37,095 nucleotides of DNA from Pseudomonadota bacterium (lineage in GTDB: Bacteria; Desulfobacterota; Syntrophorhabdia; Syntrophorhabdales; Syntrophorhabdaceae): positions 1-37,095 of the forward strand of contig JAPLKA010000046.1 in the NCBI GenBank assembly GCA_026388315.1, given 5' to 3'. The translations under genes were made by a program, and so were the position numbers. Below, one piece after another: positions 1 to 37,095 of this stretch. Positions within the stretch are counted from its first letter, which is position 1. Each line of letters opens with the position of its first letter. Below the pieces are notes generated by a model. It did not search any database, was not told where the DNA came from, and saw only the letters and a list, made by a program, of their open reading frames with translations.

Positions 1-151
1 GGATTTTTGCACCGATATAAGAAATAAAGCCGGAGCCGTTGGCAATTAAGTCAGATGGTAAGTTGTAAGTTAGGGCGAAAAAAAAGTAACATTTTTCGTT
101 GGAGGAGAGATTTATCTATTGACACGGGGAGGCCTTATAGGAGTTCGGTCA

Positions 152-1033
152 TCATTCCTTGTCACTGCTGTTTATAACACCTCTTTCGTCACGACGTACC
201 CACTCACTCCAATACTCCCGGCGGCGAATAAGAAATTCCTTTCGTCTTTCTGAGATATGCGGATTTGAGAGAATGGCTGCATCCCAACCGCCACTAAGTC
301 CTCGTTCACGAGCGAGCATCGGCCTCCACCTCAATGTCGGAGGTACAGAGACAACCTGAAAACTTCCAGAATTGACGGCTTTTAGACAAACAAGGTCGTC
401 GGCTTTCGGGTTCGGCTGAAGGCGGTCAAAGGTCCTGCCAAAGACATTTTCAGGAAACAAATGCCCGCGCTGCGGAATGCGGCTGGGATCGGCATTCGCC
501 TCCGCTCGACGGCCGTATATAAGTAAGTAGGACGGCCGCAAACGACGTGCATGCCAACCCTGGTCGAGGCCGTAGAAAGCCTTGAATGCCTCGACATTCC
601 TTGGAGCATCAAACCAAACTTTCCAGTCTGTAATCTGGTGCAGAGCCTGTGTCAATGCCGCAGTAGGTCTGCCATTTCTTGTGAACCAGCGTTTGGACGG
701 AGCTTCAATTTCGATAAGAACTGGCTCTTCGGTATCGCTACTCTGAGCTATCCACATGAAGTCAGGTACCCGCCGATCATAAGACGGTAAGGACGGCTGT
801 GTGATAAGTCCGCATAATCGAGGATAGTGACCGCTTTCACCACCAACAAAGCCAAACGCACCGGGCACCAGCGACGGATGGATTTCAAGGAAAGCCTGTA
901 TCTCTTGTTCGGATGGGGGAGAATTGCGGTTGAGCAAAGCTGTCCATTCCGCCGTAACAAGTTGCTCGTACTGTATCCAGGACAAGGGTTCTTCGGGGGA
1001 CTGTTCGATTTCATATGTCCGTTCCCAATTCAA
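152..1033 (-). CDS. Shedu-like (DUF4263) PD-(D/E)XK nuclease-family protein, integron cassette
   Basis: 293 residues. The N-terminal segment FLEIHPSLVPG (48–58) followed by a core with PDF (D91), LIEIE (E108, E110) and a GRPTAALTQALHQITDW stretch (121–137) matches the layout of DUF4263 proteins, the family of the Shedu anti-phage nuclease SduA. The usual E-x-K is E-x-E here, so catalysis is uncertain. The start is a TTG with an AAAGGAG about 11 nt upstream; no in-frame ATG fits better. It is the most distal recognisable cassette gene, read in the same direction as the others, with attC-type DNA just upstream at 1052–1110. No clear attC follows its stop at 152; only weak core-like sequences are seen around 84–150, so the array may be decayed or continue to the left. 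Family assignment rests on motif recall. A role in defence is inference from the family. Confidence 0.62.
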   Translation of the reverse strand: MNWERTYEIEQSPEEPLSWIQYEQLVTAEWTALLNRNSPPSEQEIQAFLEIHPSLVPGAFGFVGGESGHYPRLCGLITQPSLPSYDRRVPDFMWIAQSSDTEEPVLIEIEAPSKRWFTRNGRPTAALTQALHQITDWKVWFDAPRNVEAFKAFYGLDQGWHARRLRPSYLLIYGRRAEANADPSRIPQRGHLFPENVFGRTFDRLQPNPKADDLVCLKAVNSGSFQVVSVPPTLRWRPMLARERGLSGGWDAAILSNPHISERRKEFLIRRREYWSEWVRRDERGVINSSDKE

Positions 1034-1051
1034 GTTCTATCCATCTCCTTT

Positions 1052-1110
1052 ACCGAACATGGGGATCAGCCAGAGGCCGCTGGCCGATTGGCTGGATGCC
1101 ATGGTTATAC
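1052..1110 (-). repeat. attC: attC site between cassettes (59 bp)
   Basis: Outer cores are ACCGAAC (1052–1058) and GTTATAC (1104–1110). The arms ATCAGCCA and TGGCTGGAT pair with one unpaired base on the right arm, the extrahelical-base pattern typical of attC sites. It lies 23 nt beyond the stop of the 1133–1939 gene and just upstream of the Shedu-like gene. In the minus orientation the recombination point is between G and TT of GTTCGGT. Confidence 0.8.
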
Positions 1111-1132
1111 CACCCCTCATAGTTTGCCCCTC

Positions 1133-1939
1133 TCAAACGCCAAAAAACCTCATTATCGCTGGCCCCCAAGTGGACCAAATCTCGGCAAGCCCACCGGCTG
1201 CACTCAGCGTCGAGGCAACTGTGGTGCCAATTGCTTTAAGGATGCTTGGTTTCATCCTCTCCTTCTCGGGCAATAATGCCTGTTCGCTCAGGCTTTCAAG
1301 CTGTTCTAACGTGGAGGTCTTCACTTCATCCTCCAATTCATTAGACGCTGCTACTGCATCCGTTAAGGCATTAATCGCGTCCGCGACGTCAGTGAGTCCG
1401 GAGTTGTTCAACTTTCCGATATTGACCGCAATGGATTTAATGTTGTTAATTTGCCCTGTGTTAAGTATGCCAATTGTGCTATTTGATATTTTTATTTCAG
1501 TCATCTGTTTCTCCTGGATTGGCAGTGGATATCTGGCGTGTAACGAGAGACAGAGGTTGGCAGAAACTTCTACTACGTTTGAAATACTTCCCCAGTAGAT
1601 AGTTCCGGCATAGCTGTCATCTTCTTTATTATGTTGAGTTCCATAAGAACCGAATTCGAATTCATTCGTTAGTTCTTTCAAGGCCCTGTACCACACATGC
1701 TTTGCCTCTCTTTCTTTGGCAACCGTCGGTAGCAATTCTACGTGCGTTTTAGCACATTCTACCAGGGCCAAACCGGAGAGTTCAGCCAGTGCTTCGAATT
1801 GACGGCATAATGCGTTGGATGGCATTCCACACAACCGCCAATATTCTCCCGCATCGCCCCATTGGAAGTCTATGCGTAAGTATTGGAGCGAGACTGAGAT
1901 TCGCCGAAAACGCTCTTCAAATTCGAGCCATGAGTTCAT
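1133..1939 (-). CDS. Two-part cassette protein of unknown function with an internal start
   Basis: 268 residues; not confidently assigned to a family. Residues 1–140 are a soluble region rich in Trp and Cys. Residues 146–268 begin with ISNSTIGILNTGQI (151–164), continue with an Ala-rich helical stretch, and end in a hydrophobic, Gly/Trp-containing tail (WSTWGPAIMRFFG) that could be membrane-active. The C-terminal half resembles a small domain I have seen attached to varied partners in bacterial conflict-type proteins, but I cannot name it. The 1939 ATG has AAAGGA 7 nt upstream, right after the cassette junction. A second in-frame ATG at 1504 has a near-perfect AGGAG 6 nt upstream, so the C-terminal domain may also be made on its own. 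The gene is a single cassette between the attC at 1952–2147 and the attC at 1052–1110. Confidence 0.6.
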   Translation of the reverse strand: MNSWLEFEERFRRISVSLQYLRIDFQWGDAGEYWRLCGMPSNALCRQFEALAELSGLALVECAKTHVELLPTVAKEREAKHVWYRALKELTNEFEFGSYGTQHNKEDDSYAGTIYWGSISNVVEVSANLCLSLHARYPLPIQEKQMTEIKISNSTIGILNTGQINNIKSIAVNIGKLNNSGLTDVADAINALTDAVAASNELEDEVKTSTLEQLESLSEQALLPEKERMKPSILKAIGTTVASTLSAAGGLAEIWSTWGPAIMRFFGV

Positions 1940-1951
1940 CTATCTTTCCTT

Positions 1952-2147
1952 TGTATAATCGGGGGCAGTTAAGCCGTGCCCCGAAGGGGCATCGGTCTTC
2001 AACTCCTTGTTCTCCCGAAGCGGAGCGACGGGAAGGAGTTGACGGCTTAACTGCCCCCGATTCTCGCGGCGCGAAGCGCCGGGAGAACACGGTGCTCACC
2101 GGCGTGGCACGCCTTTTCGCCACGTCCGGTGCAGCTAATCGTTATGC
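1952..2147 (-). repeat. attC: attC site split by hairpin element copy 1
   Basis: Left core GTATAA (1953–1958) and right core GTTATGC (2141–2147). If positions 1959–2087 are removed, the left core regains its C (2088) and the remainder folds as a normal attC: CACCGGCGTGGC pairs with GCCACGTCCGGTG. The TAA stop of higA overlaps the right core, as is common in cassettes. The 129-bp insert therefore sits exactly at the AA|C recombination point. Confidence 0.78.
1959..2087. mobile_element. Self-complementary hairpin element, copy 1 (129 bp)
   Basis: Nearly identical to the elements at 4679–4805 and 7940–8066. A long stem (TCGGGGG... paired with ...CCCCCGA) encloses a GCCCC-GAA-GGGGC hairpin and a CAACTCCTT/AAGGAGTTG stem. 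A second hairpin, GGCGC-GAA-GCGCC, lies outside it at the right end. Compared with copy 2 it has one extra G on the left arm and one extra C on the right arm, so pairing is kept. No open reading frame belongs to it. It is inserted exactly between AA and C of an attC core. Confidence 0.85.
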
Positions 2148-2450
2148 GGTCTTTCGTTCAAACACTTTTACTTCCTCTTCTATACGACCCTTAAACCGGT
2201 CCTTTTCTGTTTCAAGGTCATAGCGAGACTGGAGGTTAAGCCAGAACCGCTCTGAAAGGGCAAAATAGCGGGAAAGGCGAAGGGCTGTGTCGGCAGTTAC
2301 TGAGCGCTTCCCATGCACGATCTCGTTGATACGGCGAGCCGGAACGTTAATATCTTTAGCCAATCTGTACTGACTGATATTCAGTGGTTTGAGGAATTCC
2401 TCAGACAATACCTCTCCAGGGTGTATCGGCTCCATTGTCTTTGCTGTCAT
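2142..2450 (-). CDS. higA: HigA-family antitoxin (XRE helix-turn-helix)
   Basis: 102 residues, the usual size for HigA/VapI antitoxins. It opens with the family signature MEPIHPGEVL, then a helix-turn-helix (about residues 25–75) with the segment ARRINEIVHGKRSVTADTAL, and a charged C-terminal tail. HigA binds and neutralises the HigB mRNA interferase and represses the shared promoter. The ATG has AGGAGG 5 nt upstream and lies 9 nt after higB, so the two are translated from one message in the toxin-first order that defines higBA. The stop codon overlaps the attC core at 2141–2147, so the pair is a genuine integron cassette. Toxin–antitoxin cassettes are known to stabilise large chromosomal arrays. 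Confidence 0.92.
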   Translation of the reverse strand: MTAKTMEPIHPGEVLSEEFLKPLNISQYRLAKDINVPARRINEIVHGKRSVTADTALRLSRYFALSERFWLNLQSRYDLETEKDRFKGRIEEEVKVFERKTA

Positions 2451-2459
2451 GGTTTCCTC

Positions 2460-2741
2460 CTAATGGTAATCAACTATTTCAATTTCAAGGGCGTCTCCAT
2501 CTTTCCAACAAAAGCATATTCGCCATTGGTCGTTGATCCTGATGCTGTATTGGTCCTGCCTGTTTCCCGTTAGTTTTTCCAGTTGGTTTCCCGGCGGTAT
2601 TCTCAAGTCGTCCAGGCGTTCGGCGGCGTCTAAAATCAAGAGCTTTCTCAGAGCCTTTCGGCAAATGTCCTGCGAAAACTTAGAGACCGGTTCTCTTAAA
2701 AAAACCTTCTCAGTATGTTTACATCGAAAGTTCTTTATCAT
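2460..2741 (-). CDS. higB: HigB-family toxin (RelE-like mRNA interferase)
   Basis: 93 residues from the ATG at 2741. The family is recognised from MIKNFRCKHTEKVF, the middle segment RKLLILDAAERLDDLRIPPGNQLEKL, and the C-terminal block QYSIRINDQWRICFCW, which carries the conserved arginine and aromatic residues of the RelE/HigB fold. It cleaves mRNA at the ribosome. The longer open frame up to 2777 is unlikely: a consensus promoter occupies 2749–2777, and the predicted +1 falls 1 nt before the ATG at 2741. There is no Shine–Dalgarno sequence, so higB appears to be leaderless. The cognate antitoxin follows at once. Confidence 0.92.
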   Translation of the reverse strand: MIKNFRCKHTEKVFLREPVSKFSQDICRKALRKLLILDAAERLDDLRIPPGNQLEKLTGNRQDQYSIRINDQWRICFCWKDGDALEIEIVDYH

Positions 2742-2748
2742 CGAATAA

Positions 2749-2777
2749 ATAATATCGCAAGACGTTAATAATGTCAA
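2749..2777 (-). promoter_or_regulatory. Consensus promoter of higBA
   Basis: Minus-strand −35 TTGACA (2772–2777), 17-nt spacer, −10 TATTAT (2749–2754). The expected start of transcription (about 2742) is next to the higB ATG at 2741, giving a leaderless message. The cassette thus carries its own promoter and does not depend on the integron Pc. Confidence 0.75.
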
Positions 2778-2800
2778 GCGTTACTATCAGTCTATCCACC

Positions 2801-2866
2801 GCATAACACAATGGGGGATGTGGGGAGGGATGTGGGGACATCCTATACTCTCCAAACCATTAGAGA
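2801..2866 (-). repeat. Decayed attC at the end of the ATPase/GNAT cassette
   Basis: A clear left core CCGCATAAC (2799–2807) matches the one at 4526–4534. The right half is poor: a CATTAG around 2858–2863 may be what is left of the second core, with a GGATGT/ACATCC inverted repeat between. The gene at 2914–4425 would be the cargo. The boundary at the right is uncertain. Confidence 0.4.
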
Positions 2867-2913
2867 AATTGATAACTTACAAATGCCCTTCAGATGCTGT
2901 AATGCATTATCAG

Positions 2914-4425
2914 CTATAACTCTTGCATGCACTTTGTCCTTTTCTGGTCCTCTATGTATGCAACTATTTCTTTTGCCATATTGGAGTACAGCTTTATCCT
3001 GGAATAATCGATGAGTATGTTGTTCATGTACTGAAGTATAAGAGTATCTTCAAAGTGAAGACAAGGTATGATTCCGCTCATCAAGAATCCGAGCTTTTCG
3101 ATCTCTTCACATATATGACTCGTGACCGGATCCCCTAAATTCAAGAAGAGGGTAAAATGGTTGATCTTTTTTGAACATAGGTCCTCAAGGTGGCCTCGAA
3201 GAACTCTTGTTACATCCTTGCCGTATCGATGAATCACGATTTCCGCACTATTTATTTCGGAGGAAACCTTTATCTTCATTATGGAGAGGTCTTCCATCTG
3301 CGCAGTTCCGCGAGATGTCTTGAAATCCTTGCTCAAGCCAAGATTCGAATATATCTTGCGCAGGATAGGTTCATGATGAGAGGGGAGATATATGGAAGTC
3401 ACCGGCAATTCAACAACAGGCTGAAAACAATAAACTAATGTTTCCCGCTGGGAAAGCTGTTCTGCGATCCCCTTGAATGCTATATCTGCCGGAGCATAAC
3501 CGATAACCACAGCGCAGTCCTTATACCCGGTCTTCTCTGTCATTTTCTGTGTAGCGCTATGGATGGTGACCGACCTCCCGTAGACGGCCTTAATCCCCAT
3601 GGTTTTAGCTCTATCGTTAAGAAACTTCTGCATCCTCGTAAAGATGTCCAAACCCCTGAAACTTGGTTTCACTGCCCCCTTTCCTGTTTCAGCGATCATG
3701 TCATCATGTGCTTCCTTGGTTATGGCTAAATGCCCGACAATCTCTCCTTCCTCGGTCACTGCAACAACCGAGTTGATGAGGCCTTCCCGGATGAATTCCG
3801 CAAGCCTCTCCGGATAATACATTACATCTGACAGATATGAATACCCGTATGTTCGATAGAAGAGCCTTGATACTTCCAATGCTTCGGAAGGCTCCATCAG
3901 CCTCAACTCAAATGAGGAGGGTGACGAAGAAACAATCTTCTCACCGGAAAATTTCTGAGGTAGTTTCAGCCCGGGATCTTCGTCGTGTTCCACAACACTC
4001 TTACCGGGAAGACGTTTGATGAGCTGCAATTCCTTCCCCCCCTTCCCGAGATTACAGAAGAACACCTCATCAACACAGTTCTTCATGATAAAAGATCCGA
4101 GGCCTTTAGGGGACACCTCCTGCTGGATATCCACAGGCGCTTCATATTCCGGAAGGAGATTGGGATCGTATGGCAAGCCCTTGTCTTTAACTATGATCTT
4201 AATGCCCCCTGCCAATGGTTCAAAGATAACTTGAAACGATTGTTCTGCGGACTCAAAAGCGTGCTCGATTACATTTGTTACAGCCTCCTCAATGGCGAGC
4301 AGAATCATTTCCTGATCGTTACGACTGAAGCCGATTTCCCTTGAAATTTCCCTTGCAAATGCCTGAATTGCAGGCAAATACGATAGTTCACTGGTAACCG
4401 TAAGACTCGAACTTCCAATTATCAT
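2914..4425 (-). CDS. RsbW-like HATPase fused to a GNAT acetyltransferase domain
   Basis: 503 residues. Residues 1–140 are a GHKL/HATPase_c domain of the anti-sigma serine kinase type: N-box EEAVTNVIEHAF (46–57), DKGLPYD (81–87) and KGLG (107–110). Residues about 172–330 look like a GNAT N-acetyltransferase, with the segment VKPSFRGLDIFTRM as the likely acetyl-CoA loop. The C-terminal 170 residues are unassigned. Such proteins couple a switch-type ATPase to acetyltransfer; partner and substrate are unknown. No anti-sigma antagonist or sigma factor lies beside it. It is large for a cassette gene, but it sits between two CCGCATAAC junctions (2799–2807 and 4526–4534) in the cassette orientation. 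SD GAGGAGAG lies 7 nt before the ATG. Confidence 0.75.
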   Translation of the reverse strand: MIIGSSSLTVTSELSYLPAIQAFAREISREIGFSRNDQEMILLAIEEAVTNVIEHAFESAEQSFQVIFEPLAGGIKIIVKDKGLPYDPNLLPEYEAPVDIQQEVSPKGLGSFIMKNCVDEVFFCNLGKGGKELQLIKRLPGKSVVEHDEDPGLKLPQKFSGEKIVSSSPSSFELRLMEPSEALEVSRLFYRTYGYSYLSDVMYYPERLAEFIREGLINSVVAVTEEGEIVGHLAITKEAHDDMIAETGKGAVKPSFRGLDIFTRMQKFLNDRAKTMGIKAVYGRSVTIHSATQKMTEKTGYKDCAVVIGYAPADIAFKGIAEQLSQRETLVYCFQPVVELPVTSIYLPSHHEPILRKIYSNLGLSKDFKTSRGTAQMEDLSIMKIKVSSEINSAEIVIHRYGKDVTRVLRGHLEDLCSKKINHFTLFLNLGDPVTSHICEEIEKLGFLMSGIIPCLHFEDTLILQYMNNILIDYSRIKLYSNMAKEIVAYIEDQKRTKCMQEL

Positions 4426-4525
4426 ATTATTCTCTCCTCGCCTTCAAATACTATAGGGACATCCATAATGTCATTTTTCAAACCTGCATACCAGGCGTTG
4501 GCTTTCTACACATTTCCCGCCTTTT

Positions 4526-4534
4526 CCGCATAAC
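4526..4534 (-). repeat. Cassette junction core CCGCATAAC without a visible attC partner
   Basis: Same nonamer as at 2799–2807. In the minus orientation it reads GTTATGCGG, the core that starts a cassette. No symmetric right half is seen up to the next junction at 4678, so the 145-bp unit between them lacks a normal attC. Confidence 0.5.
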
Positions 4535-4665
4535 TAATGACCCGGCAGAAACATTTTACCTCCGATTGGAGATAAGCAATAGACTATGTAAGTGGCGAAT
4601 TCAGCGGTAGCGCCCTCGGTTGCGGATGAATCTTTTAATGTGATTTGAATTGTTATCTTTTTCAT
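4534..4665 (-). CDS. Possible 43-residue cassette peptide, perhaps a truncated gene
   Basis: The reading frame from the ATG at 4665 encodes MKKITIQITL... and stops with TAG exactly at the junction core. A longer frame running into the hairpin element upstream is artefactual, since that part encodes the palindrome. The Shine–Dalgarno is weak (GCGAG). The absence of an attC before the junction suggests a gene cut by deletion, or a decayed cassette. No family is recognised. Confidence 0.3.
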   Translation of the reverse strand: MKKITIQITLKDSSATEGATAEFATYIVYCLSPIGGKMFLPGH

Positions 4666-4671
4666 TTTTCT

Positions 4672-4856
4672 CGCATAATCGGGGCAGTTAAGCCGTGCCC
4701 CGAAGGGGCATCGGTCTTCAACTCCTTGTTCTCCCGAAGCGGAGCGACGGGAAGGAGTTGACGGCTTAACTGCCCCGATTCTCGCGGCGCGAAGCGCCGG
4801 GAGAACGCCATGATGAGCCACGACTGTAAGGAGTTGGCTCCATCAAGTGGTTAGCC
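4672..4856 (-). repeat. attC: attC site split by hairpin element copy 2
   Basis: Left core GCATAA (4673–4678) and right core GTTAGCC (4850–4856). Without the insert 4679–4805 the site reads GCATAAC ... GTTAGCC with arms TGATGAGCCA and TGGCTCCATCA, again with unpaired bases on one arm. The right core lies 26 nt beyond the stop of the DUF2971 gene, as expected for its attC. Confidence 0.78.
4679..4805. mobile_element. Self-complementary hairpin element, copy 2 (127 bp)
   Basis: Differs from copy 3 by a single base and from copy 1 by two paired single-base indels. Inserted precisely at AA|C of the attC left core. Same three GAA-capped hairpins and long stem as the other copies. No gene inside. 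Confidence 0.85.
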
Positions 4857-4881
4857 ATCTCATTTTACCATGGTTCACTGA

Positions 4882-5655
4882 TCATCCCTCATATGGACGA
4901 ATCTCAAGAGAGAATGACCCGGACGCTATCGATGCTTCGAGTACTTCCATGTGGCATTTGCGCTCGGCTGCCCATGCCACAACCGCTGTTTTGTCGTCTG
5001 GCGTCATTCGTGCGCCAAGTATTACGCCCACCAAAAACTCAGCAGGAAAAATCTTGCCGCCAGCCCCATCGTCGTGGTCTATAATTCGGTATTCCTGCTC
5101 ATAATGCCAGTCAATGGCTTTGGTAAGAAGAAATGCGTCAATCTGTTCGCCTGCTGGACTCGTTATGGGGATTTTGGGGTAGTCTGACACGTAGTTGACC
5201 GGCAGGGCGCGTCCAAAGAATGGTGTCTGGTCGGTAGCCATGAACTTTAGACACAGTCCCGTGTGGCCCTCTGCATAGTGGGACCACAGTAAGATATTCC
5301 GGTCGGTGGCGGAGAGGGATAATACGCCAATTCCGTTAACGGCTTTCTGAAAGCCATCCGTCACCTGGCGAAGGAACTTTTCGGGCTCCATGGCACTTAT
5401 GTCTTGTGTGGTTTTTGCCCTACGCTGCTTGCGATTGAGGTTCGGCATACGTCGCTTGAGCCGGTCTAAGTGTTGCTGCCTAAGCTCATCTACTGAGAAA
5501 GAGGGCAGGTAGTGAACTTTGCAGTCGAACGGGTCATTGAATGTTAACGGGTTCGCAAAGTACAAAACCGATTCGGTGAGGATTCTCTTCGTCCATTCCC
5601 GATGTTGCCCATTTAAGTGGCGATATCGATAGAGGAATTGTCTATTCTCGCTCAT
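4882..5655 (-). CDS. DUF2971 family protein, integron cassette
   Basis: 257 residues. DUF2971 hallmarks are visible in order: an N-terminal YRYRHL, the segment FANPLTFNDPFDC (residues about 33–45), the central LSLSATDRNILLWSHYAEGH, then YVSDYP, and KAIDWHYEQEYRII. The biochemical role of the family is not established; members are frequent in mobile and accessory regions. The Shine–Dalgarno is weak (GAGATGAAAC before ATG). It is flanked by the attC at 5669–5724 upstream and the split attC at 4672–4856 downstream, so it is one cassette. Confidence 0.85.
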   Translation of the reverse strand: MSENRQFLYRYRHLNGQHREWTKRILTESVLYFANPLTFNDPFDCKVHYLPSFSVDELRQQHLDRLKRRMPNLNRKQRRAKTTQDISAMEPEKFLRQVTDGFQKAVNGIGVLSLSATDRNILLWSHYAEGHTGLCLKFMATDQTPFFGRALPVNYVSDYPKIPITSPAGEQIDAFLLTKAIDWHYEQEYRIIDHDDGAGGKIFPAEFLVGVILGARMTPDDKTAVVAWAAERKCHMEVLEASIASGSFSLEIRPYEG

Positions 5656-5668
5656 GTTTCATCTCTGC

Positions 5669-5724
5669 GGCTAACGACAGGATCAGCCAGAGCGTTAGCG
5701 ATTGGCTGTATCCATTGGTTATGT
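5669..5724 (-). repeat. attC: attC site (56 bp)
   Basis: Cores GGCTAAC (5669–5675) and GTTATGT (5718–5724). Arms GGATCAGCCA and TGGCTGTATCC pair with extra bases on one side. Its inner sequence is close to that of the attC at 1052–1110, pointing to a common cassette pool. It overlaps the end of the 5726–5956 gene by its core. Confidence 0.85.
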
Positions 5725-5725
5725 T

Positions 5726-5956
5726 TCATTTGGCGATTTTCTTAATGTCCTTGAGTGTTCCAACAAGGGCATCGATCGCCGATCTAAGTTCAAAGGGGTT
5801 GAATCTGGCATGAGGACCGTTATCGTATATTTCTTGTTCTCTCGGGGGCAGGTCTGTGCCCCTCAGTTCGTCAATGACTTTCTCAAAAAGATCTTTCAAT
5901 TTGTTTTCATATCTTTCGAGGGTTTCAACGTCTTTGATTCTCGTAAAATCACTCAT
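5726..5956 (-). CDS. Small helical protein (76 aa), one half of a divergent cassette pair
   Basis: 76 residues, strongly charged and mostly helical by composition (RIKDVETLERYENKLKDLFEK). No known family recognised. AGGAG lies 6 nt before the ATG, on the opposite strand of the ribosome site used by the plus-strand partner at 5968. The stop lies 1 nt from the attC core at 5718–5724, so this is the sense gene of the cassette. A two-gene cassette of small proteins raises the possibility of a toxin–antitoxin or regulator pair, but nothing in the sequences shows it. Confidence 0.6.
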   Translation of the reverse strand: MSDFTRIKDVETLERYENKLKDLFEKVIDELRGTDLPPREQEIYDNGPHARFNPFELRSAIDALVGTLKDIKKIAK

Positions 5957-5967
5957 GGAGGTCTCCT
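5957..5967. promoter_or_regulatory. Shared inverted-repeat Shine–Dalgarno between divergent starts
   Basis: The 11 nt between the two ATGs read GGAGGTCTCCT. The inverted repeat GGAG-GT-CTCC provides GGAGG 6 nt before the plus-strand ATG (5968) and AGGAG 6 nt before the minus-strand ATG (5956). Confidence 0.7.
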
Positions 5968-6159
5968 ATGATATCAAAAGAAGATTTAAAGGTTTATGAA
6001 GAAGCAATTGAAAAACGGGTTCAGAAGTTGAAGGCTGTAATCGCTCTTTACCAGGAAGATGATTTTTCAAAATACCTCGACCTGAAGGAGGCGCTTGCCG
6101 CCGTGGCCATTGCTGCCAACAATGTTGATGAGGTTCTCGAATGGGATCATTCATTGTAG
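5968..6159 (+). CDS. Small helical protein (63 aa) in antisense orientation within a cassette
   Basis: 63 residues, MISKEDLKVYEEAIEKR..., helical and acidic, ending EWDHSL. No family recognised. The ATG is preceded by a full GGAGG at 6-nt spacing, which supports it over the overlapping minus-strand frame. It reads against the direction of the array and ends 7 nt before the attC at 6167–6231. It cannot be expressed from the integron promoter, so it needs its own promoter inside the partner's coding region. Together with 5726–5956 it makes a divergent pair with starts 11 nt apart. Confidence 0.58.
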   Translation: MISKEDLKVYEEAIEKRVQKLKAVIALYQEDDFSKYLDLKEALAAVAIAANNVDEVLEWDHSL

Positions 6160-6166
6160 TTTCTGG

Positions 6167-6231
6167 ACATAACGAAAAGCTCACCCGGAGCAGCCCAGCG
6201 GGCTGCGATCGGGTGGAGCGACGGGTTATGC
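6167..6231 (-). repeat. attC: attC site (65 bp)
   Basis: Cores ACATAAC (6167–6173) and GTTATGC (6225–6231). Very clear two-part stem: CTCACCCG with CGGGTGGAG (one extra base) and GCAGCCC with GGGCTGC. The best-formed attC in the array. Confidence 0.92.
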
Positions 6232-6246
6232 TTTTGTGTCATTTCA

Positions 6247-6798
6247 TTACCGCGGTGTAATTTTGATAACTCGGTAGGCTTCAATCCCACCCTGTAGTCG
6301 TCGCCCCATTAAGTATGTCGCATCCGGGTATTGCCACTCGGCGAGTAATCCGTTCTCATCACGTCCTACTTGCTTTACAGATATTGCCTTCCCACGTTTT
6401 CCCAATACGGTATCGGCTAGCATGCCTATAGTTACTGGCTGTTTTGCTTTCGATTCGTTCTTGCTTAACTGTGAGGAAGAAGTGACCGGCTTTTCCCGCT
6501 TCGCGGTGACCTTTTCAATTTGCCTCACTACATAAGAACCAGTACCACTTTTTGGAGGCCCGTAAGTGATGATATAAGTAACACCTGCATCATTGTAATA
6601 CCCCTTGCTCGTGTCTCCATAATTGTATCCGGCTGCAATGTATTTGTCGGCTTTGATCCTACTCTGAACAATATCGGCTCCCTGTCCAACCTTGATTGAC
6701 TCACCTCGAATTGTGGCTTGTTTAACCTTCACGGCATCCTCTGCAAGACTGAATGACGCCATACAGAATATCATAAATACAACCATGACTATTCTCAT
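6247..6798 (-). CDS. Exported protein of unknown function, integron cassette
   Basis: 183 residues. The first 19 residues (MRIVMVVFMIFCMASFSLA) form a typical Sec signal peptide with cleavage after Ala-19. The mature protein starts EDAVKVKQATIRGESI. A small beta-rich N-terminal region follows, then a Lys/Ser-rich linker (about residues 97–115) and a C-terminal region with the segment LAEWQYPDATYLMGRR. No family recognised. Probably periplasmic. The Shine–Dalgarno AGGAG is upstream. Flanked by attC at 6821–6883 (upstream) and 6167–6231 (downstream). Confidence 0.7.
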   Translation of the reverse strand: MRIVMVVFMIFCMASFSLAEDAVKVKQATIRGESIKVGQGADIVQSRIKADKYIAAGYNYGDTSKGYYNDAGVTYIITYGPPKSGTGSYVVRQIEKVTAKREKPVTSSSQLSKNESKAKQPVTIGMLADTVLGKRGKAISVKQVGRDENGLLAEWQYPDATYLMGRRLQGGIEAYRVIKITPR

Positions 6799-6820
6799 TT
6801 CCTATTTCTCCTTTCTCGAT

Positions 6821-6883
6821 GCATAACAAAGAAATCAGCGAGAGGCCGCTTTATGGCCGATTCGCTGCATTACCTTGTTATAG
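6821..6883 (-). repeat. attC: attC site (63 bp)
   Basis: Cores GCATAAC (6821–6827) and GTTATAG (6877–6883). Arms AATCAGCGA and TTCGCTGCATT, with GGCC/GGCC inner pairing. Lies between the lipoprotein gene and the exported-protein gene. Confidence 0.88.
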
Positions 6884-6887
6884 GTTT

Positions 6888-7364
6888 TTATTCAAGCACC
6901 CATTTTCCATAAATATCAGGATTGGAAGATTCGACACCTCTCGCTTTTGTTTCACGATAACTTTTTTCTGCAAAGTTATCTTTTAATGAGATTGTAATTT
7001 CTATATCTGCGACTGTAGCGTCCCATTTTGCTTTGATTATATCATTAGTCCAATCGGTTATTTGGTAAGTAAAATTGTCGCTGTAAAGTATAGAATTTTT
7101 ATGAATTCGGCTTTCTTTTGGAGCATAGACATATGAAATAATTTCTTTACAAGTCTTGTTTTTACGGTCGCAAGTTATTGACGTGAAGTTTATCTTTGAA
7201 ATGATTCTAGCGTTTGTTTCTGGAAGAGCTTTCCAACGGCCTTCTGCAAAAACAAATTCATCCACTTTCTTTACACTCTTGCGCGGTGATTCTATATTAT
7301 TCAAATCAGAGCAACCAAAGAGTAGGGATGCTATAAATATGATGGAGATAATATTTTTCAACAT
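6888..7364 (-). CDS. Small lipoprotein, integron cassette
   Basis: 158 residues from the ATG at 7364. The start MLKNIISIIFIASLLFGCSD is a lipoprotein signal peptide with lipobox LLFGC (Cys-18). The mature part has two further cysteines (segment TCDRKNKTCKEI) and ends in GKWVLE. No family recognised. The upstream extension of the frame to 7430 is rejected because it is encoded by the attC. AGGAG directly follows the attC core (TATAGGAGAAAAC then ATG), so the ribosome site is tied to the recombination junction. Confidence 0.72.
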   Translation of the reverse strand: MLKNIISIIFIASLLFGCSDLNNIESPRKSVKKVDEFVFAEGRWKALPETNARIISKINFTSITCDRKNKTCKEIISYVYAPKESRIHKNSILYSDNFTYQITDWTNDIIKAKWDATVADIEITISLKDNFAEKSYRETKARGVESSNPDIYGKWVLE

Positions 7365-7372
7365 GTTTTCTC

Positions 7373-7443
7373 CTATAACGCGCCGGTCACTCGTTGCCAT
7401 GCAACACAGCGGAATGGCAATCCAGTGCATTGGCTGGTTATGC
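7373..7443 (-). repeat. attC: attC site (71 bp)
   Basis: Cores CTATAAC (7373–7379) and GTTATGC (7437–7443). Stem TTGCCAT/ATGGCAA with CACT/AGTG and unpaired bases between. Belongs to the HEPN cassette, whose stop codon is 4 nt away. Confidence 0.88.
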
Positions 7444-7447
7444 TACT

Positions 7448-7915
7448 TTACATATATTTCTTCATATTTTCGACTAAAAATGAGGTGTAGTGTTTTAAAA
7501 AAGGTAGAATTTCACTTTCTTTGAAACAAGCCAGCACTTTCCCGCCATTTTCATCGTCGATAAATTCAATCCAATCTATTCGATTGTTCACATCCTCAGA
7601 AATCACATTAATACTAAAGTGAGCAACAGAATTACGAAGTCTTTTAATAAGGTCTCGAAGAGTTTTTATATCATCATGAATTACAGTGTCCTGCAAACCA
7701 ATTTTAGTTTTATATTCAGTGATTAATCGCTCATTAGGGATATAGGTAATTGCCTTCTCTTTTGGCATTACTATCAGGCCAAGCATGCAATTTATGACTA
7801 AAGTATGGTTAAATTGTTTTTCAAACGGATACTTTTCCAAATCAGAGCAATATTGCTCAATTAACTCTATCGTCCTTTCGATAAACTCTATTTCAATTTC
7901 AGAATAGTTACCCAT
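7448..7915 (-). CDS. HEPN-domain protein, probably pEK499_p136-type, first gene cassette
   Basis: 155 residues, all-helical by appearance. The HEPN RNase motif R-x4-H is present as RNSVAH (Arg-94 to His-99). The surrounding layout (FIERTIELIEQY at 11–22, TLVINCMLGLIVMPKE at 38–53, TLRDLIKRLRNSVAHF at 85–100, then a D-rich beta segment) matches the HEPN family first seen in plasmid pEK499. HEPN proteins of this kind are often RNA-cleaving toxins or anti-phage effectors, here by inference. The Shine–Dalgarno is GAGG upstream of the ATG at 7915. It is the attI-proximal gene, so it should be the best expressed from the integron promoter and among the latest acquired. Confidence 0.75.
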   Translation of the reverse strand: MGNYSEIEIEFIERTIELIEQYCSDLEKYPFEKQFNHTLVINCMLGLIVMPKEKAITYIPNERLITEYKTKIGLQDTVIHDDIKTLRDLIKRLRNSVAHFSINVISEDVNNRIDWIEFIDDENGGKVLACFKESEILPFLKHYTSFLVENMKKYM

Positions 7916-7939
7916 ATCTCATTCCTCATTGAAGCATAA

Positions 7940-8066
7940 TCGGGGCAGTTAAGCCGTGCCCCGAAGGGGCATCGGTCTTCAACTCCTTGTTCTCCCGAAG
8001 CGGAGCGACGGGAAGGAGTTGACGGCTTAACTACCCCGATTCTCGCGGCGCGAAGCGCCGGGAGAA
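7940..8066. mobile_element. Self-complementary hairpin element, copy 3, at the attI junction
   Basis: 127 bp; one base differs from copy 2 (A for G at 8033), turning one stem pair into a G·T/C·A mismatch. It lies between GCATAA (7934–7939) and C (8067), the same AA|C point as the other copies, but here between attI and the first gene cassette. Removal gives an attI core reading AACTTG|TTATGC on the minus strand. Confidence 0.85.
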
Positions 8067-8226
8067 CAAGTTATTCTATAGTTTCTGTCTATTTCCACAA
8101 ATCAATTATTCTTTCGCGATTCCATCCAATAACAATGCTCCGATGTCCATACAAATCATGGTCTTACCTACTTCTAAGTGACAGTAAGTGACAACTTAAA
8201 TTATTGATATAACAATGTATAATCTC
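8067..8226 (-). other. attI: Probable attI recombination region
   Basis: Position only: between the first junction and the intI promoter, on the side opposite the integrase reading frame, where attI lies in integrons. The junction-proximal sequence on the minus strand is AATAACTTG. A perfect 9-bp direct repeat TAAGTGACA (8175–8183, 8185–8193) could be an accessory integrase-binding repeat. No gene is seen here. Confidence 0.55.
8175..8194 (+). repeat. Tandem 10-bp direct repeat in attI
   Basis: TAAGTGACAG followed at once by TAAGTGACAA. attI1 also has two direct repeats that bind IntI1; equivalence is a guess. Confidence 0.5.
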
Positions 8227-8255
8227 TTGACAAACTTTTTGCAACAATTTATTTT
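8227..8255 (+). promoter_or_regulatory. Promoter of intI
   Basis: −35 TTGACA (8227–8232), 17-nt spacer, −10 TATTTT (8250–8255). The leader to the ATG at 8311 is about 50 nt and contains a CTGTATA/TATACAG inverted repeat. Confidence 0.6.
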
Positions 8256-8277
8256 ATCTTTCTGTATATCATGTCAA
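8251..8277 (-). promoter_or_regulatory. Candidate cassette promoter Pc, facing intI promoter
   Basis: Minus strand −35 TTGACA (8272–8277), 15-nt spacer, −10 TAAAAT (8251–8256). Its −10 overlaps the −10 of the intI promoter, so both cannot be occupied at once. The spacer is short. A second candidate on the same strand has TTGTCA, 16 nt, TATATC further downstream. Confidence 0.4.
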
Positions 8278-8293
8278 TTTTAAGGTTATACAG
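8262..8293. promoter_or_regulatory. CTGTATA/TATACAG inverted repeat in the intI leader
   Basis: Perfect 7-bp arms at 8262–8268 and 8287–8293, 18 nt apart. Arms match LexA half-sites of gammaproteobacteria (CTGTATA), but the spacing does not fit a LexA box. Possible operator for another dimeric or looping regulator. Confidence 0.4.
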
Positions 8294-8310
8294 AAACTGG
8301 AGGATTCCGG

Positions 8311-9759
8311 ATGCTTGCCATCCCGTCTGATTTACATAAAATATTTGAAAAGTATTTACAGAACAGGGAAATCCAAAACAGCTTGCACGGGGTGTACAAA
8401 AAGTGGCTTCAATATTATCTGGACTTTTGCCTGAAATATCATTTCCTTCCCATACATAGAGAAAGTCTGCCGCACTTTATTAATAAGTTGCAGGAAAAGC
8501 AGCAAACGAAGGTTCAACAGGAACAGGCCGTAACGGCAATAACTCTGTATTACGAGATGCTTGGTGCAAAGGGTCTCCCCGACAAAGCACCTATGCCCCA
8601 ACCAGCCAGTTCTCAGAAATGCATGATTTCTAATGACCAACAAGATATTGCTCTCCCTGAGTGGCCGGTTATGTCGAGTCAAAAGGAAAAGAACATTTTT
8701 TCTCCCTCTATTGTTTCATCGCTGGCGTCGTCTGCGGGTAACTCCACGGACATTATTAGTCCGTCGGAGAAGATGAATGTTGAACAAGGAAGCGGGGTTT
8801 CCTGGAAAGCGGAATACTCCCGGTTAGCGGATGAAATTCATATACAGCATTACTCTCCTAAAACTCTGCAGACATATGAAGGATGGGTGAAAAACTTTCA
8901 GACGTTTACGCGCTGCAAGACGCCCGCCTTACTCTCATCAAATGATGTTAAAGAGTTTTTAACATTTCTGGCTGTGAAACGGAAAGTATCAGCCACTACT
9001 CAAAATCAGGCCTTTAATGCACTCTTATACTTTTTTCGTCATTTTCTGCAAAAAGAATTTGGAAAGATTGACGGAGTTGTCAGGGCGAAGAGAAAACCGT
9101 ATATTCCTGTAGTTTTATCCCGTGAAGAAATCAATGCCATCTTGAAGCACCTTGTTCCTCCATATGATCTTGTTGTGAAATTGCTTTACGGGTGCGGACT
9201 TCGGCTGTTTGAATGCCTGGGCCTTCGTATACATTGCATGAATTTTGATGCAGGCATCTTAACGGTTCATGATGGCAAAGGACAAAAAGACCGGACCGTA
9301 CCGCTTCCTGAAATAATTCTTCCGGAACTCCGGGCACATCTTGAATCATTAAAAGAACTTCATCAACAGGACCTGGATCGGGGATATGCCGGTGTGTTTT
9401 TGGTGAATGCATTAGAACAGAAATATAAAAACGCGGCCAGGGAGTTTATCTGGCAGTGGTTTTTCCCGGCCAAACAATTAACCCATGAGGATAATACCGG
9501 AGAATACAGGCGATATCATCTGCATGAAACTCATGTACAAAAGGAGATAAAAGAGGCAGTGAACAAGGCAAGAATTTGTAAGCGTGCGAGCGCCCATACA
9601 TTTCGCCACAGCTTTGCCAGTCATCTTCTCCAGGGGAATTATGATATTCGGACAATCCAGGAGCTGCTGGGACATAGCGATATCAGGACCACCATGATTT
9701 ATACACATACAGTGAAGAGCGTCACGGTTAAAGAGGCCAAAAGCCCGCTTGATTTCTGA
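8311..9759 (+). CDS. intI: Integron integrase IntI with an extra N-terminal domain
   Basis: 482 residues; ordinary IntI proteins are near 320–340. Residues about 165–482 are a complete integron integrase: core-binding domain (HYSPKTLQTYEGWVKNF at 180–196), catalytic Arg-298, Lys-323/326 (KGQKD), His-429/Arg-432 (HTFRH), His-455 (LLGH) and Tyr-464 (MIYTH). The IntI-specific insertion is present at about 377–406 (FIWQWFFPAKQL ... EYRRYHLHE), which separates it from XerC/D. Residues 1–85 look like a second SAM-like core-binding domain (VYKKWLQYYLDF, then QEQAVTAITLYYEML), joined by an 80-residue Ser/Pro-rich linker. It recombines attC with attI, using folded single-stranded attC. SD GGAGG 7 nt before the ATG. 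Oriented away from the cassettes, as in class 1 integrons. Confidence 0.95.
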   Translation: MLAIPSDLHKIFEKYLQNREIQNSLHGVYKKWLQYYLDFCLKYHFLPIHRESLPHFINKLQEKQQTKVQQEQAVTAITLYYEMLGAKGLPDKAPMPQPASSQKCMISNDQQDIALPEWPVMSSQKEKNIFSPSIVSSLASSAGNSTDIISPSEKMNVEQGSGVSWKAEYSRLADEIHIQHYSPKTLQTYEGWVKNFQTFTRCKTPALLSSNDVKEFLTFLAVKRKVSATTQNQAFNALLYFFRHFLQKEFGKIDGVVRAKRKPYIPVVLSREEINAILKHLVPPYDLVVKLLYGCGLRLFECLGLRIHCMNFDAGILTVHDGKGQKDRTVPLPEIILPELRAHLESLKELHQQDLDRGYAGVFLVNALEQKYKNAAREFIWQWFFPAKQLTHEDNTGEYRRYHLHETHVQKEIKEAVNKARICKRASAHTFRHSFASHLLQGNYDIRTIQELLGHSDIRTTMIYTHTVKSVTVKEAKSPLDF

Positions 9760-10356
9760 TTCAATGAGGAGCAGTCACGGATAGAGAGTAAAACCAGCTA
9801 CAAAAAAACTGAGGATCAAATCTTTGCGGCCTGTTGCCCAAACATACATATAATCAATAACATTGGAATATGAGCAGGAAGAACTTTGCGGCTTTGCCGT
9901 TAAACCGTTACCCGATTCGAGACTTCGAGTATGCCTTGGGGCCAATTTTCCTGAGATTTCGCTTTTAAAAACCCCTGAAGAGAACCGGATGGCAATTTGT
10001 AACAAAGGGGCATGATTTGCATTTGCTGCAACAGTTGCAGAAACTTTTAAAATAGTAATAAAACCAATAATTAAAAGTATTTAGCGGTCACTCATCACCA
10101 ATCAAAAAAACTGGGGGTCAAATCTTTATTCTTGACATTGAAGGGTAATGGATAAGTCGCGCACGACCCACTCACCGGGTGGGTGCCCCGGCAGAGAGCA
10201 AAACAGCGTTCCGGCCATATCAAATGAGAAAAGCTAAGAAACTCCAGTAAAACATAATCCAATGCTGTCGTTCTTTTCATGGTATCGGGATTATGGAAAA
10301 TCGTGCGCACAGGAGTCATATCAATTTCACCCGGAAGAGGCGGTCGGAACGGCCCT
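9760..10356. other. Gap with degraded repeats, no credible gene
   Basis: About 600 nt. Two imperfect direct copies of a 24-nt sequence of the form A7-CTGRGGRTCAAATCTTT lie at 9802–9825 and 10104–10127. The second continues as ATTCTTGACATT, which I associate with ends of IS200-like/REP-transposase elements. A small hairpin ACCCAC/GTGGGT lies at about 10168–10186. The open frames here are read-through of these repeats. Confidence 0.45.
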
Positions 10357-11934
10357 TCAGGTAAGCCAAATGTCACGTAACGTAACACTGGAGATATCGA
10401 CTATCACCTTCGGGTCGTTTCTTTCGAGGTCCCAGGGAACAAAAAAGACAAGGTCATCAATCACTTGAAGACGTTTGGGACCAAAGACCTTCAGCAGTCT
10501 GTCGGTGATTTCATGCACGGTGGCGAGTATAGCGCGGTCGATCCCCACGGCACGATTCATCTCCTTGAGGAGGGGAGAGGTTCTGAGCTGATGCAGGGCC
10601 TCGTCCAGGTGTATCCCATCCACCCTTCTCCGCAGAACGTAACTATTTCCTCTCTCCTGGAGGATTACGAGGGGAGGGTTGATCTGGACCATCGCGCTGC
10701 GGAAGCGCATCCCCGAAACCCGTTCACCGATCTTCTGCAAAAATCTTCGCTTCTTCTCAATAGATGCAACAAAACCTGCGGATACCCTTTCGAAGATGTA
10801 ATCCGTGCCCTCATGGTGAAACGCTCTCAATTTCGTCGGGTCAAAACCCAGCTCAAGAAGGTCGGAGATCTTCAGATTGAGGTAATCTCTGGTCCTTTTT
10901 CTCCCCGTCGATGATAACAGGTAAGGACGCTTGTAAACAGGCAAGGCCTCTATACATGAAGTAGGCTTCTTTTTCAATGTCTCCGGCAAACTGCGCATGA
11001 TCTCTTCGTTGCCCCATACCCTGGCCTTGTCTTCCATGGGGGTCCACAGGGAATAGGGCTGGATGGTTAGCGCTTTTATCTGGCCCGATATGGAGATCTG
11101 TTCAAGGGATTCTCCCCCTGTATAACCAAGAAGGGTGGCAATCCGCCTCCTGAATCCGAGTACCTTTGTAACGAATTTGGTAAACATGAAACGCATAAGC
11201 GGGGTGGAGGTCTTCGATAACAATTCTTTCGTGAAAAGGCACTCCAACGCCTTGTAAAGAGATTGAAACTCTCCGATAGTCCGCTGGACCATGGACTCAT
11301 TATCGTACATATCGATGATAGGTCTTTTTTTTCTGACTTTGATCAGCACCTTAAGGAGGCCGGCCTTTAGATTCCGGGTCTTAATCGAGGATGGAATAAA
11401 GACCATATAATGCCCTTTCCCATCGATAGCGCTGTCGCCAACCAGTTCTTCAACAGGCTTCCAGCCGAGTTTAGCATAAATGGTGTACGTCGGGTCCCCA
11501 GGGGGGATAATATTGTCGAGAAGCGCGACCGCCTTTTCATTCTCCGCAAATTCCTTATAGGCCTTCAGGATGTTGTTGCCCAGCCCCCGACCGCGAAAAC
11601 GAACCATGATCTCTGCATATACGAGGTAATAGCATGGAATCGGCTTACTCAGGTAGACCATGTTGAGATAACCGAGAACCTCCCCGTTTTTTGTATGGAG
11701 CTCAAACGTATGAAAGGGTTGCCTGCATTCTCTTGGCCTGAAACGTTCAATCCTGGTTCCATGGGTAGTCCGGTCAATCAGCTCATTGAGTCCCTCAAAA
11801 ACCTCATAGGGGTATAGGGTGGCCTGCTCCCCTATATGATCATCCAGGGTTACATCGATAATCGATAGGATGTCTCTGAGGCCAATTTGTGCAGTTTTGA
11901 ATCTTTTACTGATCTCTTTGACCTGTGACTTCAT
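10357..11934 (-). CDS. Large GNAT-domain protein of unknown substrate
   Basis: 525 residues. Residues about 30–180 form a GNAT acetyltransferase, with the acetyl-CoA motif RGRGLG (114–119), a following helix, and ending with YAKLGWKPVEE (153–163). Residues 190–525 are unassigned, basic and mostly helical, with segments such as GFRRRIATLLGYTGG. No Shine–Dalgarno is evident before the ATG; MKSQVKEISKRF is the only good start. It stands alone, next to the integron but outside it. A second GNAT-containing large protein (2914–4425) lies within the array; the two share no obvious sequence outside the fold. Confidence 0.7.
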   Translation of the reverse strand: MKSQVKEISKRFKTAQIGLRDILSIIDVTLDDHIGEQATLYPYEVFEGLNELIDRTTHGTRIERFRPRECRQPFHTFELHTKNGEVLGYLNMVYLSKPIPCYYLVYAEIMVRFRGRGLGNNILKAYKEFAENEKAVALLDNIIPPGDPTYTIYAKLGWKPVEELVGDSAIDGKGHYMVFIPSSIKTRNLKAGLLKVLIKVRKKRPIIDMYDNESMVQRTIGEFQSLYKALECLFTKELLSKTSTPLMRFMFTKFVTKVLGFRRRIATLLGYTGGESLEQISISGQIKALTIQPYSLWTPMEDKARVWGNEEIMRSLPETLKKKPTSCIEALPVYKRPYLLSSTGRKRTRDYLNLKISDLLELGFDPTKLRAFHHEGTDYIFERVSAGFVASIEKKRRFLQKIGERVSGMRFRSAMVQINPPLVILQERGNSYVLRRRVDGIHLDEALHQLRTSPLLKEMNRAVGIDRAILATVHEITDRLLKVFGPKRLQVIDDLVFFVPWDLERNDPKVIVDISSVTLRDIWLT

Positions 11935-12370
11935 TGTGTGCGCCCGATACAGATAAACATACTACAGTATACCACACAGCGCAACCTATGGCCGCAACCA
12001 AAACAAAACATTTATACGGGTTATTTTAATCCTTTAATCCATCAATCCTTAATCCAGCTTTCATGGCTTAAAGTACTGTTGTACTTCAGTGAATAGTCGT
12101 TAGTGAATAGTGAACAGTTAAAGACATTTTATCAAGCTCATTGTCATTCCCCCGTTCGGGGACAGGACTCTTTTGCCATATTTTAAAATCCTTGCTGACA
12201 AGCAAATTAAATAAGGATAAGCTGAGAAAAATAGCTCTGTCGTTTAGATTCAGTAAAAAAACAATACGCAGTATCTTGACTTCCTGCGAAGCGATCGGTT
12301 TTCCACCACAAACGCTCGGCTTCTTAGAATGATGTGGTGGAAAAGGCACTAAATAGGGGAGTAGGTAACA
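11935..12370. other. Intergenic region with simple repeats and a stem-loop
   Basis: About 436 nt. Contains degenerate short repeats (AATCCTTTAATCC-like at about 12028–12055; GTGAATAGT-like at 12090–12117). A small plus-strand frame (12141–12332) has a weak helix-turn-helix look but no ribosome site. A strong stem-loop lies at 12299–12344. No credible gene. Confidence 0.5.
12299..12344. repeat. 12-bp perfect inverted repeat with 22-nt loop
   Basis: TTTTCCACCACA (12299–12310) and TGTGGTGGAAAA (12333–12344). It sits 26 nt beyond the stop of the PPC gene, so it may end transcription from either side, although no long T-run follows. Confidence 0.6.
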
Positions 12371-12808
12371 TTACGGTAAATCGAGAAGTACCATATTGGA
12401 TTTAAGATCAAGGTTTCTTATCGCATTAATACCCTTTAATTCAAATATGACCGCCTCAAGGACAATGAAGGTTTCAGCCATCTCCCGCAGGCACCCTACC
12501 CTCGTGCGATCATGCTTGCCATAGGCTCCATGAAAATGAATTTTTGGTTCATCCTTATGCCAGAAAATGGTTCCCGTGCCCATCATTTCGTGGCTCTCAT
12601 CTAATTCCCGCCAGACAGGCGTTGGCGGTAGTTCATCCTTTTCCGGCCCGACAACAATCCTGGCATTTTTTATTCCTCCAACAAGATAAAAAATACCTGC
12701 CCTGATACCTTCCTTTTTTGCAATATCAATCAGATTATCGAGGATGGCATCACCATCTTCAAACTTTGCAACAATTACCCTTCCAATTTCCCCTGTCTGG
12801 TATTTCAC
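12371..12808 (-). CDS. PPC/DUF296 domain protein
   Basis: 145 residues, one complete PPC (plants and prokaryotes conserved) domain. Recognised by the N-terminal GRVIVAKFEDGDAILDNL, the mid-domain AGIFYLVGGIKNARI, the metal-site-like segment HFHGAYGKHD (about residues 91–100), and the C-terminal MVLLDL. Bacterial members form trimers; some bind metal, and function in bacteria is not settled. The start has AAGGTGA right upstream. Separate from serA by a repeat-rich 258-nt gap. Confidence 0.85.
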   Translation of the reverse strand: MKYQTGEIGRVIVAKFEDGDAILDNLIDIAKKEGIRAGIFYLVGGIKNARIVVGPEKDELPPTPVWRELDESHEMMGTGTIFWHKDEPKIHFHGAYGKHDRTRVGCLREMAETFIVLEAVIFELKGINAIRNLDLKSNMVLLDLP

Positions 12809-13013
12809 CTTACCCCCTGAGTTAAATAGTATGCACTATGCAGTAAGCAGCATTCACGAAAAACCCGTATCTCGCAACCGGTAAAAAGGGTTCAAGGGGT
12901 CGAGGGTTCAAGTGTGAAAACAAATACGTAAAGAATCTATTGCTATGTTCGGCGTTGAATCTTGAACTTTGAACAATCTTTTTCACCTTTATCCTTCAGC
13001 CTGCCCCTTTTCC

Positions 13014-13062
13014 ATTCACTATTCACTATTCACTATTCACTATTCACTATCTACTATTCACT
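13014..13062. repeat. Seven tandem copies of the 7-mer ATTCACT
   Basis: Seven units of 7 bp; six are perfect ATTCACT and the sixth is ATCTACT. It ends 4 nt before the serA stop codon. Related motifs (GTGAATAGT and reverse) recur near 12090 and 22351. Confidence 0.85.
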
Positions 13063-13066
13063 GTAT

Positions 13067-14689
13067 TTATAAATCTATCACCTTCGCCTCGATCATGCCG
13101 TCGATCTTCAGTATCTCCTCAAGGACGTCTTTCCCGATGGGGTCATCAACGGAAACAAAGGCAACTTCTTCCCCGCTCTTGTGTCGTGATACACCAAAAC
13201 CGGCAATATTTATACTATGGCCTCCAAGTATGGTTCCCACTTTTCCGATAATCCCCGGCCTGTCAAAGATTTTAAAATGGAGGAAGGTTCCTTCTGGGAT
13301 TATGTCCAGGTGGAAACGATCCAGAAGCACTATTCTCCCCATTTTATCGGAAAATACTGTTCCTGCAATACCCATTTCTCCCTGATCCGTCTTCAGGGTA
13401 AATATGATGAGATCATTGAACTTGTCAAACTGGGCCGTTTTCGTCTCTTCCACAATAATATTTCTGTCTTTTGCTATATACGGTGCATTGATAAACGTTA
13501 CAGATTCCTGGAGGCTCACATTGAGAAAGCCCTTTAACCCTGCAATGGTAAAGGGCTGGTAGCTGAAAGGTACATCGAATTTTCGCTCGCAGAGGTCTTC
13601 TTCGAAGTTTTTCCCTACCATGACAATCTTGATCATCTCCGGCCTGCCCTTTGCTATCTGAGCGGCCAGTTTGCCCATCTTTTCAGTAAGATTGAAGTAA
13701 AGTTGGAGATTGTCCGGGAGCTGAGATTTTATAAAGGGGATGTTTATTGCATTGAGATATGGCCTGTCGTTCAGCGCATTTGCAACCTGTTCGGCAATAA
13801 TGACAGAGACCGCTTCCTGTCCTTCCATTGTATTGGCCCCGATATGAGGTGTTGCAAAAACATTTTCAAGTTCAAGCAATTTATTGCTCTCGGGGGGCTC
13901 CTTTTCAAAAACATCCACACCGGCAGCAAATACCTTCCCTGATTTGAGGGCATTGTACAAATCGTCCTCGTTTACAATGCCTCCTCTCGCACAGTTCACA
14001 AAGATCACATTGTCTTTCATCAATCCCATTTCTTTTGCGGCAATCATGTTCTTTGTGGTGGCTGTTAAAGGGGTATGAAAGGTAATAACGTTTACCTCTC
14101 TGAGGAGGTCTTCAAGCTTGTCATACAATATTACTCCGAGGGAGTCTGCCTTGCTCTTTTTAATATAAGGATCGTAGGCTATAACCTTCATTCCGAAGCT
14201 TTTTGCCCGTATGGCGACATTACTCCCTATTCTGCCGAGTCCCACAATACCAAGTGTTTTGTTATGAAGCTCGATACCCAGGAACTTTTTCCTGTCCCAT
14301 TTTCCTGCCTTTAATGAGTCATTCGCTAAGGGTATCTTCCGCGCAGCAGCAAGCATGATCCCGATGGTAAGTTCTGTTGCAGCAAGGGTATTCCCTGTAG
14401 GGGCATTCATGACAATTATCCCCTTCTTGCTTGCCGCTTCTATGTTTATATTATCGACGCCAACCCCGGCACGCCCTATGATTTTAAGCTTTCCCGGGTT
14501 TTCAATCAAACTTGCAGGGATATTGGTACCACTCCGTGTAATAATAGCATCATATTCACCGATTATTTTCTTTAACTCTTCATTCTTAATGCCCGCCCGT
14601 ATATCAACTTCAATGTTTCCTTCGCGGGACAGGATATCAATTCCTTCTTCTGAAATGTTGTCTGTAACAAGAACCTTAAATCTTTCCAT
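13067..14689 (-). CDS. serA: D-3-phosphoglycerate dehydrogenase
   Basis: 540 residues, the long SerA type. Oxidises 3-phosphoglycerate to 3-phosphohydroxypyruvate, the first step of serine synthesis, in the cytosol. The D-isomer dehydrogenase domain (1–315) contains the Rossmann motif GLGRIG (residues about 150–155), the catalytic Arg in NCARGGIV and the catalytic His in ATPHIGANT. An intervening domain (about 320–455) and a C-terminal ACT domain (about 465–540, from FLHFKIFDRPGIIGKVG) follow; ACT domains commonly mediate serine feedback. SD GAGG 7 nt before the ATG. Apparently a single-gene unit. Confidence 0.96.
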   Translation of the reverse strand: MERFKVLVTDNISEEGIDILSREGNIEVDIRAGIKNEELKKIIGEYDAIITRSGTNIPASLIENPGKLKIIGRAGVGVDNINIEAASKKGIIVMNAPTGNTLAATELTIGIMLAAARKIPLANDSLKAGKWDRKKFLGIELHNKTLGIVGLGRIGSNVAIRAKSFGMKVIAYDPYIKKSKADSLGVILYDKLEDLLREVNVITFHTPLTATTKNMIAAKEMGLMKDNVIFVNCARGGIVNEDDLYNALKSGKVFAAGVDVFEKEPPESNKLLELENVFATPHIGANTMEGQEAVSVIIAEQVANALNDRPYLNAINIPFIKSQLPDNLQLYFNLTEKMGKLAAQIAKGRPEMIKIVMVGKNFEEDLCERKFDVPFSYQPFTIAGLKGFLNVSLQESVTFINAPYIAKDRNIIVEETKTAQFDKFNDLIIFTLKTDQGEMGIAGTVFSDKMGRIVLLDRFHLDIIPEGTFLHFKIFDRPGIIGKVGTILGGHSINIAGFGVSRHKSGEEVAFVSVDDPIGKDVLEEILKIDGMIEAKVIDL

Positions 14690-14852
14690 AGCAAAACCTC
14701 TTCCCGTTAAAATAACTGCTTAAAAATACACTATTTAATGCTTTTAAAGAATATCATTCAAAGGCTGAAAAATCAAGGCCGTGCACTTGTTCACTACATA
14801 TGATACAAAACGGGGGAAGCATGCCCCCGCGTACCCATACCGACAACCTTTT

Positions 14853-14896
14853 TTAAAAACAAAAAATGCCCCGGATGGCATTCACCTGGGGCATTT
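14853..14896 (-). terminator. Intrinsic terminator of the dehydratase operon
   Basis: On the minus strand AAATGCCCC (14896–14888) pairs with GGGGCATTT (14872–14864), a 9-bp stem, followed by TTTTGTTTTT. It lies about 22 nt beyond the stop at 14919. Confidence 0.85.
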
Positions 14897-14918
14897 ATGA
14901 TGTTCTTAACTTATTCTA

Positions 14919-16145
14919 TTATGCTGTTTTGGCCTGAAGCCTGTCCAATGTCTCGAAATATGCCTCGATTCTTGTCCTGACCTGGGATTCAGCATAGAAT
15001 CTCTGGTCACCCATATCGCTTTCGAATACGAGGGCAGGAATGCCTGTCTTCTTCGTAAGGATATCCTTCAGGGTAGGCACTGCAAAAGAAACGGCCTTGC
15101 AGCTTCTGTTCATAAACATGATCATGCTGTTCATGGAATATCTCTTGAAGAGATCCATTGCCATATCCACCCTGTCTTCAATAGTAGAGTTTGAAAATCT
15201 CGATACATAGTTCTCGGCAAGGGTTACAAGAGGATCCTTGTCAAGATCGAACTCGAAGCTCCAGGCGTGTACATAGAGCGATGTGAGGATCACGCCGCCG
15301 TAAGAACCGAGCAGCTTTGCATGGTCACTGAATTTGAACCATACAGGAAGGTTTTCCCAGTAGAGACGGTACTTTTCCTTTTCTTTAGGAAGCACGCCAA
15401 TCCCCTGGTCGACCTTTGCCTGAATCTCATCGCAGAGGGTCTGATAATAGTCAACACACTCCTGTGTGCCTCTTCTGTACACGGCAATAGCCATGCCGAT
15501 GAGTTCATCGAAGATGCTGATCGGTGACGGCTTGTACTGCGCCATGTCGAGGAATTTTTTATAGAGGATACTTGATTGGGCTGAATACTTCATGACCTCT
15601 CTGAGCCGGTCATAGTCAAATTTCTTTTTCGTTATCTCTTCGAGGAAACTGATCAGCTCTTTGAGTTGAAGGACACAGTATTTCACAATTTCTTCCCGTG
15701 CCTTCTTATCCATTATGTGTTCAGGGGTATCAAAGACAAAAACCGGCAGGTTTCCTTTTCTCGCCAGCACCTGGAACCACTTCGTCAATGTAAAGCACTG
15801 GGCATTGCATGCAAGAAAAAAGTCAGGTTCAGGAATACCTTTAGTGACTGTTATCCCTGATTTTCTATATGCCATATCGCTTCGCGCATATGCGCATAAA
15901 TGGCTGGTATATCCCATATTTTCCGTTATGCTGCAAAGCTCGGCGCCCTTTTTGGCAGTCAGATTTGCCACAGCATGGTTTTCCGGGTAAATCGGAACAA
16001 TGTCATGGGCAACAAAGATTTCAACAGGTGATATAGCCGTTGAATAACCAATCAGCTTACCGAGTTCATGGGCATGAAATGCCTCATCCATATATTCGTC
16101 GGTAATCTTTTTCGATAATTGTTTTGAAGTCAATTTTTCGCTCAT
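14919..16145 (-). CDS. 2-hydroxyacyl-CoA dehydratase / BcrB-like subunit
   Basis: 408 residues of the HGD-D family (HgdB, BcrB). These subunits bind a [4Fe-4S] cluster and the CoA substrate, and either dehydrate 2-hydroxyacyl-CoA or reduce aromatic acyl-CoA. Family features: GYSTAISPVEIFVAHDIVP (33–51) near the N-terminus, ACNAQCFTLTKWFQVLA (about 111–127) with two Cys, and the C-terminal Cys in FMNRSCKAVSF, followed by GIPALVFESDMGDQR. The start overlaps the stop of the upstream subunit (ATGA), so the two are translationally coupled. The ATP-driven activase (HgdC/BcrA-D type) that these enzymes need is not in the window. Substrate cannot be read from sequence. Confidence 0.85.
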   Translation of the reverse strand: MSEKLTSKQLSKKITDEYMDEAFHAHELGKLIGYSTAISPVEIFVAHDIVPIYPENHAVANLTAKKGAELCSITENMGYTSHLCAYARSDMAYRKSGITVTKGIPEPDFFLACNAQCFTLTKWFQVLARKGNLPVFVFDTPEHIMDKKAREEIVKYCVLQLKELISFLEEITKKKFDYDRLREVMKYSAQSSILYKKFLDMAQYKPSPISIFDELIGMAIAVYRRGTQECVDYYQTLCDEIQAKVDQGIGVLPKEKEKYRLYWENLPVWFKFSDHAKLLGSYGGVILTSLYVHAWSFEFDLDKDPLVTLAENYVSRFSNSTIEDRVDMAMDLFKRYSMNSMIMFMNRSCKAVSFAVPTLKDILTKKTGIPALVFESDMGDQRFYAESQVRTRIEAYFETLDRLQAKTA

Positions 16146-17275
16146 AAGGTGCCCCCTTTCAAGGATTCAAAGAATGCTTGCAGCCTCGTTCTTACATGGG
16201 AGAGAGACAATGTCTGGTATTCGGTATCCAGGGTATGCATTGGTATCCCTTCCGCCTTGATCATCGCCTTGAGGTCAGGCAGGTCATACTCCTGAGATTC
16301 GCAAAATTCTATGTGAACGTAGATAACCGCTTTTGCATTTGTTTCTTTGTAAAGCGCTTTCACTTCTTCAAAGTTCTTATATACATTGTCATGTATCGGT
16401 GTGAAAAAACCCCTCTTGAAATGCCTTTCCGTGAGGGCATCAATAGGATTCGCGTTGGCAGAGACAACGCCCTGGATGTATCTTGTTCCTACGAGAAGCG
16501 TGTCACCAACAATGTTGAGCTTTATCTCGTCAAAAAGATCATATATTTCAGGAGGATCGCAGGTAATTCCCACAAGAACAACGTCGGTATAGCCCTTTCC
16601 ATTCTCAGTCTTCAGGCTGTCTTTGATCTTCCTAAGGCTCTTATTGAATTCTACCTTATCGACCTGCTGGGACAACTTCATCATTGCGAAAAACTCTTTA
16701 TTAGTCAGAGCAGCAGGATTTTTCTTCTTTATTTCATAAATCTCTTTAAGAAGGGCCTTGTTTTCATTATGCACCTTTATGGCCTCATTTAAGTCAGCAT
16801 CTGTTATCTTTTTGCCTGACCACTTCGTGAGTGAAGCCATTACCCTCTCAATTTCTTCCTTCACCCAGTAACGGGCACTTGGCCTGTCTGCCTGGCGCGG
16901 CGCAAGGTAACTTTCTACATATTTATCCGGAAAGTTTATTCGCCATATGTCTGACAGATGCTGAGTGGTATCGCATACTTGGGGCAGAACAAAACCATCA
17001 AAAAGATCTCCTTCATAACTCAAGACAAGCTCAAGATTACTCCTTGCCAATGAGCATGCATTATCCGGTAAATGGCTGGGGGCTTTTTTTAAAGGTTTGT
17101 TTGTTCCCATGAGTGTAACCGGAAGAAAGCCGAAGGCATAAATCACTTCCTCCGGAACATCAGCAAACGTGCTTCCTACCGCCTTCTTCCCTGTATCCTT
17201 GATCCATTGCCTTATAGACGGATATGGGTCTTTGGCATAGTCTACAACTTCTTTAAGGCTTAGGTTGTCCCACAT
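16142..17275 (-). CDS. 2-hydroxyacyl-CoA dehydratase / BcrC-like subunit
   Basis: 377 residues, partner of the downstream subunit and the same HGD-D fold. Seen: the N-terminal PEEVIYAFGFLPVTLMG (41–57), a Cys in NACSLARSNLELVL, LPQVCDTTQHLSDIW, the substrate-domain VLVGITCDPPEIYDLFDE, and the C-terminal YVHIEFCESQEYDLPDLK, matching the Cys positions usual for cluster ligands in the family. The length suits BcrC/HgdA-like subunits. First gene of a two-gene operon with a near-consensus promoter at 17309–17338 and a terminator after the second gene. SD GGAGG lies about 5 nt before the ATG. Confidence 0.85.
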   Translation of the reverse strand: MWDNLSLKEVVDYAKDPYPSIRQWIKDTGKKAVGSTFADVPEEVIYAFGFLPVTLMGTNKPLKKAPSHLPDNACSLARSNLELVLSYEGDLFDGFVLPQVCDTTQHLSDIWRINFPDKYVESYLAPRQADRPSARYWVKEEIERVMASLTKWSGKKITDADLNEAIKVHNENKALLKEIYEIKKKNPAALTNKEFFAMMKLSQQVDKVEFNKSLRKIKDSLKTENGKGYTDVVLVGITCDPPEIYDLFDEIKLNIVGDTLLVGTRYIQGVVSANANPIDALTERHFKRGFFTPIHDNVYKNFEEVKALYKETNAKAVIYVHIEFCESQEYDLPDLKAMIKAEGIPMHTLDTEYQTLSLSHVRTRLQAFFESLKGGTL

Positions 17276-17308
17276 AAGTCCTCCAAGTTATAATGAAAAA
17301 TTTCACAT

Positions 17309-17338
17309 ATTATAAGAAATCCATTTTCTCTTTGTCAA
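17309..17338 (-). promoter_or_regulatory. Strong promoter of the dehydratase operon
   Basis: Minus strand −35 TTGACA (17333–17338), 18-nt spacer, −10 TATAAT (17309–17314). Both hexamers are consensus. About 28 nt of leader precede the ATG at 17275. Confidence 0.85.
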
Positions 17339-17456
17339 GGATTCAATTTGTTTTGAATGGGAACAACCGGCTATGAGCAATCAGCCATTAGTCATTAGAA
17401 AAACACAAAAGCAAAAAAACTAATAGCCAAGAGCTAATAACTGTTGCTAAGGGGAA

Positions 17457-17484
17457 TTTACTTGATTATTTGGAAAAATATAAT
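17457..17484 (+). promoter_or_regulatory. Possible promoter of xerC-hslVU
   Basis: −10 TATAAT (17479–17484) with a weak −35 TTTACT (17457–17462) at 16 nt. The leader would be very short, 14 nt from the end of the −10 to the ATG. Confidence 0.4.
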
Positions 17485-17498
17485 AAAATAATACTGTT

Positions 17499-18392
17499 AT
17501 GGATAAACACAGGGTAAGGGCTATTGCAAAAGAATTTTACAAATATTTAGAACTCGAAAGAGGGGCCTCATATAATACCCAGAGGGCATATAAGGGGGAC
17601 ATAGAAGATTTTATAGATTTTATTGAGAAAAGCTCATATGAGGTGGTAGACCATCACGCTATCAGGGCATATATTGTGAATGTCTATAAAAATATGAAAA
17701 AATCTTCACTGTCCAGGAAGGTTTCTTCGATAAAGGTGTTTTTCAGGTTCATGAAGAAGAAGGGATACATTGAAGAAAACACAGCCCTGGTAATTAAGAA
17801 CCCGAGAATTGAAAAACATCTCCCTAAATTTTATACGATTGATGAAATGTTTCACTTTCTCGACTACCTCCCCAAAGAAGGCTGGTTGAATATTCGGAAC
17901 CGCGCAATTTTTGAACTCATGTATTCGACTGGCATGAGGGCACAGGAAGCGCTCAACGTGAATGTAGAAGACCTCCATCTGGATGGGATGTGGGTTAAGG
18001 CGAAAGGGAAAGGCGGCAAAGAAAGAATACTCCCCTTTGGAGATAAGGCAAAACTTGCAATTGAGGAGTATTTAGGCTTAATAAGAATAAGAACAGCGGG
18101 GAAACAGGCATCAAAAGGTCCTCTCTTTGTAAACGCACATGGAACACGATTATCATACAGGGGGCTCCTGAAAATCATGAAGAAACATCAAATCAAAGCC
18201 CACCTCTTTAAAGATCTTGCGCTCCACGGCATAAGGCATTCTTTTGCCACGCATATGCTGGACAGTGGAGCAGATCTGCGAAGCATTCAGGAATTGCTTG
18301 GTCATTCAAAACTCTCAACAACACAAAAATATACCCACATCTCCATGGATAAATTGATGGAGATATACGACAAATCTCATCCGAGAAGGTAA
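17499..18392 (+). CDS. xerC: Tyrosine recombinase XerC
   Basis: 297 residues, the usual XerC size. With XerD it resolves chromosome dimers at dif. The N-terminal SAM-like domain (YLELERGASYNTQRAYKGD, residues 15–33) is followed by the catalytic domain: Arg in STGMRAQEAL, Lys in KGKGGKERILP, H-x-x-R in LHGIRHSFATH, LLGHSKLSTTQ and the nucleophile Tyr in KYTHIS. It lacks the IntI-specific insertion, in contrast with the integrase at 8311. First of the xerC-hslV-hslU run, an order seen in many deltaproteobacteria and, as xerC-clpQ-clpY, in Firmicutes. The start has little Shine–Dalgarno; a TATAAT at 17479–17484 is close upstream. Confidence 0.93.
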   Translation: MDKHRVRAIAKEFYKYLELERGASYNTQRAYKGDIEDFIDFIEKSSYEVVDHHAIRAYIVNVYKNMKKSSLSRKVSSIKVFFRFMKKKGYIEENTALVIKNPRIEKHLPKFYTIDEMFHFLDYLPKEGWLNIRNRAIFELMYSTGMRAQEALNVNVEDLHLDGMWVKAKGKGGKERILPFGDKAKLAIEEYLGLIRIRTAGKQASKGPLFVNAHGTRLSYRGLLKIMKKHQIKAHLFKDLALHGIRHSFATHMLDSGADLRSIQELLGHSKLSTTQKYTHISMDKLMEIYDKSHPRR

Positions 18393-18395
18393 AAA

Positions 18396-18920
18396 ATGGA
18401 AGCAACAACAGTAATCTGTGTAAGACACAAGGGAAGGATTTCTATTGGCGGCGACGGGCAGGTCACCATGCATACAACAGTCATAAAACATACGGCAAAG
18501 AAGGTGAGGAAATTGTTCAAAGACCGTTGTCTTGCCGGCTTTGCCGGTGCAACAGCAGATGCCTTTACCCTTTTTGAAAGGTTTGAGAAAAAGCTCGAGC
18601 AATATAACGGGAACATAACAAGGGCCTCCGTTGAACTTGCAAAAGACTGGCGAACCGACCGTTCATTAAGAAGGCTTGAGGCGTTAATGATCGTGGCCGA
18701 CCTGGAGCATACATTCATACTCTCCGGAACCGGTGACGTCGTAGAACCTGACGATGGCGTAGCAGCTATAGGCTCCGGAGGCGCTTATGCACAGGCTGCT
18801 GCAAAAGCGCTTGTTAAATATACCGACATGGCTGCTCCTGAAATTGTACGGGAATCCATGTTGATTGCCTCCGAGATATGTATTTATACAAACGACAGGA
18901 TCATCATAGAGGAGCTGTAA
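18396..18920 (+). CDS. hslV: ATP-dependent protease subunit HslV
   Basis: 174 residues, standard length. The peptidase of the HslUV complex, a two-ring proteasome-like assembly that degrades misfolded and regulatory proteins. The N-terminus METT-like ([13 protein letters not shown]) supplies the catalytic threonine after processing; GGDGQVTM and [14 protein letters not shown] are typical. Starts 3 nt after xerC and ends directly against hslU (the TAA is followed by its ATG), so translation is probably coupled. Confidence 0.97.
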
Positions 18921-20255
18921 ATGAAAATATTGACACCCAGAGAGATTATGGAAGAATTGAACCGGTATATTATCGGCCAGGAAAAGGCAAAAAAAGCCGT
19001 CTCCATAGCCTTACGAAACAGATGGAGAAGGCAGATGATACCAAAAGAACTGAGGGACGAAGTAGCTCCAAAGAATATCATTATGATAGGACCCACAGGG
19101 GTCGGTAAAACAGAGATAGCGAGACGTCTTGCCAAACTGGCAAATTCACCATTTTTGAAGATAGAAGCCACAAAATTTACCGAGGTGGGCTATGTAGGAA
19201 GAGATGTGGAATCCATGATAAGGGATCTCACAGAACTCTCTGTAAATATGGTAAAAAAGGAAGAGCAGGAATCGGTGAAAGAAAAAGCAACTGTTATGGC
19301 AGAAGAGAGGATACTGGATATCCTGCTTCCAGTACCGAGAAAGACAGCCGAACTTCAGAACAATCATGAAGCAGAAGACCTTTCAAGGGAAAAGATAAGG
19401 ACACGCTTCAGAGATGGAAAATTGAACGAAAGGCTGGTGGAACTGGATATGCCGGACAGGGCATCGCCTATAATTGAGGTCTTTTCAGCCCAGGGCATGG
19501 AAGAGATGGACATGCAGATAAGGGATTTGTTCGGCAATATCCTGCCCAAAAAAACAAAAAAGAGGAAGATAAAGGTAAAAGATGCCTATGATCACCTCAT
19601 CCAGGAAGAATCAAAAAAGCTCATCGATATGGATAAGGTAGTGAAGGATGCCATTGAGAGGATTGAACAATCGGGCATCATATTCCTCGATGAAATCGAC
19701 AAAATAGCAAGCAGGGACCAGATGCACGGCCCGGACGTATCAAGGGAAGGTGTGCAGAGGGATATACTCCCAATCGTTGAAGGAACAACGGTCACCACAA
19801 AATACGGCATGGTAAAGACAGACCATATACTCTTCATTGCTGCAGGCGCTTTCCATATGTCAAAACCTTCTGATCTGATTCCGGAATTACAGGGAAGATT
19901 CCCCATAAGAGTTAATCTTGACCCGTTGACAAAGGAGGACTTTTACAGAATTATTACTGAACCTGACAATGCACTCCTTAAACAGTACAGGGCTCTTCTC
20001 AATACAGAAGATATTAAGCTTGAATTTGAAAAAGAAGCGATTGAAGAGATAACGGACATTGCGCAGAAGATCAATGAGATGACAGAAAATATAGGGGCAA
20101 GACGTCTTTATACGGTAATGGAAAAATTACTTGAGGATATTTCTTATTCCGCCCCGGATATGAAGGAAAAAGAAATAACTATAACAAGGGAATATGTCCT
20201 CGAAAAACTCGGAGAATTTCTGGAGAGAGAGGACTTGAGCAGATACATATTATAA
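18921..20255 (+). CDS. hslU: HslU, ATPase subunit of the HslUV protease
   Basis: 444 residues, normal for HslU. AAA+ unfoldase that feeds HslV. Walker [10 protein letters not shown] (about 53–61), Walker [11 protein letters not shown] (about 253–262), the pore motif GYVGRDVE (about 88–95), the I-domain between about 105 and 240, and the C-terminal LSRYIL that inserts into HslV. The order hslV-hslU with zero spacing matches stoichiometric production. Confidence 0.98.
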
Positions 20256-20313
20256 AAACAATGTTAAGTTATGAGTTACGAGTGATGAGTAAAATGCCTT
20301 GAAAGGAAAAAAG

Positions 20314-21156
20314 ATGAGCGAGAAAATAAAGACGTTACTTGAGGCGCTGCCTTACATAAAAAAATTCTTCGGTACCACCTTTGTAATCAAATACGGAGGC
20401 GCTGCTATGGAGGAAGAGCATCTTAAAAAGGAATTCGCAAAAGATGTGGCCCTCCTGAAGTATGTGGGGATCAATCCTGTTGTCGTACACGGAGGCGGCC
20501 CAAAAATTGGAAGGCTCCTTAAGGAATTGAAGATACCTACAAAGTTCGTAGATGGGCTCAGGGTTACAGACAAAAAAACCCTTGAAGTGGTGGAAATGGT
20601 GCTTTCAGGCAGTATCAACAAGGAAATAGTAAAGAATATCAATGACATGGGAGGAAAGGCCATCGGTCTTTCCGGAAAAGACGGGAGACTTCTCGTTGCC
20701 AAGAAGATGGAAGGCAAAGATATCGGCCTGGTCGGAGAAATAGTCAACGTAGATATTGCAATCATTAAAGATATTAACAGGCACGGGTATATCCCTGTTA
20801 TAGCCCCTCTTGCGGATGGCGTTGATGGCAACTCATACAATATCAATGCCGATACAGCCGCCGGGAGCATTGCCAAAGCTTTATCGGCAGAAAAGCTGAT
20901 ACTCCTGACAGACGTGGAGGGGGTTCTCGATAATGAAGAGAAACTTTTGTCATCCCTGAAAAAATCTGAAATTGGTACACTTGTTAAAAATAAAACAATT
21001 TCCGGTGGTATGATCCCCAAGGTGGATTGTTGCCTCGATGCGCTCGAAGGCGGTGTAAAGGAAACACACATTATCAATGGAAAAATCCCCCACGCTATTC
21101 TCCTTGAAATCTTCACTGATTCCGGTATAGGCACAAAAATCACGGGAGGCGCATAA
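20314..21156 (+). CDS. argB: Acetylglutamate kinase
   Basis: 280 residues from the ATG at 20314 (AAAGGA 6 nt upstream); the frame opens at a TTG at 20299, which is less likely. Phosphorylates N-acetylglutamate, step two of arginine synthesis. Seen: FVIKYGGAAM near the start, VVHGGGPKIG (nucleotide/substrate loop), and NADTAAGSIAKAL and LLTDVEGVL in the C-terminal half. First gene of the argB-argD-argF-argG run. The gap after hslU is only 58 nt and contains TTATGAGTTACGAGTGATGAG repeats, so read-through from hslU is possible. Confidence 0.97.
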   Translation: MSEKIKTLLEALPYIKKFFGTTFVIKYGGAAMEEEHLKKEFAKDVALLKYVGINPVVVHGGGPKIGRLLKELKIPTKFVDGLRVTDKKTLEVVEMVLSGSINKEIVKNINDMGGKAIGLSGKDGRLLVAKKMEGKDIGLVGEIVNVDIAIIKDINRHGYIPVIAPLADGVDGNSYNINADTAAGSIAKALSAEKLILLTDVEGVLDNEEKLLSSLKKSEIGTLVKNKTISGGMIPKVDCCLDALEGGVKETHIINGKIPHAILLEIFTDSGIGTKITGGA

Positions 21157-21157
21157 T

Positions 21158-22366
21158 ATGCAGGAGCAATGGATTAATTACGGGAAACAATATCTTGCAA
21201 ATACATACAACAGATTTCCCATTGTTATCACAAAGGGTGAAAGATGCTGGATATGGGACATGGACGGGAGGAGATACCTGGATTTTCTCTCAGGAATTGC
21301 GGTGTGCAACCTTGGTCACGCACAGAAAGATGTTGTGGAGAGCCTTACTGTCCAGGCTGGAAAACTCTTCCATATATCTAATCTCTTTTACATGGAACAA
21401 CAGATTAAGGCAGCAAAAATACTCGTTGAACATTCCTTCGGAGACAAGGTGTTTTTCTGCAACAGCGGGGCCGAGGCAAATGAGGCTGCCATAAAGCTTG
21501 CAAGAAGGTACTCATGGAAAAAATACGGTGCAGACCGTTATGAAATCATCTCCATGGAAAACTCTTTTCACGGGCGTACATTGGCCACACTTTCTGCAAC
21601 AGGACAGACAAAATTTCAGGAAGGTTTCTCGCCTCTCCTCAGCGGTTTTACGTATGTCCCGTTCAACGACATGGAAAGTTTAAAAAAAACTGTCAGCAAC
21701 AAAACATGCGCTGTCATTCTTGAACTGATTCAGGCAGAGGGCGGAGTCTATCTGGCGGACAAAAAGTATGTCAGAAAACTGAGGGAGTTTACGAAAGAGA
21801 AGGATATCCTTTTAATTCTCGATGAAGTCCAGACGGGCATCGGGAGAACCGGCAAGCTTTTTGCGTACGAGCATTACGATATAGAACCGGACATTATGAG
21901 TCTTGCGAAGGCATTGGGAAATGGATTTCCCGTAGGGGCAATAATCGGCAAGGATGATGTAATGCAGGCATTTGAACCTGGAACCCACGCATCCACTTTT
22001 GGCGGGAACCCCCTTGCCTCATCGGCCGTTATTGCCACCCTTAACACCATTACAGACGAAAACATTTTAAAAAATTGCATCAACTTAGGCATGTATCTGC
22101 ATAAAGGACTTCTGGCCCTCAAGGAAAAATATCCTTTTATCGTTGAAATCAGAGGTATCGGGCTTATCTGGGGCATCGAGTTATCAATAGACGGAGACCC
22201 TTTAGTAAAAGAGTTCTTGCAGGAAGGGGTCATAATAAACTGTACGAAGGGGAATATACTCAGGCTGGTTCCACCACTGATAATAAAGAATGAAGAAATT
22301 GATATTTTCCTTGAGATTGCAGACAGGATATTTGAAAGACATATAAAAGCAGTGAATAGTAGATAG
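21158..22366 (+). CDS. argD: Acetylornithine aminotransferase
   Basis: 402 residues, standard class-III PLP aminotransferase. Converts N-acetylglutamate semialdehyde to N-acetylornithine. Seen: FLSGIAVCNLGHAQ, the phosphate-loop FFCNSGAEANEAAIK, LILDEVQTGIGRTGK (PLP-binding Asp), LAKALGNGFPVGA (PLP-lysine) and THASTFGGNPLASSA. The ATG is 1 nt after the argB stop, with GGGAGG inside argB as ribosome site, indicating tight coupling. Confidence 0.97.
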   Translation: MQEQWINYGKQYLANTYNRFPIVITKGERCWIWDMDGRRYLDFLSGIAVCNLGHAQKDVVESLTVQAGKLFHISNLFYMEQQIKAAKILVEHSFGDKVFFCNSGAEANEAAIKLARRYSWKKYGADRYEIISMENSFHGRTLATLSATGQTKFQEGFSPLLSGFTYVPFNDMESLKKTVSNKTCAVILELIQAEGGVYLADKKYVRKLREFTKEKDILLILDEVQTGIGRTGKLFAYEHYDIEPDIMSLAKALGNGFPVGAIIGKDDVMQAFEPGTHASTFGGNPLASSAVIATLNTITDENILKNCINLGMYLHKGLLALKEKYPFIVEIRGIGLIWGIELSIDGDPLVKEFLQEGVIINCTKGNILRLVPPLIIKNEEIDIFLEIADRIFERHIKAVNSR

Positions 22367-22410
22367 CGAATACTAAAAATTAAATTAAATAACCATGAGG
22401 TGAAAAAAGG

Positions 22411-23316
22411 TTGAAAAGGGATTTTACAAAACTTCTTGATATAAGCAGGGATGAAGTCACGTATCTCCTGGAGAGGGCAAAATATCTCAAAGATATTCGG
22501 ACAAGAGGCATTGAGCACAGGCCTCTCAAGGGTAAAAACATTGCCATGATCTTCGAGAAGGCCTCAACGAGGACAAGGGTATCTTTTGAGGTGGGGATTC
22601 ATGACCTCGGCGGTAATGCCGTCATTATGAATGCAAATGAAACCCAGTTAGGACGGGGCGAACCCATTAGAGACACGGCAAGGGTGTTAAGCAGATACGT
22701 GGATGCAATTATGATAAGGACATATGAACAGGATGTAGTTGAAGGGCTTGCAAAGTGGGCAAGTATCCCCATCATTAATGGTCTTACCGACCTTTATCAC
22801 CCCTGTCAGATCCTTTCAGATTTATACACTATTGCTGAATTTAAGGAAGGTTTTGATAATTTAAAAATTGTCTACATAGGTGATGGAAACAATGTTGCAA
22901 ATTCATGGATAGAGGCATCAATCCTCTTTAATCTCAATCTCAGCATGGCAATACCACAAAACTACCGGCCCCTTGACATGTTGCTTGAAAAGGCTAAAGA
23001 AAACAAAAAATTCATGATTACCGATGACCCTTACGAAGCTGTTCATAACGCTGATGTTATCAATACAGATGTGTGGGTCAGCATGGGGCAGGAAAAGGAA
23101 ATGGAAGAGAGAAAGCTCGCCTTTGCATCATATAAGATTGACGATGATCTCCTGAAAAACGCAAAAAGTGATGTGATGATAATGCATTGCCTTCCTGCAT
23201 ACCGAAACCAGGAGATTACAGACAGCGTTTTTGAGAGATATCAGAATAATATATTTACACAGGCAGAAAATAGATTGCATTTACAGAAGGCGCTCCTGGA
23301 GTGGCTTTTAACCTAA
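22411..23316 (+). CDS. argF: Ornithine carbamoyltransferase
   Basis: 301 residues. Makes citrulline from ornithine and carbamoyl phosphate. Signature motifs: KASTRTRVSFE (carbamoyl-phosphate site), HPCQILSDLYT, and MHCLPAYR near the C-terminus. The start is a TTG (MKRDFTK) with AGGTG about 8 nt upstream; the nearest upstream ATG (22394) is closed by a stop after two codons. Separated from argD by 44 nt that hold an AGTGAATAGTAGATAG repeat relic. Confidence 0.96.
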   Translation: MKRDFTKLLDISRDEVTYLLERAKYLKDIRTRGIEHRPLKGKNIAMIFEKASTRTRVSFEVGIHDLGGNAVIMNANETQLGRGEPIRDTARVLSRYVDAIMIRTYEQDVVEGLAKWASIPIINGLTDLYHPCQILSDLYTIAEFKEGFDNLKIVYIGDGNNVANSWIEASILFNLNLSMAIPQNYRPLDMLLEKAKENKKFMITDDPYEAVHNADVINTDVWVSMGQEKEMEERKLAFASYKIDDDLLKNAKSDVMIMHCLPAYRNQEITDSVFERYQNNIFTQAENRLHLQKALLEWLLT

Positions 23317-23362
23317 ACAAATAAGGGTCCAAATAGAATCCTTTAAAACTTGGAGGTAGATG

Positions 23363-24562
23363 ATGGAACAGGTAAAAAAGGTAGTCCTCGCTTACTCGGG
23401 TGGTCTTGACACATCGGTCATCCTGAAATGGTTGAAGGAACAATATAACTGCGAAGTGATAGCCTATGCAGCAGATGTCGGTCAGGAAGAGGAATTAACA
23501 GGACTCGACGAAAAAGCAATCAAAACAGGGGCATCAAAAGTCTATATAGAGGATTTGAAAGAAGAGTTTGCAAGGGATTTCGTATTTTTTGCCATAAAAG
23601 CCAATGCCATATATGAAGGAAGTTATCTGCTCGGCACGTCCATTGCGAGACCCCTCATCGCAAAGAGGCAGGTGGAAATTGCAAGAATGGAAAATGCAGA
23701 TGCTGTTTCTCATGGTTCAACAGGGAAAGGGAATGACCAGGTCAGGTTTGAGCTTACCTACTATGCCCTTGAGCCGAACATTAAAGTAATAGCTCCCTGG
23801 AGGGAATGGAGTTTTTCATCGAGGGGAGAATTAATTGATTACGCCCAAAAGCACGGCATTGACGTGCCTGTCAGCAAAGAGAAACCTTACAGCATGGACA
23901 GAAACCTCATGCATATAAGCTATGAGGGAGGAATACTTGAAAACACATGGAATGAACCGGATGAAAACATGTTTCTCACCACTGTTTCGCCTGAGAAGGC
24001 ACCTGACAAGCCGCGCTACATAGAGATTTCATTCGAAGACGGCACGCCTAAGGCCATTGACGGGAAAGAGATGACACCATGTAATATCATCACGCATCTT
24101 AACAAAATCGGTGGAGAAAACGGTGTAGGCCGTGTTGACATCGTTGAGAACAGGTTTGTGGGCATGAAGTCAAGGGGGGTTTACGAGACCCCTGGCTGCA
24201 CTATCCTCCATGCTGCCCACAGGGCCATGGAATCCATCACGATGGATAGAGAGGTCATGCATCTCAGGGACAGCCTGATTCCCAAAGTAGCAGAACTTAT
24301 CTATTATGGATTCTGGTACTCTCCGGAAATGAAAGTTCTTAAGGCATTTACCGATGAAGCACAGTCGGGGGTTACAGGCGTTGTCCGGTTGAAATTGTAC
24401 AAAGGAAATTGCATGATCGTGGGGAGAAAATCTGAAAAATCCCTGTATATGAAAGATTTTGCAACATTCGATAAAGATAATGTATATCAACAAAAGGACG
24501 CAGGCGGTTTTATAAAGCTTAATGCCTTGAGGCTCCGCATCCGGGCAATGATGAATAAATAA
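23363..24562 (+). CDS. argG: Argininosuccinate synthase
   Basis: 399 residues from the second of two adjacent ATGs. The GGAGG at 23352–23356 is only 3 nt from the first ATG (23360) and 6 nt from the second, so the second fits better. Joins citrulline and aspartate using ATP. N-type ATP motif AYSGGLDTS at residues about 9–17, then [14 protein letters not shown] and the C-terminal [11 protein letters not shown]. argH is not in the window; leuS follows instead. Confidence 0.97.
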
Positions 24563-24672
24563 ACGCTTTCATTTGTTTGATTGGTTGAATTGGTTTCATT
24601 AGTTTATAGTATTAACCAATAGAACCAATAAGACTAATATGACCAATAAGACAGTTTTACGGGGTTACTTAA
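24563..24672. repeat. argG–leuS gap with ACCAATAG-type repeats forming an imperfect hairpin
   Basis: Left part carries ATTGGTTGAATTGGTTTCATTAG; right part carries AACCAATAGAACCAATAAGACTAAT, which is complementary in register. May act as a terminator-like or simply repetitive spacer. No T-box or other leader recognised for leuS. Confidence 0.5.
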
Positions 24673-27082
24673 ATGAACCATTATGAACCACATGCAATAG
24701 AAGAAAAAAGACAGGGGATATGGGAGAAAGATCAACTGTTCCATGTAACAGAAGACAGCACAAAAGAGAAATACTACCTTCTCGAGATGTTCCCCTATCC
24801 ATCAGGCAAAATACATATGGGGCATGTAAGAAACTATTCCATAGGTGACGTTATTGCAAGGTACAAGAGGATGAGGGGCTTTAATGTTTTACATCCAATG
24901 GGATGGGATGCCTTCGGAATGCCGGCAGAAAACGCTGCCATAGAGCGGGGGGTTCATCCGGCTACATGGACCTATGACAACATTTCATACATGAGGAAAC
25001 AGCTTAAGAGACTGGGCTTCAGCTATGACTGGGAAAGGGAGATTGCAACCTGTGACGTTGAATACTACAAATGGGAGCAGTGGATATTCCTTAAAATGTT
25101 CGAGAAGGGCCTTGTATACAGGAAAAGTTCACCTGTGAATTACTGTATCAAATGTCAGACAGTTCTTGCAAATGAGCAGGTCGAAGGAGGACTCTGCTGG
25201 CGATGTAGTGAAAAAGTTATACAGAAGGAGCTTACCCAGTGGTTTTTTGCCATTACACAATATGCGGACGAACTGTACGAATATTGCGACAAACTTCCAG
25301 GATGGCCTGAAAGAGTCCTCAACATGCAGAAAAACTGGATCGGCAAAAGCCTTGGCGTTGAAGCTAATTTTACTCTGGAGGATGGCGCACCATTTACCAT
25401 TTTTACCACAAGACCGGATACGCTGTATGGTGTCACATTCATGGTGATCGCCCCTGAACATCCACTTTCATATACGCTCCCCAAAGGAACCCCCCAGGAA
25501 AAAGATGCCCATGCTTTTATAGAAAAGGTGAAGAGGCAGGACAGAAGCTTCAGGGCTGAAATCAGTATTGAAAAAGAGGGGGTTTTTACAGGCAGATATG
25601 CAATAAATCCTTTAAATGGCACAAAAATACCAATATATATCGGGAACTTCGTTCTGATGGAATATGGTACAGGCGCAATCATGTCGGTTCCTGCCCATGA
25701 CCAGAGGGATTTTGAGTTTGCAAAGGAATATGGGTTGCCTGTCATTATAACAATCATGCCTGATGGCAAGCCCCTCACCCCTGAAACCATGCAAGAGGCA
25801 TATGAGGGCGATGGAAAGATGGTCAATTCAAGCCATTTTAACAATATGAATAACAGAGAGGCAATCCCGGCAATTATCGATTACCTCGAAGAAAAAGGTC
25901 TGGGCAAGAGAAAGATTAATTTCCGTCTGCGAGACTGGGGTATTTCAAGGCAGAGGTACTGGGGAACGCCTATTCCTGTTCTCTATTGTGAGAAATGCGG
26001 AGTAGTTCCTGTTCCTTATGAAGATTTACCGGTTGTCCTACCACTCAACCTTGAAATCAAGATGGTAGGAAAATCACCCCTTGCTGAATATCCGGACTTT
26101 TTTGAAACAGAGTGTCCCAGATGTAAAGGCAAGGCAAAAAGAGAGACGGATACCATGGATACATTCGTAGAATCATCCTGGTATTTCCTCAAGTATGCAT
26201 GTCCTGATTATTCCGCCGGAGCATTGGATAAGAAAAAAGTGGATTACTGGATGCCTGTTGATCAATATATCGGCGGAGTTGAGCATGCAGTTCTCCATCT
26301 GTTATACTCACGGTTTTTTAACAGGGTGTTGAATGGACTTGGATTGGTGAATGAGCGGGAACCCTTTAAAAACCTTCTCACTCAGGGTATGGTCATTAAA
26401 GACGGGGCAAAAATGAGTAAATCAAAGGGGAATGTCGTAGACCCCGATTATTTGATAGAAAAATACGGGGCAGACACAACAAGACTATGTTGTCTTTTTG
26501 CGTCCCCGCCTGAAAAGGACCTCGAGTGGAGTGATAAAGGGGTGGAAGGCTCTTACAGATTTCTTCAGAGGGTATGGAGGCTGGTTGTTGAGCGGATTGA
26601 AACCTTAAAAGATACTGAAGGCGCCCTCAAACCCGAAAAAGCAAATGACGATACAATACAGCTTACCTATAAAATCCACAAAACAATTAAAAAGGTTACA
26701 GAAGACATAGACAGGTTTCACTTAAACACGGCTGTGGCAAGCATTATGGAGCTTGTGAACGCCATATATAAATTTCTTGAAAAAGAACGGACCCAGAGAG
26801 ATAACAGAAGAATTATGGGAAATTATCGGAAAAAATCCAGATTACCTGGCCACATTCTGGCCTGAATACGATGAAAAGTACATCATAGAAGATAAAGTAA
26901 TGATAGCTGTCCAGATTAATGGTAAATTACGGGATACCTGCGAAGTGGAAAGGGGTATCGACGAAACACGGTTAAAAGAAATTGTATTTGCCCTCGATAA
27001 AATCAAAAAGCATACAGAAGGCAAAGAGGTTAAGAAAACGATTGTTGTTCCGAATAAGCTTGTGAACATTGTATGTATTTAA
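24673..27082 (+). pseudogene. leuS: Leucyl-tRNA synthetase, frameshifted with a probable small deletion
   Basis: Class I synthetase charging tRNA-Leu. HMGH (48–51), the CP1 editing motifs TTRPDTLYG and DQRDFEFA, and KMSKS ([10 protein letters not shown]) are all intact. The frame used from 24673 stops at 26865 after 730 codons, its last ~24 residues being nonsense. The true C-terminus ([10 protein letters not shown] ... GKLVNIV) continues in another frame to 27082. The join lies between about 26780 and 26810. Even in the combined product, roughly 17–20 residues are missing between NAIYKF and ITEELWE, where LeuS has a conserved ...LLxPxAPH helix. So more than a one-base slip occurred: a deletion of some 50–60 nt, not divisible by three. 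leuS is essential; this is either a sequence/assembly error or another leuS exists. Confidence 0.85.
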
Positions 27083-27116
27083 AACCCTCGAATCCTGAAA
27101 GGAGCAGTGACATAAC

Positions 27117-27644
27117 ATGATGAATATCACAATATTCCAAACAAGTAAGCGAAAAATATGTATAATTATTCTTTCTGCTTTACTTTTATGCTCTTGTGGT
27201 TACCAGTTGGTGAAGGACAAAGGCATTTATGGTGGTGACATAACATCTCTCTATGTGCCTGTATTCAAGAATAAGACCTATGAGCCTCACGCATCCCTTT
27301 ATGTTACTGATTCCTTCACACGGGAAATCGTCTCGAGCGGGCTTTTTAAAGTAAACACCAGCAACACTGACGGGTATTTAGAAGGGAATATCACCGAAAT
27401 CAAGATAACGCCTGCCACGATGAATGTGTATGGTGTGGTCGTTGAAAAAACTATTACCGCCAATGTTGATATTGCCCTGTTTAGAAAGAACGGGGTGCTT
27501 TTAAGGAAGTGGTCCTTCACTGATTATGAAACATATAACGTGGTAGACATAAACGCAGAGGATTTCAACAAAAGAGACGCCCTGAAAAGGCTTTCAGGAC
27601 GTATGGCAAGAAAATTCTGTTCTGTTATTCTGATTGATTATTAG
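27117..27644 (+). CDS. lptE: LPS-assembly lipoprotein LptE
   Basis: 175 residues. Signal peptide with lipobox around LLLCSCGYQL (Cys near residue 27), then the LptE body: VPVFKNKTYEPHASLYVTDSFTREI, SNTDGYLEGNITEI and VVEKTITANVDIALF. LptE plugs the LptD barrel that inserts lipopolysaccharide in the outer membrane, so the host is Gram-negative. Follows leuS by 34 nt, as in many proteobacteria; holA, often next, is absent here. Ends 1 nt from the converging rpsT. Confidence 0.9.
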   Translation: MMNITIFQTSKRKICIIILSALLLCSCGYQLVKDKGIYGGDITSLYVPVFKNKTYEPHASLYVTDSFTREIVSSGLFKVNTSNTDGYLEGNITEIKITPATMNVYGVVVEKTITANVDIALFRKNGVLLRKWSFTDYETYNVVDINAEDFNKRDALKRLSGRMARKFCSVILIDY

Positions 27645-27645
27645 A

Positions 27646-27921
27646 TTAAGCCTTTGCTGATGAAAAGATATTAACCTTTTTTGATAATCTGGAAACTTTT
27701 CTGGCAGCATTATTCGGGTGTATAACCCCTTTTGAGGCAGCTTTATTAATATATGATACTGCGCCTTTAACCAATGTATCCAAATGCTCTTTATCTTTGC
27801 TTGCCATGGCCTGAACAACCCTCTTAATCTGGGTCTTCATAGTTGACTTCACATGAGAATTCCTTAATCTTCTTTCTTCTGACTGTCTCGCTCTTTTAAT
27901 CGCAGATTTATTTTTCCTCAA
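27646..27921 (-). CDS. rpsT: 30S ribosomal protein S20
   Basis: 91 residues, normal for S20. Starts at a TTG (MRKNKSAIKRARQSEERRLRN) with GGAGG upstream; non-AUG starts are known for rpsT and may limit its expression. Rich in Lys/Arg, with the typical C-terminal GVIHPNNAARKVSRLSK. A 64-nt inverted-repeat structure lies about 95 nt upstream of the start. Converges with lptE. Confidence 0.95.
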   Translation of the reverse strand: MRKNKSAIKRARQSEERRLRNSHVKSTMKTQIKRVVQAMASKDKEHLDTLVKGAVSYINKAASKGVIHPNNAARKVSRLSKKVNIFSSAKA

Positions 27922-28015
27922 AACAGGTCCTCCAATTTATTTTGTTCTTTTTACCACTTATTATTATGGTAAGTCAATCAAAAACGCAGTCCTGCATACT
28001 TCAACATGGGAAATT

Positions 28016-28079
28016 GAGAAGATATGGAGAGGTACATCCCATATTCTTGATATGCATATACCTCGTTTCATATCTTCTC
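28016..28079. repeat. Long inverted repeat upstream of rpsT
   Basis: GAGAAGATATG (28016–28026) and CATATCTTCTC (28069–28079) pair perfectly; inside, GAGGTA and TACCTC pair as well. It may be in the rpsT leader, end transcription of the PxxKW gene, or be a protein site. Confidence 0.6.
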
Positions 28080-28128
28080 TTATCCTCAAACACCCAACAG
28101 CGTAAATTATAATTAATTTAGAACGATA

Positions 28129-28146
28129 GGGCCTTCATTGGCCCTG
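28129..28146 (-). terminator. Possible terminator of the PxxKW gene
   Basis: AGGGCC and GGCCCT pair around a 6-nt loop, 14 nt after the stop at 28160; the T-run is short (ATCGTTCT). Confidence 0.45.
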
Positions 28147-28159
28147 CTGTTTGATAGTT

Positions 28160-28444
28160 TTACTTTTTCCCGGCATTTCTCTTCGATGCTTTAAGAGGGT
28201 TGATTTTCTGCTCTTCCACTTTTTGCCCTTTCTTCACATGAGATGACATAGGGCATGCACCTTTCTGCCATTTTTGTGCTGGATAGGGAAAGCTGGTACA
28301 ATATTTCCCTGCTTCAAACTCTATCACTCTCGTGCATCCTTCACAACTTTCCACAATCGTGTTACATGTACCACCATTATAGGAACACCCTGTCTTCTTC
28401 ATAAAAAGACATTCAACACCTACTTTTACTGTTGCACACTGCAT
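28160..28444 (-). CDS. PxxKW family cysteine-rich protein
   Basis: 94 residues with eight cysteines, including CSYNGGTCNTIVESCEGCTRV, and the name-giving PAQKW (segment FPYPAQKWQKGACPM). The family is found mainly in deltaproteobacteria; the Cys arrangement suggests metal binding but the role is unknown. The C-terminus is Lys-rich. The ATG has GGAGG upstream. This gene supports the taxonomic guess for the window. Confidence 0.88.
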   Translation of the reverse strand: MQCATVKVGVECLFMKKTGCSYNGGTCNTIVESCEGCTRVIEFEAGKYCTSFPYPAQKWQKGACPMSSHVKKGQKVEEQKINPLKASKRNAGKK

Positions 28445-28541
28445 AACGGCACCACCTCCTTAAAATATTGCAAAAACGTGAATATTTACTATATTTTAGC
28501 ACAATTGTCAATAATTAAAATTGCTTATAAATTTTGCTTAT

Positions 28542-28549
28542 AAATTTTC
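28542..28549. repeat. Left target-site duplication AAATTTTC
   Basis: 8-bp direct repeat, identical to 32056–32063, at the outer edge of the left terminal inverted repeat. Confidence 0.9.
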
Positions 28550-28565
28550 GGTAGTGGGTCAGTTT
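28550..28565 (+). repeat. Left terminal inverted repeat of the transposon
   Basis: GGTAGTGGGTCAGTTT; exact inverse at 32040–32055. A CTTGACA promoter element begins 13 nt further in. Confidence 0.9.
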
Positions 28566-28579
28566 AAATTTTCTTCATC

Positions 28580-28608
28580 TTGACATGCTTAACCGCTCAT
28601 GCTATACA
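28580..28608 (+). promoter_or_regulatory. Promoter of the small KGG-like gene
   Basis: −35 TTGACA (28580–28585), 17 nt, −10 TATACA (28603–28608). The expected +1 (28615) is the A of the ATG: leaderless. Confidence 0.7.
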
Positions 28609-28614
28609 TAGGGT

Positions 28615-28860
28615 ATGGCTAAGAAGAAGACACCTACCGACATTAACCAACTTGCTAAATTTATTACAGATCAAACCACGGAAGAAAAACCTACCGAAGA
28701 AGCCCACCCAATAGAACCTATCAAAGAAAAGAACCCGTATGCTGTCGCTCTTGGAAGATTAGGGGGGTTGAAGGGCGGCAAGGCAAGGGCAGAAAAACTC
28801 ACAGACGAAAGAAAAAAAGAAATAGCTCTGAAAGCTGCCAAGACAAGATGGGGAAAATAA
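28615..28860 (+). CDS. Small basic KGG-like protein, transposon passenger
   Basis: 81 residues. The N-terminal half is acidic and Pro/Thr-rich; the C-terminal half reads AVALGRLGGLKGGKARAEKL followed by KEIALKAAKTRW, a motif common in small proteins on mobile elements and resembling KGG-type stress peptides. Possibly nucleic-acid binding; function unknown. No Shine–Dalgarno; the predicted +1 is the A of the start codon. Stops 1 nt before the converging dinD-like gene. Confidence 0.7.
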   Translation: MAKKKTPTDINQLAKFITDQTTEEKPTEEAHPIEPIKEKNPYAVALGRLGGLKGGKARAEKLTDERKKEIALKAAKTRWGK

Positions 28861-28861
28861 A

Positions 28862-29668
28862 TTATTTCCCAATGGCCTTTGGACTATTACAAATAATCTT
28901 TTTTATAGATGGTTCTGCCGGTAAGTTTTCCGGCATTGTACCTCCAAGCTTTTTGATGGTATTACGTACTTCCTGACCCACTTTTCGATGAGTATCTATA
29001 GCTTTTTGTTCTCCGAATACACCATCCCTAACCAATTTGTCTTCTGTTTGAGTAATCCTAAATTCATTAGCAGCCAGTTCTGTGCGGCCCATTCTGTCAA
29101 GTATATCTTCATCTGGAGGAAGCCCTTTTTTCTTTTTTATATCAGCCAAACCCATATCATATAGTCCACGATACCCTGCTGCATGGAAGATGGGATATTT
29201 TTGTACACCAGCATTTTTTGCTGCTTCACCTAATTTTTTATTAGCATTTTTAATGCGTTCACGCAACTCTATGCGCCTTCCGATTGAAGTAAGTTGGTCT
29301 TGTTTTTCTTGTTTTCTTGTTTGAACCGCAAAATATGTTTGTGCTATACCAACTTCAGTCTTACTTGTCTCTCCATTCATGGCCACAAGGTAACAAGCAT
29401 ACCTTGTTAAAAAATAATCGTGCCGTTCTCTCATAGCCCCACTGCCTATAGATACCATTTTCTTGGTCTCACGAAAATGGTCAGTTTGATCAAAACCTGA
29501 ACTTTCACATGCCAACTTTGCCTTATCTATCACACTCTTGAAGTTTTCCCATCTATCATATCCAAGTATGGGCTGAATATCACGTGCCATCCAATACTCT
29601 CCACCATTCTTCGTTGTTTTTTTTGATGCTTCTAATTGATTGATTATTATATTTAAATTGATAATCAT
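28862..29668 (-). CDS. dinD: DinD-like DNA-damage-inducible protein, transposon passenger
   Basis: 268 residues, the size of E. coli DinD. Recognised by the N-terminal BRO-like region YWMARDIQPILGYDRWENF (26–44), then DHFRETKKMV, RHDYFLTRYACYLVAMNG, GIAQTYFAVQTRKQE, and the C-terminal AANEFRITQTEDKL. DinD in E. coli is SOS-induced and inhibits RecA filament functions. GGAGG lies 9 nt before the ATG. Promoter at 29701–29729; no clear LexA box seen. Carried on the transposon next to a divergent helical/winged-helix gene. Confidence 0.88.
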   Translation of the reverse strand: MIINLNIIINQLEASKKTTKNGGEYWMARDIQPILGYDRWENFKSVIDKAKLACESSGFDQTDHFRETKKMVSIGSGAMRERHDYFLTRYACYLVAMNGETSKTEVGIAQTYFAVQTRKQEKQDQLTSIGRRIELRERIKNANKKLGEAAKNAGVQKYPIFHAAGYRGLYDMGLADIKKKKGLPPDEDILDRMGRTELAANEFRITQTEDKLVRDGVFGEQKAIDTHRKVGQEVRNTIKKLGGTMPENLPAEPSIKKIICNSPKAIGK

Positions 29669-29700
29669 TTGAATAACCCTCCTTCACATTTAGTGATTAA

Positions 29701-29729
29701 ATAATATTATACTTCCCGTAACTTGTCAA
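29701..29729 (-). promoter_or_regulatory. Promoter of the dinD-like gene
   Basis: Minus strand −35 TTGACA (29724–29729), 17 nt, −10 TATTAT (29701–29706). Confidence 0.7.
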
Positions 29730-29742
29730 ATACAATTTTAAT

Positions 29743-29772
29743 ATTGTCACACATATCCCACATATGCTATAA
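29743..29772 (+). promoter_or_regulatory. Promoter of the winged-helix-like gene
   Basis: −35 TTGTCA, 18 nt, −10 TATAAT just before AAGGAGG and the ATG at 29797; the positions are approximate to 1–2 nt. Confidence 0.55.
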
Positions 29773-29796
29773 TACAAAATTATAAGGAGGTATTGT

Positions 29797-30246
29797 ATGG
29801 GACTGAGAGAAAAATTAGTTGAGAAAATCAAAAGAAAAGATATCGAAATACAAGAGTATGAAATAAAGATACGTGAGGCTAAAGTATATATACAAGCCAT
29901 TCAAGACACTTTGAAGGTTATCCCAAGAGAAGATATAGGTTTGGATGTGACAGTGACGGACGACTGCATACTACGTACTGGAAGTATGCCATACAAAACA
30001 CGTGAATTGCTTACTAAAGTAAATAAGCCTCTCTACATAGCAGATATACTTGTTGGTATAGGAGTAAAGCCCACTAAACAGATTAGGGCATCATTGGTAA
30101 GCAGCCTATCAACCTACGTCAAAAATAAACAAATATTTACAAGACCTTTTCCGGGTACATATGGATTGATAGGGATGGATTATGTAGCTGTCGATGAGCC
30201 GCCAGAAAATTTCGGTCTTTTTAAGGATGAAAAAGAAAACACCTAA
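29797..30246 (+). CDS. Coiled-coil plus winged-helix-like protein, transposon passenger
   Basis: 149 residues. Residues 1–50 are a charged amphipathic helix (EKLVEKIKRKDIEIQEYEIK), a likely coiled coil. Residues about 68–128 (TRELLTKVNKPLYIADILVGIG ... LSTYVKNKQIFTRPFPGTYGLIG) have the helix-helix-helix-wing layout of HARE/winged-helix DNA-binding domains. A regulator or accessory transposition protein is plausible. AAGGAGG 6 nt before the ATG. Divergent from the dinD-like gene and just upstream of the transposase. No named family recognised. Confidence 0.65.
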   Translation: MGLREKLVEKIKRKDIEIQEYEIKIREAKVYIQAIQDTLKVIPREDIGLDVTVTDDCILRTGSMPYKTRELLTKVNKPLYIADILVGIGVKPTKQIRASLVSSLSTYVKNKQIFTRPFPGTYGLIGMDYVAVDEPPENFGLFKDEKENT

Positions 30247-30267
30247 ATTATTTCTCACATTTTTTAC

Positions 30268-30296
30268 TTGACAATGCTTGAGCGGTCAAGTATAAT
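30268..30296 (+). promoter_or_regulatory. Full-consensus promoter of the transposase
   Basis: −35 TTGACA (30268–30273), 17 nt, −10 TATAAT (30291–30296). The expected +1 (30303) is the A of the ATG, so the mRNA should be leaderless. Confidence 0.8.
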
Positions 30297-30302
30297 TATA
30301 TT

Positions 30303-31127
30303 ATGAATAAGTTGGACAATAAAAAGAGAGCACAAATAATAGCTGCTTTAGTAGAAGGTAATTCTATTCGTGCTACTTGCCGTATGACTGATACTGCCAA
30401 GGGAACGGTTATAAAACTTCTTTGTGATATAGGTAAAGCCTGTTCAGAATATCAGGATAAAGTATTTCGTAACCTTACATGCAAGCGTATCCAGTGTGAT
30501 GAGATATGGTCTTTCTGCTATGCAAAACAAAAGAACGTACCAGAAGATAAACAGGGTAGACTTGGTTACGGTGATGTATGGACGTTTACAGCTATATGCG
30601 CCGATACAAAACTTGTTCCCTCATGGCATATTGGGAAAAGGGATGTAGGCACAGCGACAGGCTTTATGAATGATCTTGCCGGACGTATGACTAATAGGGT
30701 GCAGCTAACTACCGATGGTCACAAGATGTATTTAGATGCTGTTGATGATGCCTTTGGCCCTGACATTGATTTTAGCCAACTCATAAAGATGTATGGTACG
30801 CCTATAGAAAACGAAACACGGTATAGTCCTGCACAATGTATAGGAACAGCTAAGAGAGTTATTCAAGGCAATCCCGATCTTAAGTTAACATCTACAAGTT
30901 ATGTTGAAAGGCAAAACCTTACCATGAGAATGAGTATGAGAAGATTTACGAGATTAACAAATGCTTTCTCAAAAAAGATAGAAAACCTTGCTCATGCGGT
31001 GGCCCTTCATTTCATGTATTATAATTTTTGCCGGATTCATCAAACATTGAGAATAACCCCGGCAATGGCCGCAGGGGTTACAGATCAATTGTGGGATATT
31101 GAAGATATAGTGTCTCTTATAAAATAA
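30303..31127 (+). CDS. IS1-family-like DDE transposase
   Basis: 274 residues. The N-terminal helix-turn-helix (AALVEGNSIRATCRMTDTAKGTVIKLL, 14–40) precedes a catalytic core with QCDEIWSFCYAK (Asp-66), QLTTDGHKMY (Asp-138) and SYVERQNLTMRM (Glu-202), and the C-terminal YYNFCRIHQTLRITPAM. These blocks are those of the family usually annotated as IS1 transposase in proteobacteria. A single uninterrupted frame, without the frameshift of classic IS1. Very strong promoter with predicted leaderless start. The frame is intact, so the element may be active. Confidence 0.88.
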   Translation: MNKLDNKKRAQIIAALVEGNSIRATCRMTDTAKGTVIKLLCDIGKACSEYQDKVFRNLTCKRIQCDEIWSFCYAKQKNVPEDKQGRLGYGDVWTFTAICADTKLVPSWHIGKRDVGTATGFMNDLAGRMTNRVQLTTDGHKMYLDAVDDAFGPDIDFSQLIKMYGTPIENETRYSPAQCIGTAKRVIQGNPDLKLTSTSYVERQNLTMRMSMRRFTRLTNAFSKKIENLAHAVALHFMYYNFCRIHQTLRITPAMAAGVTDQLWDIEDIVSLIK

Positions 31128-31132
31128 ATTGG

Positions 31133-31990
31133 CTATGTATCAAAATTAAATTTTCGCTTCGGTTTCTGTACTATTGGAGTATCAGAAGAGTCCGGGCTGG
31201 GTTCAGGAGAACGATCAATTCTTTCATGAATATCAAGTATTTTATATACAACTGGTTTACCTTGAATTGTTTCAACTTGTACATCAACTATATATGCTGA
31301 TTTAAATGGATTTTCTCCATAAATCATTTGCGATTTAATATTGTCATTTCTAAAGATTGTTTTAGTGGGATTAGTTTGTATACTTTCTATAATTGCCTTA
31401 TCTCCAACTTGACTTTTTGGATCATTTCTTGCTTGATACCAATAAAGAAGAGTTTTTTCTTTAATACCTATAATTGGTTCTCTTAAAAGGCTTATTTCCC
31501 TTTTAGCAATGTTTTGTGCTGCATTTGCTTCAAGAGAATTAATATCGAGATAAACATTAACATCTCCATTAATAATTGTTTGACAATTTATTTGTGAAGC
31601 GTTGTCTTTTGCAATAGGTTCTACAAACGCTGAGAGATTTTCATAATTTATTTTTTGTAGTTGAGGCTTTGAGCATGATTTACCAGTAAGATAATCGTAG
31701 GCCATTTTTAGATATTTACCAAATTCAATAACTGTCTTGGTATGTTCAAGAAAGGGTATCATACCAGCAGCATAGGCCACCAAATCAGCTTCAATACTAC
31801 CAGTTCTGATCTCTTTTATATATAGCTTAATTTCTTCTGGGATATCGCCCGATTCTTGTATAACATCTTGTCCTATAAATCGTTTATATTCATCAGCAAG
31901 GCTAAAAAAACTATTTGTTAAATCAACAAGTTCTACTGGTTGTTGATTTTTTATTTTAATAGTGAATATTGGTGATTCCGGCATTATCAT
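31133..31990 (-). CDS. Unknown 285-residue protein, transposon passenger
   Basis: Not recognised. N-terminal half (1–110) is helical, with a hydrophobic patch near GSIEADLVAYAAGMIPFLEHTK; the segment INCQTIINGDVNVYLDINSL follows; residues 160–260 are mixed alpha/beta, with KSQVGDKAIIES and GENPFKSAYIVDVQVE; the tail is Pro/Ser-rich and basic. No signal peptide. GGGAG upstream of the ATG. It has its own promoter inside the right end of the transposon and ends 5 nt after the transposase, converging with it. Cargo beside a DinD homologue suggests a host- or phage-directed role; that is a guess. Confidence 0.6.
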   Translation of the reverse strand: MIMPESPIFTIKIKNQQPVELVDLTNSFFSLADEYKRFIGQDVIQESGDIPEEIKLYIKEIRTGSIEADLVAYAAGMIPFLEHTKTVIEFGKYLKMAYDYLTGKSCSKPQLQKINYENLSAFVEPIAKDNASQINCQTIINGDVNVYLDINSLEANAAQNIAKREISLLREPIIGIKEKTLLYWYQARNDPKSQVGDKAIIESIQTNPTKTIFRNDNIKSQMIYGENPFKSAYIVDVQVETIQGKPVVYKILDIHERIDRSPEPSPDSSDTPIVQKPKRKFNFDT

Positions 31991-31998
31991 TTCTCCCT

Positions 31999-32027
31999 AC
32001 AATATATTTACCTTTTTATTTTGTCAA
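31999..32027 (-). promoter_or_regulatory. Promoter of the right passenger gene
   Basis: Minus strand −35 TTGACA (32022–32027), 17 nt, −10 TATTGT (31999–32004). It begins 12 nt inside the right inverted repeat, mirroring the left end. Confidence 0.65.
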
Positions 32028-32039
32028 GTTTATTATTCC

Positions 32040-32055
32040 AAACTGACCCACTACC
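32040..32055 (-). repeat. Right terminal inverted repeat of the transposon
   Basis: Exact 16-bp inverse of 28550–28565. Confidence 0.9.
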
Positions 32056-32063
32056 AAATTTTC
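32056..32063. repeat. Right target-site duplication AAATTTTC
   Basis: Identical to 28542–28549. It ends directly before the −35 of the M23 gene promoter. Confidence 0.9.
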
Positions 32064-32092
32064 TTGAATATTTCTTTTAATGTTGCTATCAT
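32064..32092 (+). promoter_or_regulatory. Promoter of the M23 peptidase–bactofilin pair
   Basis: −35 TTGAAT (32064–32069), 17 nt, −10 TATCAT (32087–32092). The transposon lies immediately upstream and leaves it intact. Confidence 0.5.
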
Positions 32093-32156
32093 GTACATTC
32101 CGTCAATTTTTTAATAAAGGTTTCAGTTTACTTAGAGTCCATTCGGGGAGACAGTT

Positions 32157-33026
32157 ATGTTATCCACCCATAATCTAAAAAAGTTTGTTAAAAAGGCATT
32201 CATGCCTGTTACAATCATGTTTATTCCTCACAATAGTAAAAAGCCTTTGAGCATCAAGATGCCATCTTTAGGGATTATCGTTTGTGTTGCATTATGGCTT
32301 GTAGGAACAATCTTTGTCTTTTCCAAAACGGTGCAGACTATTGAATACAGGGTAATGAAACAAAGGCTCAACTATTACTCCCAGCAATTTTCAGAACTCC
32401 ATGGAACTATTCTGGGTCTTAAAAATAGTGAAACAGAATTTAAAAAGTTGTTTTCCCTCAAGTCTAAGAAAGATATCCTTGAAAATATTGACACTTCATC
32501 CGCAGGGTCACCAGATTTAATAGATTTCGAAAACCTGAGAAAACAAATTGCGAAGACGATTGATGCAGTGGCGGAGATAAAGGATTATCTATATCGACAG
32601 AGAGATATATACCAAGCTACACCAATAGGCTCACCCGTCAAAGGAAGCATTACATCATACTACGGCAGGAGAATACATCCTCATACAGGAAGAGAACAAT
32701 TCCATCTGGGGATCGACATCAAAACCAGTGCGGGCAGTCCCGTCAAGGTTACAGCAAATGGAATTGTCAGCTTTTCCGGTTGGAGCGGTAACAATGGGAA
32801 CCTTATTGTTGTAGAGCACGGAATGGGTTTTTCAACATATTACGCCCATAATAAGGAAAACTTAGCAAAAGTAGGGCAGAGAGTAAGAAAAGGTGAGACA
32901 ATCGGATATGTTGGCGCTACCGGCAATGCCCAGACTGCCCACCTCCATTACAGTGTATTAAAAAGCGGCAGCTTCGTAAATCCCAAAAATTTCTTAGATG
33001 AAGGTATGTATGTTCAAAAAGAGTAA
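32157..33026 (+). CDS. M23-family murein endopeptidase, membrane-anchored
   Basis: 289 residues. One membrane segment at about 37–57, a coiled-coil-like region at about 60–150, and an M23 (LytM) domain at about 160–283 with metal ligands His-183 and Asp-187 (HLGID), His-231 and His-264 (HLH). All catalytic positions are present, so it should cleave peptide cross-links in the periplasm. It overlaps the following bactofilin gene by 17 nt; M23 peptidase plus bactofilin is a recurring pair in which the bactofilin places the enzyme to shape the cell. GGGGAG precedes the ATG. Confidence 0.92.
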   Translation: MLSTHNLKKFVKKAFMPVTIMFIPHNSKKPLSIKMPSLGIIVCVALWLVGTIFVFSKTVQTIEYRVMKQRLNYYSQQFSELHGTILGLKNSETEFKKLFSLKSKKDILENIDTSSAGSPDLIDFENLRKQIAKTIDAVAEIKDYLYRQRDIYQATPIGSPVKGSITSYYGRRIHPHTGREQFHLGIDIKTSAGSPVKVTANGIVSFSGWSGNNGNLIVVEHGMGFSTYYAHNKENLAKVGQRVRKGETIGYVGATGNAQTAHLHYSVLKSGSFVNPKNFLDEGMYVQKE

Positions 33027-33384
33027 CAACAGCAGACTGGAATCACTCATTGGCTCAAACTCGAGTTTTCAAGGGGATGTTCATATAAAAGGTACACTCA
33101 GGGTAGATGGCACATTTGAGGGCAATATTGCTGCCGAACATGTAATTGTCGGTGAGAAGGCATATATAAAAGGCAACATCACAGCTAATGGCATTAACAT
33201 TGGCGGCAAGGTTGAAGGAAACTTAGAGTCTAAAGGACTTGTTGAAATAGCCCCGAAGGGTTTCGTGTCCGGTGACATCCTGACCGCAAAGCTTGCAATA
33301 GCCGAAGGTGGAACATACAGCGGCAGGGTCCTTATGGATGAAAATAAATCAAATGTTGTAGAATTTCAGGCAAAAGACAACTGA
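33010..33384 (+). CDS. Bactofilin (DUF583)
   Basis: 124 residues from MFKKSNN (ATG at 33010); the frame opens 4 codons earlier but this start fits the usual MF-K-K N-terminus. The right-handed beta-helix is visible as repeating G-x-hydrophobic turns (FQGDVHIKGTLRVDGTFEGNI ... YIKGNITANGINIGGKVEGNL). Polymerises without nucleotide into a membrane-linked scaffold. Coupled to the M23 peptidase by a 17-nt overlap. Confidence 0.93.
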   Translation: MFKKSNNSRLESLIGSNSSFQGDVHIKGTLRVDGTFEGNIAAEHVIVGEKAYIKGNITANGINIGGKVEGNLESKGLVEIAPKGFVSGDILTAKLAIAEGGTYSGRVLMDENKSNVVEFQAKDN

Positions 33385-33565
33385 CAACCAAATTGCTTCA
33401 GTTTAAACAACTATTGACATTCCAATATAAAAATCAATATCTTTATTCCGCAAGGTTTTTCTTCACAGGCTTGAAGAACCGGCATAAAACATGCGGGCTG
33501 TTTAGTGGCCCCAGTTACCACAACTTATGTCTTCAGCTTGAAGAAGAAGGGAGCATAAAAAAAAG
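33385..33565 (+). other. 181-nt leader with two similar small hairpins
   Basis: Two hairpins with the same arms: CTTCA/TGAAG at 33461–33476 and at 33531–33543, the second just before the AGGGAG ribosome site. GGCATAAAACATGC and GGGC...GGCCC pairings lie between them. A TTGACA at about 33415 could be part of a promoter. May be a regulated leader; no known riboswitch class recognised. Confidence 0.35.
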
Positions 33566-34183
33566 ATGACAATAAAAGAGATCGACCTTATCCCCTCCGA
33601 GCTTCGCGCCATTGAAGTGCACAAGTACTACCTTTCTCAGAGAGAAGGCAGGGAAATTTCTCTTGAAGAGGCAATCGTTGATTTCCTGATCAATTATGAA
33701 TCAGATTTCCTCATGGCAAAACAGATAGAAGACGTGAGAGAACAAAATGCCGAGATCATGAAATATAAATGGATCGAGTCAGAAAAAGAGGGACACGACA
33801 TAGGCACTGAAAAGGCAGCACTGGAATGGGTTGAAAAGTATGGCTCCATATGGAGAGACGAGAAAGAATCTCTTGAGAAAAACGACTTTACCGGGTTAAG
33901 CATCGTTATAGAAAATAAGAGGGGACTCAATATAGAAATTGCTGCATTGGCCGAAATAGCACGAAAGCATGACTGCGAACTATACATCCACAAAGACAGG
34001 ATGAAATATTATAACTTCATTTTATTCGGGAAAAAACAATATTTAAACGTTAAATCAATCCTCTGTCCCAAATACTTGGAAGCTGACAAGGGTGAACCCA
34101 TTGAGTTCATCGCCATCGGAAATGGAGCAAAAGAAGCACTCGGAGAAACGGAATACCTGATACACAATTTAGAGTCCAACTGA
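33566..34183 (+). CDS. Protein with two helical repeats and an HPr-like domain lacking the active His
   Basis: 205 residues. Two copies of a 28-residue helical motif: HKYYLSQREGREISLEEA (19–36) and YKWIESEKEGHDIGTEKA (67–84), each ending in Y-x-S. Residues about 108–203 resemble HPr, the PTS phosphocarrier: ENKRGLNIEIAALAEIA aligns with the P-G-L-H-x-R-P-A block, and VKSILCPKYLEADKGEPIEFIA aligns with the K-S-I-x-G-L...G-D-x-I region. The phospho-accepting His is Asn-122, and the following Arg is Glu, so it cannot be phosphorylated as HPr is. Likely a binding or regulatory relic. Function unknown. Confidence 0.65.
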   Translation: MTIKEIDLIPSELRAIEVHKYYLSQREGREISLEEAIVDFLINYESDFLMAKQIEDVREQNAEIMKYKWIESEKEGHDIGTEKAALEWVEKYGSIWRDEKESLEKNDFTGLSIVIENKRGLNIEIAALAEIARKHDCELYIHKDRMKYYNFILFGKKQYLNVKSILCPKYLEADKGEPIEFIAIGNGAKEALGETEYLIHNLESN

Positions 34184-34238
34184 TATCATGCCATTAACAT
34201 TTTTTTCATCTGAATTTATCACAAGGGGGGATTTTACC

Positions 34239-34559
34239 ATGAAAACGAAGGTTTTTTTAGGGAGTACCTTAATAATCGCATTGCTTTTAATCACAGTTAG
34301 CGTTTTTGCGGAAGGAAAAGAATTAAGAACCGCCACCGGCGAAGTTGTTTTGATCGATGAAAAAGGCAAAGCCATACTGGTCAAAATCGTTGTTGGCAAA
34401 ACAGAATATATTAACGGCGGTATCGTCAATGATGATACAAGGATTACGGCGGGTGGCAAAGATGCCACGATCAATGATATTAAGGTAAAAGACAGGGTTA
34501 CTATGGTTCTCAAAATGGAAAACAATGAGGTCTATGTTAAAAAGATCACAAAAAAATAA
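34239..34559 (+). CDS. Small exported protein
   Basis: 106 residues from the ATG at 34239 (AAGGGGGG 9 nt upstream); the frame is open upstream but the signal peptide fixes the start. MKTKVFLGSTLIIALLLITVSVFAEG is a Sec signal peptide cleaved near Ala-24. The mature part is a single small beta-rich domain (TGEVVLIDEKGKAILVKI ... KDRVTMVLKMENNEVYVKKI) resembling an OB-like or DUF5666-type fold. Overlaps the next gene. Confidence 0.7.
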   Translation: MKTKVFLGSTLIIALLLITVSVFAEGKELRTATGEVVLIDEKGKAILVKIVVGKTEYINGGIVNDDTRITAGGKDATINDIKVKDRVTMVLKMENNEVYVKKITKK

Positions 34560-35013
34560 AAACCGGATCAATCTCCAGGAAAATGAGCAGATAGTATACC
34601 GTACCGGGTTTCATTGGGTAATGCTTCTCGGACCGGCAATGGTTCTAATCATAGCAGGAGTTTCAATCCCTTCCCGGGGGGTAGGCGCTTTGATACTGCT
34701 CATTATCGGGGTTGTCTGGGCAATATTCTCAATTATGAGTTACCGTAACTCCGAATTTTTAATAACAGATGGAAGACTTCTTGCAAGGTTTGGCTTTCCC
34801 TGGAAAAGAATTTACGATATTCCCCTCACAACCATTGAATATATTGACATGCACCAGCCCGCGCTCGGCAACATATTAAACTTCGGGAAGATCCTCATAA
34901 GACGTACCGGAGGATTCGTTCATTCCATTCGCATGATCCCGAATCCGATAGAATTTGTAAAAAAGGTCCAGGAGCAGATTATTTTAAATAGAAATAAAAC
35001 GGAGCCTTTCTGA
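34525..35013 (+). CDS. PH-domain membrane protein (YdbS/bPH2-like)
   Basis: 162 residues. Two hydrophobic segments (WVMLLGPAMVLIIAGVSI at about 31–48 and GALILLIIGVVWAIFSIMSY at about 54–73) precede a bacterial PH domain (about 74–155) with the usual YRNSEFLITDGRLLARFG and DIPLTTIEYIDM blocks. The start lies within the upstream gene (35-nt overlap); an alternative ATG at 34534 is possible. Role unknown; members act at the membrane. Confidence 0.82.
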   Translation: MRSMLKRSQKNKNRINLQENEQIVYRTGFHWVMLLGPAMVLIIAGVSIPSRGVGALILLIIGVVWAIFSIMSYRNSEFLITDGRLLARFGFPWKRIYDIPLTTIEYIDMHQPALGNILNFGKILIRRTGGFVHSIRMIPNPIEFVKKVQEQIILNRNKTEPF

Positions 35014-35040
35014 CACAAACTTCTCGAACTCTTTACACAA

Positions 35041-35937
35041 TTACTCCACAATCCTTGCCTCAAGCACCTTCTCAACACTGAAATCCTCCAGCCCCATATA
35101 ATATGCTGCCGCATCAACCAATGCTTCCATAGGGGTCAGACCAACGATTTCGCTTCCCACCACATTGACACCATACCTCTTTGCCTCTATCCGGATAAGC
35201 TCGACAACCCGGTATAACGGTGTTTTCTTATAATCAGTCATGTTCATGGAAACCTGGGTGATATTCCGCTCTTTTAAGGCAATACCGATAGCTTTGCAAT
35301 ATCTGAGCCCCCCGCTTATATGCCTCACCGCCTTTGCGATAGCATTAGCAATCTCAATATTGTCCGTATCGAGGTTCACGTTAAAGGCAATGAGCGGCAT
35401 CCGTGCACCAATGGCAACCACTCCTGCAGTGTAGTGTATCTGCGCCTCCCCGAAATCAGGCCTCCACACGGGTGATTTAATTTTTTCAGACATCCCCTCA
35501 AACTGCCCCTTGCGGATATTCGCCAAGTTCTCCCTGTCATGGATAATAGCAGAGGCTTCATACAAAAATACCGGCAGTCCATATCTTTCCCACACTGCTC
35601 TTCCAACCTCTTTCGAGAGTCGGATAGCATCCTCCATCGTCACGTTTTTAATGGGGACAAAAGGGATCACATCCACTGCGCCCATCCTGGGATGTTCACC
35701 CCGATGAAATCTCATATCAATGACATCAATGGCAACTCCAACCGCCATGATAACCGCATCCCGCAACAGCTCGGGCTCACCCACAACGGTCACAACCATC
35801 CGGTTATGGTCTGCATCTTTCTCACAGTTCAGTAGTCTTACACCCTTTCTTCCCAGAAAAGGTGCAATGATCTTTTCTATTTTGTCTAAATCCCTTCCTT
35901 CGCTGAAATTCGGTACACATTCCATAATTTTTTTCAT
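35041..35937 (-). CDS. ftcD: Glutamate formimidoyltransferase
   Basis: 298 residues, the single-domain bacterial form (no cyclodeaminase half). Transfers the formimino group from formiminoglutamate to tetrahydrofolate in histidine breakdown. Seen: MECVPNFSEGRD at the N-terminus, DADHNRMVVTVVGEP, FHRGEHPRMGAVDVIPFVP with the catalytic His region, GVVAIGARMPLIAFNVNL, and SMNMTDYKKTPLY. SD AGAGGG 6 nt before the ATG. Alone on its strand; no other hut genes in the window. Confidence 0.95.
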   Translation of the reverse strand: MKKIMECVPNFSEGRDLDKIEKIIAPFLGRKGVRLLNCEKDADHNRMVVTVVGEPELLRDAVIMAVGVAIDVIDMRFHRGEHPRMGAVDVIPFVPIKNVTMEDAIRLSKEVGRAVWERYGLPVFLYEASAIIHDRENLANIRKGQFEGMSEKIKSPVWRPDFGEAQIHYTAGVVAIGARMPLIAFNVNLDTDNIEIANAIAKAVRHISGGLRYCKAIGIALKERNITQVSMNMTDYKKTPLYRVVELIRIEAKRYGVNVVGSEIVGLTPMEALVDAAAYYMGLEDFSVEKVLEARIVE

Positions 35938-36367
35938 AGTATACCCTCTTCAAACTAAAGCTTATGTTGAAGTTCCAAAATATAACAATTTTAACTCTTT
36001 AAAAACATGGAATACAATGATTTTTCTTTTGGTTATCTTGGTTTTTAATCATTTGGATCAATAAACCATCGCCCGGGAAGAACGATGGGAAGTACATTAA
36101 ATTTTTCATGAAGTGTCTCGTTTTCGTTGACATGTTCAGCGAAGAGGGTTACGATATATAGACAAAATAAACACAGGTGTCCAGATCACCAATGGTGGTT
36201 AATATACCTTTTGTTTGAGTGTGAGGTCATGATAGCTATAGTACAACTCGACATATCAGGTAAAATTATATGAAAAGATCTAATTCAAATATATTACAAC
36301 CCCTGAAAAATATGTGTATTTATTTATTATCTCTGAAATCAAAAAAAAAAGCGGGAGGTACCATGCA
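35938..36367. other. Intergenic region before the tandem bactofilins
   Basis: About 430 nt without a credible gene. A candidate plus-strand promoter has TTGACA (36127–36132), 17 nt, TACGAT (36150–36155), which would leave a leader of about 205 nt. AAACCATCG/CGATGG can pair at 36063–36090. Confidence 0.4.
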
Positions 36368-36736
36368 ATGACAGTTAATAATACAGAAGTTAACGAAGAG
36401 AATATTACCACGGTAATTGCTGATGATCTTGAGGTTACCGGTTCAATTAAGTTTAAAAGTTCTCTCATGCTGAAGGGTCTTTTTGATGGGGAAATATTAT
36501 CAGAAGGTCTGTTGATTATAGGGCCTACTGCAAAAGTAAAGGCGACCATCACCACAAAAAACCTGATCTCACATGGAGAAGTAACCGGAGATGTGATAGC
36601 CAGCGAACAGGTTGTTCTGAAAAATACATCCGTTCACAATGGAAATATTACTACACCGGATCTCAACATCGAGAGCGGCGCTGCCTTTAACGGTTCCTGT
36701 TTAATGAAAGTTAAAGATATAAATATAAGTCAGTAG
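36368..36736 (+). CDS. Bactofilin-like protein, first of a tandem pair
   Basis: 122 residues from the ATG at 36368, with GGAGG 8 nt upstream; the open frame extends further upstream without a ribosome site. Bactofilin beta-helix throughout: DDLEVTGSIKFKSSLMLKGLFDGEIL, ISHGEVTGDVIASEQVVL, and NGNITTPDLNIESG. Almost identical in its central part to the gene that follows. No M23 peptidase beside these copies within the window. Confidence 0.88.
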   Translation: MTVNNTEVNEENITTVIADDLEVTGSIKFKSSLMLKGLFDGEILSEGLLIIGPTAKVKATITTKNLISHGEVTGDVIASEQVVLKNTSVHNGNITTPDLNIESGAAFNGSCLMKVKDINISQ

Positions 36737-36768
36737 CATTATCTTTAACAAAAAGGAGGTAACAGGGG

Positions 36769-37095
36769 ATGACAGTTAATGCCATAGAATACGGCGATGA
36801 CAAAATTACCACCGTAATTGCTGAAGATCTTGAGATTACCGGTACAATCAAGTTTAAAAGTTCTCTCATGCTGAAGTGTCTTTTTGATGGGGAAATATTA
36901 TCGGAAGGTCTGTTGATTATAGGGCCTACCGCAAAAGTAAAAGCGACCATCACCACTCAGAATCTCATTTCTCATGGAGAAATAACGGGGGATGTCACGG
37001 CCAGTGAACAGGTCATATTAAAAGACACATCCGTGCATGTAGGCAACATTACCACAAGAAATATTTTAATTGAGAACGGTTCTATTTTTAACGGT
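36769..37095 (+). CDS. Bactofilin-like protein, second of the pair, cut by the window end
   Basis: First 109 residues only. MTVNAIEYGDDKITTVIAED..., clearly a duplicate of the preceding gene. GGAGGT 8 nt before the ATG. Cys replaces Gly in LMLKCLFDGEI. The stop lies outside the window. Confidence 0.87.
   Translation, partial: MTVNAIEYGDDKITTVIAEDLEITGTIKFKSSLMLKCLFDGEILSEGLLIIGPTAKVKATITTQNLISHGEITGDVTASEQVILKDTSVHVGNITTRNILIENGSIFNG

What the first reader, a model, noticed from the sequence alone, without database searches (positions are those of the whole stretch)
5726..6159. Divergent micro-gene pair sharing one inverted-repeat ribosome site inside a cassette
Two start codons face away from each other with only 11 nt between, GGAGGTCTCCT, which serves both as a Shine–Dalgarno. 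One gene runs against the array. Promoters must lie within the opposite coding sequence, so the transcripts overlap at their 5' ends and could pair. This is an unusual layout, perhaps a new two-component regulator or toxin–antitoxin.
Basis: partly seen in the sequence, partly recalled or inferred. Interest (0 to 1): 0.7.

Follow-up and report, generated by a model that had tools for sequence, protein, structure and literature searches.

The report
Head-to-head phage gene pair in integron
Two tiny genes that point away from each other inside one integron cassette are both real, and belong to a little-known gene pair that some 40 Pseudomonas-type phages carry in the same back-to-back layout, probably an effector and its related inhibitor whose messages overlap and exclude each other.

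Summary
Window 5726-5956(-) (M, 76 aa) and 5968-6159(+) (P, 63 aa) start 11 nt apart (GGAGGTCTCCT, one SD in each half). They fill a 498-bp integron cassette with structural attC sites at both ends. Both frames have coding-like codon usage, above every one of more than 1,700 wrong-frame controls. Direct searches found no relatives, but a search for the junction sequence led to a phage contig (L218) with the same layout. That led to about 45 IMG/VR phage contigs, one P. aeruginosa phage and one P. aeruginosa plasmid with the pair head-to-head, mostly with the two ATGs overlapping in CATG. There M is PHROG 22692 and P is PHROG 22889, both of unknown function. Both phage genes are under purifying selection (dN/dS 0.16 and 0.22), show extra synonymous constraint at their 5' ends, and look paralogous. 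M is usually basic and P always acidic. In 40 of 43 phage loci M lies antisense inside the early operon. Window M joins its family clearly; window P mainly by position, length and charge (sequence p about 0.01-0.02). Most likely mechanism (inferred): effector M and paralogous inhibitor P, held mutually exclusive by mRNAs overlapping at both ribosome sites. Toxin-antitoxin function is unproven.

The parts
5726..5956 (-). M gene, 76 aa, in array direction; all-helical hairpin; member of the phrog_22692 family
   Evidence: codon score; homology to phage M proteins; helical model, pLDDT 72
5968..6159 (+). P gene, 63 aa, against the array; acidic (pI 4.6); probable member of the phrog_22889 family
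   Evidence: codon score; same position, length and charge as phage P; weak profile match p about 0.01-0.02; helical model, pLDDT 70
5957..5967 (.). 11-nt junction GGAGGTCTCCT: SD of P (GGAGG, + strand) and SD of M (AGGAG, - strand) as two halves of a near-palindrome
   Evidence: same type of junction GGAGCACTCCT in phage locus L218
5675..6172 (-). integron cassette 4 (498 bp, between the two G^TT exchange points); M, P and junction fill 87% of it
   Evidence: R' core sites GTTATGT (6173..6167) and GTTAGCC (5675..5669) on the minus strand
5669..5724 (-). attC of this cassette: R'' ACATAAC, L'' GGATaCAGCCA, L' TGGCTGATCC, R' GTTAGCC
   Evidence: L''/L' perfect complement apart from one extrahelical A
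6167..6231 (-). attC of the preceding cassette (upstream border of this cassette)
   Evidence: L''/L' with one extrahelical C; DNA fold z -3.9
8311..9759 (+). integron integrase (482 aa, with an N-terminal extension of about 160 aa)
   Evidence: TIGR02249 9.1e-115
8251..8277 (-). candidate array promoter Pc (TTGACA, 15 nt, TAAAAT) that could read through to M, antisense to P
   Evidence: score 10.9, shuffle p 0.035; consensus match only

Best explanation
The finding is a two-gene unit of temperate-phage type, carried as an integron cassette. M and P are small helical proteins whose phage families look paralogous (shared C-terminal [DE][IL][RK]xA[IVL] helix), placed head to head. SHOWN: both frames code; M belongs to a phage family; the phage pair is conserved in this layout; in phages M lies antisense inside the early operon (cro-like, CII-like, [M reversed], P, Ogr-like, primase). 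FOLLOWS FROM GEOMETRY: any two mRNAs that carry their own SD are complementary over both SDs. INFERRED: M is the effector, made when the early operon is silent (lysogeny); P, acidic and similar in sequence, binds M as its inhibitor and is made with the early operon. Opposed transcription and pairing over the ribosome sites make the two states mutually exclusive, as shown for Tha/Ith in staphylococcal phages. In the cassette the main (array) direction makes M, and P is the antisense partner that keeps M in check.
For: Coding. Pair as a unit: L218 with M' and P'; annotated as divergent CDS with overlapping starts in P. aeruginosa plasmid p3 and found in phage OQ658368. In one search, P starts head to head at CATG in 35 of the 37 loci where it could be assessed; of 45 loci found from P, 40 have an intact head-to-head M. 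Purifying selection: dN/dS 0.162 and 0.222, third-position excess. Synonymous constraint in the first 10 codons of both genes, p 0.009 and 0.0005. Window M in the M family: hhalign 28.8 vs null 10.3 +/- 2.3, max 17.4, and top of 11,769 ORFs in hmmsearch (E 0.019). Paralogy of phage M and P: 27.3 vs 10.1 +/- 2.2. pI: P 4.1-4.9, M mostly basic (median 9.2). Early-operon context: 40 of 43 loci. Published parallel Tha/Ith: PMC11087260. In V. cholerae, at least 16 of 179 integron cassettes tested had anti-phage activity (PMC12409362); neighbouring cassettes here encode Shedu, a PDC-S31 candidate, a HEPN protein and HigBA.
Against: No biochemical or transcript data. Window P's sequence link is weak: p about 0.01-0.02, and it is not found by the P-family HMM among 11,769 ORFs. 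Window M has pI 5.4, unlike the mostly basic phage M. No sigma-70-like promoter above chance lies inside either gene. The orientation relative to main transcription is opposite in phages (M antisense) and cassette (P antisense). M is broken while P is intact in 5 of 45 contigs, and the reverse also occurs (L247; L261 has M without a recognisable P), so neither partner is strictly required for the other.
Confidence: 0.42

Rival explanations
1. M and P are two subunits of one heteromeric helical complex (a regulator or adaptor of early phage functions) with no antagonism. The head-to-head layout gives equal output or is plain compaction.
For: The families look paralogous and opposite in charge, as expected of an obligate heterodimer; they keep close company with CII-like and Ogr-like regulators.
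Against: Equal output is normally obtained with a co-directional operon. In phages M lies antisense in the operon that makes P, which works against co-expression. One partner can be lost alone.
Confidence: 0.27
2. It is a true addiction-type toxin-antitoxin cassette that stabilises the array.
For: Small pair, acidic partner, self-contained cassette; TA cassettes are common in chromosomal integrons and carry their own promoters (PMC11023631); a HigBA pair lies in the same array.
Against: No toxin or antitoxin family matches. Divergent rather than co-directional order. No recognisable internal promoter. In phages M can be intact without a recognisable P (L261).
Confidence: 0.15
3. Phage counter-defence or defence modules: small helical hairpins that bind a signal or protein of an immune system (Acb2/Tad1-like), with P and M as paralogous versions.
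For: Three of 47 weak matches of the M model in BFVD are Acb2/Tad1 hairpin proteins; temperate Pseudomonas phages; defence genes in the neighbouring cassettes.
Against: Foldseek probabilities of 0.1-0.2 only, on a single-sequence model with pLDDT 72; no Pfam match to that domain in any of 19 family members; helical hairpins are common.
Confidence: 0.1
4. Only one frame is a gene, and the other is a chance ORF.
For: Window P has no strong sequence hit.
Against: Codon usage of both frames; phage homologues of both under purifying selection; the pair annotated as two CDS in RefSeq.
Confidence: 0.03

Closest known systems
PHROG families phrog_22692 (M) and phrog_22889 (P), adjacent genes of Pseudomonas temperate phages, function unknown
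   Same: Head-to-head adjacent genes, 71-76 and 63-67 aa; M homologous; P same length, charge and position
   Different: The window pair is in an integron cassette, outside any phage context; its starts are 11 nt apart instead of overlapping in CATG; P has diverged almost beyond recognition
Noncontiguous operon tha/ith of Staphylococcus aureus phages (PMC11087260)
   Same: A gene antisense inside a phage operon; an effector and its inhibitor made in exclusive states
   Different: Tha (HEPN) and Ith are unrelated proteins of other families; here the pair looks paralogous and shares its start region
Excludon (overlapping antisense mRNAs; review PMC7154746)
   Same: Overlapping 5' parts of divergent mRNAs are predicted
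   Different: Excludons have a long 5' or 3' overlap; here the minimum overlap is the two ribosome sites; no RNA data
Toxin-antitoxin cassettes of chromosomal integrons (e.g. Vibrio cholerae; PMC11023631)
   Same: Two-gene, self-contained integron cassette
   Different: Divergent genes, no known toxin or antitoxin domain
Bidirectional promoters (PMC12825309)
   Same: Head-to-head genes with tiny spacing
   Different: A shared -10 between the starts would give RNAs lacking the SD; here promoters must lie inside or beyond the opposite gene

Membership tests
phrog_22692 (M family) | profile-level sequence similarity along the protein | tested here: met
   hhalign window M vs phage M profile 28.8, null max 17.4; vs M' 30.5; hmmsearch rank 1 of 11,769 ORFs; not listed by direct hmmscan at E<=5
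phrog_22692 (M family) | head-to-head with a P-family gene | tested here: met
   divergent partner of 63 aa, 11 nt away; phage loci
phrog_22889 (P family) | profile-level sequence similarity | tested here: inconclusive
   hhalign p about 0.02 vs profile, 0.01 vs P'; no hit with the P HMM in the ORF set
phrog_22889 (P family) | length about 63 aa, pI 4.1-4.9, helical, divergent from M | tested here: met
   63 aa, pI 4.6, helical model
Integron gene cassette | bounded by attC sites with extrahelical base; integron integrase nearby | tested here: met
Integron gene cassette | gene(s) in array direction, promoterless | tested here: inconclusive
   M is in array direction without a recognisable promoter; P runs against the array
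Type II toxin-antitoxin | recognisable toxin or antitoxin domain | tested here: not met
   Pfam, NCBIfam, PADLOC
Type II toxin-antitoxin | co-directional operon | tested here: not met
   genes are divergent
Type II toxin-antitoxin | toxicity neutralised by the partner | not testable with these tools
   needs expression assays
Noncontiguous operon | a gene antisense inside an operon | tested here: met
   phage loci: M reversed between CII-like and P/Ogr-like genes, both flanks on the P strand in 40 of 43 loci; shown for the phage family, not for transcription in the window
Noncontiguous operon | mutually exclusive expression | not testable with these tools
   needs RNA-seq
Acb2/Tad1 hairpin proteins | domain match or fold match | tested here: inconclusive
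   weak fold hits; no Pfam match

The most novel reading that the evidence does not exclude
A head-to-head pair of paralogous genes, effector and inhibitor, whose ribosome sites are complementary parts of each other's mRNA (in phages each SD lies within the other gene's first codons and the ATGs overlap), forming a self-contained two-state switch that moves between phages and integron cassettes.
Probability: 0.3. Interest if true: 0.8.

Novelty: new variant of a known kind. Interest (0 to 1): 0.6.

Why it matters
It links an anonymous integron cassette to an uncharacterised gene pair that is conserved in early regions of temperate Pseudomonas-type phages, and it gives a compact natural design in which two related proteins are made exclusive by pairing of their own translation starts. 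It makes a concrete test possible of whether antisense pairing over ribosome sites can act as a minimal mobile switch, and of whether integrons store phage-derived effector/inhibitor units.

Tried and rejected
Direct searches with either window protein gave nothing: own genome, 297 genomes of the phylum (M and P), 46 of the class (M), plasmids, phages, genome contigs, viral contigs. Pfam, PHROG, PADLOC and NCBIfam: only chance-level hits. The Hha family was suspected by eye for M and rejected: PF05321 does not hit the locus. 'The junction palindrome alone marks such pairs': rejected. The SD pattern in viral contigs has 14 of 44 distinct hits with two ORFs of at least 45 aa versus 5 of 30 for a non-SD control, p 0.115; unrelated real pairs share the layout (e.g. 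a KTSC-like protein in L139, an RHH-like protein in L154, identified by eye), so it arises convergently. Internal sigma-70 promoters: none above chance. RNA hairpin at the junction: no more stable than shuffles. Fold searches of the single-sequence models: no confident match; HP0062 (Z 5.7) is a generic helical hairpin. Profile hits in other genomes of the phylum are partial matches inside larger frames, judged spurious. Window M vs window P directly: not significant, so paralogy rests on the phage families.

Full report
WHAT WAS CHECKED. The finding is correct at its coordinates. The minus-strand ORF 5956..5726 (M, 76 aa) and the plus-strand ORF 5968..6159 (P, 63 aa) start 11 nt apart, separated by GGAGGTCTCCT. 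P has GGAGG and M has AGGAG, each 6 nt from its ATG; they are the two halves of the near-palindrome. In 718 kb of integron-flanking DNA from the same phylum, no other place has two divergent ATG ORFs, both with a good SD, within 25 nt.

BOTH FRAMES CODE. Scored with the codon usage of long housekeeping genes in the window, M (0.258 per codon) and P (0.262) lie above every wrong-frame segment of the same length (0 of 1,715 and 0 of 1,785) and in the top 3-5% of true genes. The overlapping antisense ORFs score below zero. Part of this high score is amino-acid composition (Lys/Glu/Leu-rich helices).

THE CASSETTE. An integron integrase (8311-9759, TIGR02249) heads an array that runs leftward on the minus strand. 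M and P fill 87% of a 498-bp cassette (5675-6172). The attC sites on both sides show the diagnostic L''/L' stem with one extrahelical base. M points with the array and P against it. A promoter-like site for the array lies at 8277..8251(-). No sigma-70-like site above chance lies inside either small gene. M may therefore be read from the array, while P needs an unrecognised promoter.

HOW RELATIVES WERE FOUND. Protein searches with the window sequences found nothing. A scan of viral contigs for the junction pattern CATGGAGNNCTCCTATG gave 65 stretches. One of them, in IMGVR_UViG_3300017698_000177 (L112/L218), has divergent ORFs of 74 and 67 aa. Its minus-strand protein M' matches window M (E 4.8e-4 in that record, residues 6-70), a result that does not depend on the junction used to find it; allowing for the 44 distinct hits inspected, the corrected value is about 0.02. 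M' in turn matches phrog_22692 (4.6e-7), a P. aeruginosa phage (6e-4) and P. aeruginosa plasmid p3. From there 39 and then 38 M loci (largely the same contigs) and 45 P loci were fetched from viral contigs. The phage M and P are phrog_22692 and phrog_22889.

THE PHAGE PAIR. P starts head to head with M at CATG in 35 of the 37 loci where it could be assessed, and 40 of 45 loci found from P carry an intact M there. Five P loci have a broken or missing M; L247 has a truncated P; L261 has M without a recognisable P. Both genes are under purifying selection (median dN/dS 0.162 for M, 0.222 for P) with an excess of third-position differences. Codon choice is unusually conserved in the first ten codons of both (p 0.009 and 0.0005), as expected if each gene's ribosome site is written in the other gene's first codons. 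In 40 of 43 loci the neighbours on both sides (CII-like, Ogr-like) lie on P's strand, so M is an antisense gene inside the early operon.

PARALOGY AND MEMBERSHIP. Profile comparison of the phage M and P families gives 27.3 against a column-shuffled null of 10.1 +/- 2.2 (0 of 100 shuffles reach it); with the window members included, P-value 5.5e-7. They share a helix motif [DE][IL][RK]xA[IVL]. Window M fits the M family (28.8, null max 17.4; 30.5 against M'). Window P fits the P family only marginally by sequence (13.2, p about 0.02; 15.4 against P', p about 0.01), but has the family's position, length (63 aa) and charge (pI 4.6; family 4.1-4.9). M of phages is usually basic (median 9.2), while window M is 5.4. 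Window M and P compared directly give no signal. So paralogy is shown for the phage families and only inferred for the window pair.

MECHANISM. Geometry fixes one thing: an mRNA of M and an mRNA of P that each contain their SD are complementary over at least 11 nt covering both SDs; in the phages the overlap must be longer because the ATGs overlap. Opposed transcription and pairing should therefore make expression exclusive. A published phage system, tha/ith, uses an antisense gene in an operon to keep an immune effector and its inhibitor exclusive (PMC11087260). By analogy, and from the opposite charges and apparent paralogy, the preferred model is effector M and inhibitor P. The step from layout to function is inference; heteromeric complex, addiction module and counter-defence are the rivals. 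Models of single sequences (pLDDT 70-72) show helical hairpins without a confident fold match.

VERDICT. A real, conserved, unusual gene pair, previously present only as two PHROG families of unknown function; the integron copy is a diverged, relocated version.

Noticed in passing
window 1935-2087, 4654-4806, 7915-8067: A strongly palindromic direct repeat of about 150 nt (74-94% identical) sits at the 5' start of three cassettes right after the R' core (GTTCTCC at two of them). It may be an ORF-less mini-cassette, a long attC or a promoter/terminator module.
   Followed up: partly
window 152-1033, 2142-2777, 4882-5655, 7448-7915: The array is rich in defence-like cassettes: Shedu SduA (1.1e-92), HigBA-like pair, DUF2971/PDC-S31 candidate (4.6e-54), HEPN pEK499_p136 (1e-34).
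   Followed up: partly
window 8311-9759: The integron integrase has an N-terminal extension of about 160 aa; many long integrase frames (over 400 aa) appear in related genomes. Integrase matches over the curated cut-off occur in 108 of 297 genomes of the phylum.
   Followed up: no
window 2914-4425: A 503-aa gene that looks by eye like an ATPase (HATPase) and acetyltransferase fusion lies inside the array region; no similar large gene is expected in a typical cassette.
   Followed up: no
L139/L146, L154, L132, L116, L111: Unrelated divergent phage gene pairs share the same SD-palindrome junction CATGGAGNNCTCCTATG (KTSC-like, RHH-like, peptidase-like, by eye), so the layout seems to arise repeatedly.
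   Followed up: partly
window 33566-37095: Bactofilin-like genes in near-tandem, with a 300-nt repeat 82% identical 401 nt apart.
   Followed up: no
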